A stretch of DNA of 64,000 nt from Prochlorococcus marinus str. MIT 9515 (GTDB lineage Bacteria > Cyanobacteriota > Cyanobacteriia > PCC-6307 > Cyanobiaceae). The position numbers were made by a program, and so were the translations under genes. The stretch is taken from NCBI RefSeq assembly GCF_000015665.1, contig NC_008817.1, positions 620,001-684,000 on the forward strand, read 5' to 3'. Below are positions 1-64,000 of this stretch, piece after piece. The notes beneath the pieces were generated by a model. It was not told the origin of the DNA. It saw only the letters and a program-made list of their open reading frames with translations, and ran no database searches. Position 1 is the first letter of the stretch. Each line of letters opens with the position of its first letter.

Positions 1-1
1 A

Positions 2-685
2 AGAAGAGGTGTTGATACTGTTCATAGTAGATTTAACACTAGGGTAGCTGTTCTTGCTGGGGATTTTTTATTTGCTCAAGCTAGTTGGCATTTGGCAAAC
101 TTGGATAATGTAAAAGTAGTTAAATTACTTAGTAGAGTAATAATGGATTTAGCAGAAGGTGAAATAAAGCAAAATCTTAATAGATTTGATTCTGGACAAA
201 CTTTTTCGAAATATATTAATAAGAGTTATTGTAAAACAGCCTCTTTAATTGCTAATAGTACTAAAGCTGCGGGTGTCTTGAGTAATTTAGAAGATGATAA
301 ATTAAATTGTCTATATGAATTTGGTAAGAATATTGGATTAGCTTTTCAAGTGGTTGATGATATTCTCGATTTTACAGGAAACGATAAACAATTAGGAAAA
401 CCAGCTGTAAGTGATCTTGCTAGTGGTTACCTTACTGCACCTGTTTTATATGCTCTAGAAGAAAATAAAAATTTATCTGTTTTGATAAATAGAGAACTTG
501 TAGAAAAGGAAGACTTAAATAATGCTTTAAATATTGTTATGAACTCTCAAGCTATTCAGCGTTCTAGAAAATTAGCCGAAGATTTTGCCGTTCTCTCGAA
601 GGAAGCTATATTATGGCTTCCTAATTCAGAATATAAAAGAGCTTTACTAGCTTTACCAGAATTCGTTCTGAGTCGTATTTCTTAG
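2..685 (+). CDS. sds: Polyprenyl (solanesyl-type) diphosphate synthase, 3' part
   Basis: The reading frame is open from base 2, so the N-terminus lies outside the window; 227 residues are visible. They begin RRGVDTVHSRFNTR and GDFLFAQASW, which normally follow the first Asp-rich motif of trans-polyprenyl synthases, and they include the second Asp-rich motif in FQVVDDILDFTG. The family condenses isopentenyl diphosphate into long prenyl chains, here most likely the plastoquinone side chain. The C-terminus is complete. The long-chain assignment rests on the conserved stretch around the first motif; exact chain length cannot be read from sequence. Confidence 0.9.
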   Translation, partial: RRGVDTVHSRFNTRVAVLAGDFLFAQASWHLANLDNVKVVKLLSRVIMDLAEGEIKQNLNRFDSGQTFSKYINKSYCKTASLIANSTKAAGVLSNLEDDKLNCLYEFGKNIGLAFQVVDDILDFTGNDKQLGKPAVSDLASGYLTAPVLYALEENKNLSVLINRELVEKEDLNNALNIVMNSQAIQRSRKLAEDFAVLSKEAILWLPNSEYKRALLALPEFVLSRIS

Positions 686-782
686 ATTTATCAAAAAATA
701 AATTTTTGTAGTTTAAAATACATTAAATTTCTTTCAAATTTATAATGTATTTGACTAAATAAATTGTGACTAGATTCATCTA

Positions 783-2765
783 ATGACACTAGATAAGAAA
801 CATTCAATCAATAATATTCTTGAAGAAAAGAGACTCTTCCCTCCTTCAAAAGAATTTTCAGAAAAATCAAATATAAAAAGTTTTGAAGAATTACAACTTT
901 TAAAAAAACAGTCTTTAGAGAACCCAATGAAATTCTGGGAATCCTTTGGAAAATCGGAAATTGATTGGTTTGAACCATTTAAGACTGTTTTAGACCGAGA
1001 AAATGCTCCCTTTTTTAAATGGTTCAAGGAAGGTAAATTAAATATTACTTATAACTGCTTAGATAGACATATTAAAAACGGGATTGGGAATAAAACAGCA
1101 CTTATATGGGAAGGTGAGCCTGGGGATAGTAGGAAATACACTTATCAAGAACTTCTCAATGAAGTATGTAAAGCTGCGAACGCTTTTAAATCTTTAGGAA
1201 TTAAAAAAGGTGATTTGGTATGTATTTATATGCCAATGATTCCTGAGGCGATGTTTGCCATGCTAGCTTGCGCAAGAATTGGAGCTGCACATTCAGTTGT
1301 CTTTGGGGGATTCTCTTCAGAAGCGTTAAAGGATAGATTAATAGACGGAAGTGTGAAATTTGTTATTACTGCAGATGGTGGGTTTAGAAAAGATAAGGTG
1401 ATTGAGCTTAAGAAAGCTGTTGATGCTGCAATTGAAAGTGGGGCAAATGAAATTGTTGAAAAAGTTATAGTTGTTCAAAGAACTAAAGAAAATATTTTGA
1501 TGATAAATAATAGGGATTTTTGGTGGCATGAATTATTAAGAGATCAAAAAGATTGGTGTGAACCCGAAATTATGAATAGCGAGGATAGATTATTTGTCTT
1601 GTATACTTCTGGTTCTACTGGTAAACCCAAGGGAATAGTTCATACTACTGCTGGTTATAATCTCTGGTCTCACTTAACATTCAAGTGGATTTTTGACATA
1701 AAAGATGACGATATATATTGGTGTACAGCAGATGTTGGGTGGATTACTGGTCATAGTTACATAGTCTATGGGCCCTTATCAAATGGAGCAACAACTCTTA
1801 TGTTTGAGGGTGTTCCAAGGGCCTCTAATTTAGGAGCTTTTTGGGAAGTGATCCAAAAATATAAAGTTACAATTTTCTATACAGCGCCTACAGCGATAAG
1901 ATCATTTATGAAATCTGGACGTGAAATTCCTGATCAATATGATTTAAGATCTTTGAGACTGTTGGGTACAGTTGGCGAACCTATTAATCCCGAAGCATGG
2001 ATTTGGTACAGAGATGTAATAGGTGATAATAAGTGTCCGATTGTAGATACATGGTGGCAAACAGAAACTGGGGGTATAATGATTAGCCCCTTCCCCGGGG
2101 CCGTTGCTACGAAGCCAGGTTCGGCATCATTCTCTTTGCCAGGTATTGAGGTTGAAATTGTAAATAAAAATGGAGAAAAGGTAGCGAAAAATGAGGGAGG
2201 ATATTTAATCGTTAAAAAACCTTGGCCCGGGATGATGCGAACAATTCATGGTAATTCTGAGAGATATTTAGAAAGTTACTGGAATTTTATTTCTTATAAG
2301 AATGAAAAAAATGTTTATTTCGCTGGAGATGGAGCACGAATTGATAATGATGGATATATCTGGATTATGGGAAGAGTCGATGATGTTATAAGTGTGTCAG
2401 GACATCGCTTGGGAACTATGGAAATCGAATCTGCACTAGTAAGTCATAAATCAGTTGCGGAAGCTGCGGTTGTTGGAAGAAAAGATGATTTAAAAGGTGA
2501 GGTAATAGTTGCGTTTTTATCTTTAGAAAAGGATGTCAAGAGTTCTAAGGAATTAGAGAAGGAATTAAAGAATCACGTCGTAAAAGAAATTGGAATAATT
2601 GCCAAGCCAGAACAAATAATAGTTTCAGATTCTCTTCCAAAAACACGAAGCGGAAAAATAATGAGGAGAATTTTAAGATCCTTGGCGGCGGGGGAAAAAA
2701 TCAATGGAGATATAAGTACCCTTGAGGATAGTTCTGTTTTGGAAAAATTAAAGAAGAGTACTTAA
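783..2765 (+). CDS. acs: Acetyl-CoA synthetase (AMP-forming)
   Basis: This 660-residue protein has the full length of the Acs family, which activates acetate to acetyl-CoA through acetyl-AMP. Visible signatures are the P-loop-like [15 protein letters not shown], the adenylation motif WWQTETGG, the hinge region [16 protein letters not shown] and, near the C-terminus, [11 protein letters not shown]. The lysine in that last motif is the catalytic residue that protein acetylation controls in well-studied homologues. The ATG start follows an AT-rich 97-bp spacer. Its last 4 bases overlap the end of the convergent DUF1350 gene. Confidence 0.97.
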
Positions 2766-3484
2766 ATTGAATTTTCAATCAAATTTGAAATCTGTTTAAT
2801 TGTATATCTTTTTAAATCATCATCAGCCCAATCTCCTAATAAATTTTCCCTTAGCCCAGCGCTAGCGATAATAGTATGCGTTCCTTTAAGCTTTATCCCT
2901 TTTGAGTTGTCTTCTTTTCTTGCTCTAAGACAAGAAAGTAATTTATCTGTTTGATCTAATTTATCTGAATTAAATTTTATTAGAAAATTATTTTTTTGAG
3001 TATAAGTTTTTTCAATTATCCCGTATGTTCTGTTGGGGCTTGGACTGAATTCACTTTTGAATTCTAATTTCTGAGAAAATTGCTTTAAAAATGGAATAGA
3101 TCGGTTTGCACTAAAATTATTAAAACTTATAGATATAAATTTTTCACAATTCCTACCCCCATCTGGAGAAATTAGGTGAAGTTTACAACCAAGACTATGC
3201 CCAATTCTAATAGATGGAATTGATATTCCTATTCTTTTTGATAATGATCTTTGACAATTTTTAAAATCTTTCCATGCTTTAATAGCTAGTTCTTGATGAT
3301 CAAATTGTGGGGTATACCTATATGCGTGAACTGCATAATTTTTGTTTATTAAGCTTTTTATAAATCTTTTATAAGTTAAATCTGGTTTTGATGCTAGATA
3401 ACTTCCTCCAATAAATTCAATAATTTTTTTTGGATTTGAAGGCCAATAGCAATAGTTACTAAATTGATATTTTGAATAAATCAT
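2762..3484 (-). CDS. DUF1350 family alpha/beta-hydrolase-like protein
   Basis: The 240-residue product matches the DUF1350 family of cyanobacteria and plastids. The N-terminus runs [19 protein letters not shown] nucleophile-elbow-like GHSLGCKLH near residue 115 suggests an alpha/beta hydrolase fold with a serine nucleophile. No substrate is established for the family to my knowledge. The gene is convergent with acs, overlapping it by 4 bp. Family assignment is good; enzymatic activity is inference. Confidence 0.8.
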
Positions 3485-3622
3485 TGTTATGTATTTTATT
3501 CAGAATTTAATGAGGTTTTTCTAAATAAGATTAAAATTCTTAATTAATTTTGTTTAATTATTATTAATTTAAGAGAAAAAAATATTAAATGCGTCAAGAT
3601 AAATTAGAGTTTTTTTTGATAA

Positions 3623-4435
3623 TTGGAACCATCTAACAAAAAAGTATTAAATCAACTGGATTTTCTTAAAAATGAAATTACAAATAATGATCTTGAAATA
3701 AAAAAAACTTTAAATCAATCAATCTCAAACTCTAAAGTAAGAACTCAAAATAAAAAAATTGAAAAAATTTTAATTCTTGATACTGAAACTACTGGTTTAG
3801 ACGAAAATAAAGATGAAATTATCGAGATAGGTTGTATTTTATTTCATGTGACTTCTAAATCAGTGCTCTCACAGGTTTCGTTCTTATTCCCAGTAAGTTC
3901 AAATGAAGCGGAACATGTTAATGGGATATCTGCAGAAGTTAGTAATATTAAACAACCTTGGGAAGAGGGCTTGAATTTCTTTTTGAAACTTGTGGATTGC
4001 GCAGATTTAATAGTTGCCCATAATGTTGAGTTTGACAAGAAATGGTTTGGTAAAGGGAGATTGCCCAATTTAGAGAAAAATTGGATTTGTAGTTTAGAGG
4101 ATATTAATTGGTCATTTCAAAAAAACTTAAAAAATAGACCTTCAGTAACTGATCTTGCTTTGTCTTTCTCAATCCCCGTTTGGAGCTTACATAGAGCCTT
4201 ATCTGATTGCTTTTATATCTCGGAAGTCTTCAAAAAATGCGAGAATTTAGAGGAACTTCTTATTAAAGCGACAGAACCAAGATTTTTATATAAAGCATTG
4301 GTAACTTATTCAGAAAGATCACTAGCTAAGAAGGCGGGATTTCGCTGGAATAATCCTGCCGAGGGTGCTTGGGCTAGAAAATTAACTGTTGAAGAGGCTA
4401 ATAGCCTTGATTTTAAAGTGCAGATAATAAACTAA
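3623..4435 (+). CDS. DnaQ-like 3'-5' exonuclease
   Basis: This 270-residue protein has a DEDDh exonuclease domain at about residues 48-205: Exo I as LDTETTGLDENKDEIIEIG, Exo II as AHNVEFDKKW, and the terminal motif as HRALSDCFY. Such domains trim DNA 3' ends in proofreading or repair. The basic N-terminal 45 residues are probably flexible. The C-terminal segment AKKAGFRWNN...AWARKL is an accessory motif seen behind some phage and bacterial exonuclease domains. The start is a TTG; no better start lies in frame. It is not a full PolIII epsilon or PolC, so its in vivo role is open. Confidence 0.85.
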   Translation: MEPSNKKVLNQLDFLKNEITNNDLEIKKTLNQSISNSKVRTQNKKIEKILILDTETTGLDENKDEIIEIGCILFHVTSKSVLSQVSFLFPVSSNEAEHVNGISAEVSNIKQPWEEGLNFFLKLVDCADLIVAHNVEFDKKWFGKGRLPNLEKNWICSLEDINWSFQKNLKNRPSVTDLALSFSIPVWSLHRALSDCFYISEVFKKCENLEELLIKATEPRFLYKALVTYSERSLAKKAGFRWNNPAEGAWARKLTVEEANSLDFKVQIIN

Positions 4436-4464
4436 TATTTTATTTTTTCTAAACTTAAATATTA

Positions 4465-4866
4465 TTAGTGGTTTTTACATGGCATCCATTTCTCTCCCAT
4501 TTTGTGTGCACCTATGCAGCCATATTTTGCAGCCTCTCTTTCAGCTTCTTCTTTTGTTTTAAAAAGTCCTGGCATGATTTTCTCGGATCGACTCTGATGA
4601 TCATGGATTTGTGATTTGGGAGAATATTCCCATAAACCCATTGTGGTAATTCCAGCAGAAATGATTCCCATACCCACTACTGATAAGTTGACTATTCCCA
4701 TAGCAACAGCACCAAAAGAAAAAACACCCATTGGAACGACCCCAATACTAATAACACCCATTGGTACTATTCCAATGGAAACAATACCCAAAGGGGCAAT
4801 GCCGAATGCAACTTTTTTTGGCTTTGTGCCACAATGCTGACTCTCTTTATTATTAGTTATTCCCAA
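4465..4866 (-). CDS. Gly-every-fifth-residue repeat protein with DUF3721 tail
   Basis: The protein has 133 residues. From residue 22 to 77 a glycine recurs every fifth position, with one serine (62) breaking the run, in units such as IVPMG, VISIG and VVPMG. The units alternate P and S at the third position, so the true period is about ten. The stretch is entirely hydrophobic and could be a membrane-inserted or beta-helical array. A DUF3721-like tail follows, about residues 98-133, from MPGLFKTKEEAEREAAK to EKWMPCKNH. DUF3721 is a short picocyanobacterial domain of unknown role. The facing strand is also open because of the repeat, but shows no domain. Confidence 0.75.
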   Translation of the reverse strand: MGITNNKESQHCGTKPKKVAFGIAPLGIVSIGIVPMGVISIGVVPMGVFSFGAVAMGIVNLSVVGMGIISAGITTMGLWEYSPKSQIHDHQSRSEKIMPGLFKTKEEAEREAAKYGCIGAHKMGEKWMPCKNH

Positions 4867-4964
4867 TATTTTGTAAGAATGTTAGATTAAATTATGACAT
4901 ACAGAATCTCAGCAAAATTGAATTTCTATGTAAATTAAAAAATTTGAATTATTAATTTAGAACT

Positions 4965-6254
4965 TTGAATAACCTTAAAAATCTTAGAGGAACAGTTGAT
5001 CTTTTGCCTGACAACTTAATAAAGTGGCAAAATGTTGAAAAAATAATATTAGAGCTGCTTTTAAGAGCCTCTGTGAAGGAAATTAGAACTCCTATATTAG
5101 AAATGACTGAATTATTTATGCGAGGTATTGGAGAGGGTACCGATGTCGTTAGCAAAGAGATGTATACATTTTTAGATAGAGGTGAAAGGTCATGCACTTT
5201 AAGACCAGAGGGGACTGCCTCCGTTGCAAGAGCAATAATACAAAATGGAATATCAAGTAAATCCTTACAAAAACTTTGGTACATGGGGCCAATGTTTAGA
5301 TATGAGAGACCTCAAGCAGGCAGGCAAAGGCAATTTCATCAGTTAGGAGTTGAATTTATTGGTTATGATTCGGTAAGGAGTGATATCGAGATAATTGCTT
5401 TGGCTTGGGATATTTTGGAGAAATTAGGAATAAAAGAGCTAAATCTTGAAATTAATACTTTAGGTGACTTTAATGACAGGTCAAATTTTCAGAAAGCTTT
5501 CTTAAAATGGTTAGAAGTTAACAAAAATGACTTAGATTTGGATTCTCAAAATAGAATAGTTAAGAACCCTTTAAGAATTTTTGATACTAAGAATGCGAAA
5601 ACAAAAAGCATTCTTGAAGATGCTCCAAAATTATTTGACTTTTTGTCTGAAAAAAGTCTTAAGAGATATATAAATATTAAAGAAATGTTAAAGCTTCTTA
5701 AAATACCTTTTATAGAAAATTTCAATTTAGTAAGAGGGTTGGATTATTACACACATACTGCATTTGAAATTACAAGTGGTGCACTTGGCTCGCAAGCTAC
5801 AGTTTGCGGGGGAGGCAGATATGATAATTTGATTAATCAAATGGGAGGAACAGAAACTCCAGCAATTGGATTTGCAATTGGATTAGAGAGACTTATTCTT
5901 TTGGCGGGTAAAGATCTTGAAGAAAGTAGAGAAACTGATATTTATATTGTTAATAAAGGGTTTCAAGCTGAAATATTGGCTATTGACTTATCAAGGAAGC
6001 TAAGAAATTATGATTTGATAATTGAATTAGATTTAAGTGGAGCATCATTTTCTAAGCAATTTAAAAAAGCTAATAAATTAAAATCAAAAAGTATTATTAT
6101 AATTGGAGATGATGAAGCTTTAAAAAATGAATTTAAAATAAGGCTTTTTAATAATATCAATGTAGAAAATCATGAAGCTAATATATCCTTTGAGGATGAT
6201 ATTAAATTAGAAAAGTGGTTAAAGACTAATTTTCTTTTAGATAAAAACCTTTAG
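4965..6254 (+). CDS. hisS: Histidyl-tRNA synthetase
   Basis: This 429-residue class II aminoacyl-tRNA synthetase charges tRNA-His. Motif 1 lies around IRTPILEMTELFMRGIGE, motif 2 is FRYERPQAGRQRQFHQLGVE, the histidine-specific motif is LVRGLDYYTHTAFEI, and motif 3 contains GFAIGLERL. The anticodon-binding domain fills the C-terminus. The start is TTG, giving MNNLKNLRGTVDLLP, which aligns with the usual N-terminus of the family. It runs into the two downstream small genes with a 3-bp gap, suggesting cotranscription. Confidence 0.97.
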   Translation: MNNLKNLRGTVDLLPDNLIKWQNVEKIILELLLRASVKEIRTPILEMTELFMRGIGEGTDVVSKEMYTFLDRGERSCTLRPEGTASVARAIIQNGISSKSLQKLWYMGPMFRYERPQAGRQRQFHQLGVEFIGYDSVRSDIEIIALAWDILEKLGIKELNLEINTLGDFNDRSNFQKAFLKWLEVNKNDLDLDSQNRIVKNPLRIFDTKNAKTKSILEDAPKLFDFLSEKSLKRYINIKEMLKLLKIPFIENFNLVRGLDYYTHTAFEITSGALGSQATVCGGGRYDNLINQMGGTETPAIGFAIGLERLILLAGKDLEESRETDIYIVNKGFQAEILAIDLSRKLRNYDLIIELDLSGASFSKQFKKANKLKSKSIIIIGDDEALKNEFKIRLFNNINVENHEANISFEDDIKLEKWLKTNFLLDKNL

Positions 6255-6257
6255 AAT

Positions 6258-6524
6258 ATGAAGATTGTATTATTTGTTTCTTTATTAGTTATGTTTTCAT
6301 TTATATTTCTAAAATTTTACAAATATAAAAAAGCTTTAAAAAAAAATAAAGATATTACCTTTAATAAAGGTAATTTGTATGAATGGATGGATTTGACAAA
6401 AAAAGAAAGATTTAATTTGTCAAAAAACGACTCTAATTCATACTTTAAAAAAAGGAAAAGTCTATTAAATGAAATTAGAAAAGAATATCAAAATATTTCT
6501 AAAAATGATAAAAAAAGTTTATAA
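6258..6524 (+). CDS. Small membrane-anchored protein, unknown
   Basis: This 88-residue product starts with one strong hydrophobic segment (about residues 2-20, IVLFVSLLVMFSFIFLKF), followed by a very Lys/Asn-rich cytoplasmic tail. I do not recognise the family. It sits 3 bp after hisS and 14 bp before the next gene, so it is probably read from the hisS transcript. Tight spacing and a clear membrane anchor support a real gene. Confidence 0.6.
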   Translation: MKIVLFVSLLVMFSFIFLKFYKYKKALKKNKDITFNKGNLYEWMDLTKKERFNLSKNDSNSYFKKRKSLLNEIRKEYQNISKNDKKSL

Positions 6525-6538
6525 GTTTTTTAATAATT

Positions 6539-6841
6539 GTGAAAATCTGCTGGACTTCAAACAAATCAATTAAGGGATTAAGACATTTTGTTTTAGTTAA
6601 TGAAATCAATGAAGAAGATCAAATTAATTTTTTGATGGTTTCTGTTATTGATGTAGAAGTCAGCTTGAAAATCTCAAGCCAAGAATTATTTAATAGCGGT
6701 AATTGGAATGAAGGATGGTTAAATATGCCTAAAAGTGAATCGATAACTAAAGATTATTTAGATTACAAATTAAGTAAAAATTTTAAAAAAAGCTTTAACA
6801 AAATATTTGTTAACAAAAATTCCTTATTTAATATCTCTTGA
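6539..6841 (+). CDS. Small Trp-containing conserved protein (TIGR02450-like)
   Basis: The 100-residue protein begins with a GTG codon: MKICWTSNKSIKGLRHFVLVNE. The W-T-x-x and R-H-F-x-V spacing resembles the small tryptophan-rich family TIGR02450, which has no assigned function. A later block, SGNWNEGWLNMPKS, is also Trp-bearing. It follows the membrane protein closely in the hisS cluster. The family match is from memory of the motif and is moderate only. Confidence 0.55.
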   Translation: MKICWTSNKSIKGLRHFVLVNEINEEDQINFLMVSVIDVEVSLKISSQELFNSGNWNEGWLNMPKSESITKDYLDYKLSKNFKKSFNKIFVNKNSLFNIS

Positions 6842-6976
6842 TTTTAGGTAAAAATATTAAATCAAACTAACAACAAAGTTTGTATTCTTATCAAATTAAC
6901 AATTATTTAAAACTTTACTCCCCTTTCAAAGTTTGAAAATAAACGTTATTAAGGATTAATAATATTTACTTAATCA

Positions 6977-7213
6977 ATGTTAGAAAATATATGGCACTCA
7001 TCTTACTCTACTGCCAAGAATTTAGGAACTACGGAAGTAAAACTCTCCTATCTAAGAGAGAATGGTTTTTTTAAACCGGGTATACATTGGAAAAGCTGTC
7101 CTCATGGTCAAAATAAACCTTGGAATCCAGATGCTCTTTATAATCCAATATTGTGTAAAAAAATTATTGATAAATTCTATTTTGAAGATGAATATGGCAA
7201 ATATGTAGCTTGA
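6977..7213 (+). CDS. Small putative helix-turn-helix protein
   Basis: This 78-residue product has its own ATG after a 135-bp spacer. The pattern TEVKLSYLRENGFFKPGIHWKSC resembles the second helix and wing of MerR or excisionase-type DNA-binding proteins, where a 'leu-x-x-leu...GxFxxGxHW' pattern is common. A Cys-His-Gly segment (CPHGQNKPW) follows. No partner domain is attached. The DNA-binding reading is inference. Confidence 0.55.
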   Translation: MLENIWHSSYSTAKNLGTTEVKLSYLRENGFFKPGIHWKSCPHGQNKPWNPDALYNPILCKKIIDKFYFEDEYGKYVA

Positions 7214-7269
7214 TTTAGGCGTAATCTTAAAATCTTTCAGATTCAGGATATCAATTTTAAAGCAGAATT

Positions 7270-7446
7270 CTATTTAACTAGATTTTCGTCCTCACAATCA
7301 GCCAAAGTGGTTTGTAGTATTGGATACAAATTAATCATATTAATATATTGCTCTGATTTGCGATAAGATTTTGCAGCTTCTTTGTAATGCCCTTCTGATT
7401 TCATTTCTAATGAAATTTTTCTAGAAGATCTTTGAGAGGTTGTCAT
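7270..7446 (-). CDS. Short basic protein, 58 aa, unknown
   Basis: An ATG frame of 58 codons starts MTTSQRSSRKISLEMKSEG and ends DEDENLVK-like in CEDENLVK before TAG. A purine-rich GAGAAGAAG tract precedes the ATG as a possible ribosome site. Codon choice is AT-rich but uses sensible residues: a basic, Ser-rich N-terminus, a Tyr/Lys middle (AAKSYRKSEQY) and an acidic end. It lies divergent to pcbA in an otherwise empty spacer. I do not recognise the family. Confidence 0.5.
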   Translation of the reverse strand: MTTSQRSSRKISLEMKSEGHYKEAAKSYRKSEQYINMINLYPILQTTLADCEDENLVK

Positions 7447-7754
7447 GAGAAGAGTTATCTTCTTCTCTTTTTAGTAATTGTTTGATCTTGGGTCAATAAT
7501 GTATTTGCTTTATTACACAAAAAATTGTGAATGTCAGCAAAAAAAGATTTATAACAATTTTGAATTCATTTAAAAATCTATTAGATGCAATTAATTTTTC
7601 AAGTAAATCTAACTTCTTTGCACTCTAGATTTCACTTGAAATAAGCTTTACTTAAATCTCTTTAGAATTAATAACCTTTACAATTTTGTTGTGAATTAAG
7701 CTCTTTGATGAAATATAAAGTATTCTCGAAACGTTTAAGCTAATCAATTCCTAA
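7447..7754. other. Upstream region of pcbA, no gene seen
   Basis: This 308-bp non-coding stretch separates the 58-aa minus-strand gene from pcbA and should carry the promoter and leader of the antenna gene. A -10-like TATAAA lies at 7714-7719, with a weak TTGTGA 19 bp before it. No operator with clear symmetry was found. Confidence 0.4.
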
Positions 7755-8813
7755 ATGCAAACCTATGGCAATCCAGATACTACCTACGGATGGTGGGCTG
7801 GTAACTCAGGTGTAGCGAATCGCTCAGGAAAATTCATTGCTGCTCATGTAGCTCATGCAGGATTAATTGTTTTCTGGGCGGGTGCTTTCACCCTTTTCGA
7901 ACTTTCACGATTCGACCCAAGTGTTCCAATGGGACATCAACCTCTAATCGTTCTACCTCATTTAGCAACCCTAGGAATTGGGTTTGATGCTGATGGAGTA
8001 ATGATGGGAGATACTAAGCCTGTCCTTGCGATAGCAATAGTTCACTTAGTCTCTTCCATGGTTTTGGCTGCCGGAGGACTTTTACATTCTCTACTTCTTC
8101 CAGGGAATTTAGAAGAGTCTGACGTGGCTAAAGCTAGGAAATTCAATATTGAATGGGATAATCCAGACAAATTGACTTTCATTCTTGGACATCACCTTAT
8201 TATTCTAGGATTTGCTGTCATTGCTTTCGTCGAATGGGCGAGAGTCCACGGTGTTTATGATCCAGCTATTGGTGCGGTAAGAAAGGTTGAGTATGATTTA
8301 AATCTTGCTCATATTTGGAATCACCAAACTGATTTCTTGACTATTGATAGTCTTGAAGATGTTATGGGAGGACATGCCTTCTTAGCTTTTGTCGAAATTA
8401 CTGGTGGTGCTTGGCATATTGCTACAAAACAAGTTGGTGAATTCACTAAATTCAAAGGGAAAGGACTTCTTTCTGCAGAAGCCGTACTTTCATGGTCTCT
8501 TGCAGGAATTGGTTGGATGGCAATTATAGCTGCCTTCTGGAGTGCATCAAATACAACAGTTTATCCAACTGAATTTTTTGGTGAACCACTTGAATTGAAA
8601 TTTAGTATTTCTCCTTATTGGGTTGATACAGTTGATCTCCCTGATGGTTCTTACACCTCAAGGGCATGGTTAGCAAATGTACATTACTATTTTGGTTTCT
8701 TCTTTATTCAAGGTCATCTATGGCATGCATTAAGAGCATTAGGATTTGACTTTAAGAGAGTTACAAATGCTATCAGTAATATTGATAGTGCTACTGTTAC
8801 TCTTAAAGATTAA
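7755..8813 (+). CDS. pcbA: Chlorophyll a/b-binding antenna protein Pcb
   Basis: The 352-residue protein begins [19 protein letters not shown] and shows the six-helix CP43-like antenna layout without the large lumenal loop of CP43. Conserved His residues, as in [20 protein letters not shown] and [16 protein letters not shown], are chlorophyll ligands of the family. Pcb binds divinyl chlorophylls and serves as the main thylakoid antenna in Prochlorococcus. GC content is higher than its surroundings, as expected of a strongly expressed gene. A strong terminator follows, so it is probably monocistronic. Confidence 0.97.
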
Positions 8814-8837
8814 ATTTTAAATCATTAATAATATTTA

Positions 8838-8866
8838 AAGGCCTCATTATTTGAGGCCTTTTTTAT
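8838..8866 (+). terminator. Rho-independent terminator of pcbA
   Basis: A perfect 9-bp stem (AAGGCCTCA / TGAGGCCTT) closes a 5-base loop and is followed by a T run. It starts 24 bp after the pcbA stop codon. Confidence 0.92.
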
Positions 8867-8921
8867 TTGGTAAGATTAATTTATTAAATTAAATTTATAG
8901 AGTTATTAAATCTCGAACTAA

Positions 8922-10301
8922 TTGAATATTTCTTTCCTACAAAATAAAGATGTTTTTTCAAATTCCCTTTTAATAAGCTTTTCCGGATTTTTAATAATAT
9001 CTTTTTTCTTGATATTTGGGAGAAGATTAAAACTAGCTGTTCAATTAGAAAGATTTGGATTACCCATCGCAGTTATTTCAGGTGTCGCTGGTATCTCAAT
9101 AGGACCTTATGGTTTAATCCATTTTTTATCTAAAGAGACTACAAGTGTTTGGAGTAATTTCCCAACTCCTCTATTGTCATTAGTTTTTGCAACTTTGATG
9201 ATGGGAAGACCAATACCTAACATTAATGGTTTAATTAAGCCTATTGTCAACCAGTTTTTACTTGCTCTTTCCTTAGGGTTTGGCCAGTTTTTTATTGGTG
9301 GATTAGTTGTTAAATACCTTTTAGCTCCTCATATGGATATAAATCCTTTAATGGGATGTTTGATAGAGGTTGGTTTTGAGGGGGGGCATGGAGCTGCCAC
9401 TATTATTGGAGAAAGTTTTGATAGACTTGGATTCTCAGATGGACTTGATCTCGGACTAGCGATGGCAACAATGGGACTTTTGACGTCTTCATTATTAGGC
9501 AGTATATTCATTTTTATTGGAAGAACTTTAAGGCTTTCAGATACAGAGGAAATTATAGATAAAAAAGAAAATTTAAATACAAATATAAATCTTAAAACCG
9601 AATTTTTAGTAGATTTGAGAGTATTGCTAATAAATCTTGGTTTTGCAGGTTTAGCAATCATTTTTGGTGTATTGCTTCTTCAGTTTTTAAGATATATTTC
9701 AAATTACTTTGGTGAATTTTCAAGAGAAATTATCTTTTCACTTCCTGTCTTTCCTCTTATTCTTATAGGCTCTCTTTTGATAAGATATATTTTAGAAAAA
9801 ACAAAAAATACAGATTTTATCTCTAATATTCTTCAAAGAGAAATAGGCATACTATCAACAGATTTATTGATTTTTACAGCAATGGCAAGTTTAGATATCG
9901 CAACTGTTTTTGAAAATTGGGTTCTTATATTATTGCTTACTATTTTTGGTTTGTTCTGGAATTTGATTTGTATTGCTTATTTTGCATACTTTATATTTGA
10001 TGATTACTGGTTTGAGAAAAGTTTAATAGAGTTTGGTAATTCTACAGGTGTAGTTGCTTCGGGTTTATTATTGTTGAGGCTTGCAGATCCTAAAAACATT
10101 TCTAAAACTCTTCCTATTTTTACATCTAAACAACTTTTCGCCCAATTAATACTATCAGGAGGCTTTTTTACTGTAGTAGCACCTCTAGTTATATCTAAAA
10201 TCGGACTAGATTATTGGACAGAGATTTGCGCATTAATAACTTTTTTAATTATTATTATCGCTTTTTTATTTAATAAAAAATTTTCTGCAAGTTACCAATA
10301 A
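8922..10301 (+). CDS. Sodium:glutamate symporter family (GltS-like)
   Basis: This 459-residue membrane protein has about 11-12 hydrophobic segments. The glycine-rich FEGGHGAATIIGESFDRLGF and the second-half STGVVASGLLLLRLADP match the two re-entrant-loop halves of the ESS/GltS family, which imports glutamate with sodium. The start is TTG (MNISFLQNKD). Family is clear; the real substrate in Prochlorococcus is untested, and an organic anion other than glutamate is possible. Confidence 0.85.
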   Translation: MNISFLQNKDVFSNSLLISFSGFLIISFFLIFGRRLKLAVQLERFGLPIAVISGVAGISIGPYGLIHFLSKETTSVWSNFPTPLLSLVFATLMMGRPIPNINGLIKPIVNQFLLALSLGFGQFFIGGLVVKYLLAPHMDINPLMGCLIEVGFEGGHGAATIIGESFDRLGFSDGLDLGLAMATMGLLTSSLLGSIFIFIGRTLRLSDTEEIIDKKENLNTNINLKTEFLVDLRVLLINLGFAGLAIIFGVLLLQFLRYISNYFGEFSREIIFSLPVFPLILIGSLLIRYILEKTKNTDFISNILQREIGILSTDLLIFTAMASLDIATVFENWVLILLLTIFGLFWNLICIAYFAYFIFDDYWFEKSLIEFGNSTGVVASGLLLLRLADPKNISKTLPIFTSKQLFAQLILSGGFFTVVAPLVISKIGLDYWTEICALITFLIIIIAFLFNKKFSASYQ

Positions 10302-10339
10302 GAAGTTCAGTTAGTATTAAAATATATTTCTATTGATTC

Positions 10340-10597
10340 ATGTCGCATACCCCATACGATATTCCTCCTCAAGAAAACAAGGAAAAATGGTTTAGGAGTC
10401 ATTTGCTTGGTAGAGAGATTGAACTTGGAGAATTATATAGTCTTGGATTTAATGAACTTGATTTAATCATGGCTGAAACTGCAGAAATTAGAAGCGATAT
10501 TGAATTTAAAGAAAAAAATATTGGAAAATTTAGAACTGCAGGATATTTCTTAGAACTAGCAAGGATTATAGAAAAAAGAAAATTACTTGAAAGCTAA
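10340..10597 (+). CDS. Small conserved soluble protein, unknown
   Basis: The 85-residue product, starting MSHTPYDIPPQENKEKWFR, is charged and largely helical, with no membrane segment or Cys motif. I do not recognise a domain. It ends 4 bp inside the convergent glutathione S-transferase gene. Confidence 0.6.
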   Translation: MSHTPYDIPPQENKEKWFRSHLLGREIELGELYSLGFNELDLIMAETAEIRSDIEFKEKNIGKFRTAGYFLELARIIEKRKLLES

Positions 10598-11253
10598 TAA
10601 AAAGGAAAATAAACTTTTTTGTTAGCTGGTTCCCATGGATTATATTTATGCATTAATTTTTTAAAATATTTATGTTTTTCAAATGATTCTAACCACTCTT
10701 GTATAGGAGACTCAAAATAGTTTGTTTTTTTTTGACTCTCGCAGGCAATTTTATATTGCCTAACAAATGGCCAAATACACCAATCAGCAATTGTAGTTTT
10801 ATCTCCAATTATCCATCTGCTTTTTGAGATATTTCTGTTCCATTTTTTGATGAATTTAGTAGCTTCTGAAAAATGATAATCTTTATCGCAGGCAGTAAAT
10901 CTTGCTGAATATTTAAAACGGTCTAAATGATATTTAAAACTATTATCATTTTCGGAAATTATTTCTAAAATCTCTTTTTCTTTATTTTTGGGAATATAAA
11001 AGTTTTTTATGCCTTCCTTCTTTGATTCTCCAAGTGCCCAAATTATAATATCTAAACTTTCTTCTATAACTTTATTATTTTTTTTTAATAAAATGGGAAC
11101 AGTATTAGTTCTTGATTTATTCGTAAATTCTAAGGGCTTATTTTTTAAATCAACTTCTCTTATTTCTAGTTCAATTTCGCAAATTAATAATGCCCATCTA
11201 GCTCGAATTGCATATGGACATCTACGAAATGAATATAATATATCTGTTGTCAT
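10594..11253 (-). CDS. Glutathione S-transferase-like protein
   Basis: The 219-residue protein has an N-terminal thioredoxin-like fold with RRCPYAIRARWAL at residues 11-23, where the Cys would be the active-site thiol as in omega or glutaredoxin-like transferases. It is followed by a strand-turn with TVPILL (cis-proline) and an all-helical C-terminal half (IIGDKTTIADWCIWPFVRQ). Such enzymes conjugate or reduce glutathione adducts in the cytoplasm. The substrate is not predictable. Confidence 0.85.
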   Translation of the reverse strand: MTTDILYSFRRCPYAIRARWALLICEIELEIREVDLKNKPLEFTNKSRTNTVPILLKKNNKVIEESLDIIIWALGESKKEGIKNFYIPKNKEKEILEIISENDNSFKYHLDRFKYSARFTACDKDYHFSEATKFIKKWNRNISKSRWIIGDKTTIADWCIWPFVRQYKIACESQKKTNYFESPIQEWLESFEKHKYFKKLMHKYNPWEPANKKVYFPFY

Positions 11254-11327
11254 TTTGTAAAAAATTAAAATCTTTTTGATTCTTTTAGTATTATTTACAT
11301 AGAAATAAAATTAATCTTACATCGCAA

Positions 11328-11870
11328 ATGGCGGGATATGTTTACCTCATAAGAGTTGGAGATCTTTATCGTATTGGTAAGGCAGATAATCTTGATAAGA
11401 AAATTAGAAAACTTAAACCTGATGAATTATTAACTTCCATAATGACTAAGGAACCTGAAACACTTGAAGCCAGGTTATTAAGAAAATATAAATCTCAAAG
11501 GATTCCTGAAACTGGATATTTAAAGCTCACTAAAAGACAGATATCTGAGTGTAAAAAACAATTTGAATTAAAAGGAAATTTACCTCATACACTTGATGCT
11601 GAAGTCTCTATAACCTTATTCGCATCCTTTTTATTTTTTGGAATAACTTTTTTAATTCTTAATTATTTTAATGTTGTATTTTTAAGAAATATTTCCTATT
11701 CATTCGCTTTAGCATCAGTACCTATGCTCATCTTGTCACTTACAGGCAGTTTTGGGGGATATTTTTCGGAAGATTTATCTCTGTTTTCATTAGTTACTAA
11801 TAGAATAAAAGGTTTTTTTATGGCAATTGCTATGATTACAATGTCTTTTTTAATGTTCAGATTAAATTAA
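11328..11870 (+). CDS. GIY-YIG-like domain fused to membrane segments
   Basis: The 180-residue protein has two parts. Residues 1-88 resemble the T5orf172/GIY-YIG nuclease fold: GYVYLIRVGDLYRIGKAD, then an Arg in KKIRKL and a Glu in ETLEARLLRKYK at the expected catalytic spacing. Residues 92-180 hold three or so hydrophobic helices (SITLFASFLFFGITFLIL onward). A membrane-tethered GIY-YIG-like domain is unusual; it may have lost nuclease activity. Its stop overlaps the convergent SDR gene by 4 bp. Confidence 0.65.
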   Translation: MAGYVYLIRVGDLYRIGKADNLDKKIRKLKPDELLTSIMTKEPETLEARLLRKYKSQRIPETGYLKLTKRQISECKKQFELKGNLPHTLDAEVSITLFASFLFFGITFLILNYFNVVFLRNISYSFALASVPMLILSLTGSFGGYFSEDLSLFSLVTNRIKGFFMAIAMITMSFLMFRLN

Positions 11871-12574
11871 ATTTCATGATTACAATTTAAAGCTATTTCA
11901 AAAGGAACTGACTGCATTGGTAATTTCAATATAGTAGAACAGATCTCAGCGATATCATTTGGTTGAGTCATTTTTGACTTTTCTAATGATGAAATCTTCT
12001 CAGCCATATCTGTATTAACCCAACCAGGACAGATAGCCGTAACCCTAATATTTTCTTCCCAACCTTTGTTCTTTATTGTTTGGCAAAGACTCATCAACGC
12101 GAATTTAGATGCGGAATATGCAGCTAAATCTCCTTTAGACCTTTTGCCACTCATTGAGACTAAAACTATAATTCTTCCATTATTAGATTTACTTAAGTGT
12201 TCCCAAGACAGTCTGCATAGATTCCAAATAGCTAAAAAATTTATATTTAAAGTATTCAAAATTTCTTTTTCATCCCCATCTTTATATAAAAAAGGAATTT
12301 TTGAAAGTATCCCAGAGCAATTTATTAATGAATCAAAACCTCCAAAATTAGAGATCGTATTTTTAATCCATTTTTCGGCAGATAACTTATCTAATGCGTC
12401 GTATTTATTAATAAGAATTTTATCTTTGCGCCAATTATTTGGATCAATAACGCTCCCTTTAATAGATTCTAAATCTCTAATTCCAATGCTAATTCTATTT
12501 CCTGCTTTTAATTCTCTATGTGCAATATTTAAACCTATCCCTCTGTTGGCTCCGCTTATTAGTATAGTTCTCAT
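11867..12574 (-). CDS. Short-chain dehydrogenase/reductase
   Basis: A classical SDR of 235 residues: the cofactor motif SGANRGIGLN at the N-terminus, and the catalytic YSASK preceded by the serine of VLVSMSG. It should be an NAD(P)-dependent cytoplasmic oxidoreductase. The start lies 8 bp downstream of the lycopene cyclase stop, so the two are probably cotranscribed. The substrate is unknown; proximity to the carotenoid gene is suggestive only. Confidence 0.88.
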   Translation of the reverse strand: MRTILISGANRGIGLNIAHRELKAGNRISIGIRDLESIKGSVIDPNNWRKDKILINKYDALDKLSAEKWIKNTISNFGGFDSLINCSGILSKIPFLYKDGDEKEILNTLNINFLAIWNLCRLSWEHLSKSNNGRIIVLVSMSGKRSKGDLAAYSASKFALMSLCQTIKNKGWEENIRVTAICPGWVNTDMAEKISSLEKSKMTQPNDIAEICSTILKLPMQSVPFEIALNCNHEI

Positions 12575-12582
12575 TCTTTTAA

Positions 12583-13866
12583 TTATATATTAGGCAAAAC
12601 TATCCTGAGTAACATTTTTAATTCTTTACCATGCATAATCATTAATCCCTTTTTGACGCTCCAAGGAGCCCTTATAAACATTATGCACATTGCGTATACT
12701 ATTTCTCTTAAGGAGAGTGTATCAGTTAGAAATCCATACCATTGAGTTTTTGGTAATTGAAAAAAACTGCCAAAAAATTCTCTTAATAATTTCTCATCGA
12801 ATCTCATTAGTTTTTCTAAACCAAATTGATAAATTGATTTTTTTCTTATTAATTCTGTTGGCCATAAACTCTCCCATCCTTTACGAGCAATATTATAGGT
12901 ACTTAGTTTCTTATCATTCATTGCCGTTGATATGGCTTTTGCGACTAATGGAGCTCTTCTGAGGACGTTACCAATTAAATATCCAGATGCTGGATGAACC
13001 ATTGAGGCCGCGCCACCATAGCCTAATATTTGTTGTTTGAAATTTGGGATAGGCATATTCATTGGTAAAAACAAACCGAGTTCTTCATGTTGCATGCTGG
13101 TAATTGATATATTTCTGTAAGAAAGCCTTTTCTCTAACCTTTCCTTTAGATTTTCCATTGTCAAAGGATTTACTAATCCAAGAGAAGTCTCTTCAAGAAA
13201 ATACTTACCATTCCCCATATCCATTGCATACAAAAAAGTAGGAGGTTCTTTTTTTTGTTCTTCGTTTAAATGATCATTTCGATAATCCATTAGGACAAAT
13301 TGGCCTTTTTTTAGTGGAGGCTTACTAAAAGTTCCTACTATCCCATAACAAGTCTGAACTGCTAATGGTCCACATGATTTTAATTTAAGAAATACGGGAT
13401 CATATCCAGTTGCATCTACAACTAATCTTGCTGAGTAAGTTTCCCCATTTTTGGTAGTAACTGTAGTTTTATATTTTTCAAAATTTATCTTCTCTGCAAA
13501 ACCTTCATGCCACTTAATAAGGGACTTATTACATTCATTTAACCAGTAACTATGTAATTTCTTCTTATCAAATAATCCATAATCTAAAGAGTGCTCGGTT
13601 GCTTTGTTTTCATAGTGATGTTCTTCAATAGAACCATGTCCAAAAAAACTAACGGTATTTTTCCATCTATACTCAAGTAAATCCTGAAGTCCAAGTTGAT
13701 CTACTTCCTTTCCCCATATACCATAAGTATTTGGCCAAGGTTCGTCAGGGCCCTTAGGTGAGAGTACCTCTACCTCTAACTTCTCTTTACCTAAAGCCGA
13801 TGCAATCGCCATCCCTGCCGGTCCTGCGCCCAAAACTAGTACATCTGGTAAACCTTTGGAAGACAT
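12583..13866 (-). CDS. crtL: Lycopene cyclase, CrtL type
   Basis: This 427-residue flavoprotein starts with a dinucleotide-binding motif (VLVLGAGPAGMAIASALG) and carries the CrtL signatures PWPNTYGIWG, FVLMDYRNDHL, FLYAMDMGNGKYFLEETSL and GYGGAASMVHPASGYLIG. CrtL forms beta or epsilon end rings from lycopene; Prochlorococcus has both activities in paralogues. The sequence strongly resembles cyanobacterial CrtL beta-cyclase, but beta and epsilon paralogues share these motifs, so ring type is not resolved here. Confidence 0.9.
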   Translation of the reverse strand: MSSKGLPDVLVLGAGPAGMAIASALGKEKLEVEVLSPKGPDEPWPNTYGIWGKEVDQLGLQDLLEYRWKNTVSFFGHGSIEEHHYENKATEHSLDYGLFDKKKLHSYWLNECNKSLIKWHEGFAEKINFEKYKTTVTTKNGETYSARLVVDATGYDPVFLKLKSCGPLAVQTCYGIVGTFSKPPLKKGQFVLMDYRNDHLNEEQKKEPPTFLYAMDMGNGKYFLEETSLGLVNPLTMENLKERLEKRLSYRNISITSMQHEELGLFLPMNMPIPNFKQQILGYGGAASMVHPASGYLIGNVLRRAPLVAKAISTAMNDKKLSTYNIARKGWESLWPTELIRKKSIYQFGLEKLMRFDEKLLREFFGSFFQLPKTQWYGFLTDTLSLREIVYAMCIMFIRAPWSVKKGLMIMHGKELKMLLRIVLPNI

Positions 13867-14094
13867 TAATTATAAAATTTTAAAGTTATAAAATTTTTCG
13901 AAAAAATAAAAAGTATCTGAAATTTCTTTTTTACAATTCATTCAAAATTTTGTAATGAGAATAAATTCAATAATAAGCAAGAGAATCTATAACTAGGACC
14001 TATGTTTTAAGTGTTTTAACAATAATTTATAAGATTTCAAAAGAAAAAATAATATATAATTTCTTATTATGAATAATATTGTTTTTTAGATCTG

Positions 14095-15096
14095 ATGTTG
14101 AAAGATAAAAATATCTTAATAACAGGTGGTAATTCTGGGATTGGTTTTTATGCAACTATTAACTTATTGAAGGCTAAAAATAATTTATATATTCCAATAA
14201 GATCTATACCAAGAAAAGATCAGTTTTTTTTTAAACTTCTCAAATATTTTGATAAAAAATACCTTGATAAGTATCTAAATCTTATTGAAAATATTGATTT
14301 AGCTAATTTAAGAAATATTGAAATACTAAGAGATTATTTAAACAAAAAAAATGTATCTTTTGATGTGATTATCCTTAATGCAGGTTTGCAATATACGGGA
14401 TCTTTTTATCCTAAAGTCTCAAAACAAGGCATTGAACTAACTTTCGCAGTCAATCATCTCGCACATTTTTACTTAGTTAATTCTCTTATCGGACTAATAA
14501 ATAATAAAAAAGAATCAAGAATTATTATTACATCATCTGATGTACATGATCCAAAGAGTTCTGGAGGCAATGTTGGTAAAAAAGCGGGCTTAAATAACCT
14601 AGTCAATTTTAAACAAGAAATTACAGGGAAATATTTAAATTTTAATTCAGATAAAGCTTACAAAAATAGTAAATTGTGTAATATATTATTTGCTAAAGAA
14701 CTTTCAAAAAGATTACAAATTAAAGCTTATGAAGTAGCTGTTATTACTTGGGCCCCAGGACTTGTAATTCCAAATGAAGATTTAGGTTTCTTTAGATATA
14801 GTAAAAAGTTTAATTTTTTTGGGTATATCATTTTTTCTATTATTGCAAAAAATATTTTAGGTATTTCTGAAAATGTAGAAAATGCAGGAAAATTGCTTTC
14901 TGAAATTGTTACTGATCCTGAATTCAATAATATTAAGTACCTGCATTTAAGCAATAAGCTTGTCTTTTTTAAAAAACATAAATTACTCAAAAGTGAGATT
15001 AGTGAAGAAGCTAATAAAAGTGATCTTGCTTTAAGACTTTGGAATCTAAGTGAAGAATTATGCCAATCATTTGGGTTCGTATCTCTCAATATTTAA
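14095..15096 (+). CDS. SDR protein resembling protochlorophyllide reductase
   Basis: The protein has 333 residues. It shows TGGNSGIGFYATINLLK at the N-terminus, FAVNHLAHFYLVN in the middle and YKNSKLCNILFAKEL as the catalytic Tyr-x-x-x-Lys. The length, the HLAHF block and the YK(N/D)SKLCN motif recall light-dependent protochlorophyllide reductase and its plant-like paralogues more than classical SDRs. It is probably not Por itself, since the Cys-bearing substrate region of Por is not evident. The last 30 bp overlap the convergent mscS gene. Confidence 0.8.
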   Translation: MLKDKNILITGGNSGIGFYATINLLKAKNNLYIPIRSIPRKDQFFFKLLKYFDKKYLDKYLNLIENIDLANLRNIEILRDYLNKKNVSFDVIILNAGLQYTGSFYPKVSKQGIELTFAVNHLAHFYLVNSLIGLINNKKESRIIITSSDVHDPKSSGGNVGKKAGLNNLVNFKQEITGKYLNFNSDKAYKNSKLCNILFAKELSKRLQIKAYEVAVITWAPGLVIPNEDLGFFRYSKKFNFFGYIIFSIIAKNILGISENVENAGKLLSEIVTDPEFNNIKYLHLSNKLVFFKKHKLLKSEISEEANKSDLALRLWNLSEELCQSFGFVSLNI

Positions 15097-16122
15097 TGTT
15101 TGAGTTGGGAATGCAAATTCTATTTTGTTAGCGGAGAATTCTTCAATAATTCGTAAGTTAATACTTTGTTGAGCTTCCATAGCAGCTAAATAATTATTTG
15201 TTGGTATGAAATAAACTAATTCGAAATTTAGACTGAAGTCTCCGAAATCTGTAAAGTGACATCTATCAAAAGAGGCATCTTTAGTTTCTTCAATAATTTT
15301 TTTTATAATATTTGGAATCATTTTCATTAGAGATGGAGAGGTTTCATAAACTACGCCCAATTTATGAACAAGTCTTCTTTTCTTCATTTGAGCATAATTT
15401 GAAATTATCCCATTAGTTAATGCACTGTTGCTCATTACTACTACTTCTCCGTTGATACTTCTTATTCTTGAGGATCTTACTCCTACCCTTTCTACCATTC
15501 CTAATACGCTATCGGACTTTATAAATTCACCTTTTTGAAAAGGTTTATCAAGCAAAATTGTTATGTATTCAAAAAATTCTTGAACTGGATCTTTTAATGC
15601 TAAACCTGCCCCGATACCGCCTGCACTAAGCAATGCCCAAATCGCAGTCATTTTCACACCTATATTTTGCAAGAAAAATATAGATCCTATAGTCCATGTA
15701 AATGCTTTAATTAAAGGTGTTAATGATGAGATCATCGAACTGATTGAAGAATCATCAATTTTTGCAGTGGATTCTGTTAAAGATTTAATTAGTACTTTAT
15801 TAAGAGCTTTAATAATGATTATTAATATCAGTAATTTTTGAATATTTAAGATTACAGATATAAAAGTTATTTCATCAGTGAAAAAATAATCAATTGAGAA
15901 ATAGCCTGATAGAAGAAAACCTATTGGCTTTAAAACTCCATTAATTGTATCAAAAATAAAATCATCGAAATTTGTTTTTGTTCTTTTAGAAATCCTTTTA
16001 AAAATAACCTTGGAAATTTTAGATATTATGATCGATATTATTATTCCAATAAGAAATATCGAAATTGCCAAAATCAATTTTTCTGTAAATACTTTCATAT
16101 CTAATGAATTCTCTAAAAACAA
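15067..16122 (-). CDS. MscS-family mechanosensitive channel
   Basis: The 351-residue protein has three to four N-terminal membrane helices up to about residue 175, then the pore-lining Gly/Ala helix GGIGAGLALKDPVQEFFEYI and the beta domain (KPFQKGEFIKSDSVLGMVERV). It should act as an osmotic release valve in the inner membrane. The C-terminal domain is short, as in minimal MscS members. Confidence 0.9.
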   Translation of the reverse strand: MFLENSLDMKVFTEKLILAISIFLIGIIISIIISKISKVIFKRISKRTKTNFDDFIFDTINGVLKPIGFLLSGYFSIDYFFTDEITFISVILNIQKLLILIIIIKALNKVLIKSLTESTAKIDDSSISSMISSLTPLIKAFTWTIGSIFFLQNIGVKMTAIWALLSAGGIGAGLALKDPVQEFFEYITILLDKPFQKGEFIKSDSVLGMVERVGVRSSRIRSINGEVVVMSNSALTNGIISNYAQMKKRRLVHKLGVVYETSPSLMKMIPNIIKKIIEETKDASFDRCHFTDFGDFSLNFELVYFIPTNNYLAAMEAQQSINLRIIEEFSANKIEFAFPTQTLNIERYEPK

Positions 16123-16164
16123 TATATAAAGTTTAAATTATCTCTAAAAATAAACCAGTCTTAT

Positions 16165-16733
16165 TTATCTTTGATTTTTAATTATATTGCTAATTTCTTT
16201 AAATTCTTTTCTATCTGAGGTTTGACAAATTTCAAAAATTATTGATTCGGTAGTAGTAATAATTGCTCCTTTATGTAGCATTCTCTGTAGTGCGATTTCG
16301 TGATCTAAATCGTTTCTACTTCCCATGGCATCGCATATTAAAAGTACTTCATATCCCTTTTTTAAAAATTCTAAGACACTTTGCTGAATACATATGTGTG
16401 TCTCAAATCCGCAAATTATTAAATTAGTAATATTTTTTTTAGCAAATTCTTCAAAAATAAGTTGACTACTAGCTAAGCTAAAATCCATCTTTTCGATTTG
16501 AGTAAAATTAACTTCAGGTAATATATTTGGGATTGTTTTGCCCAATTTCAGAGGGTTTTGCTCTGAGAGGAAAATGTTTTTTTCTAGGATTTGGTAAGCT
16601 CTCAATAGCTTCTTGATGTTTTTAATTATTGAATCTTTATTATTAATTGGATTTATAATTTTCTCCTGAATATCTATGAGAAGTAAGGCTTTTTTTTTTT
16701 TTTTTCTGATTCGCTTCTAATAAAATTTTTCAT
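16165..16733 (-). pseudogene. Isochorismatase-family hydrolase interrupted at a run of 16 A
   Basis: The frame reading ALLLIDIQEKIINPI, which bears the conserved catalytic Asp, has no ATG, GTG or TTG upstream. It enters the protein directly from the homopolymer at 16690-16705 (16 A on the coding strand). An ATG at 16733 starts MKNFIRSESEKKK in another frame; one extra A (17) would join it to the rest as a protein of about 189 residues. The downstream part is intact, with EKMDFSLASS (catalytic Lys) and ETHICIQQ (catalytic Cys). A TTG at 16605 could begin a 146-residue product, but that lacks the Asp. It may be a true frameshift, a read error, or a gene decoded by slippage. Confidence 0.75.
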
Positions 16734-16835
16734 TGGATTTTTAATATATATATAAAACTTATACTTAAAATAATCTTATTAGGTAAATTAGTAAATATTT
16801 ATATGTTAAAAGTTGTTTTAATCTCATCAAGAGTT

Positions 16836-16850
16836 ATTATTGAGAATAAT
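16836..16850. promoter_or_regulatory. Fur-box-like palindrome
   Basis: ATTATT-gag-AATAAT is a perfect inverted repeat lying 15 bp before the TTG start of the Fur-family gene. Its core TTGAGAAT is close to Fur-box half sites, suggesting autoregulation. In such AT-rich DNA a chance match is possible. Confidence 0.45.
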
Positions 16851-16865
16851 TAGTATTTATTTTTT

Positions 16866-17318
16866 TTGTCGCTATCTTCTAAATACAAAGTAATTACTTC
16901 CCCTTTAGGAGATGGCCTACACAAAGATGGTAAAAGGTTAACCCCTCAAAGACTTAAAGTTTTAAATTTATTTGAGAATATTGGAGCAGGAAATCATTTA
17001 AGCGCTGAACAGGTGCATGAAAAATTAGTTCAATCTAGTTCAAAAGTTTCTTTGGCAACAATATATAGAACTTTGAGACTTCTTGTTCAAATGGGCTTAT
17101 TACATGAATTAGAGCTTAGTGAAGGGGGGCATAGATACGAATTGCTTTCTAATGAAACTGCAGATCATCATCACTTGATTTGCATAAGGTGTGGAAGAAC
17201 TGAAGAATTTGAAAATGATGATGTGTTAAAGGCTGGTAAAGTAGCCGCAAAAGTTAATGGTTTTAAACTTATTGAATCTTCGTTAAATGTTAGAGCTATA
17301 TGTCCTAATTGTGTTTAG
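16866..17318 (+). CDS. Fur-family metalloregulator
   Basis: The 150-residue protein has the winged-helix DNA-binding region KRLTPQRLKVLNLFE through KVSLATIYRTLRLLVQMG, then the metal-sensing HHHLICIRCGRTEEF and a C-terminal CPNC. Together CIRC and CPNC give the structural zinc site of the family. It represses genes in response to iron, zinc or peroxide; which metal this copy senses cannot be told from sequence alone, though the fur-like upstream palindrome favours iron. The start is TTG. Confidence 0.92.
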   Translation: MSLSSKYKVITSPLGDGLHKDGKRLTPQRLKVLNLFENIGAGNHLSAEQVHEKLVQSSSKVSLATIYRTLRLLVQMGLLHELELSEGGHRYELLSNETADHHHLICIRCGRTEEFENDDVLKAGKVAAKVNGFKLIESSLNVRAICPNCV

Positions 17319-17324
17319 AGAAAA

Positions 17325-18257
17325 CTAAGATAAAGTACCTCCACAGCTTGAACCAGCCCCTGCGGTGCAAGCAAAACAATGTTCTTTAACAGCTACTCTA
17401 TAATTAAATTTAAATGATTTATTCATTAAATCAAAAAGAGTCTTTGGTCCTTTATTTTCCTGTAAATTTATTTGTTGGTTAAAGTCACAATCATATATTT
17501 GTCCTTGCCAATTAACACTTATAGTTTTTTTGCACATAAGGTTTTCTAGATTATTTTTATTAAAATTTTCTTTGAGTAGTTTGTAATAAGAACTAAGTTT
17601 ATCCTCTCTCTTAAGGGAATCTGCGTATCTATTAATTGGCATATTAGTAATCGTATAAAGATTATTAAATGAGATATCATATTTCTCAAAAAGAATTCTT
17701 TTATAATCAGCTTGTAGGATTTCTTGAGATGGAGGAAGTACTGGATTTACGGGATTATAAACTAGATTTAATTGCAGTTCATTTTTACTTTTTCCATACC
17801 CCAGTTTATTGAGTATTTTTAAAGCATTAATACTTTTATCAAAGACCCCGAAGCCCCTTTGTTCCTCTACATTATTTTTTTCATAGCATGGAAGTGATGC
17901 TGTAACTATTACATTATTATTCGCAAGAAATTGCGGTAAATCTTCATACCCCTTTTCAAAGAAAATTGTTAAGTTACATCTATCAATAATATCAATATTT
18001 TTATTACTTAAACTTGTGATTAAATTTCTAAATTCAGGATGCATTTCAGGTGCTCCTCCAGTAATATCTAAAGTTTTGATTTTATATTTATCTATTATTT
18101 TTGGAATAAGAGAAATTATTTCATTAGACATTTTTTCAGTACGTAATGGGCTTGAATTTACGTGGCAATGCCTGCATGCTTGATTACATTTATAACCTAT
18201 ATTGATCTGTAAAGTATCAATAGGCTCTTTACATATGGATGGGAATTTATCTATCAT
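17325..18257 (-). CDS. arsS: ArsS-like radical SAM protein (arsenosugar pathway)
   Basis: The protein has 310 residues. It contains the radical SAM motif CNQACRHCH at about residues 24-32, TGGAPEMHPEF, and a Cys-rich C-terminus (CDFNQQINL, then HCFACTAGAGSSCGG). This combination matches the ArsS family (TIGR04167 plus DUF3641), proposed to build the deoxyadenosyl-arsenic intermediate of arsenosugars; some homologues carry selenocysteine, this one shows only Cys codons. It is convergent with the Fur-family gene, 6 bp apart. Confidence 0.85.
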   Translation of the reverse strand: MIDKFPSICKEPIDTLQINIGYKCNQACRHCHVNSSPLRTEKMSNEIISLIPKIIDKYKIKTLDITGGAPEMHPEFRNLITSLSNKNIDIIDRCNLTIFFEKGYEDLPQFLANNNVIVTASLPCYEKNNVEEQRGFGVFDKSINALKILNKLGYGKSKNELQLNLVYNPVNPVLPPSQEILQADYKRILFEKYDISFNNLYTITNMPINRYADSLKREDKLSSYYKLLKENFNKNNLENLMCKKTISVNWQGQIYDCDFNQQINLQENKGPKTLFDLMNKSFKFNYRVAVKEHCFACTAGAGSSCGGTLS

Positions 18258-18290
18258 AATTGGAATAATTTTAAGTTTAGTTTGGATAAA

Positions 18291-19505
18291 TTAAATTAAG
18301 TTTTTTTTTATTTTGGAACGATTTTTCACAAATTCAATAAACCAATTTATATATTCTCTAGGACCATTTTGAAAAATCATATCAAATTTTAAGTGATCTT
18401 CTTCATCACTTATTCCATTTAAACCAGATATTTTGGTTGAAGGTCTATTAACTTCTCCCGAACTACTATCAACGAAAATTATTTTATTATTACTTTTAAA
18501 TTCTTTTCCTAGTAATTGAATAAATTCTAAAAAAGAACGATCGCTCCCACCTCTTAAATAGAGATTATTAATATTTTTCTTTGATGTTACTGTATCTCCA
18601 ATTCCTATAATAGTTGGCATGTCTTTTGAATTAATATTATTTTTACAGAAATCTACTTTTTCTTTAAGAGAATTAGGTGAATCTCTAAAATTAAAGTTTC
18701 TACCAAATGGAGCTTTGCCAGTTTTATCATAAATAAATTTATTTAATAAAAATAGAACTCCAGAGTCTTTAACTGCCCCTTTAAGAAGTAGCTGTATATC
18801 GGTTGATCCAATATCATTTTTAGTAGAGAGTTTTATTATTTCATTTCCATTCTTACTTCCTAGATTTGGAGAGATATGAAGAAAAAAGGAATTTTTAAGT
18901 CCCTGACACTCTGCTTTGTAAATAATATTTTTCATCATATCTTCAAAACTTCTTTGAATAAGTTTTCTTTTTTCAGAATCTTCCTCTACCAAATCGAAAA
19001 GACTATTGAAATTAATTGTTGGTGAGAACCTTGTCTCACATATCGACTTCAATGCATGTGAATTTATTTCTTCTTGATCGAGATTCGGAAAAATTTTCTT
19101 TACAATTGTTTCGAAATCAGGTCTCATCAATTCAGGAACTTTATTTAAGAAATTAACTTCTTTTTTTGATACCCCCTCAAAACTTATATGCCCATTATTA
19201 TCTTGATATTCGACACCACACGCCGCTAAACCCCTTAAATAAAGACCTTTTTCTTTTGGCGTGATATTACTATTTAAGCTTCTTTCAACTATTCTATTAA
19301 CCCCTCTTGGGCCGTCATGTTCTCCACAAGTTAAGACAAAAAATTCATCTTCTAAATCTTTTGCTGCAAATATATATTTTGATTCCAATTTTCTAGTCAT
19401 TGGATCTTTCACTAGTGGAATACATACCCCATCAATGTCTTGAATAAATAAGATATTTTTAGAATTAATAATAATATTTTCAAAATCTAATTTATTATGA
19501 TTCAT
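18291..19505 (-). CDS. stpA: Glucosylglycerol-3-phosphatase-like HAD hydrolase (StpA/GgpP family)
   Basis: The 404-residue protein begins with ILFIQDIDGVCIPLVKDPMT, which is the HAD nucleophile motif in the form specific to StpA/GgpP proteins; FVLTCGEHDGPRGVNR is another family block. The later IIGIGDTVTS is the C-terminal HAD acidic motif. StpA removes phosphate from glucosylglycerol phosphate in compatible-solute synthesis. No glucosylglycerol-phosphate synthase gene is in the window, so the substrate could differ. It is divergent from the unknown dehydrogenase-like gene at 19676. Confidence 0.8.
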   Translation of the reverse strand: MNHNKLDFENIIINSKNILFIQDIDGVCIPLVKDPMTRKLESKYIFAAKDLEDEFFVLTCGEHDGPRGVNRIVERSLNSNITPKEKGLYLRGLAACGVEYQDNNGHISFEGVSKKEVNFLNKVPELMRPDFETIVKKIFPNLDQEEINSHALKSICETRFSPTINFNSLFDLVEEDSEKRKLIQRSFEDMMKNIIYKAECQGLKNSFFLHISPNLGSKNGNEIIKLSTKNDIGSTDIQLLLKGAVKDSGVLFLLNKFIYDKTGKAPFGRNFNFRDSPNSLKEKVDFCKNNINSKDMPTIIGIGDTVTSKKNINNLYLRGGSDRSFLEFIQLLGKEFKSNNKIIFVDSSSGEVNRPSTKISGLNGISDEEDHLKFDMIFQNGPREYINWFIEFVKNRSKIKKNLI

Positions 19506-19675
19506 TTCCTATTATGAAAATTTTTTCTCTTTTAAGCTAACAATAAACATTAAACTTGGAAATAAAAAATATAATATTCATATTAAAACGATTTGCTAAG
19601 GCAATAAATTGGTTTAATGTATAAAAATGTTTGTTATGAGTAAACTTTAAGATAATTCTATGGATAAAAAACAAA

Positions 19676-21184
19676 ATGAATAATAGTTTCTTTGGTCAAT
19701 TAAACAATGAAGAATCATTTTGTTCATTTTTAGAAGATATTAAAAACTGCAAGGTGGGATTCTACAGTGTTGGATTATATCCAGCATCATTGGCATATAA
19801 TTGCGCAATGCATTCTGATTCTCCTAATATTCTCTTGGCTCCAAGACCCGGGAGAGAATTGTTGGGTGCTTTTTCGAAAGATGTTCTATCTAATATGGAA
19901 CATGAAATAATAAATAAAATTGAAAGCATGGGAAATCATGTTTTTGAAGGTAAAAGAAAGTCTAATACTCTCGAAGATCTTCTTCAAAAATGTAAGTTGG
20001 TTATTATAGCTTCAAATAGTAATCACATACAAAATGATATTAGACGTGCCATAGAATTAAGAAAAATTTTAAATCGAGAAAATGTAGTTCTTGCATGTCT
20101 TGTGGGTTCTTTTTGCTTTGATGATCAAAATGAAAAACCCTATATTTTGTGTAATCAATATCCAAATCTAGCATTTTTTACAGGATTCCATCGACATGGA
20201 GCATTGAGAAATCCCAAAGATAGTTTTACAGCTAATTTTTGTCATCCAGACTCTTTAACAGCCCTAATTGGTGCAAGGATTATGAATCAATTATCACCAA
20301 AGATTCAGGTTTCTCCAGGTGTTCATAATATTGAATCTCAATACATTAAGTCTATTAAAAATATTTCTTCCATATTTGCAGGATATGTAAATAACTACCA
20401 CTCAGATAAGCCAGGGATGTTGCCCACCATAAATACTGTTTTATTAACTCAATGTTTGGATCAAGCAGCAACAGTTTCTTTAAAAGTCAGAAAAGAAAAT
20501 AAATTTCAAAACTTACATTTTTCTTTAAAAGAACTTGGTTACGGAGAAGATTGTATTATCGCCAAAGAAAATATTGGGAATGAATTTTTTGAATCTGCTG
20601 ATCATACTTTCTCTCAGCTAAATGCGGTTAAAGCAGATGTTTTGGGAAGTATGTCTTTACCAACAGAGGGTAAACCAACAAGGAATTTTCAGGCAGGACA
20701 AGTTTTGTCAGATATGCTTTTGACTCTCAAGAGATGCCCTAAGAATGTCTCTGAGTTTATTGATTGGTGTAATAAATTCAACTTAAGTCAAGGTGGCCTT
20801 GAGGGCTTGAAATCGTTAAAATTCTGGCCCAAAATATACAAGGAATTTAATATTAAAAATAATAATTGCTCGATGATTAATTTAATTTATTTATGTTTTA
20901 ATGCAGAAGCTGATGAAAAAAAAGAAATTTATGAGGTTTTAATTAATTCAGAGGCAATAACTAATTTTTGTCAGGAATCTGTAAAACCTAATCTATGTTT
21001 AGAACTAAATTTTAAACTTCAAGGAATAGATGTTTTTGATACTAGCAAAATCCTTTATGAGAAATTATTTTTTGATAAAAGTAAAATTAAATTAGAAAAA
21101 AAGGCATCTAGAAGTAAACCTTCTGTAAACAATCCAAATTACATTCAAACTATAAAAATAATAAATAAATACTTTACTAATTAG
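19676..21184 (+). CDS. Unknown protein with dehydrogenase-like N-terminus
   Basis: The protein has 502 residues. The first 150 look like a Rossmann fold with a degenerate glycine motif (VGFYSVGLYPASLAYNCA), and then KCKLVIIASNSNHIQNDIR at the place where glycerol-3-phosphate and related dehydrogenases have their second beta-alpha-beta unit. The middle (FHRHGALRNPKDSF, NCHPDSLTALIGA-like) and the acidic-basic C-terminus match nothing I recognise. It is divergent from stpA with a 170-bp shared spacer. I infer an NAD(P)-linked or regulatory partner of that pathway. Confidence 0.6.
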   Translation: MNNSFFGQLNNEESFCSFLEDIKNCKVGFYSVGLYPASLAYNCAMHSDSPNILLAPRPGRELLGAFSKDVLSNMEHEIINKIESMGNHVFEGKRKSNTLEDLLQKCKLVIIASNSNHIQNDIRRAIELRKILNRENVVLACLVGSFCFDDQNEKPYILCNQYPNLAFFTGFHRHGALRNPKDSFTANFCHPDSLTALIGARIMNQLSPKIQVSPGVHNIESQYIKSIKNISSIFAGYVNNYHSDKPGMLPTINTVLLTQCLDQAATVSLKVRKENKFQNLHFSLKELGYGEDCIIAKENIGNEFFESADHTFSQLNAVKADVLGSMSLPTEGKPTRNFQAGQVLSDMLLTLKRCPKNVSEFIDWCNKFNLSQGGLEGLKSLKFWPKIYKEFNIKNNNCSMINLIYLCFNAEADEKKEIYEVLINSEAITNFCQESVKPNLCLELNFKLQGIDVFDTSKILYEKLFFDKSKIKLEKKASRSKPSVNNPNYIQTIKIINKYFTN

Positions 21185-21291
21185 TACAATACTTATTATC
21201 AAATTTCTTTAAATCAATTGAGTTGATCTTTTCTATTATTTACTTATACTAACTTCAGCGTTAAACTTATTAAGTTAAATAAGGTTATTTT

Positions 21292-21951
21292 TTGAATAAG
21301 GAACTAACACATCGCTCCCATGAACTTAAAGCTCTTGGATGGAGCCAAGAAGATCTATCAAGATATGAAGATTTATGGGACTATAGTCAAAGATGGGGAT
21401 TGATTAATTTAGAGAGAGAGGATAGACAATTTTTAAAAAAAGCAGAAAAGTTGCTTCCGAAAATACAAAATAAAAAAGCATCAATTAAAAAATCTATTGA
21501 AGAGAAATCTTACTATTTATGGTTAAATTTTTATCTTGAAGAAATACAAATTTTTAATGAATCTTATTTACCCGAAAAACAAGTAAGTGTTTGGACTCTT
21601 ATGATTGAAGAGGAGTTAAAACTTCTTAAAGAGTTGCAACCAGTAATGGGTCTGACAGATACTTTGAAGGCAAAAAATTTGTTTACTATTAGAAAACAAC
21701 TAATTCAAAAAGCATATAATAAATACGGTGCCAAAAATAATAAAGAGCCTTTTGATTTCAGTGAAATTCTTAATAAATCTGAAAAAGATTTGAGTAAAAG
21801 CTGGAAATCTATTACTGAAAAAGATACTGAGGCAAATCAAACTTTTCCTATTATTGATAGCAAAAAAATAGACGCTTTTAGAACTGACATAAATAAAGAT
21901 TTAAAATCATTTATGAGGGAAAATTATCCATCATTAAAAGAGGATTTATAA
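21292..21951 (+). CDS. Conserved picocyanobacterial protein, unknown
   Basis: The 219-residue soluble protein starts at TTG with MNKELTHRSHELKALGWSQ and is highly charged and helical, with Trp-rich patches (LGWSQEDLSRYEDLWDYSQRW). No catalytic motif or membrane segment is visible. It precedes metY by 72 bp in the same orientation and may be cotranscribed with the methionine genes. Confidence 0.65.
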   Translation: MNKELTHRSHELKALGWSQEDLSRYEDLWDYSQRWGLINLEREDRQFLKKAEKLLPKIQNKKASIKKSIEEKSYYLWLNFYLEEIQIFNESYLPEKQVSVWTLMIEEELKLLKELQPVMGLTDTLKAKNLFTIRKQLIQKAYNKYGAKNNKEPFDFSEILNKSEKDLSKSWKSITEKDTEANQTFPIIDSKKIDAFRTDINKDLKSFMRENYPSLKEDL

Positions 21952-22017
21952 AGATTTATCTTGTTTATATTTATTTTTAGGAAGTTTTTAAGTTAAATAG
22001 ATAATAGGATTAATTAA

Positions 22018-23352
<1,335 letters not shown>

Positions 23353-23366
23353 ATAATGGAGATTCA

Positions 23367-24257
23367 TTGGCTTTAATAATACCTAGCAATTATCACAAGA
23401 TTAGTGATGTTGAGAAAAATCATATTTCTTGGATTGAACCGGAATTGGCAGAAAGACAGGATATACGTCCATTAAGGATTGGTATTCTAAATATCATGCC
23501 TCTTGGTAAGCAATATGAATTTAATTTATTACATCCTCTTGGGTTGTCTCCTCTTCAAATTGAGCCTGTTTGGATAAAATTGAAAACTCATTCATATAAA
23601 ACATGGGATCTTAACCATTTAAAAAATCTTTATACAACATGGGAGGAGGCAAATGATCCGGAACCATTAGATGGGGTAATTATTACCGGAGCACCAGTAG
23701 AGCATTTAGCCTTTGAAGAAGTTAAATACTGGGATGAATTCGTAAATATTACTAATGAAGCAAGAAATTTATGTGCAAGCACTCTTGGATTGTGTTGGGC
23801 TGGATTTGCGCTAGCTTATTTAGCGGGTGTTAATAAGAAAGTATTTGATAGGAAATTATTTGGAGTATTCCCATTGAAGAGCCTTGTTCCCGGTCATCCT
23901 TTAATGGGCACGCAAGATGATGAATTTATCTGTCCACAAAGTAGATTTGCAGGGTTGCCTGATCTTGAAATGGAAGAAGCTCAAAAAGAAGGAAAATTAA
24001 ATTTGCTTGCATATGGAAAAGATGTCGGTTACACAATATTTGAAACCAAAGATCAGAAACAATTTATGCACTTAGGACATCCTGAATATACAGTTCATAG
24101 AATTATTAGCGAAATTAACAGAGATAAAGAAAAGGGAGATGTACCTCCTCCTGTGAATTTTGACATTAATTGTTCAAATACATCTTGGAGATCTCATCGG
24201 AATCTCCTTTTCCAGCAATGGCTATGGTTTTGTTATCAGCAAGTTAGTCTAAATTAA
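23367..24257 (+). CDS. metA: Homoserine O-acyltransferase, acetyl-CoA type by key residue
   Basis: The protein has 296 residues. It has the MetA core with nucleophile Cys143 in LGLCWAGFA and a His in LGHPEYT. At the acyl-CoA specificity position it reads GAPVEHLAFEE (Glu112), the residue linked to acetyl-CoA use in Bacillus, whereas E. coli succinyltransferase has Gly there. Acetyl specificity fits the neighbouring O-acetylhomoserine sulfhydrylase. The start is TTG (MALIIPSNYHKIS), following the metY stop by 14 bp. Databases may label it succinyltransferase by homology alone. Confidence 0.93.
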   Translation: MALIIPSNYHKISDVEKNHISWIEPELAERQDIRPLRIGILNIMPLGKQYEFNLLHPLGLSPLQIEPVWIKLKTHSYKTWDLNHLKNLYTTWEEANDPEPLDGVIITGAPVEHLAFEEVKYWDEFVNITNEARNLCASTLGLCWAGFALAYLAGVNKKVFDRKLFGVFPLKSLVPGHPLMGTQDDEFICPQSRFAGLPDLEMEEAQKEGKLNLLAYGKDVGYTIFETKDQKQFMHLGHPEYTVHRIISEINRDKEKGDVPPPVNFDINCSNTSWRSHRNLLFQQWLWFCYQQVSLN

Positions 24258-24258
24258 A

Positions 24259-25833
24259 TTAGTGAGAGGTCTCGAGACCTCCTAGTCTTTCAAATAAGTT
24301 CAAACTCTCTTTATTTAAACCAATAATGTCAACTTTTGAACCGCTATTTTTGAATTTTCTTATAATTTGATCTAAAGCAACAACTCCACTCTGATCCCAA
24401 ATATGAGCTAAAGACATATCAATTAAAATATTTTTCGGGTGTTCATGAATATCGAATCCCTGTAGAAAATAAATTTTGCTTACAAAAAATAATTGACCCT
24501 CAACTTTGTATGTTATTTGGTTTTTATCTTTATCTTTAACTTTTGAAACCGTAATAACCTTTGCAACTTTCCTGCTAAAGAGTATTGCGGCTAAACCAAC
24601 TCCTGCTATTACACCAAGAGCAAGATTATGTGGTTTTGTAAGCATCGTAACCGCAAAAGTCATAAGCATTACTGCCGTGTCACTCTTTGGTATCTTTCTA
24701 ATATTCTTTAAACCATTTAAATCAGCCGTACTTATAGCAATCGTGATCATTATTGCTACTAAAGCAGCCATGGGGATTGCTCCTATCCATGGTTTTAATA
24801 GAATTATCATCAACAGTAATGACAAACCTGAAGTTAATGTTGACAACCTAGATTTGCCTCCATTCTCATTATTCATAACTGATTGTCCTACGAGCGCACA
24901 GCCCGCCATTCCTCCAAATAAAGAGGATATTAGATTTGCTATCCCTTGTCCTCTAGCTTCTTTATTTTTATTGGAACTAGTATCCGTGGCGTCATCTAAT
25001 ATATCTTGAGTTAAGAATGTTTCCATCAAACCTACTAGCGAGATGGCTAGCGATGTGGGCAAAATGACTCCTAACGTTGAAAGGTTGAAAGGTACTTTCC
25101 CATTCTCTAATTCCCCAAATGGTAATGAAAAACTTGGAAAGCCATTTGGTAAAGTGCCTAAATCACTAACAGTAGGAATATCTAATTGGAAAAATAAACT
25201 TGTAAAAGTAAGCAAAACAATAGCAACTAATTGAGAAGGGATTACTTTTGTTATTTTGGGAAATCCGTAAATAATGATTAATCCAAAAATTACAAGTATC
25301 CATACTGTAGGTACTTGACTAATTGTCGGATATTTTGTGAGTTCATTTTCTAATAGTTTCCCTTCATTGATCCCAATACCCAATTGAAGGAATTGGGCTT
25401 GAAATATTAATAATGCAAGTGCATTTACAAAGCCGCTTAGTACACCTGTTGGAACAAACCTCATTTGATAAGCCAGTCTTAGATATCCCCAGAGTATTTG
25501 AAAAACACCGGTTAATAGTCCTGCCGCTATTAAATAGGAAAGACCAAGATTTGTCCCAGGAGCCTGAGCCTCTCCAATAGAGACAACTCCAGTCATTAAA
25601 AGAGCTGTTGAGCCTGTGGCGGAGGTGATCATACCCCTCCTGCCACCAAGAATCGCGATTGTTATAGATAGGCAGAATGCGCCATAAAGTCCGACTTTTG
25701 GATCAACACCAGCTATTCCTGAAAAAGCAATTGCTTCAGGAATCATTGCAAAAGCTACTACTAAACCCGAAAGAATATTAGATTTTGGATCATCTAACCA
25801 ATTTTTAGATAAATATTTGGTGAAATTTGACAT
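24259..25833 (-). CDS. SulP-family anion transporter with STAS domain
   Basis: The 524-residue protein has about 12 membrane segments carrying SulP signatures (DPKSNILSGLVVAFAMIPEAIAFS, GGRRGMITSATGSTALL) and a C-terminal STAS domain from about residue 440 (ILIDMSLAHIWDQSGVVALD). SulP members carry sulfate or bicarbonate. Tail-to-tail placement next to metY-metA hints at sulfate, but bicarbonate (BicA-like) transport is equally compatible with sequence. Confidence 0.88.
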   Translation of the reverse strand: MSNFTKYLSKNWLDDPKSNILSGLVVAFAMIPEAIAFSGIAGVDPKVGLYGAFCLSITIAILGGRRGMITSATGSTALLMTGVVSIGEAQAPGTNLGLSYLIAAGLLTGVFQILWGYLRLAYQMRFVPTGVLSGFVNALALLIFQAQFLQLGIGINEGKLLENELTKYPTISQVPTVWILVIFGLIIIYGFPKITKVIPSQLVAIVLLTFTSLFFQLDIPTVSDLGTLPNGFPSFSLPFGELENGKVPFNLSTLGVILPTSLAISLVGLMETFLTQDILDDATDTSSNKNKEARGQGIANLISSLFGGMAGCALVGQSVMNNENGGKSRLSTLTSGLSLLLMIILLKPWIGAIPMAALVAIMITIAISTADLNGLKNIRKIPKSDTAVMLMTFAVTMLTKPHNLALGVIAGVGLAAILFSRKVAKVITVSKVKDKDKNQITYKVEGQLFFVSKIYFLQGFDIHEHPKNILIDMSLAHIWDQSGVVALDQIIRKFKNSGSKVDIIGLNKESLNLFERLGGLETSH

Positions 25834-25864
25834 TTTTAATATCTTTTATACTTAAAAAGTTACT

Positions 25865-27145
25865 CTATAGAGGTGGCAAAATACTTTCTGGATCACAAAT
25901 ATTCTTTAAAGTTTTTAATTCACTAAGTCTTTCCTCAAAAGATAAATAGACTTCTTCTTCGTGTGAATTTAAATGATTGTGAATTTGAGCTAGATGTATT
26001 TTGGGGAAAAATATTTTTAGCTTTTCCCAGGATTCATTCATCCAATTCAAAACAATTTCTTTTTCTTTAAGATCATCTTTTTTCCATGAGGCATAGATCC
26101 AAGGTTTCCAAGTACTTTTTCGATGAATAAAGAAACTTGATTTAGGATCAATTTCTTTTGTCTTTCCTCCAAGCTGCTGTGAGGCGACATAACAAGAATT
26201 ATTTGGTTTGCTTCGAATTATTTCTTTCATACACTTGATAAAAATTTGAATACGCTCTTTTAAATCTTCCCCTAGGAGACTTATTACTTCAGAATGGTTA
26301 TTCTTATTTAATTCAAAAAGATCTAATTCTTTGGGAAAGAAATTTATCTGATTATAGTTCTCATAAGTTTTTATTTTGAGAGAAGAAAAATTTTCAAGTT
26401 TGTTTAAATATTTTTTTGTGATTTCTTTATCTAAATCATTTCTTATTTCCGCTAAAATGTAAATATATATATCTTGAGCGTAAATCCATTGAAGGCTTAA
26501 ATTTTCTGGAAATCCCTCTGCTAAATTAATAATCTTTGAAAGTTCATTGTCATTAATAAATCCCTCAATAATTTGAATAGGGTGAGCTTGGAAAGTTTTG
26601 AGCCCGATTTCTGTAATTATTGCAAGGAAAGGAGCAGCACCTTTAAATCCTTCCCATAGAAGTTTTTGGTCTGAACTTAGATTGTTTTTTTCTAATGATA
26701 TGAATGTCCCATTACCTAGATATCCTTTTATGGTTTCGATATTGTCTATGGCCAGTCCATACCTTCTACTGAGAGGACTTATTCCACCTGTGAGTAAATA
26801 TCCTGCTCCAGGGAGTTTTGATAGGCCAGTAGGGAAAATTTTATTTTGACTCCCTAAAAAATTCATTAGATCCTTCATAATTACTCCACCTCCGATCTTT
26901 ATTAAATTCTTTTCTTTTTCTAGATGAATATGATCATATTCTTTTCTTAAATCCAGAGTAATAAAATTATCTCTAGCACAACTTGATGTTGTACCTCCGC
27001 TGCAGACGCATAGATATTCAGATTTTGAAAATGAATTGAAGAACCGATTAAATATATTATCCTCAACTTTATAAATTATTTTTTTAAGTTGCGCATCACT
27101 GGAGTTTATATTTGGGACTTCAAGTAAATTTTTATTTTTTTTCAC
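25865..27145 (-). CDS. FAD-linked oxidoreductase (PCMH/BBE type)
   Basis: The protein has 426 residues. The N-terminal FAD-binding region includes YLCVCSGGTTSSC and GGGVIMKDLMNFLGSQ, and the later segment LPGAGYLLTGGISPLSRRYGL is typical of PCMH-type flavoproteins. The C-terminus resembles the berberine-bridge substrate domain, ending near NICDPESILPPL. Which alcohol or sugar it oxidises is unknown. A 31-bp gap separates its stop from the SulP start on the same strand, so cotranscription is plausible. Confidence 0.78.
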   Translation of the reverse strand: MKKNKNLLEVPNINSSDAQLKKIIYKVEDNIFNRFFNSFSKSEYLCVCSGGTTSSCARDNFITLDLRKEYDHIHLEKEKNLIKIGGGVIMKDLMNFLGSQNKIFPTGLSKLPGAGYLLTGGISPLSRRYGLAIDNIETIKGYLGNGTFISLEKNNLSSDQKLLWEGFKGAAPFLAIITEIGLKTFQAHPIQIIEGFINDNELSKIINLAEGFPENLSLQWIYAQDIYIYILAEIRNDLDKEITKKYLNKLENFSSLKIKTYENYNQINFFPKELDLFELNKNNHSEVISLLGEDLKERIQIFIKCMKEIIRSKPNNSCYVASQQLGGKTKEIDPKSSFFIHRKSTWKPWIYASWKKDDLKEKEIVLNWMNESWEKLKIFFPKIHLAQIHNHLNSHEEEVYLSFEERLSELKTLKNICDPESILPPL

Positions 27146-27192
27146 TACTGATTGTCCATCCTTACTATCATGATATAAGTAATTGATTAAAA

Positions 27193-28320
27193 TTGGATAC
27201 TTTAGATTCGAACTTAAATAAGAAAATTGGGATCCTCATTTGTGGTCATGGAAGTAGAAATAAATTAGCTATTACCGAATTTAAGGAACTAACTAGGTGT
27301 ATACAAAAAAGATATCCATCAATGCTTGTTGAATTTGGCTTTTTAGAATTTGCAAAGCCCTCCCTTACAGATGCGTTGGATAAATTAAGAAATAGTTCTG
27401 TAAAAAAAGTAATAGCGATACCAGCGATGCTTTTTGCCGCTGGCCATGTAAAAAATGACATACCAAGCCTCCTTATGAATTACGCAAAGAAAAAAGATAT
27501 CGAAATAATCTATGGAAGAGAATTAGGAATTAATAATTTAATGATTAGTGCTGCCTGCGAGAGAGTTAAAGAAGTTTTCAGGAAAAATAATTCTCTTACT
27601 CCTGAAGAATCATTATTAGTAGTTGTAGGGAGAGGCTCCTCTGATCCAGATGCTAACTCTAATGTCTCAAAAATTACAAGAATGGTAGTTGAAGGAGTTG
27701 GGATGGGATGGGGAGAAACTGTATTCTCGGGAGTAACATTTCCATTAGTTGAGCCTGGGTTGCGAAATGTTGTAAGACTTGGTTACAAAAACATAATTAT
27801 TTTCCCTTATTTTCTTTTTTCAGGAGTCCTCGTTACGAGGATAAAAAGGCAAAGCGACTTAGTCGCAATAGATAATCCACATGTTGAGATACATGAGGCG
27901 AAGTATCTTTCATCCCATAAATATGTTGTTGAAACCTTTGTAGAGAGGATTGAAGAAATTTTTAATGAAGAGAGCAGTAATTATATGAATTGTTCCCTAT
28001 GCAAATATAGATCAAATTTAGTTGGTTTTGAAAAAGAGGTCGGAATGGTGCAAGAAAGCCATCATGATCATGTTGAGGGCTTAGGTCTCAGTTGTGATTT
28101 ATGTGATTCTGAATGCAGTGGAGCTTGCGAAACGCAAGATCAAAGTTCAATTAATGACCAAAATCAGACTGCACTTTTATTAGATAAAGCTAAGGATGGA
28201 CATCATCATCATCATCATCATCAGAATGTTTACCCAAATTCAAAACATCCGTTAGGACCTGTTACGCTTCGCTTGCTTAATGACGGTCAAATCTTAAGAA
28301 ATTCAGTTGAAAAAGAGTGA
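27193..28320 (+). CDS. cbiX: Sirohydrochlorin cobaltochelatase (CbiX) with His-rich tail
   Basis: This 375-residue protein has two CbiX repeats, the first holding the metal-binding GHGSRNKLA and the second VGRGSSDPDANS. CbiX inserts cobalt (or nickel/iron) into sirohydrochlorin early in corrinoid synthesis. Beyond residue 265 an extra Cys-rich segment (CSLCKYRSN, CDLCDSECSGACE) and a seven-His run (DGHHHHHHH) form a metal-storage-like tail. The start is TTG, 47 bp from the divergent flavoprotein. Cobalt versus nickel specificity is not decidable here. Confidence 0.9.
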   Translation: MDTLDSNLNKKIGILICGHGSRNKLAITEFKELTRCIQKRYPSMLVEFGFLEFAKPSLTDALDKLRNSSVKKVIAIPAMLFAAGHVKNDIPSLLMNYAKKKDIEIIYGRELGINNLMISAACERVKEVFRKNNSLTPEESLLVVVGRGSSDPDANSNVSKITRMVVEGVGMGWGETVFSGVTFPLVEPGLRNVVRLGYKNIIIFPYFLFSGVLVTRIKRQSDLVAIDNPHVEIHEAKYLSSHKYVVETFVERIEEIFNEESSNYMNCSLCKYRSNLVGFEKEVGMVQESHHDHVEGLGLSCDLCDSECSGACETQDQSSINDQNQTALLLDKAKDGHHHHHHHQNVYPNSKHPLGPVTLRLLNDGQILRNSVEKE

Positions 28321-28672
28321 ATCAATCGTCTCTTTCTTGACTTAGTCTCAATAGACTTATCATATATAAGTATTACTAATGGAAACTTAAAAAAGTATTT
28401 TGGGTTATTTTTTCCACAATCTATAATAAGTTTTCCACGTCCATATCCACATGGGATGAGCTTTAAAGCGTTGTTTCGAAAATAACAGCACTTCAACATT
28501 ATTATTGACTTTTCTTAAAGCTTTTTTCAATAAACGTTCCAAAAAATCTTTTTACATCAAAATTGATCTATAACATGAGTCTCGTTTGATAATGGTATAT
28601 GACTGATAAAAATATATTTTTGACTTTTAAAAAAAAATAGACAATTATATTTAAACCTAAGTTTTTGTTTTT
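28321..28672. other. Intergenic region with DnaA-box-like cluster
   Basis: This 352-bp spacer between cbiX and the DUF2811 gene holds no open frame longer than a few codons with support. Its notable content is the group of three DnaA-box-like 9-mers at 28410-28451, described separately; the rest is AT-rich promoter-type sequence. Confidence 0.5.
28410..28451 (+). promoter_or_regulatory. Three DnaA-box-like 9-mers
   Basis: TTTTCCACA (28410-28418), TTTTCCACG (28431-28439) and ATATCCACA (28443-28451) lie in the same orientation within 42 bp. The first equals the usual cyanobacterial DnaA box; the others differ from it by one and two bases. The spacing is 21 and 12 bp. Confidence 0.55.
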
Positions 28673-28930
28673 ATGAGTCAAATAAATCAAGAGAAAATCA
28701 TTGAAGCTAAATATGATAATTCTTTAAACTCAAAAGTTTCTCTAGAAACAGAGCTTTCAGAAAGTCTTTATGAAACGATGAAAGATTTCGTCTTACATAA
28801 TCCTACTTGGGATCAATATAAACTTATAAATTCTGCTTTAGCTACTTTTCTTATTCAAAATGGTTGTACTGATAATTCAGTTTCCGAGATTTACATAAAT
28901 CAACTTTTTTCGCCTTCTAAGTCTTTTTAA
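28673..28930 (+). CDS. DUF2811 protein
   Basis: The 85-residue protein matches DUF2811, a small cyanobacterial family: VSLETELSESLYETMKDF, NPTWDQYKLINSALATFLIQNG. The C-terminal 60 residues are the domain; the first 23 are variable. No function is established. It overlaps the end of the convergent GMC oxidoreductase by 14 bp. Confidence 0.8.
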   Translation: MSQINQEKIIEAKYDNSLNSKVSLETELSESLYETMKDFVLHNPTWDQYKLINSALATFLIQNGCTDNSVSEIYINQLFSPSKSF

Positions 28931-30557
28931 CTTTTAAACAAGCTCTTCTGCTTATAGCCATCATTGTTAAAGTTGGACTCTGCCATGAAGAAGTGGGCCA
29001 ACATGCACCATCTAATACAAGAACATTCTTACATCTCCAAAGTCTATTTGATTTATTTACAACACTATCTTCCTCTCTAAATCCCATTGGTGCTCCTCCT
29101 ACTTCATGGATATAGTATCCCGGGGGTGGCGGATTTCCTGAAAGAGCAATTGATTTTTTTGTAAACAACCCTGCATATGGGATTTTTATAAGTTCATCGA
29201 TCCCTTTGATTTTTCCATCTGCAGCTTTTATTGAATCTCGCATCGTTCTCTCCATATGTTTAGCCATATTTAATTCATTTTCACTCCATTCGAATTCAAT
29301 ATGAGGGACCGGAATCCCCCATCGGTCTGTTTTGTCAGAAAGGGAGACTGAATTTTCTTCTCTTGGTAGGACCTCACCATGAGCGATTAGAAAACCTGTA
29401 GAAGAATTTAAGTCTTTTTGCAAAAACTTTGGTATTCCTAGACGGTCAATTGCTCCCCAAATTCCATAACCCCGTAAAAAATTAATACTTTCAGGTTTGG
29501 GCAGATTTGTCCCAAAGGGTATGAAAAAACTCCCAGCTCCGGAAAGATCAGGATACGAATTAGATATATTGTTTCTTTGAGTTGTATTTGGAACTGAAAA
29601 AAACCTACAGACAGAAATATGATCCATTAGAAATTTTCCTAATTTTCCAGATGTATCTTTAAAACCAGAAGAATTTGATTTGGTTTCAGAGTTAAGTAGT
29701 ATCCTCAATGTTGAGATTGTTGATGCACATAGAATAATTAAATCGCAATTTAATGATTTTCTTTTACCATTTTCAACATTTACGATGATTATTTTTGAAG
29801 CAAGCTCTGTTATTTTATCCGTTTCGAATGATTCTACTAAGTGATTAGAGAGTATTTGGACATTTCCAGTCTCTAGTGCTTTTTTGAATGTGGTCCCTAC
29901 ACTCGAAGATTTTGGCCATTGTTCCTCTTTTACTGAAGAATTACGATCGAATCCTCTAGATTGAATAAAGGGATAGTTTAATTTCGATTTGACTTGATTG
30001 CCAAAAATACTTTCAATTTTTGTAAGAGGTATCTTCCCAATATATTTACCATTTGGGACTTCTTTGATGTTATCTTTATGTCCATATATTCCACAAAAAT
30101 TTTCTATAAAATCATAATGAGGTGATAATTCGTCGTAGGAAATAGGCCAATCTGGCCCATATCCATCTTTTTTTGATGGATGAAAATCCTCTCTAGAAAA
30201 TCTTAAGGTAATACCTCCCCACGTTAATGATCTTCCTCCATATTGGTTTCCTTGAGTCCAAAGGAATGGCTTGTTTTTTTGTTGAACATAAGGATGTTTT
30301 AATTCGTTTTTATATAAATTAGGATTATTTTTCCAATAACCGGGATGCTGACATTGATTAGCGTGTTTTTTTGATATTATTCCTGATAATCTGTTTAAGG
30401 TATCTTTTGGCTCATTACTGCTAGCCTCAGTTCTTTTAATTTGAGGACCAGCTTCTATTACTAGCACTCTTATTCCTTGTTCGGCTAAAGTAAGTGCAGC
30501 TACTCCTCCTGTGGCACCTGAACCTACTACGATTGCATCATAAGGATTTATATCCAA
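28917..30557 (-). CDS. GMC-family oxidoreductase
   Basis: The 546-residue flavoprotein begins with the FAD motif DAIVVGSGATGGVAALTLAE and the acidic ribose-binding VLVIEAG. It ends with HEVGGAPMGFREEDSVV and VLDGACWPTSSWQSPTLTMM, the conserved C-terminal region of glucose-methanol-choline oxidoreductases, which oxidise sugar or alcohol groups. It is closest in style to cyanobacterial GMC proteins of unknown substrate. The gene is complete. Confidence 0.88.
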   Translation of the reverse strand: MDINPYDAIVVGSGATGGVAALTLAEQGIRVLVIEAGPQIKRTEASSNEPKDTLNRLSGIISKKHANQCQHPGYWKNNPNLYKNELKHPYVQQKNKPFLWTQGNQYGGRSLTWGGITLRFSREDFHPSKKDGYGPDWPISYDELSPHYDFIENFCGIYGHKDNIKEVPNGKYIGKIPLTKIESIFGNQVKSKLNYPFIQSRGFDRNSSVKEEQWPKSSSVGTTFKKALETGNVQILSNHLVESFETDKITELASKIIIVNVENGKRKSLNCDLIILCASTISTLRILLNSETKSNSSGFKDTSGKLGKFLMDHISVCRFFSVPNTTQRNNISNSYPDLSGAGSFFIPFGTNLPKPESINFLRGYGIWGAIDRLGIPKFLQKDLNSSTGFLIAHGEVLPREENSVSLSDKTDRWGIPVPHIEFEWSENELNMAKHMERTMRDSIKAADGKIKGIDELIKIPYAGLFTKKSIALSGNPPPPGYYIHEVGGAPMGFREEDSVVNKSNRLWRCKNVLVLDGACWPTSSWQSPTLTMMAISRRACLKVKKT

Positions 30558-30665
30558 AATCTACTTCAGTATTTTTCATATAAACAAATATAGCATTCAG
30601 TAAAAAATCTATTTCATGTTTTCAACTCTAGAAGTTAGAATTTATTTAAGTATTTTTAGGTTTTA

Positions 30666-31139
30666 ATGAGATCTATATTATTGATTATATGTTTGATTGC
30701 TTTAATCTTTCCATCAAATTGTTTTGCAGCATTAGATTATGGTAAACAATCATTATTAGGAACAGATTTTTCAGGTTCTGATTTAAAAGGTGCAACTTTT
30801 TATTTGACAGATTTACAGGACGCAAATTTGTCAGATTGTGATCTACAGAATGCAAGTTTATATGGAGCAAAATTAAAGGATACAAATTTAAGTAATTCTA
30901 ATTTAAGAGAGGTTACTCTTGACTCAGCAGTATTGGATGGAACTGATTTAACAAACACTAATTTAGAGGATTCTTTTGCTTACAGTACTCAATTTGAAAA
31001 TGTAAAAATTCAAGGTGCAGATTTTACAAATGTCTACTTGCCAAAAGATATCGTGAGGGAATTTTGTAAAGAGGCCTCTGGCACGAATCCTTTTACAAAT
31101 AGAGAAACTAGAGAAACTTTAGAATGTGATTATATTTAA
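30666..31139 (+). CDS. Exported pentapeptide-repeat protein
   Basis: The protein has 157 residues. A signal peptide occupies the first 22 (RSILLIICLIALIFPSNCFA). About 16 pentapeptide units follow between residues 34 and 120, of the A-(D/N)-L-x-x type (GTDFSGSDLKG, DANLSDCDLQNASLYG), predicting a right-handed quadrilateral beta-helix. The C-terminus (CKEASGTNPFTNRETRE) is short and non-repetitive. It is probably lumenal or periplasmic, similar to thylakoid-lumen pentapeptide proteins. Role unknown. Confidence 0.85.
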   Translation: MRSILLIICLIALIFPSNCFAALDYGKQSLLGTDFSGSDLKGATFYLTDLQDANLSDCDLQNASLYGAKLKDTNLSNSNLREVTLDSAVLDGTDLTNTNLEDSFAYSTQFENVKIQGADFTNVYLPKDIVREFCKEASGTNPFTNRETRETLECDYI

Positions 31140-31141
31140 CT

Positions 31142-31534
31142 TTAAGCTAATGAAAGTTCTTTTTTGATTTTTCTCTGTTTGTAAAGAGATCTTCCAACGG
31201 GCCAGCCTAAAGTAGACAAATGTCTAATTAGAATATTTGAATATGTGATATTTAGTTTTTTGGAAAAATTCATATCCAATTCTTTTAAAGTTTTTATTAA
31301 TAAATTAAGATCTTGCTGTTTGCCCATCTTCTTATCTAATAAAATAAATTCGCTATGCAAAACCTTATTTTGTAGGATTTTATTGTTTTCAGCAAAACCT
31401 ACTTCAATTAAATTAAACTTATCAGAATAAAGAGTATAAACTATTCCAAATTTTGATTTTTGAGGAGCTAAATTTAAATTTAAAGATGATGGAATTAATT
31501 TAAGATACTTTGTTTTTATTTTTTTTAATTCCAT
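31142..31534 (-). CDS. Small protein with degenerate GIY-YIG-like core
   Basis: I take the ATG at 31534, one base after the upstream stop, because GAGGAG sits 7 bp before it; an in-frame ATG at 31564 would overlap the upstream gene by 29 bp. The 130-residue product contains FGIVYTLYSDKFNLIEVGFAE and GKQQDLNLLIKTLKEL, whose spacing recalls T5orf172/GIY-YIG domains, but the catalytic Arg and Glu are not obvious. It forms a two-gene unit with the ribbon-helix-helix gene. Family call is tentative. Confidence 0.55.
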   Translation of the reverse strand: MELKKIKTKYLKLIPSSLNLNLAPQKSKFGIVYTLYSDKFNLIEVGFAENNKILQNKVLHSEFILLDKKMGKQQDLNLLIKTLKELDMNFSKKLNITYSNILIRHLSTLGWPVGRSLYKQRKIKKELSLA

Positions 31535-31535
31535 T

Positions 31536-32033
31536 TTATATCTCCTCGTTTTGAGAGATCTCATACTTTTCTAATAAATTATTCACTTCCGCTAAAGCAA
31601 TTCTCTTTTGGCAAGCTGAATCATATCTATTTATCGCTATTGAAGGGATCGAACCTTTGCTTTTCATCTCTCTAAGACCAGTTTCTAGGCATTGAAATGC
31701 AACACTTGATAGATCGCGGCCTTCTGCTGCCGCCCAAACCTTCAAAAGATAATTGAGATTTGATGGGACGGAAATTTGAACTTTGTTCGAATTAGAAGTA
31801 TTTAAAGCAATATCATCTAGACTTATTTCTTTTGATAAGATAGTTTCTTTAACTTTTTTCTTCAAACTTCTCACTTGCCCAGAGGTATCTTCGTTATTTT
31901 TTAATTTTCTTTCTATTTCAAACAAGTCATTTTCGGTACTAATTAAAGCTTCTAATGCCCACTTGGCATCGTCCTCCTTGATAGTTGTGCGCTTAAGCCA
32001 TTCATCTCTTATGTAAGACCAATTCTTGGGCAT
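31536..32033 (-). CDS. Ribbon-helix-helix-like DNA-binding protein
   Basis: The 165-residue protein has a charged coiled-coil-like N-terminal half (about residues 20-65). At residues 84-124 comes a segment that fits a ribbon-helix-helix fold: strand KVQISVP, helix NLNYLLKVWAAAEG and helix DLSSVAFQCLETGLREM. Such proteins usually repress their own promoters as dimers; two palindromes lie directly upstream of the start. It is the first gene of the pair with the 130-aa protein. Assignment is from pattern and context. Confidence 0.65.
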   Translation of the reverse strand: MPKNWSYIRDEWLKRTTIKEDDAKWALEALISTENDLFEIERKLKNNEDTSGQVRSLKKKVKETILSKEISLDDIALNTSNSNKVQISVPSNLNYLLKVWAAAEGRDLSSVAFQCLETGLREMKSKGSIPSIAINRYDSACQKRIALAEVNNLLEKYEISQNEEI

Positions 32034-32063
32034 GAAATTCCAGCTTTATTTTTAGGATAGTAA

Positions 32064-32110
32064 AATCTATATAGATTGTCTATATAATCTATTTAGAATA
32101 TAAATAGATT
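32064..32110. promoter_or_regulatory. Double palindromic operator
   Basis: AATCTATATAGATT (32064-32077) is a perfect 14-bp palindrome. AATCTATTTA (32086-32095) and TAAATAGATT (32101-32110) form a perfect 10-bp inverted repeat with a 5-base spacer. All four half-sites share AATCTAT. The block lies 31-77 bp upstream of the ribbon-helix-helix gene, where a repressor would act. Confidence 0.6.
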
Positions 32111-32621
32111 GTATTATTACTTATTTTAATTTAGCTTTTTGATGAGCTTTGTTTAGATATTGTTTTTTCTATGAGTTCTATTTTATAGTTACCAGAACCT
32201 TCAACAAAGCTGAAATTATTTTAATTCGACGAATTTGCTTAGGTAGTCTTGTTACTTTGCCGCTATTCTCATAAAGATTCTTACAAATTTTGTAACTGTT
32301 TTGATTTTTTTTTTACTTTGATCGTTTGCTTCTACCTTTAAGTGGCTTATTAAAATTATAAAAGAGTTTTATTACTGCATTATCTTTCTTATCTCTTTAA
32401 CTAAATATGGTAATTGTTAATTCGCATGGTTGATAAATAAATTTTTACATTAGGTTAATTTTTAATCTATTTAAATTAATTAATAGACATTTTTGTATCA
32501 GTAACTTTAAGTATGGTATAGGGAGTTCTCATTAAAAAATTTTTTTATAAATTATAGTATTTTACTAATTAGGTTTTAATGAAAATAAGTTAATATAAAA
32601 AAATATAGATAATAAATTTAA
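32111..32621. other. Non-coding stretch, no gene supported
   Basis: About 510 bp of AT-rich sequence between the operator and the Tic20-family gene. A 41-codon TTG frame near 32150-32280 exists but has no ribosome site or recognisable motif. I see no structured RNA, tRNA or repeat. Confidence 0.45.
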
Positions 32622-33056
32622 TTGAATCAAATAATTCAACGAATCACTTCAGTTTTTTTTTACACTTCGCCATTAAAAACCGCATTTCCTTTTGGATATT
32701 ATTTGCTCTATAAATTTTCTTTTTTAAAAATCCTTTTTTTTCTTACCTTTCCAGTTGCGATACTTGAGAAGTCCTTACCTTTTGGGGGACTATTGTTTTT
32801 TTTTATAATTTTTGCAGGAGTTGTTAGGAATCCCAAAGTCCCTTATTTCATTAGATATAACGCTTGTCAATCATTACTCCTTGACATTGCCTTGATAATA
32901 CTTACTTACCTTTTACGTATCTTTCCTTTAATTGAATTTGGTTCAATAATATTTATATCTACACTTTCTATTTTTATTTTTTCAGCTTATCAATGTCTTA
33001 ACGGTGTTGAACCTGAAATACCACTTATTAGCAAATCTGCAAGAATGCAAATTTAG
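32622..33056 (+). CDS. Tic20/Ycf60-family membrane protein
   Basis: The 144-residue protein has four hydrophobic helices and ends with CLNGVEPEIPLISKSARMQI, a C-terminal signature of Tic20/Ycf60 proteins; VPYFIRYNACQSLLLDIAL is the other family block. Plastid Tic20 is part of the inner-envelope translocon; the cyanobacterial role is not known. The start is TTG. Confidence 0.85.
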   Translation: MNQIIQRITSVFFYTSPLKTAFPFGYYLLYKFSFLKILFFLTFPVAILEKSLPFGGLLFFFIIFAGVVRNPKVPYFIRYNACQSLLLDIALIILTYLLRIFPLIEFGSIIFISTLSIFIFSAYQCLNGVEPEIPLISKSARMQI

Positions 33057-33070
33057 AAAATTCTTGACTT

Positions 33071-33400
33071 TTAACAATCATTCAAAATTGATTCCCATCT
33101 TCTCTGACTAGATTTAATAGTTTCAATAGGAGGTTCAGTTCCTACTATCTCAAATGCTTTAATTAAGGATTTATTAGCTAATAATCCTAATCTAGCGGCT
33201 TCTCTCTGTCTTGAACATACATTTTTTCTAGAACCCTCCTTGAGATTAGTTTCTATCTCTTTGAGAATTTTACTGGCCTCATTTGATTTTGAATAAAAAT
33301 CATTCATATAAACATCTATAGATGTTTCACTTCGTGCTTGATTCGGAGAAATGATGAAAGTTGATAAAATTAAAAGAAAGATAAATATAAATCTGCTCAT
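33071..33400 (-). CDS. Small exported protein, unknown
   Basis: The protein has 109 residues. A signal peptide (SRFIFIFLLILSTFIISPNQARS) is followed by a helical domain with two cysteines (VCSRQREAARLG and the terminal NDC) that could form a disulfide in the periplasm or lumen. I do not recognise the family. It overlaps the upstream membrane-protein gene by 4 bp (ATGA-type junction), indicating coupled translation. Confidence 0.65.
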   Translation of the reverse strand: MSRFIFIFLLILSTFIISPNQARSETSIDVYMNDFYSKSNEASKILKEIETNLKEGSRKNVCSRQREAARLGLLANKSLIKAFEIVGTEPPIETIKSSQRRWESILNDC

Positions 33401-33993
33401 AACAAAATCTTAGGAAGTTTATTATTTGATCTCTTCAAAACTAAATAAAAAGTTATTGTACTAATTGTTCCAGATGGGCCAATAAAAATATGCCAAATTT
33501 GATCGCCAGTTATTGATAGATTTGCTCCAAAGAAAGTTGTAAAAAAAATACCAAAGATTGGATAAGCTATCAAGATCCAATCTTTAAAAATTCTTTGCCA
33601 ATTTATTATCAAAAATATACTAATAATTACTTGAAAAGAGAGAGCGATCGTTTTATCAACTAAAAAATAGGAAACTATTGAGCAAAAACATAAGAAGATA
33701 TTTGTTCCAATAGCAAATTTATTTTTAATTACGGATGTCGATAAGCTTGTTAACCCTAAGGCAAGAAAAGTATAAAAAAGCCAATTAAATAATGAAGAAT
33801 GATTTACATAAACCCAATTTGTTTTTGTGTGATCAATCATCTCAAACATTGAGGCCAAACCTAAAAAAATAAAACCAAAAGGAATTAGAATGTGGTTTTT
33901 AAATTTTTTGAATTGATTAATTGATTTAATTCCCACAAATATTGGAAATAATAAAGCTTGTAAATGAGCTAAAATTAAGAAAAATAAAAACAA
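33397..33993 (-). CDS. Multi-pass membrane protein, unknown
   Basis: The 198-residue protein has about seven hydrophobic helices, with conserved-looking polar residues in MFEMIDHTKTNW and in LSITGDQIWHIFIGPSGT (His, Asp). The pattern of His/Asp in membrane helices recalls hydrolase-like membrane proteins, but no family is recognised. It is coupled to the small exported protein downstream. Confidence 0.65.
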   Translation of the reverse strand: MFLFFLILAHLQALLFPIFVGIKSINQFKKFKNHILIPFGFIFLGLASMFEMIDHTKTNWVYVNHSSLFNWLFYTFLALGLTSLSTSVIKNKFAIGTNIFLCFCSIVSYFLVDKTIALSFQVIISIFLIINWQRIFKDWILIAYPIFGIFFTTFFGANLSITGDQIWHIFIGPSGTISTITFYLVLKRSNNKLPKILL

Positions 33994-34047
33994 ATTAATA
34001 AACGCTATTTTTTAATTTTAAATTTAAATTTTATAAATAGTTTTAGA

Positions 34048-34248
34048 TTATCTCAAAAGAGAAATATACCATTGCCCAATAAAAACGATTAAAATGGTTA
34101 GGACAAGAGGAAATCCAGGGTAACGAGTTTGAAAGTTTGCTGGTGGCCAAGGTGACCAAGAAATCAGTCTACCTTGAGGTTCTGCAGGGGATGTGTTTTT
34201 CTTTATTTTGTTGGGACCTGAATTTTTTGTCGCGAATCCTTTGCCCAT
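34048..34248 (-). CDS. Small single-helix membrane protein
   Basis: The 66-residue product has a basic, Pro-rich N-terminus (MGKGFATKNSGPNKIKKNTS, then WSPWPPANFQTRYPGFP) and one C-terminal transmembrane helix (LVLTILIVFIGQWYISL). Such tail-anchored micro-proteins are common in thylakoids. No family is recognised; codon use and the clear topology support a real gene. Confidence 0.6.
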   Translation of the reverse strand: MGKGFATKNSGPNKIKKNTSPAEPQGRLISWSPWPPANFQTRYPGFPLVLTILIVFIGQWYISLLR

Positions 34249-34354
34249 AACTCAAATCTGAAAAACTTATAATAACAAGAACAAATATAAAGAGTGTATT
34301 TAAGACTAAATTAAATCTATTTTGGACTAAGATTAAAGCAGAATTATTTTTTAA

Positions 34355-34558
34355 ATGGGAGAAGCCAAAAGAAGAAAAGATTTAGGTTTGCCACCCCGAG
34401 AAAAAGAATTTGTTTTACCTGAATTTAATAAAGAAAAGGTTAAGCAGAAAGTTAGAAATACTTTATATAAATACCCAATTATTCCTTTTGTTTTTTATGG
34501 TGTTGCAATTATTATTCTTTTTGTTGGCGTATTCAGTGTAATAAAATACTATAGATAA
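34355..34558 (+). CDS. DUF2839 protein
   Basis: The 67-residue protein opens with MGEAKRRKDLGLPPREKE, the hallmark of DUF2839, and has a single C-terminal membrane helix (IPFVFYGVAIIILFVGVFSV). The family is cyanobacterial and of unknown function. Confidence 0.85.
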   Translation: MGEAKRRKDLGLPPREKEFVLPEFNKEKVKQKVRNTLYKYPIIPFVFYGVAIIILFVGVFSVIKYYR

Positions 34559-34585
34559 GTTTTAAGTTTATTTGAATAAATAATA

Positions 34586-34876
34586 ATGTGGGAATTAGAA
34601 AAGATTGCAAAAGTTCTAAAACATAGAATTATTAAGTCGGAAGAAGAATTAGATAATAAACCTTCTATTTTATTTTGTGGAATGGATTCCTATCAAAAGA
34701 GGGGTCTTCATAGTGAAGCAAAAAAAGTAGGATTCAAACCTGTATATTCAATGAAGCATCCATCAATAAAAGTTGTAATGCAAAAGTCATCTTCAAGAAA
34801 AATAGAAACTGATAAGTTCAAAACAATTACTATTGACATAGAACATTTTTGGTATTTGTGTAGAAAACTTTTATAG
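34586..34876 (+). CDS. Small soluble protein, unknown
   Basis: The 96-residue protein contains SILFCGMDSYQKRGLHSEAKKVGF and ends in FWYLCRKLL. It is basic and has no membrane segment. A beta-alpha pattern suggests a small globular domain. It follows the DUF2839 gene by 27 bp on the same strand. Family not recognised. Confidence 0.55.
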   Translation: MWELEKIAKVLKHRIIKSEEELDNKPSILFCGMDSYQKRGLHSEAKKVGFKPVYSMKHPSIKVVMQKSSSRKIETDKFKTITIDIEHFWYLCRKLL

Positions 34877-34949
34877 CCTTATTACTTTACTATTTGTTTG
34901 TGTTTGTTTTTAAAAAGTTTTATTTGACTCCAAGATTATTGAAATTACC

Positions 34950-34974
34950 ATTAAATTAAATTAAATTAAATTAA
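34950..34974. repeat. Tandem pentanucleotide repeat (ATTAA)5
   Basis: Five perfect copies of ATTAA lie 36 bp upstream of the small membrane-protein gene at 35011. Such short repeats can change length by slippage. Confidence 0.85.
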
Positions 34975-35010
34975 ATTTATTATTTTTAGTAATTAATATA
35001 AATTTTAACT

Positions 35011-35283
35011 ATGGCTCGAGCAAGATCTAATTTTAGATTTAGTCAATGTATTTTGTTTATAACTTTAGGAATGATTTTAGGAGTGGGAGCTATTTGGCCA
35101 GGATTTCTCACCGAAAAAGGAAGAAAATGTTTTTTAAAAATAATACAAGATAGTACTGACGGTAATGTAACTATTGGAACTCTCTTTTCAATATCTCCAA
35201 ATTATCTTATTAAAATTCATAATGAAAAAAATAAATATAACAAAATATTGTTAATAGGTGATTTTTGTTTTAGAAAATTCTAG
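35011..35283 (+). CDS. Small membrane-anchored protein, unknown
   Basis: The 90-residue protein has a basic start (ARARSNFRFSQ), one hydrophobic helix (ILFITLGMILGVGAIWPGF) and a soluble C-terminal domain of about 55 residues. I do not recognise it. An ATTAA repeat lies in its upstream region. Support is the membrane topology and isolated ATG frame. Confidence 0.5.
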   Translation: MARARSNFRFSQCILFITLGMILGVGAIWPGFLTEKGRKCFLKIIQDSTDGNVTIGTLFSISPNYLIKIHNEKNKYNKILLIGDFCFRKF

Positions 35284-35783
35284 TTCAGTTAATTTAACAA
35301 AATGCTTATCTCTGCCTTTTTTAATGTTTCTTATACCCAATTAATTCTTAAGTAAAAAAGAAAGCACATAAAAAATATTATTTTTTATTCAAAATATTTT
35401 GTTGATACTTAAATAAGAAAATTAAAAATAAATGTGTTTTGCGATTTTTCAATAAAATCAAAAATTAAATTTAGAAAACATATTCAAAAAAATAAAAAAA
35501 ACAAATTTTTTTATCTTAACCACTTAAATGTTTATTTATTTATTTATTGATTTTTTTTCTCTTATGCTTATTTTCATTTTACAAATTCTTTTAATATCAA
35601 AGTAGATGAGATATTTAATGTTTCCTGAATAAGAAAGTAGGAGTTAGAGCAAAACAAAAGTAAACTTTTAGATAAAATGATTTAAAGCTTTGAACCTCAC
35701 TCACTGAATTATTCTAGAATCTAAATATTAATTTTATTTTAAATAAGTAAAAATATATTCGTTCAATCGATTGTTTAAAAGAA
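35284..35783. other. AT-rich non-coding region beside tRNA-Ser
   Basis: Five hundred bases of very AT-rich sequence downstream of the tRNA gene's 3' end. I looked for a repeated copy of the tRNA 3' end as an attachment site and saw none. Short frames present are under 20 codons. Confidence 0.5.
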
Positions 35784-35870
35784 CGGAGGGGGTGGGATTC
35801 GAACCCACGGTGCCCTTGCAGACACGCTAGTTTTCAAGACTAGAGCCTTAAACCACTCGACCACCCCTCC
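35784..35870 (-). tRNA. tRNA-Ser (UGA)
   Basis: Read on the minus strand, a 7-bp acceptor stem (GGAGGGG with CCCCTCC), a D-loop GAGTGGTTTAAGGC, the anticodon arm CTAGT-CTTGAAA-ACTAG with anticodon TGA, a long variable arm and the T-loop GGTTCGAATCC form a complete class II tRNA-Ser. CCA is not encoded. The discriminator base is G. Confidence 0.97.
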
Positions 35871-36192
35871 AAAGGGCTATTAAGTTTTGTTGAACTTGTT
35901 TAGCTTAACATGGTACGTCAGTGATAGGCTAGAAAATACAGAACTAGATATCCAGATAAATATTTTTGGCTAATCTCATTCCTTGTTACTAATTCGTGAA
36001 TAGTCATTGACTATAAACTTAAAAGTGGGAACATATGGCTAACATCTTTATGATTATTACTTAAGTTAGACCTCTCCAATTTTCTTTAAAAACGTTAATC
36101 GCTTAAATCAAATATTAGAAAAAGAATCGTCGAGCTTATCTTTAAAAATTTAAAAACTTTTTTAAATAATTTCTCTATGTTTGATACTAAAA
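35871..36192. other. Spacer between tRNA-Ser and the sugar-gene block
   Basis: This 322-bp non-coding stretch carries the tRNA promoter side and the upstream region of the Nudix gene. No open frame, repeat or integrase remnant is visible. Confidence 0.45.
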
Positions 36193-36666
36193 ATGTTTTT
36201 AAACGAAAAATCATTTAAACAGGTAGCTAAGAATAGTCCAATTGCGGCTATTGATTTATGTATATTTAATGAAGCTAAAGAAATCCTTTTAGGTAAGAGA
36301 ATTAACCCTCCAGCAAAGAGTTTTTTCTTTGTTCCTGGTGGCAGAATTAGGAAAGGTGAAACATTATTTATTTCAACAAAAAGGATCCTAAATAATGAAA
36401 TGAATTATGAAATTACTGAAAAAGATTTCAATACTTTTTCTTTATTAGGTGTATTTCAACATTTCTATAATGACAATTTTTGTGGGAATAAACAATTTTC
36501 TAGTCACTATGTTGTAATCGTTTATTTGGTCCCATTGAAAATCTTAAAAAAGTCGAAATTTGGAAATTTTAAAGATCAACATGATGAGTATATTTGGTAC
36601 AACAAAACTACTCATGAGAATTTGTTAATACATCCTTACTGTAAAGAGTATTTTAAAAAATTATAA
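36193..36666 (+). CDS. gmm: GDP-mannose mannosyl hydrolase-like Nudix protein
   Basis: I choose the ATG at 36193 over a TTG 12 bp earlier because MFLNEKSFKQVAKNSP then aligns with the start of E. coli Gmm. The 157-residue protein carries LLGKRINPPAKSFFFVPGGR, IRKGETL and QHFYNDNF, with the altered Nudix box typical of Gmm. It hydrolyses GDP-mannose or GDP-fucose to the sugar and GDP. It opens the surface-sugar block, so a role in nucleotide-sugar balance for polysaccharide synthesis is likely. Confidence 0.82.
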   Translation: MFLNEKSFKQVAKNSPIAAIDLCIFNEAKEILLGKRINPPAKSFFFVPGGRIRKGETLFISTKRILNNEMNYEITEKDFNTFSLLGVFQHFYNDNFCGNKQFSSHYVVIVYLVPLKILKKSKFGNFKDQHDEYIWYNKTTHENLLIHPYCKEYFKKL

Positions 36667-36674
36667 ATTTAAGG

Positions 36675-37706
36675 TTATTCAAAGTTATTAATTTTTTCAA
36701 TTATTTTTTTAACTTGATAACCACTCTTAAATGAGGGCAAGTCTCTCTTTGATGCACCATTTACAGATAAAATAAATTTTTTGTATAGTTCTCTTAATGA
36801 GAATGTTCTTGTGTCTTCATAATTAGTTGGAATGATATTTGAGGCATTGAATAATGAAATCTTTTTGTTTTCTTTCTCTACAAAAACTGATTGATCGCAT
36901 GCTCTGAATGGAGGCTTATGCTCAAATATTAGTTTCTCTTCATTTCTATTTATTGTGATCTGCAAGCCAATTGACGTTGCATTACAATTGCTAACTTTAG
37001 ATGAAGCTAGAATATTGTTTTTTAAAATAAATTCTACTTCAGTAAAATCCTCCGCAGTTACAGGCCTCACATTCGAATAATTATCTCTTCGGTAAGGTAT
37101 TATTATTTTATTTTTTGATTTAACCACATCATTTATTTCGCAGTTCAATAGCCATTGTATTAAATCAATTATATGTATTAAAAAAGCATTTATTACGCCA
37201 CCACCCTGCTGCTTGTCATTCCTCCAAGTCCATAAACTGTTGGGATCTTTTCTTCCGGATGTTAGCCAAATCACCTCAACTGATTTTATGTTATCGATAT
37301 CTTGATCATTGATTTTAGATTTTAAAAACTGAATTCCAGGTTCAAATCGATATTGAAAATTTATACAACTAGCAAGTTTAAACTTTTCAATCAATGAATT
37401 GGCCTTTAGCCCTTCAGTAGATGAAATACAAAATGGTTTTTCGCATACTATATGAATATTACTTTGAGCGAGTTTTGATATCAAATTAAAGTGGTTACAA
37501 GGAGGAGTAGCTATCGTAATTACATTTGGTTTTGATTTAATTAAAGATTCTATAGAGTTAAAATATAACTCAGAATTTGTAAGCTTTGAAAGAAGCCTAC
37601 CTGAACCCGAATCAGCTATTCCGACAATATCTATACCTTTTATATTTTTTAAAGCTTCGAAATGAGAGTCATATCCAAATCCTCCTCCAATAATTCCAAA
37701 GCGCAT
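36675..37706 (-). CDS. Gfo/Idh/MocA-family oxidoreductase
   Basis: The 343-residue protein begins MRFGIIGGGFGYDSHFEAL (Rossmann fold) and carries VCEKPFCIS, the EKP motif of the family, with the later C-terminal alpha/beta substrate domain (GGGVINAFLIHIIDLIQWLL, with His-Asp). Members oxidise or epimerise nucleotide sugars or inositols using NAD(P). Its place among sugar-modifying genes points to a modified sugar. Confidence 0.87.
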   Translation of the reverse strand: MRFGIIGGGFGYDSHFEALKNIKGIDIVGIADSGSGRLLSKLTNSELYFNSIESLIKSKPNVITIATPPCNHFNLISKLAQSNIHIVCEKPFCISSTEGLKANSLIEKFKLASCINFQYRFEPGIQFLKSKINDQDIDNIKSVEVIWLTSGRKDPNSLWTWRNDKQQGGGVINAFLIHIIDLIQWLLNCEINDVVKSKNKIIIPYRRDNYSNVRPVTAEDFTEVEFILKNNILASSKVSNCNATSIGLQITINRNEEKLIFEHKPPFRACDQSVFVEKENKKISLFNASNIIPTNYEDTRTFSLRELYKKFILSVNGASKRDLPSFKSGYQVKKIIEKINNFE

Positions 37707-37722
37707 CTTTTTTTTTATTTAA

Positions 37723-38988
37723 TCAATCGATTATCCTAACTTCAGGAAGTGGGATAATAATTTTGGATTTGAGACCTTTTGCTCTAAGCTTTTCAACAAT
37801 TGGCTCCCAATAGTGCCATGAAAGTATAATCGCAATATCTGGTTGATCTTCAAACATTATTCTCTCATCAACTATCGGGATATATGTTCCAGGGGTGAAT
37901 AATCCTAGTTTTAAGGATGTACTTTGTTCTGCAATATAATCTAAAGCATCTGCATCTAAGTTGCAGTAACTCAATAATGTTGTAGCTCTCCCAGGACAGC
38001 CAATTCCCACAATTTTTAGATTATTATTTTTACCATCTAAAATAAGATTTTGTAGCTGAAGTTTCGATTTTTTTATTTTGTTTTTGAAATCCTCGTAAAT
38101 TAAATTGTTATATAAGCCTCTATCCACTTCTTCTTTAAGAAGATTTTCCACTTTAGTTGAAACCTCATGCGATTTTCCTTTTTTTGCATAAACCCTTATG
38201 GAGCCTCCATAATTAGGAATTCTATCTATATCGATAACAGTAAAATTGTAATACTCAAAAAGTTTTATAATTGATTTGACAGAATAATACTTAAGATGTT
38301 CGTGATAAATCGAATCATACTGAACAGTGTCAATTAAATCTAATAAGTAATGAGATTCAGTAACAAATAAACCATTATCCACTAATAGATTCTCCGCACC
38401 CATAATTAGGCTTCCTAATTGAGATACATGAGCAAACATATTACAAGCGGTAATCACTTCGGCTTTGCCATACTTTTTAATTATTTCAGGAACTAATGAA
38501 TCATTAAAGAATTTTTGAATTGTTTTTATTCCTTTCTCATTGGCTAGGTTTGCTATATTAGTAGGCTCAAAACCAAGGACTTTCATGTTTTCTTTTTGAA
38601 AACCTTCTAGTAATGTGCCATCATTTGAGCCAAGATCAACAGCTAGTCCTCCTTTTGGTAATTGATATCTTTTTACAATAGTTGATGCAGTGTTTCTTAG
38701 ATTATTAGCAAGGGTTGAAGTGATTCCACTTCTATAAGGATATTCAGCAAAAAATAATTCTTGAGGCTCTACAACATGGTCTATTTGAACTAAACCACAC
38801 TCTTTACATCTTTGTAAGTTGAGAGGATATCTTTTTTCGGGTTGATTTAGCTGTTCTGGCCATATTAGAGAATCACATGGTGCTTGGTGCCCTAAATTTA
38901 TGACGTTTATTAATTCCTTATTACTACAGATTTGACAACAAGTTATTTTCCCATTACTCAGATTATGATTATTATTCATTGGGTTCAA
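37723..38988 (-). CDS. NDP-sugar C-methyltransferase-like protein
   Basis: The 421-residue protein has an N-terminal zinc-binding domain (CCQICSNKELINV and CKECGLVQIDHVV), a central SAM-binding Rossmann fold (LAVDLGSNDGTLLEGFQKE) and a C-terminal domain (KIVGIGCPGRATTLLSYCN). This order matches C-methyltransferases acting on dTDP- or GDP-sugars in antibiotic and lipopolysaccharide pathways. A 16-bp gap separates it from the oxidoreductase gene. Confidence 0.85.
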   Translation of the reverse strand: MNPMNNNHNLSNGKITCCQICSNKELINVINLGHQAPCDSLIWPEQLNQPEKRYPLNLQRCKECGLVQIDHVVEPQELFFAEYPYRSGITSTLANNLRNTASTIVKRYQLPKGGLAVDLGSNDGTLLEGFQKENMKVLGFEPTNIANLANEKGIKTIQKFFNDSLVPEIIKKYGKAEVITACNMFAHVSQLGSLIMGAENLLVDNGLFVTESHYLLDLIDTVQYDSIYHEHLKYYSVKSIIKLFEYYNFTVIDIDRIPNYGGSIRVYAKKGKSHEVSTKVENLLKEEVDRGLYNNLIYEDFKNKIKKSKLQLQNLILDGKNNNLKIVGIGCPGRATTLLSYCNLDADALDYIAEQSTSLKLGLFTPGTYIPIVDERIMFEDQPDIAIILSWHYWEPIVEKLRAKGLKSKIIIPLPEVRIID

Positions 38989-39114
38989 AAAAATAATTTA
39001 GATATTTGAGTAAAAAAGATTTAATCTATAATTATACACAATAGAACTTAGAAATTCGTAAATATTTATTTATCTAATAAATTTATTAAGTATAGTATCA
39101 AAATGTGGGAATTT

Positions 39115-39873
39115 TTATACTAATAATCCATTTTTAGATCTTTTTAATTTTACTGTATTTGGTGATTTCCTCAACCAAAAAGTTTCAAGAGCATATAAAT
39201 ACCATCTCAAGTAATTAAAAACCCATTGATATGTCTTAAATCTACTTTTGCCAAATTTTCTCTCTTCCCAACAAGAAGGAACTTCAGCAATTGAAAGTCC
39301 TAACCTATTCGCTTTAACTAATAACTCAATTGAAAAAGTAAATCCCTTTGTAGATTCAATTTTGACCATATTGAGATACTTAAGTGAAAAAAGTCTAAAG
39401 CCGTTGCTCACATCTTTTACAGAAATACTAGATAAATAAAATAGAGAAAATGAAGCTAATCTTACTAAAATTGACTTTATTAATGGACAATTTCTCATCG
39501 CACCTCCTTGTATAAATCTGCTGGGTACAACAACATCATTTCCCATCAGATATTTTTCATACATTAGATCCAGAATTTTTGTATTTATGAAGTCATCAGC
39601 AGGATATACAATAACTGCCTCTGATTTACATTCTTCAAAACCTGAAAGGATTGCGCCTTGAGGTCCAATGTATTTATTCTTGATTTTGAAAATTCTGAAA
39701 TTATAAGATTTCTCGTTATACGAAGTAAGAGTTTTATCTGATTCATCATCATAACAAAGTAGAACTCTGAATTTTGATGAAACATCTTTTTCTAAAAGGT
39801 CAAATAATTTAGCAATATGTACTTCATTAAAGACAGGAATAATAATATCTATTTTGTTTTTAGAATCAGACAA
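39115..39873 (-). CDS. Family 2 glycosyltransferase
   Basis: The 252-residue protein starts IDIIIPVFNEVHIAKLFDLL and carries VIVYPADDFINTKILDLMYE (donor Asp motif) and GFRLFSLKYLNMV. It resembles dolichyl-phosphate mannose synthase-type GT2 enzymes without the C-terminal membrane helices. It probably transfers a sugar to a lipid carrier for surface polysaccharide. Confidence 0.88.
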   Translation of the reverse strand: MSDSKNKIDIIIPVFNEVHIAKLFDLLEKDVSSKFRVLLCYDDESDKTLTSYNEKSYNFRIFKIKNKYIGPQGAILSGFEECKSEAVIVYPADDFINTKILDLMYEKYLMGNDVVVPSRFIQGGAMRNCPLIKSILVRLASFSLFYLSSISVKDVSNGFRLFSLKYLNMVKIESTKGFTFSIELLVKANRLGLSIAEVPSCWEERKFGKSRFKTYQWVFNYLRWYLYALETFWLRKSPNTVKLKRSKNGLLV

Positions 39874-40025
39874 TTTTATAATTAATAAGCTTATGTAAAT
39901 CTTATTATATTTAATTAATCAATAATTTATTTACTGCTAATAGTAGAATGAATGTTAATAATAAAATTATTTATTTCTATTTTAATAAAAATATTTAATT
40001 CAATAATTCTCGATTTATAAATGTT

Positions 40026-41324
40026 ATGAAAAGTTTACTTAAATATCCAGATAAATTCTTTTTTAAAAGATGTGATAATTTAATTTTAAAAATATTTTCT
40101 GATACAGAAATTGGCTGGAAAATAGACTTGAAAATAGCACTTATTGCATTTGGAACAACCATCTTTTTTGCGTTTCCTTCTTTATGGATTTATTTCAGGC
40201 CAGACAAAGCAGGACGCTTGTTTTATCAAATGCTTCAATCTGAAAACCCTCTAAATAGGGATCTTCCACTCACTGCTCAAATATTAAGCTATAGATTTTT
40301 TGTCCCAACGTTGAATTATTTTTTAGGATTAAGAGGCTATAGTGTCGTTGTTATACCGGTTATATCCTCTTTTATTAATTTATATTTTATTAGTCGAATC
40401 ATTAGGAAAAGTACAAGAGATATTTTGTTCAGTGCTATTTGTGTAATTGGAATTTCATTAACTTGGTTTATTACAGAAGGAACTGCTTTTTGGAATACTA
40501 CAGATTCTGTATCACATTTATTACTTTTACTACCTGCTGCATTTAGGCTTAATCCTACTTATTTTATTTTCGCACTTCCATCTGCATTATTTGTAGATGA
40601 AAGATCTATTTTTGCCTGTGCTTTTCTTTGGTTATTTCTTTTGAGAAGAGATCTAATGTGTGGCGATTATTTAAATGAAATTGGTAGTAATTTTTTTAAT
40701 TTGAAAATAACGAGAAATATACTACTTACTACCTATTCAATGTTTATTGGCTTTGTTTTTTGGATAATTGGTCGTTACCTAATTGATTCTGGAATAATTG
40801 CTCCTGCCCCTGACATAAGTTTAGTTACTAACCAGATAACTGATTTTTGGGAATTCTTTGGAAAACATTGGCCCCCACAGATTTTAAATTATTTAAGCTC
40901 CTTTAGGTGGGTTTACTTTTTCCCTTTAGTATTGATTTTTAAATTATTGAAAAAAAGCTCAAACAGTTTCAGGAAAAGATATGGTTTTAACTTTAAGAGT
41001 TATTTTGGAATACATCTTTTACTTTTTATTTTTTATAGCTCAATAGTAATGATTAATGGAGATGTTTGGCGATCAATGTCCTTTTCCTATTTTTTTATAT
41101 TGGAATCTATTTTGATTCTATATACTTTAAATAAAAAATTAATTTCGGTATTGAATTATTGGATAACATTTCTAATGTTACTAACTCCTGTTACTTTCTT
41201 TGGATTGAATTTAACCCCTCAAATATCTTTTCCTATGCCTATTGTTTTATTAAGAACTTATTTTGGATTTGGAGATTCTTATATGATATTTTTTAAAAAA
41301 CTATTTATATTCGTACCTAGTTAA
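40026..41324 (+). CDS. Polytopic membrane protein of the sugar block
   Basis: The 432-residue protein has about ten hydrophobic helices (for example TTIFFAFPSLWIYF, LLLLPAAFRL) with a charged loop and VDERSIFACAF that could hold an acidic catalytic residue. This layout suits a lipid-linked sugar transferase or polymerase, but no family is recognised. It is divergent from the GT2 gene and lies at the end of the block. Confidence 0.65.
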   Translation: MKSLLKYPDKFFFKRCDNLILKIFSDTEIGWKIDLKIALIAFGTTIFFAFPSLWIYFRPDKAGRLFYQMLQSENPLNRDLPLTAQILSYRFFVPTLNYFLGLRGYSVVVIPVISSFINLYFISRIIRKSTRDILFSAICVIGISLTWFITEGTAFWNTTDSVSHLLLLLPAAFRLNPTYFIFALPSALFVDERSIFACAFLWLFLLRRDLMCGDYLNEIGSNFFNLKITRNILLTTYSMFIGFVFWIIGRYLIDSGIIAPAPDISLVTNQITDFWEFFGKHWPPQILNYLSSFRWVYFFPLVLIFKLLKKSSNSFRKRYGFNFKSYFGIHLLLFIFYSSIVMINGDVWRSMSFSYFFILESILILYTLNKKLISVLNYWITFLMLLTPVTFFGLNLTPQISFPMPIVLLRTYFGFGDSYMIFFKKLFIFVPS

Positions 41325-41496
41325 TCATTTAATTAATGAAAGGTTAAAAACCATTACCTGTATAAGGATCTCGTAAAAGCAAACTTCCTTTTTTAAGTAA
41401 AGATCTATATCACCTTTTTATTTGGTTTTGGATCTGATGAATTTCATTATCAACTCTAAAATATTAGATTTTTAAACAAATTGAAAATTAGTTACT

Positions 41497-41646
41497 TTAA
41501 CCAAAATTAACGTTTTGCTGGAAGATTCCAAATAAATTATTACCAACTATTGCAGCAATTATTAAAATAAAGGCTACTATCGCAAAAAGGGCACTTACAT
41601 CTTTAATGTCATAAGGTGCTTTAAATAATGGTTTTTCCTCTGTCAT
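41497..41646 (-). CDS. 49-aa single-helix membrane protein
   Basis: The ATG frame starts MTEEKPLFKAPYDIKD and continues into one membrane helix (VSALFAIVAFILIIAAIVG), ending QQNVNFG. An AAGAAGGAA ribosome site lies 4 bp before the ATG. It looks like a thylakoid micro-protein, but the high-light-inducible (Hli) motif ExxNGRxAM is missing, so I do not assign it there. Confidence 0.65.
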   Translation of the reverse strand: MTEEKPLFKAPYDIKDVSALFAIVAFILIIAAIVGNNLFGIFQQNVNFG

Positions 41647-41719
41647 GATTTCCTTCTTAATGTTCAATATTAGATCATCTTATATCATTGTTTGAAAGAA
41701 CAATTGGGTATTTTTTCAC

Positions 41720-41749
41720 TTGACTTCATTTGTAAAGATGTCCTAAATA
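41720..41749 (+). promoter_or_regulatory. Promoter of the CP12-like gene
   Basis: A TTGACT (41720-41725) and TAAATA (41744-41749) are 18 bp apart, a sigma-70-like arrangement, about 24 bp before the CP12-like gene's ATG. Confidence 0.5.
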
Positions 41750-41772
41750 GCAGATAGTTATAAAGGAGGTTT

Positions 41773-41937
41773 ATGAAACTTACAACACCTTTTACCTTCC
41801 TCAATAATTCATTGAATAATGCTTGGAAGATGAGTGATTTTAATTATCAATTACCAAAAGATAAGTTTAATGAGTTTTGGGACGAAGAATGTATTTTGCA
41901 CCCTACAAATTCTCATTGTAAAATTTATGATGAATAA
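41773..41937 (+). CDS. 54-aa protein with CP12-like C-terminus
   Basis: The frame begins MKLTTPFTFLNNSLNNAWKM and ends with FWDEECILHPTNSHCKIYDE. The ending has the CP12 pattern Cys-x3-Pro-x4-Cys-x2-Tyr-Asp-Glu, the disulfide hairpin that binds GAPDH in the CP12 family. The upstream CP12 cysteine pair that contacts PRK is missing, so this would be a half-CP12. AAAGGAGGT is an unusually perfect ribosome site for this genome, and a strong terminator follows. Expression and function are inference. Confidence 0.7.
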   Translation: MKLTTPFTFLNNSLNNAWKMSDFNYQLPKDKFNEFWDEECILHPTNSHCKIYDE

Positions 41938-41966
41938 TAAGATAATTATTATCTAATTTTTTAGTA

Positions 41967-41996
41967 AAAAAAAGCCACTAAAAGTGGCTTTTTTAT
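41967..41996 (+). terminator. Rho-independent terminator
   Basis: A 10-bp stem (AAAAGCCACT / AGTGGCTTTT) with a 3-base loop, 30 bp after the CP12-like stop. The A and T flanks would let it work in both directions, so it may also end the minus-strand DUF4278 transcript. Confidence 0.9.
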
Positions 41997-42011
41997 TTAA
42001 TAACTAAGTTA

Positions 42012-42113
42012 CTAGCTTGTGTAAGTTTTCCCTCTGTAAATTAATGAGTTATGCTGTTTTTTTGCAGCTGATTTATTTTGAACATACTTTTGACCTCTGT
42101 AAACTAGATTCAT
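42012..42113 (-). CDS. DUF4278 mini-protein
   Basis: A 33-codon frame encodes two LxYRGxxY units: MNLVYRGQKYVQNKS and NSLIYRGKTYTS, the DUF4278 repeat found in many copies in picocyanobacteria. An in-frame ATG at 42149 would lengthen it to 45 residues with a basic GC-rich leader (ERGLRRTRGKK). I favour the shorter form because the extra part coincides with a GC-rich, hairpin-forming block; this is not decided by sequence. Function unknown. Confidence 0.7.
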   Translation of the reverse strand: MNLVYRGQKYVQNKSAAKKQHNSLIYRGKTYTS

Positions 42114-42185
42114 TTTCTTGCCCCGGGTTCGCCTAAGTCCCCGTTCCATGGCTTAGATCGATCTGCGGCTTGCATGCGCAAGTTG
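42114..42185 (-). other. GC-rich, hairpin-forming leader before the DUF4278 gene
   Basis: About 70 bp stand out by GC content in an otherwise AT-rich region. On the minus strand CTTGC/GCAAG can close a hairpin around ATGC or its equivalent, CTAAG pairs with CTTAG around an ACGGGG loop, and CCCGGG is self-complementary. This may be an RNA regulatory element or coding DNA for the longer DUF4278 start. Confidence 0.5.
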
Positions 42186-42194
42186 AACGTTTTA

Positions 42195-42208
42195 GTAGAA
42201 AATACTAC
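42195..42208. promoter_or_regulatory. NtcA-type site
   Basis: GTA-GAAAATAC-TAC is an exact GTAN8TAC match. In the plus direction a TATTTT (TAN3T form) lies at 42233-42238, 24 bp further, which fits a class II NtcA promoter for the 64-aa gene at 42420. Confidence 0.5.
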
Positions 42209-42419
42209 CTCATCAAATTAACACAAAGAGGATATTTTTGAGAGCTCCAGATTATGTTTTATATTGCTAGTTCGCAAAAATTTATCGTTTAAAAGGATTA
42301 AAGACTTTTTTTGTGGGATTTTAATGAAACTTAGAGGTTACATTTTGTTCAATTAATCGTTTAATTTTTAATAAACTTGCATTTTAAATGTAAAATTCAA
42401 AAGATTATATTGTTGTTTT

Positions 42420-42614
42420 ATGTTCTCAAGAAACAAAAAATCCCCTAGTAAAAGAGCTACTGTTGTTGAAGAAAAACCTTTGTATGCACAGCTGCTTCCA
42501 TTTGCGAATGTTATGACCGAGAAGGTTCAGGTGGTAAATGCTTTAGCTTTTACTTTAATAATGGGTGTTTCAATTTTTGGGATAGCTCTTTGGAGACTCT
42601 CTGCCTTAACTTAA
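42420..42614 (+). CDS. 64-aa single-helix membrane protein
   Basis: The protein begins MFSRNKKSPSKRATVVEEKP, a basic cytoplasmic stretch, and has one membrane helix (ALAFTLIMGVSIFGIALW) near the C-terminus. It may be nitrogen-regulated given the NtcA-type site upstream. No family is recognised. Confidence 0.6.
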   Translation: MFSRNKKSPSKRATVVEEKPLYAQLLPFANVMTEKVQVVNALAFTLIMGVSIFGIALWRLSALT

Positions 42615-42618
42615 TTAT

Positions 42619-42876
42619 TTAATTTTTCAGGTTATTAATTTCTGATTCCTTGTTATTAATCATTGTAATAAGCCACTTAGAAGCCAAAGCTCTTGATATT
42701 GATCTATTTTTAAGAAACCTACAGATATAAACATGTAGGTTTTTTTCATTTTTGGAGTTGAATTTTACTTCGAATTCCAATATCTCCTTTTCAGTAGTTT
42801 TTTTTCTAAGTTCATCAACTAAAGCGTGGCTAGCTGAATCATTAAAAAAATTACCGATATTTATGCTTAATGTCAT
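42619..42876 (-). CDS. Small soluble protein, unknown
   Basis: The 85-residue protein (MTLSINIGNFFNDSASHAL) is charged and helical, with no recognised motif. It ends 4 bp from the 64-aa gene's stop. It lies downstream of nrdJ on the same strand, 86 bp away. Confidence 0.5.
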   Translation of the reverse strand: MTLSINIGNFFNDSASHALVDELRKKTTEKEILEFEVKFNSKNEKNLHVYICRFLKNRSISRALASKWLITMINNKESEINNLKN

Positions 42877-42962
42877 AATCGATTTATTTACTTACTTAAG
42901 ATGTAGCTATGGATTGATTATTAAAAAACAAATATCGTCTTTATTAATAAATAATTTAATAT

Positions 42963-45296
42963 TTAATTCTTTGGATTAGCTAACGGAAGGAGGCATTTAT
43001 CCGAATCACACCCAGCTGGTCCTGCTTCGGAGAGCTCTCCAATATCATATTTATTAAGTGCATCAAAGAAATCGTTATTTACTTTCCTTTCAGTAACTTT
43101 TTTCTGCAAAGATAAATATTCCTCTTTACTTATGGGTTCAAAAGGTAATCTTGGGAATGTGGCATTTGCACTGAATCTAGCTAATAATGCTGCTGATATA
43201 TATCCTTCGTTGTGTTCTATTGCGTTATGTATTGCTTTTGCTAGATCTTCAATTTCATTTTCTCTGAATTCAACAGTTGCAGAAGTATTATGCTCTGTAT
43301 AATACTTCTGAACTTGCATATAAAAATCAAATTGTGCAAGAGCAGAGAAATTATTTATATCTATTTTATCTGCTCCCTCTATATTTGCCCAGCTTACTTC
43401 TGTTGGTATTTCAACTAGCCATTCAGTACATCTTGGATCAAATGGGTTATCAAGTAAGCAGCCTTTTTCATCTTTGTCAGATTGAGATGGGACAACAGAG
43501 TAACCATAATCCATACAAGCTAAGGCAATAGGATCATTCTTTCTGAAAGTTATTCTTCTTAAAAATCTTTGTGCTTTTGGGGGATGCCATCCAGGAGCAG
43601 CTCCTGTTAAAAGACTTTTAGTTCCGGCAGGTTGAACTGTCGTACATCTATTTGGTCTTCTTAGATTATGTTTGTCGCAGTATTCCCATACAGTTTCTTT
43701 AACAATATTTCTCCAAGAGTCTAAAAATTTAGCTTCTTGCTTTTTAAAATCCCTACCTTCTTGATTATCAGGTCTTCCCGCTTCCCACCATTTCAACCAT
43801 GGGGTTCCAAAGGCATGTACACAGAAATCAAATAATCCTGTAAAACTAACTCCAACAATAGGGTCATACTCCCTGCTTTTTCTATATCTCTCAACTTCAA
43901 ATTCATGATTTAGCAAGCATGCCACTGAAAGCGCTGCAGCTTTAAAGGCTTTTTTTTGCTCTTGAATATTTTTCGGGTCAATCTGATTTAGATGAACTTC
44001 GGCTAAATTGCAATGAAAATCATTACCTAATATTTCTCCGCAAGGATTAAGTCCATATCTACTCATCCTATGGTTTAATTCTTCTTCAGAGAATGGACCA
44101 TAATTAAGATTAATCCAATTTCTGGCTTCATCTTTACCCTGTTCAGAATATATTTCTATGAATTCGTTTTTAAGATCTTTTTCGTTCAAAATATCTGCAT
44201 TTGATCTTGCTATTGCCTCTGGTGCAAATTGAATTGCTCCTTCACCTGAATGGAATTGCTTGGTTACAGCATCCAGAATTGTTTGATAAGAGGGCTTAGT
44301 ATGATAAACCCTTGTATGATTTGCCATTCTAAGAGCGTCCTTTTCGGGATCAATTCTCCAATTACCATCCTGGTCTTGACTCCATAAATTCTCTTTCGCG
44401 CTTGCTGCTTCCTTATCATCAGATGAAAACTGTCTCATGCCAGCGCTTCTTCTTATATTACCTGCAACAATAGTCACAGCTGCCTCATCAATAAGTAAAC
44501 AACACTCCACTGTATTGAGTTTTCTACCAATAGCTTTTCCTAAAAGAGAAGCAACTCTTGAGTAAAGATCCTTTAATTTGATAGGATTTGCCATGCCACC
44601 AAAACCTTTTAGTGATTCTCCTGCTGGCCTAATATCTTCTAAGTTAATATGAACGTCAATTTCTTTTTCAAGACTTTCATTGCTTGAGGCTTCAAGAAGA
44701 TATTTATAGCTATCTACCCAGCCTCTTCTGCTATCCCCGACTTTTATAAAAATATCCTTGCCTTTAATTTCTAAAGAGGATTTTTCCTGCCTTTGGTCTT
44801 TTGGAGTTATTCCTACTTCGCTAACTGATTTTATAGTTATTTTATTTTTTACTGTTGGAAGCTTATTTATGAAATGGGGTTCTATTATTGCTCCTGTGCC
44901 GCAACCCATCATAGCTAAATCCATCATTAAGGCAAAAGCTTCCCAATCAATTAAATTTGTCGAAGTACAATTATACGCTCCTGAAAAATTCTGATTTTTA
45001 TTAATCCATGGAGTACCTCCAATCCATAACCATCTTCCTGATGGTTGTGCTTTTTGGTTACTCTGCATTTCTCTCATTAACATCATTTCTTGATCAGAGA
45101 GTTTTCCTAATTCTTTTAATCCAGATAAGTTTCTTTTCCCAACTTCACTCCAATTCTCTCTTTTTCCAGAAACTGTCTTTCTACTATATGACCTGAAAAA
45201 AACAGGGTAAGCTGCTGGAGCTGTTTTTGGGAAATCATCTTTTCTAAGATTATTAGAATTGCTCTCGGAGGAAGCTTTATTTGGTGCAATTGTCAC
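42963..45296 (-). CDS. nrdJ: Adenosylcobalamin-dependent ribonucleotide reductase (class II)
   Basis: The 777-residue protein matches the monomeric, B12-dependent triphosphate reductase type. It has NCTSTNLIDWEAF, the thiyl-radical region NPCGEILGNDFHCNLAEVHL, TVQPAGTKSLLTGAAPGWHPP and C-terminal cysteines (CDSDKCLL) that re-reduce the active site. It converts ribonucleotides to deoxyribonucleotides and needs a corrinoid, unlike oxygen-dependent class I. It replaces iron-rich class I for DNA synthesis. Confidence 0.95.
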   Translation of the reverse strand: MTIAPNKASSESNSNNLRKDDFPKTAPAAYPVFFRSYSRKTVSGKRENWSEVGKRNLSGLKELGKLSDQEMMLMREMQSNQKAQPSGRWLWIGGTPWINKNQNFSGAYNCTSTNLIDWEAFALMMDLAMMGCGTGAIIEPHFINKLPTVKNKITIKSVSEVGITPKDQRQEKSSLEIKGKDIFIKVGDSRRGWVDSYKYLLEASSNESLEKEIDVHINLEDIRPAGESLKGFGGMANPIKLKDLYSRVASLLGKAIGRKLNTVECCLLIDEAAVTIVAGNIRRSAGMRQFSSDDKEAASAKENLWSQDQDGNWRIDPEKDALRMANHTRVYHTKPSYQTILDAVTKQFHSGEGAIQFAPEAIARSNADILNEKDLKNEFIEIYSEQGKDEARNWINLNYGPFSEEELNHRMSRYGLNPCGEILGNDFHCNLAEVHLNQIDPKNIQEQKKAFKAAALSVACLLNHEFEVERYRKSREYDPIVGVSFTGLFDFCVHAFGTPWLKWWEAGRPDNQEGRDFKKQEAKFLDSWRNIVKETVWEYCDKHNLRRPNRCTTVQPAGTKSLLTGAAPGWHPPKAQRFLRRITFRKNDPIALACMDYGYSVVPSQSDKDEKGCLLDNPFDPRCTEWLVEIPTEVSWANIEGADKIDINNFSALAQFDFYMQVQKYYTEHNTSATVEFRENEIEDLAKAIHNAIEHNEGYISAALLARFSANATFPRLPFEPISKEEYLSLQKKVTERKVNNDFFDALNKYDIGELSEAGPAGCDSDKCLLPLANPKN

Positions 45297-45429
45297 GATG
45301 AAAAAAAGTATGTAAATTTACCCGTATAGGAAGAATAACTCTACCTATGGTGCCTGCAACTATTCTTACCACTATTTAATGGTTTGTGTAAAAATATATT
45401 TATTATGAAATCTTTGTTTACGGAAGTTT

Positions 45430-46125
45430 ATGGAAAGAACTGTAGAACCAGAATTGATGGAAAGAGAAGATCAGGTTATTTCTTATGCTAAAGCTGACTT
45501 TTCAGATGGAGAGAATAATCTTATTAATCAAATAAATTATTACTTGATTAAAAATAATATTAATTTGAATGACAAAGAATTGATTGTTGATTTGGGATGT
45601 GGGCCAGGAAATATATCTGAAAAGTTATCAATCAAATGGCCTAAAGCTGAGGTTGTGGGTATTGATGGCTCCAAAGAGATGATTCGAGTAGCTGAATTAA
45701 ATAAAAAGAATTCATCTAATCCGAGTCAATTAAAAAATTTGCGTTATATGTGTGCTGATATAAAAAGCCTTAAATCAAGTGATATCTCTCTCGAAAAAAA
45801 TATAAGTTTATTAGTTAGTAATAGTTTAATTCACCATATTACTTATCTTGATGATTTTTTTTATTGCTTAGAGAAATTATCGAGTAAGTTGACAATAAAT
45901 TTTCATAAAGATCTGAAAAGACCGAATGATGAAAAATCAGCTTTACATTTAAAAGAAAAATGTGCAGAGAAATATAATGATATTTTGACTAATGATTATT
46001 ATGCATCATTAAAAGCCTCTTACACTTCAAAAGAATTAAAAAATTTTATTTTTGAGAATAAATTATCTTCTTTAGAAGTGTTTGAAGAAGGTGATCAGTA
46101 TTTAGTCATTTATGGTAAAGTTTAA
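45430..46125 (+). CDS. Class I SAM-dependent methyltransferase
   Basis: The 231-residue protein has the SAM motif IVDLGCGPGNISEKLSIKW and the acidic VVGIDGSKEMIRVAE, with motif III-like LLVSNSLIHHITYLDD. Small-molecule substrate unknown. It precedes prfC by 29 bp on the same strand. Confidence 0.85.
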   Translation: MERTVEPELMEREDQVISYAKADFSDGENNLINQINYYLIKNNINLNDKELIVDLGCGPGNISEKLSIKWPKAEVVGIDGSKEMIRVAELNKKNSSNPSQLKNLRYMCADIKSLKSSDISLEKNISLLVSNSLIHHITYLDDFFYCLEKLSSKLTINFHKDLKRPNDEKSALHLKEKCAEKYNDILTNDYYASLKASYTSKELKNFIFENKLSSLEVFEEGDQYLVIYGKV

Positions 46126-46154
46126 GGTTAGTGAGATTGTTAAAATAGACTTTA

Positions 46155-47792
46155 ATGAGTTCAAGTACTAACAACTTAAATAATAAAAATATCTTAGAAG
46201 CGGTAAATAAAAGAAGAAACTTTGCGATTATTTCTCATCCTGATGCGGGTAAAACAACTCTTACTGAAAAACTTCTTTTATATGGAGGAGCAATACAGCA
46301 AGCAGGGGCTGTAAAAGCAAGAGGTAATCAAAGGAAAGCTACTTCTGATTGGATGGACCTTGAAAAACAAAGAGGGATTTCAATTACTTCCACTGTATTG
46401 CAGTTTGAGTATGAAAGAGCAGTAATAAATCTTTTGGATACGCCTGGCCACAAGGATTTCTCAGAAGATACTTACAGAACTTTAGCTGCCGCAGATAATG
46501 CAGTTATGCTTGAAGATGCGGCTAAAGGATTAGAACCTCAAACAAGAAAATTATTTGAGGTATGCAGAATGAGAAAAATACCTATATTTACTTTTATTAA
46601 CAAGATGGATAGACCAGGAAGAGAACCTTTTTCTTTGATTGATGAAATTGAGTCGGAACTTGGTTTAAATACTTTGCCAGTAAATTGGCCTATTGGTATG
46701 GGGGAGGAATTTAGAGGAGTTATTGATAGATTTACAAGAGAAGTTATTTTATTTGATAAGGCTGTTAGGGGGAAACAGTCAAATGAGAAAAGAATGAGTT
46801 TAGATGATAAAGAACTTTCAAAATATGTAGAAAGAGAATTACTTGATATCTCTCTTGAAGAGCTAGAGGTTCTAGACGAAGCAGGTTCGAAACTAGAAAA
46901 AGAAGAAATTTTTAAGGGTTCACTTACGCCTGTTTTTTTTGGTTCGGCGATGACTAATTTTGGGGTTAGACCTTTTTTAGATAGTTTTTTAAAAATGGCG
47001 CAAAAACCAACTTCAAGGAATAGTAATAAAGGGGATATTGAGCCTGCAAGCGATGAATTTAGCGGTTTCGTATTTAAGTTACAAGCAAATATGGATCCAA
47101 AACATAGAGATAGGGTTGCATTTATTAGAGTTTGTAGTGGAAAATTTGAAAAGGATATGTCAGTTAAACATTCAAGGACAGGAAAAACGATTAGATTATC
47201 TCGACCTCAAAAAATATTTGGTCAAGAAAGAGAAGTTGTTGATGATGCCTATCCTGGGGATGTTATTGGACTAAATAACCCAGGGATGTTTTCTATAGGA
47301 GATACCTTATATACAGGAACTTTTCTTGAATATGAGGGCATACCCTCCTTTAGTCCTGAAATATTTTGTTGGTTAAGAAATCCAAATCCTTCAGCATTTA
47401 AAAACTTTAGAAAGGGTGTAAACGAACTTCGAGAAGAAGGTGCTGTTCAAATACTTTATGACTTTGATGAGAGCAAAAGAGATCCTATCCTCGCAGCTGT
47501 TGGACAATTACAGTTGGATGTGGTCATTCATAGATTAAAAAATGAATATGGCGTAGATGCCAATCTTGACTCGATGCCATACCAATTGGCAAGATGGGTT
47601 TCAGATGGATGGTCAGCTATTGACGAATTAGGTAGAATATTTAATTGTAAAGTAGTAAAAGATTGTTGGAATAGGCCAGTGATTCTTTTTAAAAATCAGT
47701 GGAATCTTAACCAATTTATTGAAGATAACGCTAGTTTTAGTTTAAAAAAAGTATCACCTGTTGTTAGTGGCGTGGAACCAATTGCTTTATAA
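46155..47792 (+). CDS. prfC: Peptide chain release factor 3
   Basis: The 545-residue GTPase starts [24 protein letters not shown] (G1), with [16 protein letters not shown] (G3) and [12 protein letters not shown] (G4). RF3 recycles RF1 and RF2 off the ribosome after termination. It has the complete C-terminal domains of the family. No anomaly seen. Confidence 0.96.
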
Positions 47793-47843
47793 AGTCCTAA
47801 TGGATAATAAAATTGGTTAATCTATAAATAATATAAAAAACAA

Positions 47844-48518
47844 TTGGATTCAAATAAAAGCAAAAACAATCCTGATAAAACACCTTATGAAATATTGGGT
47901 GTTAATGAAGGAGCTGATTTTGAAGAGATACAAAAAGCAAGAGATATCAAAGTTAAGGAGGCTGGTGAAGATTTGCTACTTAAGGCAAAAATAGAATCAT
48001 CTTTTGATCAATTATTAATGGATAGTTTGAAAGCAAGGCAGTCAGGTAATGTTAGTTTCGAGGCTCAAAAGGCATCAAAAAAAGAGAAACAAATTAATAA
48101 ACTCATTAATAATGATTTCCCTCTTTTATCAAAAATAAAGAATATAAATAAGAACGTTAACAATTCAAACGAATATAGCCTTCCAAAAATAACCCCTCCA
48201 TCTTTTGATAATCTTTCAATCAAATTATCTGCTGGATTATTATTTTTGATAATACTTTTAATTAGTCCTGATCCTTACAACAGACTTCTGCTCTCTATCT
48301 CAACATTGATACTTACTTATATTCAAATTAAATCGGGTAAAAAGTTTATTAGTTCATTAGGTTGGAGTGTGACATTTCTTTCTATAGGATTGATATTTGG
48401 AGGTTTATTTGAAACTAATTCATTTATTCAGGAAATATCCAATAACTCTCTATCAATTCAAAAAATTCAAAGTTTACCAGCAATGATAATTTTGTGGATA
48501 GGAGTAATTTTCCTATAA
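47844..48518 (+). CDS. CPP1-like J-domain-related membrane protein (DUF3353)
   Basis: The 224-residue protein has an N-terminal J-like helix region (TPYEILGVNEGADFEEIQKA, without the HPD motif) and three C-terminal membrane helices (LSAGLLFLIILLISPDP onward). This matches the CPP1-like family, whose plant member stabilises protochlorophyllide reductase. The start is TTG. It follows prfC by 51 bp. Confidence 0.82.
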   Translation: MDSNKSKNNPDKTPYEILGVNEGADFEEIQKARDIKVKEAGEDLLLKAKIESSFDQLLMDSLKARQSGNVSFEAQKASKKEKQINKLINNDFPLLSKIKNINKNVNNSNEYSLPKITPPSFDNLSIKLSAGLLFLIILLISPDPYNRLLLSISTLILTYIQIKSGKKFISSLGWSVTFLSIGLIFGGLFETNSFIQEISNNSLSIQKIQSLPAMIILWIGVIFL

Positions 48519-48519
48519 A

Positions 48520-49422
48520 TTAAGCTTTAATCATTTCTTCAATCTCTTCAAAATTTATTAAATATTTATTCTTACAAAATTCGCAAACTAATTCGGCTTT
48601 TCCTTCTTTTTTTAAAATGTCTTCTAATTCGTCTTTATCAAGCATTTTCATTGCATTTAAACTTCTTTGTTTAGAGCACCTACATTCAAATCTAACTTCT
48701 TGAGTTCTAGCATTCTCAGAAATTGATTTATCGTCAATATCTGGAAATATATTTTTTATTATTGAAAGTAGATCATCTTTTGATTCAAATAAATCTTCGC
48801 TGAAAGAATTTATTTCTTTACATCTATCTTCTAACAATGAAACTAATAAAGGATCAGTTTCTTTTTTAGGCAAAACTTGTGCTAATAATCCTCCGCTACA
48901 AATAAGATTCTTATTTTGAATCTTTTCCCCAATAAATACAGCTGAGGGAGTCTGTTCAGAATGATATAAGTAAGATGCTAAATCTTCTGCAATGTTCCCA
49001 TTCACTAACTCAACAGTGCTTGTAAAAGGTTCACCAAAACCATTGTCTCGAATAATATTTAAATATCCTGTACCAAGTGCTTTTGTAAAATCAAAAGAAT
49101 ATTTATTTGATTTTGTTTTAACTAAATCTAATTCCAAATTAGGATTACCTACATACCCTCTGACTTTGCCATCTCTCCCTGCATCAACTAGTAATCCCTT
49201 TAAGGGCCCATCAGATCTTACTCTTAAGGTGACTCGACCATGCATTATTTTCATTGAACTTGCTAACAGAAGAGAGGCGCTGAAAGCTCTGCCAAGTATG
49301 GAAGAGGTTAGATAGGATAGCCCATGCCTCTTTTTCGCTTCCCTGGTAGCATTAGTTGTTAATACTGCAACTAATCTTATTCCTCCATTAGCGGCAGTTG
49401 CTCTTACAATTTTATCCCCCAT
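48520..49422 (-). CDS. hslO: Hsp33 redox-regulated chaperonin
   Basis: The 300-residue protein begins [20 protein letters not shown] and has the Hsp33 C-terminal zinc site: CRCSKQ and CEFCKNKY. Oxidation releases zinc and activates its holding-chaperone function under oxidative stress. Its start overlaps the upstream ATPase gene by 11 bp, so the two are likely translationally coupled. Confidence 0.94.
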
Positions 49423-50059
49423 AATGTTCTTTCATTAATTTCTTAATCTTTCCTTTCTCAAGGGTTATTATTTTATATGGTATTCCCTCAAATAAAGAGG
49501 GTTCATGAGTAACAATTATTATTGTATTTTTATTTTGGAGATTGTGAACTAAATTCTTAACATCATTTTTCATAGACCAATCAAGCCCAGCAGTAGGCTC
49601 ATCTAGTAAAAGAATTGTTGGATTTCTCATCAGTTGAACAGCAACGGCTAATCTTCTTTGTTGTCCACCACTGAGTTTTTCAGGTGCTTGGGCCAAATTT
49701 ATACCTGATAATCCAACTTTTTTTAAAACTATATCTATATTTTTTTCTCTCAAACTTTTATGACCAAATTTTAATTCTTTCCCAACTGTTGTTCCTAAAA
49801 AGTATCTTTCTGGAAATTGAAATACTACTCCACTTATCCATCTTCTTTGCCTCGCAGAAATAGTTTTATTTTTCCAACTAATGCTGCCTTTTTGGGGAAT
49901 AGTTAGTCCACTAATTATTTCGAGAAGAGTTGTTTTCCCTGCACCACTATTACCGCATATTAATATAAGCTCATTTTCATGAACATTGAAACTAATATCA
50001 TCTAGTATTTTTTCACTTCCTGTTTGGGGTTGATAAGTTATCTCTCTTAAATCAAGCAT
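49412..50059 (-). CDS. CbiO/EcfA-like ABC transporter ATPase
   Basis: The 215-residue protein has Walker A ([14 protein letters not shown]), signature [12 protein letters not shown], Walker B ([12 protein letters not shown]) and the switch His (VTHEPS). [20 protein letters not shown], between Walker A and signature, resembles CbiO/EcfA proteins of energy-coupling-factor transporters. No membrane partner is nearby, so its complex must be assembled with distant genes. It is coupled to hslO. Confidence 0.86.
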
Positions 50060-50145
50060 TATTAATTTAATTTGAAGGTATAGATTTTAAACTTTGAATT
50101 ACCTATTTATAATAATTATATAACTAAATAAAATTAACAGTAAAA

Positions 50146-50589
50146 ATGAATGTTGTATTTAGGGAAGTTGATCCTTTTAATTGTTGGATTTGGATAAAGT
50201 TTTTTGAAATTCCAGCTGAAGCAGAAAAAAATTATTTAGATGGTGTTTTTGATAGTTGGTACGTTTTAGGTAGGTTAGGTGGTTTTAATTCTGAGAATTT
50301 ACAAACTCATGAAGAGGGTTCCGAGTTAAGTTGGATGTCATACAATAATGATCAAAAAGAATCTTCCTTGCCAGCATTAATGCATAATTTAGGTGTTATG
50401 GAATATCAAAATCTGTGGTCTAGATGTTGGGTTGATTTCGGAACGTCAGATTCTCTTTCTATTGATATTTTAATAAATACTTTAAATGAGATCTCTAATA
50501 ATTATGTAAAAATTGATCAATTAATTATTGGAGGAGAAAATAAGGATTGGTCAATTGAGGAACATGAAGATTTAGTTTTTAAAAATTGA
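50146..50589 (+). CDS. DUF3531 protein
   Basis: The 147-residue protein matches DUF3531, with MNVVFREVDPFNCWIWIKF and WYVLGRLGGFNSENLQ, and LWSRCWVDFGTSDSLSIDIL at the C-terminal side. The family is conserved in cyanobacteria and plastids; no function is known to me. It is read with rsmE, 9 bp downstream. Confidence 0.85.
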   Translation: MNVVFREVDPFNCWIWIKFFEIPAEAEKNYLDGVFDSWYVLGRLGGFNSENLQTHEEGSELSWMSYNNDQKESSLPALMHNLGVMEYQNLWSRCWVDFGTSDSLSIDILINTLNEISNNYVKIDQLIIGGENKDWSIEEHEDLVFKN

Positions 50590-50598
50590 TATTCATAT

Positions 50599-51378
50599 AT
50601 GGATGATTTAATAAGATTACTTATTCAAAATGAAAGAATAATTGGTAATAAAAACAAGAATTTAAAACTTACAAAAGAAGAAGCTCACTATTTAAATAAA
50701 GTAATGCGTATAAAAATTGGTAGAGAAATTTTTATAACTAATGGTCAAGGTTCTCTATGGAAAGCTAAGAAATTGGAACAAAACTTTTTAGAGATAAATA
50801 ATATTGATAATCCATATTTTGTTCAAGAAAAAGAAAAAGTTTCTTTAGGAATAGCTGTTGTTGTTCCAAAGAATGGCTTTGAGGATATTCTTAAGATGTG
50901 TACTGAAATAGGAATTGATTTAATACAACCTTTATTTTCAGAAAGACAAGTTAAAAATAACTCTAACTTTTTAAAAAGAAATATAAGATGGAATTCAATA
51001 ATCAATGAAGCGGTTGAACAAAGTGAAAGGTTATGGAGACCACTCATCTTAGGTGGAGTTAATTTAATAGATTGGATAGATTCAAGGGATTCCAAAGATA
51101 TAATTTCAATCTCTATTACAAGAGATGATAGTTCTGAAAATTTAAATCATTGGTTAAAAAGAAAGCAAAATCTTTTGAAAAAAAATGGTGGAGTTTTATG
51201 GAATGTCGTTGGACCTGAGGGAGGTTGGTCAAGAAATGAAATTGAATTTTTTTTAAAAAATAAAATTTCTTTTGTCAAACTTTCAGAAACTATTTTGAGA
51301 ACTTCAACAGCTACTGTTAATGCAACTTCAATTCTTAATCAATGGCGAAATGATTTAAAATTAAATAATTATTTATAA
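50599..51378 (+). CDS. rsmE: 16S rRNA (uracil1498-N3)-methyltransferase
   Basis: The 259-residue protein has an N-terminal PUA-like domain (LTKEEAHYLNKVMRIKIG) and the C-terminal SPOUT knot, with GVLWNVVGPEGGWSRNEIEFF and LSETILRTSTATVNATSIL. RsmE methylates U1498 of 16S rRNA. It is 3 bp before the DUF92 gene. Confidence 0.94.
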   Translation: MDDLIRLLIQNERIIGNKNKNLKLTKEEAHYLNKVMRIKIGREIFITNGQGSLWKAKKLEQNFLEINNIDNPYFVQEKEKVSLGIAVVVPKNGFEDILKMCTEIGIDLIQPLFSERQVKNNSNFLKRNIRWNSIINEAVEQSERLWRPLILGGVNLIDWIDSRDSKDIISISITRDDSSENLNHWLKRKQNLLKKNGGVLWNVVGPEGGWSRNEIEFFLKNKISFVKLSETILRTSTATVNATSILNQWRNDLKLNNYL

Positions 51379-51381
51379 ATT

Positions 51382-52110
51382 ATGAGTTTAATTTCTAATA
51401 GTTTTGTATTGGGTTTCTGCATAAATTTTAGTTTAATTCTTTTGTTTTATAGGTTCCCATTGATGACAAAAGGTGGATGGATAAGTGCTGGAGTTTTAGG
51501 ATCTATTTTATGGGGATGTTTGTCATGGCAAGGTTGGATCTCTGTTGTAATTTATCTATTATTCGGATCTCTTGTAACTAAAATAGGTTATAAATTTAAA
51601 AGTCAAAAAGGCATAGCTGAAAAACGAGGTGGAAAAAGAGGACCTGAAAATGTTTGGGGATCAGCTGCTACTGGATTGTTTTTTGCGATTATGGCTATAT
51701 TGAATTCGTCTAATTTACTTTTTTACAAAATTGGTTTTGCTGCGAGTTTTACTGCAAAGCTGGCAGATACTTTTGGTAGTGAAATAGGAAAAAGATTTGG
51801 GAGAGATACATATCTAATTACTTCATTTGGAAAAGTCGATAGAGGAACGGAGGGAGGAATTAGCTTTGAGGGTACGATAGCAAGTTTTGTAGGTGCAATA
51901 TTCATGTCGTCCATAATGCTCTTATTGTCCATTATCACTACAAAAAATCAATTTGTAATAGTCTCAATTTCTGGATTCTTAGCAACAATATCTGAAAGTA
52001 TAATTGGTGCTAAATTCCAAGAAAAATATAAATTAAGTAATGAATTTGTAAATGCTATTCAAACAAGTATCTCATCAGTAATTGCTATTTTTTTATCATT
52101 TATTATTTAA
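51382..52110 (+). CDS. DUF92 membrane protein (VTE6-like)
   Basis: The 242-residue integral membrane protein carries FTAKLADTFGSEIGKRFG and GTEGGISFEGTIASFVGA, signatures of DUF92/TIGR00297. The plant homologue VTE6 phosphorylates phytyl phosphate for tocopherol and phylloquinone recycling. A role in salvaging phytol from chlorophyll is likely but untested here. Confidence 0.87.
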   Translation: MSLISNSFVLGFCINFSLILLFYRFPLMTKGGWISAGVLGSILWGCLSWQGWISVVIYLLFGSLVTKIGYKFKSQKGIAEKRGGKRGPENVWGSAATGLFFAIMAILNSSNLLFYKIGFAASFTAKLADTFGSEIGKRFGRDTYLITSFGKVDRGTEGGISFEGTIASFVGAIFMSSIMLLLSIITTKNQFVIVSISGFLATISESIIGAKFQEKYKLSNEFVNAIQTSISSVIAIFLSFII

Positions 52111-52141
52111 ATTTTTCTAATTAAATATTATTAAAAAGATA

Positions 52142-52786
52142 TCAAGAGTCCTTCCATTTTTTTAAAATCTCCCAACTTTTAATACGTTGATAAATCCAAA
52201 GATGTCCATTTGAATTTAAATGAATACCATCATCTGAGATCCAATTTTCACTTCTTGGGTCAGAATACATTTCTCTAAAAGTTGGTAGGAATGGAACATT
52301 TTGATTGATACATACTTCCTCCATTCTTCTTTCATAAGAATGACAAAAGTTATTTGAATACCAAAGACATCCTGCAAATGGCATTTTTTTCTCATTAACT
52401 GGATTTAAACCAATTACAAAAACTTGTGTATGTGACTTCATTTCGAATATTAGTCTTTCTAATCCATACTCGAACCCGTTTATCTCTAATTGATGCCGAC
52501 CGTTTTTTTGTCCAATTGTTGGAGTGTCATTAATGCCAACACTTAAAAGGATTGCTTTAGGTTTATTTCTTCTCGTTTCACCTCTCGAGGACCATTCTTT
52601 TTCCCAACGAAAAGAAACTTTTTCAATTCCGTCTCCTCTAACACCTAATTGATAAATAATAGGAGCATTTTGAATCTTGGACCAATCTTTTCTAAGTCTT
52701 TCGCACCATCCACCTCCTTCAGTATCTCCCCATCCATAGACTGAACTATCTCCAATTACGACCAATTGTTTTGGTAATACAGGCAC
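52142..52786 (-). CDS. SGNH/GDSL-type hydrolase
   Basis: The 214-residue protein has the GDS block VVIGDSSVYGWGDTEGG (Ser nucleophile), LSVGINDTPTIG (Gly-Asn motif) and the catalytic DGIHLNSNGHLWIYQ. It is a lipolytic or acetyl-esterase-type enzyme without a signal peptide. It lies 49 bp after phnE on the same strand but may be separately expressed. Confidence 0.9.
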   Translation of the reverse strand: MPVLPKQLVVIGDSSVYGWGDTEGGGWCERLRKDWSKIQNAPIIYQLGVRGDGIEKVSFRWEKEWSSRGETRRNKPKAILLSVGINDTPTIGQKNGRHQLEINGFEYGLERLIFEMKSHTQVFVIGLNPVNEKKMPFAGCLWYSNNFCHSYERRMEEVCINQNVPFLPTFREMYSDPRSENWISDDGIHLNSNGHLWIYQRIKSWEILKKWKDS

Positions 52787-52835
52787 TAATTTCTTTAAAA
52801 ATTAACTCACTTGATTTAATAAACTTTTATAAAAA

Positions 52836-54338
52836 TCAAGCTAGATTACTTTTGATTTTACCATTTATTAATTCTCCAAGTATTGCAATAGAGCTATAAG
52901 AAAACAAAATTATTAGGACTTCTTCCCATGCAAATGAACTCAATGATTCTTGAAGTTGCCAACCTAAGCCGACACTACCAATTATTCCTAAAATAGCCGT
53001 TTCTCTTATTATAATGTCAGACCTGTAGGCACAATAAGCTAAGTAACTCCTTGCTTGCTTAACAAATATTCCGTAAAGCCAACTAGACCTTTTTGAAACT
53101 CCTATTGATTTCATTGCAATATATTCTTTTTTGTCTTGGTTATGTAAATTTTCTAAAAGCAATTTGCTTGTTACAGCAGCATTATGAAATCCTAAAGTTG
53201 TTGCTGCTAAAGATATTGTAGGATTATTGAACATTAAAAGTATTAAAATTATTATTGGTGCAGGTATTAAACGAAATAGAAATGATGTTGATTTTAAAAT
53301 TATAATTCCTGTTTTATTATTAAAAATTAATAAATAGATAGGAGGAAAACTTATAGCTATTCCTGTAGAAAAAAGACTTAAAACTATTGTGTCAAATAAT
53401 AGCTTTAAATAATCATATGAAAATAAAATAGAATTTGAGTTGAATATATTATTGATCGAGTTGAAAGTTATTGTATTTTTATTAAATATAAAATAAACAA
53501 AGAAAGATAAAGAAAATAAACTAATAGAAAATATTGCTATTAAATAAAATATCAAGACATTCTTAGAAAAATTAAGGATGTTTATTCTTTTTAATAGTTC
53601 GTTAGAAATAATTATCAAAAAAGCTAAACCCCAAAGATAAGTCCATAGCTCTCTAAAATTTAAAGTTTGAAAAGATAAAAATATACTTGTACCTATTCCT
53701 CCAATTCCAAACAATCCCAAAACGGCTGTACTTCTTATGGAACATTCTAAACGATATAAACCAAAATTTTTTAAGGTTTCTATAATTGGAGACCATACTA
53801 AAGTTATTAAAGAGGAAAACTTAATACCATTAATTTGTTTAATAGATTCAATAGTTGCAATATTAATATTTTCAAGTTGCTCACTAATAACTTTTGCATT
53901 TATTGCGATAAAAGGTATGCAAATAGCTATTATTCCAACTGAAAAATTAATACCATATATTTGCATTAAAATAATTCCCCAAATTATTTCATGTATAGAT
54001 CTAGAAATAGTTAAAAGAAACTTTAAAAATTTTTTTAAAAATTTAGGTAGGATAAAGATTTCATATAAAATATCTGAGGATAATATTCCAAAAACAACTC
54101 CAAATATAATGCTTACAAGCCAACTAAAAAATGCAATAAATATTGTTTCATTTAATCTTTCTATCAATATGATTATAATTTCATTATTAATTTTTGGATT
54201 TATAGAAGAAATAATAAATTCTTTAAATAATTCTATTCCTCCAATATGAAAATTATTTAAAAGTTCATAGGCTAAAGGTATGCAAACTATTACAGGTAGA
54301 AATGATATTGAAGTAGGATTTAGTTTTAATTTATTCAA
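52836..54338 (-). CDS. phnE: Phosphonate/phosphite ABC permease, double-length
   Basis: The 500-residue protein is about twice the usual PhnE length and contains two permease halves. Each has a coupling-loop-like segment: ATIESIKQINGIKFSSLITLVW in the first half and YIAMKSIGVSKRSSWLYGIFV in the second, and similar gate regions (RSTAVLGLFGIGGIGTSIF and RETAILGIIGSVGLGWQLQ). A fused permease would form the transporter pore without homodimerisation. It is last in the phnD-phnC-phnE order. Confidence 0.9.
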   Translation of the reverse strand: MNKLKLNPTSISFLPVIVCIPLAYELLNNFHIGGIELFKEFIISSINPKINNEIIIILIERLNETIFIAFFSWLVSIIFGVVFGILSSDILYEIFILPKFLKKFLKFLLTISRSIHEIIWGIILMQIYGINFSVGIIAICIPFIAINAKVISEQLENINIATIESIKQINGIKFSSLITLVWSPIIETLKNFGLYRLECSIRSTAVLGLFGIGGIGTSIFLSFQTLNFRELWTYLWGLAFLIIISNELLKRINILNFSKNVLIFYLIAIFSISLFSLSFFVYFIFNKNTITFNSINNIFNSNSILFSYDYLKLLFDTIVLSLFSTGIAISFPPIYLLIFNNKTGIIILKSTSFLFRLIPAPIIILILLMFNNPTISLAATTLGFHNAAVTSKLLLENLHNQDKKEYIAMKSIGVSKRSSWLYGIFVKQARSYLAYCAYRSDIIIRETAILGIIGSVGLGWQLQESLSSFAWEEVLIILFSYSSIAILGELINGKIKSNLA

Positions 54339-54342
54339 TTAG

Positions 54343-55074
54343 CTAATAAATCTTTTTTAAATGAAAGTTTTTTAATTTATTTTTCTCTAAATCAAACAAA
54401 ATTTCACCGTTTTTCATTCCAATAATTCTACTAAAACCATCTAGTAAATCTAATCTATGCAAAGAAATTAAAGTTGTATTGGGCACTTTTAATTTGTTTT
54501 TAGAATTTAATAGTAAATACTTGATATTTTGAATTAGTTTTGGATCTAAATTATTAAAAGGCTCATCAGCTAGAAGGATATCTGATTCTTGAATTAATGA
54601 TCTTGCAATTGCTACTCTTTGCTTTTGTCCTCCAGAAATTTTTCTAACATTTTTCGAATAAATAGATTCCTTAAGAGCACAAATTCGCATATATTTATGT
54701 GCTTTACTAAAAGAACTAATATTTAATAGATTTTTCAAAGCAAATAGAACGTTTTCTTTTCCAAGAAGTCCGCAATTAACATTTTGTTCTACAGATAGAT
54801 CTTCTATTAATCTTAAGTCTTGCCAGATAGTTGTTATCTTACGCTTTTGATCATAGTTTAATTTTTCAAATTCTTTATTGAAGAATTTAGCTTTACCTTT
54901 AGTTGGATTTATTGTTCCATTAAGAACAGATATAAGAGTAGTTTTACCTGCACCACTTTTACCCAATAGGGCAATTTTCTCACCATATTTAATTTGCAAA
55001 TTTATCTTATTTAGGATGAGGTCATTTTTATATTTATAATTTACGTCTTTTAATTCTAGAAGAGTATTAATCAT
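54343..55074 (-). CDS. phnC: Phosphonate/phosphite ABC transporter ATPase
   Basis: The 243-residue protein has Walker A ([16 protein letters not shown]), signature KISGGQKQRVAIARSL and Walker B (ILLADEPFNNLD). It powers uptake of the ligand bound by PhnD. It overlaps phnD by 4 bp and is followed by phnE 4 bp later. Confidence 0.93.
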   Translation of the reverse strand: MINTLLELKDVNYKYKNDLILNKINLQIKYGEKIALLGKSGAGKTTLISVLNGTINPTKGKAKFFNKEFEKLNYDQKRKITTIWQDLRLIEDLSVEQNVNCGLLGKENVLFALKNLLNISSFSKAHKYMRICALKESIYSKNVRKISGGQKQRVAIARSLIQESDILLADEPFNNLDPKLIQNIKYLLLNSKNKLKVPNTTLISLHRLDLLDGFSRIIGMKNGEILFDLEKNKLKNFHLKKIY

Positions 55075-55970
55075 CTAATTTTTTTTAATTTCCTCCCAAT
55101 TAATTCAATTTTTTTATAATCATCAGATTTTGCGGGTATAAATTTCTTAGCGTTGAACATTTCTAATATCTTTTTATCTTCTTGATTATTAATATCTAAA
55201 TTTAGGATTTCAGATCTAAGTTTATCTGTAAAACCTTTTCCAAATTTATTATCAAGATTTCCTTGAGCTAACCAATGATAGTCTTCATACTCAGGAGTAA
55301 CCCAAAAAAAGCTAACATTCTCAGTTCTCTTTGGATTATTCTTAACGTTATTTTCCCATACTTGTTTATTTAAAGCACCTGCATCATAGGCTCCACTATT
55401 AACTAAGGCGATTGTTGCATCATGACTACCACTAAAGCCTGCTTTTTTACCTTTAAAGTCTTTAACTTTTATTCCAACTTTATTCATGAAATATTCTGGC
55501 ATTAACCTTCCTGAGGTTGAATTTTCAGAACCAAAAGTAAATCTTAGATTCTTGAGCTTTTTAAGTCCTTTTTTATTTGAAATTGGATTGAGTTTTAATT
55601 TCTTATTGACTATAAAAACGCTTTTGAATTTTTTATCTATATCTCTTTGAGCAATTACAATTGCACCAGAGCTTTGCAACCTTGCTTGAACTCCTGATAA
55701 TCCTCCAAACCATACAAGATCTAAATCATTTGTTCTAAAGGCAGTAACCGCAGCAACATAATTAATCACAGGCTTATAACGTACCTCCAAATCAAGACTC
55801 TTGGATAACTTTTTTGAAAGTAAATTAAATCTTTTATCTAAAATCTCTTGATTTTGATCGGGTATTGCACCAACTCTTAAAACTTTTTTATAAGCATTTA
55901 AGGGTGAAGAAAAAATAGTAAAAAGTAATGTAGAAGCTAAAAGTGTTTTTTTTAAGAATTGTAATGACAT
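55071..55970 (-). CDS. phnD: Phosphonate/phosphite-binding protein
   Basis: The 299-residue protein has a signal peptide (KTLLASTLLFTIFSSPLNAY) and the periplasmic-binding block LRVGAIPDQNQEILDKRFNL, with FGSENSTSGRLMPEYFM and SGSHDATIALVNSGAYDAGAL, where the ligand-contacting Ser/Thr lie. Prochlorococcus PhnD1 is known to favour phosphite; which anion this copy prefers cannot be told here. It follows aspC by 4 bp. Confidence 0.92.
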   Translation of the reverse strand: MSLQFLKKTLLASTLLFTIFSSPLNAYKKVLRVGAIPDQNQEILDKRFNLLSKKLSKSLDLEVRYKPVINYVAAVTAFRTNDLDLVWFGGLSGVQARLQSSGAIVIAQRDIDKKFKSVFIVNKKLKLNPISNKKGLKKLKNLRFTFGSENSTSGRLMPEYFMNKVGIKVKDFKGKKAGFSGSHDATIALVNSGAYDAGALNKQVWENNVKNNPKRTENVSFFWVTPEYEDYHWLAQGNLDNKFGKGFTDKLRSEILNLDINNQEDKKILEMFNAKKFIPAKSDDYKKIELIGRKLKKIR

Positions 55971-55974
55971 TTTT

Positions 55975-57156
55975 CTAAAAATAATAATTATGAACCGCTT
56001 TTTTTAACCTTGATAATCCGTCAATAATTTTTTCTTTTGATGTTGCACAAGATATTCTAAAGCTTTGATTATCTCCAAATGGTTTCCCGGGTACTATTAC
56101 TAATCCATAATCATTTAAGATTTTTTTGCAAAAATCAACAGAACTTATAGATTTATTAGGTAATCTAGGAAATGCGTAAAAAGCTCCATTAGGTTGATGA
56201 ACAACTAAACCTTCAATATTTCTAAGGCCTTCATAAAGTATTTCTCTTCTGAGATCATAATGACTATTGATTTTTAAGAAAAATTCTTGATTTATCTTTA
56301 AAGCTTCTAAAGCTCCTCTTTGAACGAAAGAACAAACATTACTTGTGCTTTGACTTTGTAAAGCGGATGAAGCTTTAATAACCTCTTTTTTTCCTACTAA
56401 ATAACCTACTCTCCAGCCAGTCATCGCCCACCCTTTTGCAAAACCATTAATAATAAAAATTCTTTCTTTTAAATCAGTAGCTAATGAAGCTAAACTTAAA
56501 TGACGAAATTCTTTTTTAAGAATTAATTCGTAAATCTCATCTGAAAGAACATTAATATTTTTATGCTCTCTTACTACTTCCGCAATTTGTAATAACTCTT
56601 CTTTTGCCATTATTCTGCCAGTTGGGTTATTGGGAGAATTAATTATAATAAATTTAGTTTTTGAGGAAATTTTAGATCTTAAATCTTGTATATTAATTTT
56701 GAATCCATCTTCAGGGGCTGAATTTAGGAAGATAGGTTTTCCACCCGCCAATCTAACCATTTGTGGATAGCTTAGCCAATATGGAGCAGGTATTATCACT
56801 TCGTCACCATCATTCAATAAAACCTGGAAAAGATTATAAATTGCCTGCTTTGCTCCATTTGTTACCATTACATTTTCAAATTCAACATTTAAATTGTTTT
56901 GAATCTGCAATTTTTTTGCAATAGCTTTTCTAAGTTCTTTATCCCCTGCGGCAGGACCATATTTTGTATGTCCATCGAATATAGCCTGACTTGTGGCATT
57001 TAAGATTTCTTTTGGAGCATCAAAATCTGGTTCTCCAGCACTTAAATTACAGATATCTTTCCCCTCTTCTGAAAGTTTTTTAGCTTTAGCACTTATCTGG
57101 AGAGTAAGTGAAGGTTCAAGTGAGAGAGCTCTTTTTGATAAATTTACTTCACTCAT
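55975..57156 (-). CDS. aspC: Aspartate aminotransferase (class I)
   Basis: The 393-residue PLP enzyme begins SEVNLSKRALSLEPSLTLQI and carries NSPNNPTGRI, the PLP lysine in NGFAKGWAMTGWRVGYLVG, and RISCATSKEKI with the substrate Arg. It makes aspartate from oxaloacetate. Its stop lies 4 bp before phnD on the same strand, so it may head the phn operon; no functional link is obvious. Confidence 0.93.
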   Translation of the reverse strand: MSEVNLSKRALSLEPSLTLQISAKAKKLSEEGKDICNLSAGEPDFDAPKEILNATSQAIFDGHTKYGPAAGDKELRKAIAKKLQIQNNLNVEFENVMVTNGAKQAIYNLFQVLLNDGDEVIIPAPYWLSYPQMVRLAGGKPIFLNSAPEDGFKINIQDLRSKISSKTKFIIINSPNNPTGRIMAKEELLQIAEVVREHKNINVLSDEIYELILKKEFRHLSLASLATDLKERIFIINGFAKGWAMTGWRVGYLVGKKEVIKASSALQSQSTSNVCSFVQRGALEALKINQEFFLKINSHYDLRREILYEGLRNIEGLVVHQPNGAFYAFPRLPNKSISSVDFCKKILNDYGLVIVPGKPFGDNQSFRISCATSKEKIIDGLSRLKKAVHNYYF

Positions 57157-57389
57157 TTGATCTATAGTTCTTTAGATATCACTATTAAAGATTTTTAATC
57201 ATAAAATAAGAATAATTAAAAGTATCACAGATTGGTTTAATTTGCTTCATTTTCTTAATTTATTTTATTTTCATGTTCTATTTCTCTGAAAATATAAAAA
57301 AAAAGAGTAAAGAATTGTATAGTTGATTTTCTTTTTTTTCATATTTTTTAATTTAATATTATTAATAAATTTCGATCTTAAATTTTACT

Positions 57390-57893
57390 TTGAAAAGGTT
57401 AGTAATTAGCAGAGGAAATGTTTTCGCAAATTTATTAATAATCGGTGAAGCGCCTGGGGCTCAAGAAGATTTAGAAGGAAAACCTTATGTTGGAAAGTCA
57501 GGAAAATTATTGAATGAACTATTAATAGAAGCAGGAATTGACTTTCAAAATGACGCATATTTCTGTAACGTCATTAAATGTCGTCCTCCAAATAATAGAA
57601 AGCCAACGAACACAGAAATAAATATTCATAAACCTTGGTTATTGCAACAAATTAAAATAGTTGATCCAAAATTTATTATTTTAACTGGTTCTACTGCTAT
57701 GAGGACTATTCTGGAAATAAAAGAACCAATTTCTAAGTTAAGAGGAAAATGGATAAAAAATGATGGTCGAGAAATTATCTCTATTTTTCACCCATCCTAT
57801 TTGTTGAGATTCTCTTCAAAAGAAGTTGGGAAACCATATGATCTAACTTTAAAAGACCTTAAGAATGTTAGTAGGAAACTATATGCTTTATAA
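57390..57893 (+). CDS. Family 4 uracil-DNA glycosylase, iron-sulfur site degraded
   Basis: The 167-residue protein keeps the catalytic block LLIIGEAPGAQEDLEGKPYV and the C-terminal HPSYLLR of family 4 uracil-DNA glycosylases. The usual N-terminal CxxC is missing: the in-frame stop at 57366 leaves only a few codons before the TTG start, and no cysteine lies there. Of the two internal ligands Cys64 is present (IKCRPP) but the one 16 residues later is His80 (NIHKPW). The four-cysteine cluster therefore cannot form in the usual way. Confidence 0.8.
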   Translation: MKRLVISRGNVFANLLIIGEAPGAQEDLEGKPYVGKSGKLLNELLIEAGIDFQNDAYFCNVIKCRPPNNRKPTNTEINIHKPWLLQQIKIVDPKFIILTGSTAMRTILEIKEPISKLRGKWIKNDGREIISIFHPSYLLRFSSKEVGKPYDLTLKDLKNVSRKLYAL

Positions 57894-57927
57894 TTTAAAG
57901 AAGACTTTTTAGAATTTCTAGAATTTA

Positions 57928-59145
57928 ATGTCATTAACTCAATCAAAAGAGGTGAATAGTCTCTCAAGAAGATATTCAACTCATATTGAGAGAAGGATTA
58001 CTAGAACTGTAATGGTTGGAGATATTGCAATTGGTAGTGACTATCCAGTAAGAGTTCAGTCAATGATAAATGAAGATACTATGGATGTGGATAATGCTTA
58101 CTTAGCCATTAAAAGACTTCACGATGTGGGCTGTGAAATCGTAAGACTTACTGTCCCTTCTCTAGCTCATGCAAAAGCTGTTGGAGATATTAAAGAAAAA
58201 TTAATTAAAAGTAATATAAATACACCACTAGTCGCAGATGTTCATCACAATGGAATGAAAATTGCAATGGAGGTTGCAAAACATGTTGATAAAGTAAGGA
58301 TTAATCCAGGATTGTTTGTTTTTGAGAAATCAGATCCTACAAGAACTAAATATACTGATGCAGAATTTGAGACTATTAAAAATACAATCCTAAAAAGATT
58401 TACTCCACTTGTAGAAGTTTTGAAGTCGAAAAATAAAGCTCTAAGGATCGGAGTTAATCATGGTTCTTTATCCGAGAGAATGCTTTTTACTTATGGGGAT
58501 ACACCTTTAGGAATGACAGAATCTGCAATGGAATTTGTAAAAATTTGCGATGAACTTGATTTTCATAATATTATTATTTCTATGAAGGCTTCAAGAGCAC
58601 CAGTAATGTTGGCAGCATATAGGATGATTTCAGATAGATTGGATGCAGAAGGATATAACTACCCTTTGCATTTAGGCGTCACTGAAGCTGGAGATGGAGA
58701 TTATGGAAGAATTAAGAGTACTGCAGGTATAGGAACACTCCTTGCAGAGGGTCTTGGAGATACTATAAGAGTCTCATTAACTGAAGCTCCTGAAAAGGAA
58801 ATTCCAGTATGCTATTCAATTTTGCAATCCTTAGGATTAAGAAAAACAATGGTTGAATATATAAGTTGTCCTAGTTGCGGAAGAACTCTTTTTAATCTCG
58901 AGGAAGTTGTAGATAAAGTTAGGAATGCTACCTCTCATTTAACTGGTTTAGATATTGCAATAATGGGTTGTATTGTGAACGGACCTGGAGAAATGGCAGA
59001 TGCTGATTATGGCTACGTAGGGAAAGGAAAAGGGACAATTGCTCTTTACAGAAGGAAAGAAGAGATAAAAAGAGTACCTGAGGATGAGGGGGTTGATGCT
59101 TTAATTAGACTTATTAAAGAAGATGGGAAATGGATTGATCCTTAA
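57928..59145 (+). CDS. ispG: HMB-diphosphate synthase (MEP pathway)
   Basis: The 405-residue protein matches the cyanobacterial/bacterial IspG, the iron-sulfur enzyme that forms hydroxymethylbutenyl diphosphate for isoprenoids. The barrel region includes [20 protein letters not shown], and the cluster motif is [10 protein letters not shown] with [19 protein letters not shown]. The two-domain form without insert is as in bacteria. It supplies the pathway that feeds the polyprenyl synthase at the start of this window. Confidence 0.95.
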
Positions 59146-59187
59146 ATAAATTTTTAATTTATAATTCGATAAATAGAAATTTTAATT

Positions 59188-60543
59188 TTGAATACTACTT
59201 CCAAGCCTTTAAAGATAAAAAAATTATTTAAAAAGCAGATTGTGTTTTTATTAGCGACTACTTTTTCTGGAATATTAGTAAGTGATTATGCAAAGGCCAC
59301 TATTTTAATAAATAACTACAAAGAGGTCATTGATCACGTTTGGCAAATTGTCTATAGAGATTTTCTTGATTCGAGTGGAAAATTCGAGAGATCAAATTGG
59401 ATAAATATAAGAAAGAATTTTTTAGATAAAAAATATTCAGATAGTAACGAGGCTTACGATGCTATTAGAAGTATGCTTTTAAAATTAGATGATCCTTATA
59501 CTCGATTTTTAGATCCTAAAGAATTTAATCAAATGAGAATAGACACTTCAGGAGAATTGACTGGAGTTGGAATACAAATTGTTAAGGATAAAGAGTCTGA
59601 TGATTTAATAATTATTTCTCCCATAGAGGGTACTCCTGCTTATGAGGCTGGAATTAAAGCTAGAGATAAAATCTTATCGATTGACAATATCTCGACTAAA
59701 GGAATGAATATTGAGGATGCTGTTAAATTAATACGAGGTCAAAGAGGTACAAAAGTTAAACTTGAAATTTTTAGAAATGGTGATTCTTTTTACAAGTCTT
59801 TATTTCGAAAAAGAATAGAAATAAAGTCTGTTACAAGCAAAATAAATGATACTAAAGATGGATTTTTAATAGGTTACGTGAGAATTAAGCAATTTAATGC
59901 TAATGCTTCAAAAGAGATGAAGGAAACAATAAAAGATTTAGAAATGAAAAAAGTTTCAGGATATGTTCTTGACTTGAGAAGTAATCCTGGCGGATTATTA
60001 GAATCAAGCATTGAGATTTCTCGTCAGTTTATAGATAAAGGCATAATCGTTAGTACCTTATCTAAAGGTGGTTTAAGAGAAATTAAAAAAGGCAATGGTA
60101 ATGCTTTAACACAAAAACCCTTAATGGTTCTTGTCAACGAAGGTTCGGCGAGCGCAAGCGAAATAGTTTCAGGAGCAATTAGAGATAATAATAGAGGCAA
60201 ATTAGTTGGTATGAAAACTTTTGGTAAAGGTCTTGTTCAGTCTATGAGAACTTTGGTGGACGGTTCAGGTTTAACAGTTACAGTCGCCAAGTATTTAACT
60301 CCCAATGGAACAGATATCAATAAGTTTGGTATTGTTCCAGATATAGAAGTCAAAATGAATTCTAATCCAATTCTTCTGAAGGAAGTTGGCACTAGAAGAG
60401 ATAGACAGTACAGAGTTGCTGAGAAGGAACTCATAAAATTGATTAAAAAATCTGATTTAGTAAGAAATTTTGAACCAAATTCTTCAAATTTATCAGAAGT
60501 TTTTGGAGAGAAATACCATAATCTGGTTTATAAATTTTATTAG
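59188..60543 (+). CDS. ctpA: C-terminal processing protease
   Basis: The 451-residue protein has an N-terminal signal or anchor (about residues 17-36), a PDZ domain near 115-200 (GVGIQIVKDKESDDLII) and the catalytic Ser-Lys dyad: serine within GSASASEI (319-326) and Lys347 in TFGKGLVQ. CtpA-type enzymes mature the D1 protein of photosystem II in the lumen. Paralogues CtpB and CtpC are similar, so the letter is provisional. The start is TTG; it overlaps nadA by 4 bp. Confidence 0.88.
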   Translation: MNTTSKPLKIKKLFKKQIVFLLATTFSGILVSDYAKATILINNYKEVIDHVWQIVYRDFLDSSGKFERSNWINIRKNFLDKKYSDSNEAYDAIRSMLLKLDDPYTRFLDPKEFNQMRIDTSGELTGVGIQIVKDKESDDLIIISPIEGTPAYEAGIKARDKILSIDNISTKGMNIEDAVKLIRGQRGTKVKLEIFRNGDSFYKSLFRKRIEIKSVTSKINDTKDGFLIGYVRIKQFNANASKEMKETIKDLEMKKVSGYVLDLRSNPGGLLESSIEISRQFIDKGIIVSTLSKGGLREIKKGNGNALTQKPLMVLVNEGSASASEIVSGAIRDNNRGKLVGMKTFGKGLVQSMRTLVDGSGLTVTVAKYLTPNGTDINKFGIVPDIEVKMNSNPILLKEVGTRRDRQYRVAEKELIKLIKKSDLVRNFEPNSSNLSEVFGEKYHNLVYKFY

Positions 60544-61454
60544 CTGCTCATATCTAGCATCCTCTTTATGGGCTTATAAGCTTTTTTAATTATTTCAGGT
60601 TCCAATTCAATTGATGGAGAATTATTTTTCAAACAATCTAAAATTTTATCTAGTGTATTTAATTTCATATAGGGACATTCATTACATTTACACCCATCTA
60701 TATCTGGCACTTCAATAAATTTCTTATTAGGTTCTTTCTTTTTCATTTGATGAATTATCCCCGGTTCAGTTAAAACCATATAAGTATTAGAATGATCATC
60801 TCTAATAAATTCAAGTAACTTACTTGTCGAACCAATAAAATCTGAAAGTACTAACAAATTTTGACTACATTCAGGATGAGCTATTACCTTCGCTTCTGGA
60901 TATTTATATCTTAATTTTAATAAAGCTTCTTCGCTAAATGTTTCATGAACTATACAGCTACCTGGCCAAAGTTTAAGGTTTCTACCAGAATTTTTTTGAA
61001 CCCATCTACCTAGATTCTGATCTGGTGCAAATATGATCTTTTTATCTTTAGGTATCTTTTCTACTAATGAAACAGCATTGCTACTAGTACATATCAAATC
61101 ACTTTGAGCTTTTACTTCTGCAGTACAGTTTATGTAACTCACAACATAATGATCTGGATTCTCATCTCTAAACTTTTGGAATTCTTCTGCAGGACAATCA
61201 TCTGCCAAAGAACAACCTGCATCAATATCAGGTAATAATACTGTTTTATTTGGGCTAAGTATTTTCGCTGTTTCTGCCATAAAGTGGACACCACAAAAAA
61301 TTATTATATCTGCATTATTATTTGCTGCTTTCCTAGATAGATCTAAAGAATCCCCAATAAAATCAGCAATATCTTGTATCTCTGGCGCTTGATAATAATG
61401 AGCAAGAATTATCGCATTGGTTTCTAAGCAACGCTCCTTGATTTCAGAAATCAA
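60540..61454 (-). CDS. nadA: Quinolinate synthase
   Basis: The 304-residue iron-sulfur enzyme makes quinolinate from iminoaspartate and DHAP in NAD synthesis. AIILAHYYQAPEIQDIADFIGDSL is the N-terminal block, CGVHFMAETAKIL the second, and CNECPYM near the C-terminus bears a cluster cysteine. The gene is complete. Confidence 0.95.
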   Translation of the reverse strand: MISEIKERCLETNAIILAHYYQAPEIQDIADFIGDSLDLSRKAANNNADIIIFCGVHFMAETAKILSPNKTVLLPDIDAGCSLADDCPAEEFQKFRDENPDHYVVSYINCTAEVKAQSDLICTSSNAVSLVEKIPKDKKIIFAPDQNLGRWVQKNSGRNLKLWPGSCIVHETFSEEALLKLRYKYPEAKVIAHPECSQNLLVLSDFIGSTSKLLEFIRDDHSNTYMVLTEPGIIHQMKKKEPNKKFIEVPDIDGCKCNECPYMKLNTLDKILDCLKNNSPSIELEPEIIKKAYKPIKRMLDMSS

Positions 61455-61557
61455 ATCTTTTTCGTTTTTAATAGATTTCTGTTTTGCAGTAGAAGTTATA
61501 CTGGTCAGGATTTACAATGTCTCTTAATAGATTATATGCCTTTAAATAGAAAAAATT

Positions 61558-62391
61558 CTGTCAAATTTAAAAATTGCTATTGTTGGTGACTGTCACGGTC
61601 AATGGTCAGAGGCGGATATTGGAATTTTGTCTCTTATAAAACCGGATATTGTTTTATTTGTTGGAGATATTTCGGATGGTAATATCAGAATAATAAAGAA
61701 AATTAATCTTATAAATATCCCTACTTTTGTGATTTTAGGAAATCATGATCGAGGAAAAGATTCTTCAGGAGAGACTCTTTTAAAACAAATACGTGTTCTG
61801 CAAGAAAAATATTGTGCTTGGGATTTAAAGATTTTTAATAATCAATTAAATATCTTAAGTGCCAGACCCTGTAGTTCAGGAGGTGGTTATTTTCTTTCAA
61901 CTGAGGTTAAAGCTGTTTATGGTCCAATAAGTGAACAAGAGTCAGTTAATAAAATCCTCAAATGTTCAGAAAAAATTGTTAAAGACTTACCTCTTATTTT
62001 CATGTCTCATGCAGGACCCTCTGGCTTAGGTTCAGATTCAAGCAGTATTTGTGGCAAAGATTGGAAAGAGCCCGCTTGTGATTGGGGGGATAGAGATTTG
62101 GCGGTAGCTATTTCAAAAATACAAAAAAAAAGAAAAATAGATCTTGTTATTTTTGGTCATATGCATAATCATCTAAAAAGAAATAAAGGGTTTAGAAAAA
62201 TGTTTGAAATTGATAAAAAAGGTACAGCTTATTTGAATTCTGCAATAGTTCCAAGATATAAAAAAAATGAAAAGGGCGAATTAGCTGTTAACTTTTCATG
62301 GGTTGAGTTCCGAGGCACTAAACTTACTCATATTTCTCACCGATGGTATTCAGAGTTGGGAGAGATACTTGAAGAAGAAATTCTTTTTTGA
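61558..62391 (+). CDS. Metallophosphoesterase with a CTG start
   Basis: The protein has the metal-binding motifs IVGDCHGQW, LFVGDISDG, LGNHDRG and FGHMHNH of calcineurin-like phosphoesterases. The first of these lies upstream of the first ATG/GTG/TTG in frame (TTG at 61627). The frame opens after a TAA at 61543, and the only reasonable start before the motif is CTG at 61558 (or ATT/ATA just upstream). I use CTG, giving 277 residues (SNLKIAIVGDCHG). The substrate is unknown. Confidence 0.85.
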   Translation: MSNLKIAIVGDCHGQWSEADIGILSLIKPDIVLFVGDISDGNIRIIKKINLINIPTFVILGNHDRGKDSSGETLLKQIRVLQEKYCAWDLKIFNNQLNILSARPCSSGGGYFLSTEVKAVYGPISEQESVNKILKCSEKIVKDLPLIFMSHAGPSGLGSDSSSICGKDWKEPACDWGDRDLAVAISKIQKKRKIDLVIFGHMHNHLKRNKGFRKMFEIDKKGTAYLNSAIVPRYKKNEKGELAVNFSWVEFRGTKLTHISHRWYSELGEILEEEILF

Positions 62392-62416
62392 AATGGAGAA
62401 TTTAGGAAGAAAATCT

Positions 62417-63214
62417 TTAACCTTTTTTGGGTTTCTCATACCGAGAGAATACAGTTTGAGATAATAGGTATCCTGCGATTGCTGCTGCAGTAAAAGCGAG
62501 ACCATTTTTGAATAACGGGATTATTTCGCTTGTCCTTGAAATTATTGGTGCCAAACCAAAAATGCCAAATAGCATTCCCCATAAAGGAGAAAGAAGAGCC
62601 AAAAATCCAATTGATATGATTTGCCCCTCTTTTCTTGGAGCAGCAGCAAAACCTGCCACTAATCCTCCTAAGATAGAAGTACACAAAGTCCAAATATATT
62701 GTTCTTTTGGTAATCCAGGGACAACTTGGCACCCTCCTCTGTTAAGACAAATTTTTACTGCATTAATTGCATCTAATACAGCTCCATCTTCTCCATGATC
62801 TTTTACATAATATTGATTCCCAAACCTTGTTTGAAGTTCTACCCAAAATAATCTTGGCATAAAAGCAAAATATGCATCCCCAACATTAAAATTCAATAAA
62901 TTCCCGCCTCTAGGATCTGCAATTACTAATAAACTTGTTTCATCTAGATCCCAATAATCTTTTATTGCAATTCCAGGGATACTTTCAAATTGAGATAAAT
63001 ATTTAATCTTCCAACCACTTTCGATTTCTAAGTTATTAAGATTTTCTTCTAAAGATATTTTCTGATTAGGACTTAATGTTTTGGCTAAATCGATAACAGG
63101 AGTCTTTTCTTCTGGTAAAAGATTTGGATTATTAATAGCTAAAGAAGGCTCATTAAAAATTAAAACTATTAGAGATAGAATTATTCCTAAGAAATAGTTA
63201 ATCTTTGAATGCAT
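62417..63214 (-). CDS. TPM-domain membrane protein (Psb32/TLP18.3-like)
   Basis: The 265-residue protein has an N-terminal signal or membrane segment, a TPM domain (about residues 38-170, with VIDLAKTLSPNQKISLEENL and LLVIADPRGGNLLNFNVG) and two C-terminal hydrophobic helices (IGFLALLSPLWGMLFGIFG onward). Homologues aid photosystem II repair in plants and cyanobacteria. It is convergent with the metallophosphoesterase gene. Confidence 0.85.
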   Translation of the reverse strand: MHSKINYFLGIILSLIVLIFNEPSLAINNPNLLPEEKTPVIDLAKTLSPNQKISLEENLNNLEIESGWKIKYLSQFESIPGIAIKDYWDLDETSLLVIADPRGGNLLNFNVGDAYFAFMPRLFWVELQTRFGNQYYVKDHGEDGAVLDAINAVKICLNRGGCQVVPGLPKEQYIWTLCTSILGGLVAGFAAAPRKEGQIISIGFLALLSPLWGMLFGIFGLAPIISRTSEIIPLFKNGLAFTAAAIAGYLLSQTVFSRYEKPKKG

Positions 63215-63246
63215 AAAAAGTTTTTTGTCTTTATGTATTTTCGCCG

Positions 63247-64000
63247 ATGAACAGCTTACCCGCGAATAATCCAGAGTGGTTAATAAAAAAAATAATAAAA
63301 AAGGGAGGAACTATTAGTTTTTATGACTATATGAACTTGGTTTTGAATGATCCAAATAACGGATACTACGGAAGTGGTAAAGCTAATTTAGGATCTAAGG
63401 GGGATTTTGTTACTGCACCATCGATGTCTGATGACTTTGCTTTTTTCTTATCGAAACAAATTTACCAATGGTTGATTCAAGTGAAAAGCAAATCAGTTTC
63501 TTTTGACAATCTATCTGTTCTTGAGTTCGGAGCAGGAGACGGAAGCCTTATGAGTGGACTTCTTCATTATTTATTTATTTATAACAAACAATTTTTTAGC
63601 AATGTTTCTTTTATCATTATTGAACCTAATAAAGGAATGATAAATAAACAGAAAGAGAAATTAGAAAAATATTTAAATTTGGGTTTTAATATTATGTGGA
63701 GAAGCTTAGAAGAGTTAGAAGATAAAAGTTTAAATGGCGTTATCCTAGCTAATGAAGTACTTGACGCTTTGCCAGTAGAAAGATTAATAAATTTAAAGGG
63801 TAAAATTTATCGTCAAGGAGTGTCTTTAGATAAGGAAACGGGACGATTATTTTTTAAAGAAATTAAAATTTCAAAAGAGTTAGAAAAAAGTATAGTTTTT
63901 GCAAAAGAAAATTTAAATATTTATATTCCTCCTAAGGATGCTCCTGAAGGATGGACTACAGAATGGCATACAGATAATAAAAGTTGGTTAAAGGCTGTTT
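63247..64000 (+). CDS. MidA-like SAM methyltransferase (DUF185), 5' part
   Basis: The ATG frame runs past the window end; 251 codons are visible. It starts MNSLPANNPEWLIKKIIKKG and contains GYYGSGKANLGSKGDFVTAP, VLEFGAGDGSLMSGLLHYLF (SAM motif) and ILANEVLDALPVERLINL. This matches the DUF185/COG1565 family, whose mitochondrial member NDUFAF7 methylates a complex I arginine. The cyanobacterial target is unknown. It is divergent from the TPM gene. Confidence 0.87.
   Translation, partial: MNSLPANNPEWLIKKIIKKGGTISFYDYMNLVLNDPNNGYYGSGKANLGSKGDFVTAPSMSDDFAFFLSKQIYQWLIQVKSKSVSFDNLSVLEFGAGDGSLMSGLLHYLFIYNKQFFSNVSFIIIEPNKGMINKQKEKLEKYLNLGFNIMWRSLEELEDKSLNGVILANEVLDALPVERLINLKGKIYRQGVSLDKETGRLFFKEIKISKELEKSIVFAKENLNIYIPPKDAPEGWTTEWHTDNKSWLKAV

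Follow-up and report, generated by a model that had tools for sequence, protein, structure and literature searches.

An out-of-frame 16-adenine tract at the start of an isochorismatase-like hydrolase gene of Prochlorococcus marinus MIT 9515: a possible recent and leaky frameshift

Frameshifts in poly(A) runs that are rescued by RNA polymerase slippage have been described for the endosymbionts Buchnera and Blochmannia (Tamas 2008; Wernegreen 2010; both as cited in PMC5009743 and PMC8254509), and 12–50% of the transcripts are corrected at such runs in endosymbionts (PMC5009743). A second system is the chloroplast atpB gene, for which full-length protein was detected in Oenothera I-iota and in tobacco lines that carry an oligoA frameshift, and the +2A class was the one best corrected in the oligoA stretch, in tobacco chloroplasts as well as in the corresponding assay in E. 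coli (PMC8254509). In the bacteria studied, both the polymerase and the ribosome are prone to slip on long A runs (PMC5009743), and the cellular RNA polymerase of E. coli is less prone to do so on runs of A than on runs of T (PMC6260861). The heptamer A_AAA_AAG is the shift site of dnaX, and CC is its most shift-prone 3' dinucleotide in E. coli (PMC5009743). The sole lysine tRNA of E. coli, in which the heptamer is slippery, is tRNA-Lys(UUU). For Prochlorococcus, our literature search found no direct report of homopolymer slippage or phase variation.

The locus analysed here, an A16 tract in a hydrolase gene of MIT 9515, may be a free-living counterpart of the endosymbiont and chloroplast cases. 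It shares with Buchnera and Blochmannia an AT-rich reduced genome, an out-of-frame poly(A) run, and a gene under selection, whereas MIT 9515 is free-living with large populations, the frameshift is confined to one strain and is not conserved, and the rescue is a proposal. The likeness to chloroplast atpB, which belongs to a cyanobacterium-derived system, lies in an indel within an oligoA stretch close to the 5' end of the gene, and in the +2A class, to which the A16 allele corresponds relative to 14 A; however, the full-length protein was detected in the chloroplast and is a prediction for MIT 9515, where no downstream stem-loop stands out. The relevant features of the window, by which we mean the whole 64-kb stretch of DNA that was analysed, are the following.

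16690–16705, minus strand: A16 tract, a private expansion in a non-conserved N-terminal tail
16674–16733, minus strand: short ORF of 19 codons in the zero frame, MKNFIRSESEKKKKKPYFS*, which opens with the conserved ATG and closes with TAG
16165–16689, minus strand: body of an isochorismatase-like (MAR1/ISOC-type) cysteine hydrolase, 174 codons and TAA, with no in-frame standard start
16672–16674, minus strand: putative catalytic Asp codon (LLLIDIQ, position 6, D6), assigned by the family motif
16489–16491, minus strand: putative catalytic Lys codon (IEKMDFS, position 67, K67), aligned with PDB relatives
16390–16392, minus strand: putative nucleophile Cys codon (GFETHICIQ, position 100, C100), aligned with PDB relatives
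16165–16605, minus strand: longest ORF with a standard start in the hydrolase frame (TTG, 146 aa), without the Asp and the first strand
16689–16695, minus strand: zero-frame heptamer A_AAA_AAG, adjoined by CC (16688–16687), a candidate −1 ribosomal slip site
16866–17318, plus strand: Fur-family-like regulator gene, divergent, a conserved neighbour (family by sequence look)
15067–16122, minus strand: MscS-like channel gene, downstream on the strand of the hydrolase, a conserved neighbour (family by sequence look)

In the deposited sequence the homopolymer is exactly 16 adenines long and begins 28 bases on from the ATG at 16733, counted from its A. The first codon of the isochorismatase-type frame (ALLLIDIQ...NQR*) follows directly at 16689, and this frame is open for 174 codons up to the TAA at 16165. 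The ATG frame and the hydrolase frame are one base apart, and the former ends at its TAG after 19 codons. Between the preceding TAG and the end of the run, the hydrolase frame consists of the codons KRIRKKKKK only and contains no ATG, GTG, or TTG. A sequence-only reading had recognised the genus correctly and had placed the tract, the adjoining ALLLIDIQ segment, the startless frame, and the one-base offset of the ATG exactly as we find them. That reading had also named 17 A as the length that gives an intact protein; this length would indeed join both frames and restore the hydrolase, but 14 A would do so equally. A rare ATC start at 16710–16708, the sole candidate between the TAG and the run, is possible for the hydrolase frame and was set aside, as the relatives use ATG. 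The internal TTG at 16605 was rejected because it drops the Asp and the first strand, and activity of the predicted 146-residue product is not expected.

The hydrolase body, which includes the peptide NITNLIICGFETHICIQQSVLEFLK, matches the PF00857 profile (4.2e-28; residues 1–149 against profile positions 2–175 of 175), and by sequence comparison with the PDB it is nearest to the MAR1/ISOC-type proteins 8rl0, 2b34, and 8rkz. The match to these hydrolases is of full length and includes the Asp, Lys, and Cys, which agrees with the earlier assignment as an isochorismatase gene and suggests a PF00857 member with a catalytic triad of predicted role; the difference is that the start region of the MIT 9515 gene is out of frame. 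The gene lies between the divergent Fur-like and the MscS-like gene, a synteny kept in all eight relatives checked, and it is present in 149 of 200 genus genomes, or 62 of 66 good genomes. When 13 hydrolase-less genomes were searched for both neighbours, a full copy of either was found in none, and these absences therefore look like missing stretches or contigs, or block losses, and not like the loss of a single gene. Hydrolase, Fur-like, and MscS-like genes are all absent in G035, G102, G114, G151, and others. A search of IMG/VR for the hydrolase gene gave no match.

The comparison of the same locus in other Prochlorococcus genomes, which the sequence-only reading had proposed, is a comparison between species and not between strains of one species, as the closest genomes share at most 86% protein identity. 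This highest value belongs to G093, the closest relative. The ATG at 16733 aligns with the start used by the relatives, for example MKNSIRTELPRKN-ALFLIDIQ in G093. Every distinct relative listed keeps the hydrolase start in frame, and the runs in the stretch preceding the domain reach at most 9 A; in G093 the run is A6, and the distance from the ATG to the GCC/GCT codon is 39 nt, compared with 44 nt in MIT 9515. The A16 tract is thus an expansion private to MIT 9515 that lies in the variable N-terminal tail of a gene under selection, in line with the fresh frameshift that had been among the options considered. The hydrolase body is free of stops and differs from G093 with a dN of 0.07 and a dS of 0.41. 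Depending on the outgroup, 7–11 nonsynonymous and 11–15 synonymous changes are assigned to the MIT 9515 branch, and 13–15 nonsynonymous and 11–16 synonymous changes to the sister branch. By these counts, the MIT 9515 branch has no nonsynonymous excess over its sister, and its body is under comparable purifying selection. When 30 changes were simulated under a rough neutral model, a stop arose in 76% of the runs, and the hydrolase has therefore probably been functional during most of the period after the two lineages parted. The earlier argument that the clean body speaks against old decay is borne out, and a very recent loss would still be compatible with it.

Such a recent loss, in which the 16 A are real, slippage is negligible, and the strain has lost the enzyme, appears unlikely to us. 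It would fit the position of the frameshift directly after the start and the fact that every standard start loses the catalytic Asp, and the same hydrolase gene has an independent late frameshift in G079 (contig 7, around 9570–9600, L209) at a G9 run, which is known from one draft genome and could be erroneous. However, the body contains no second lesion, the gene is as widespread as described above with no clean single-gene loss among the genomes checked, and the slipperiness of long A runs in the bacteria studied also speaks against this reading.

Within the 64 kb of the window, one A16/T16 run was seen and 0.05 were expected (4/100 shuffles). In the genome of 1,704,176 bases, in which we inspected the stretches around runs of at least 12 A, there are 2 runs of at least 16 against about 1.25 expected under a first-order model, and runs of 12 or more number 12, with about 42 expected from first-order composition; a run of A14 or longer occurs in 135 of 266 genus genomes, or about half. 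As observed and expected numbers of the longest runs are similar genome-wide, the length of the A16 tract by itself is unremarkable for an AT-rich genome. What is unusual is where it lies, out of frame and only a little way into a conserved gene. Thirty genus loci around long runs were checked mechanically by frame only, without homology, and several long ORFs among them begin at or just after the run with an ATG of their own; the A16 hydrolase locus stood out by a startless frame of 174 codons abutting the run.

A plausible cause of the expansion is the absence of MutL, which would render homopolymers unstable and favour their growth. The MutL family (PF01119) was found neither in the MIT 9515 genome nor in any of the 266 genus genomes, whereas the same search detected it in 11 of 14 control genomes, Synechococcus elongatus included; two genes of the MutS family are present in MIT 9515. 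The absence of mutL has been reported for MED4 and several P. marinus strains (PMC2921402, PMC5101192). MIT 9515 has three further private A14–A16 tracts in coding genes, of which two are clearly in frame.

1306509–1306524 of the genome: A16 that directly follows the GTG start codon in an FtsQ-like gene (family judged from the sequence), in frame, private among the genomes compared
945716–945729 of the genome: A14 within a conserved 172-codon ORF, in frame, private
Gene of a small protein: A15 close to the C-terminus, private

The relatives have FVKDKQKLKNKR-like tails at the position of the A16 in the FtsQ-like gene, and mixed Asn/Lys codons at the position of the A14.

Runs of 16 adenines are difficult to call and unstable when cloned. 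As the two internal tracts whose frame can be judged are in frame as deposited, the A16 in the hydrolase gene could be a one-base error. In that case the true allele would have an in-frame length of 17 or 14 A, or several lengths would coexist in the culture, and the 16 A as deposited would be a miscall, a cloning slip, or the allele of one clone. That all relatives listed are in frame at the hydrolase start, and that the body is under purifying selection, would also be explained in this way, but the other long runs of the assembly fit their frames, and nothing points to a general fault in run lengths. We regard an error or a mixed culture as a serious possibility, though short of probable, and as a close rival to the recent, leaky, and reversible frameshift with a real A16 that we favour. 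The latter we hold tentatively, at not quite an even chance.

According to our favoured reading, replication slippage in a MutL-less lineage would recently have expanded a dispensable N-terminal tail to A16, which we infer to be the true length, and would thereby have put an otherwise functional (predicted) hydrolase gene one base off its frame. The allele is probably young, readily reversible, and leaky. Complete enzyme, MKNFIRSESEKKKKK-ALLLIDIQ..., could arise in two ways: the RNA polymerase may add one extra A, or the ribosome may slip by −1 at A_AAA_AAG_CC. The slipped share of expression would yield the full enzyme, and the remainder the 19-residue peptide.

That slippage takes place in MIT 9515 is suggested by analogy to the described systems, and the ribosomal route has parallels to the programmed −1 frameshifting of dnaX, namely the same heptamer and frame relation, the 3' CC, and a single tRNA-Lys: among 37 tRNA genes found, the only lysine tRNA is tRNA-Lys(UUU). 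As a run of this length class produces A_AAA_AAG automatically, the heptamer is no evidence of design. No structural stimulator stands out in the first 80 nt after the run (folding z +0.45 versus shuffles), no Shine-Dalgarno-like or structured stimulator for the heptamer was found at the locus, and the site is absent in the relatives. Unlike dnaX, the MIT 9515 gene thus has neither a conserved site nor a recognisable stimulator, and its heptamer is most likely an incidental slip site and not programmed frameshifting. A stem of five pairs (UUCUC/GAGAA) that begins 6 nt past the heptamer was discarded, being weak and lying in a region with no folding advantage over shuffled sequence. That no downstream RNA structure stands out, and that the E. 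coli polymerase slips less on A, weakens the slippage reading. When the locus is compared with the class of slippage-rescued poly(A) frameshift genes, the long out-of-frame A run and the selected body are present, but the frameshift is not kept across lineages, as the relatives are in frame.

Phase variation, with the tract as a maintained on/off switch for the hydrolase, had been offered as another option and seems highly improbable to us. The tract is suitably placed, about two thirds of its possible lengths would be off, and MutL is undetectable; however, none of the relatives carries a long tract at this place, so that the switch is not conserved, and a cytosolic hydrolase that is not exposed at the surface is not a typical target.

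If the 16 A are real and the enzyme is made, the rescue of poly(A) frameshifts would extend to an abundant free-living bacterium, homopolymer instability would be tied to the genus-wide absence of MutL, and such genes may be misannotated as broken. Should the length prove wrong, a routine annotation correction would follow. A more far-reaching idea, that a MutL-less free-living cyanobacterium routinely tolerates out-of-frame poly(A) alleles of core genes via slippage, with the tract length tuning the enzyme dose along the lines reported for endosymbionts and demonstrated in chloroplast mutants, is speculative, and we consider it improbable.

Long A runs were also seen at the starts of other genes. 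In four relatives (L119, L121, L140, and L141), a run of A15–A18 abuts the ATG of a similar ORF of about 55 codons, a seemingly recurring poly(A) leader, and similar A runs abut starts at L129, L131, and L137.
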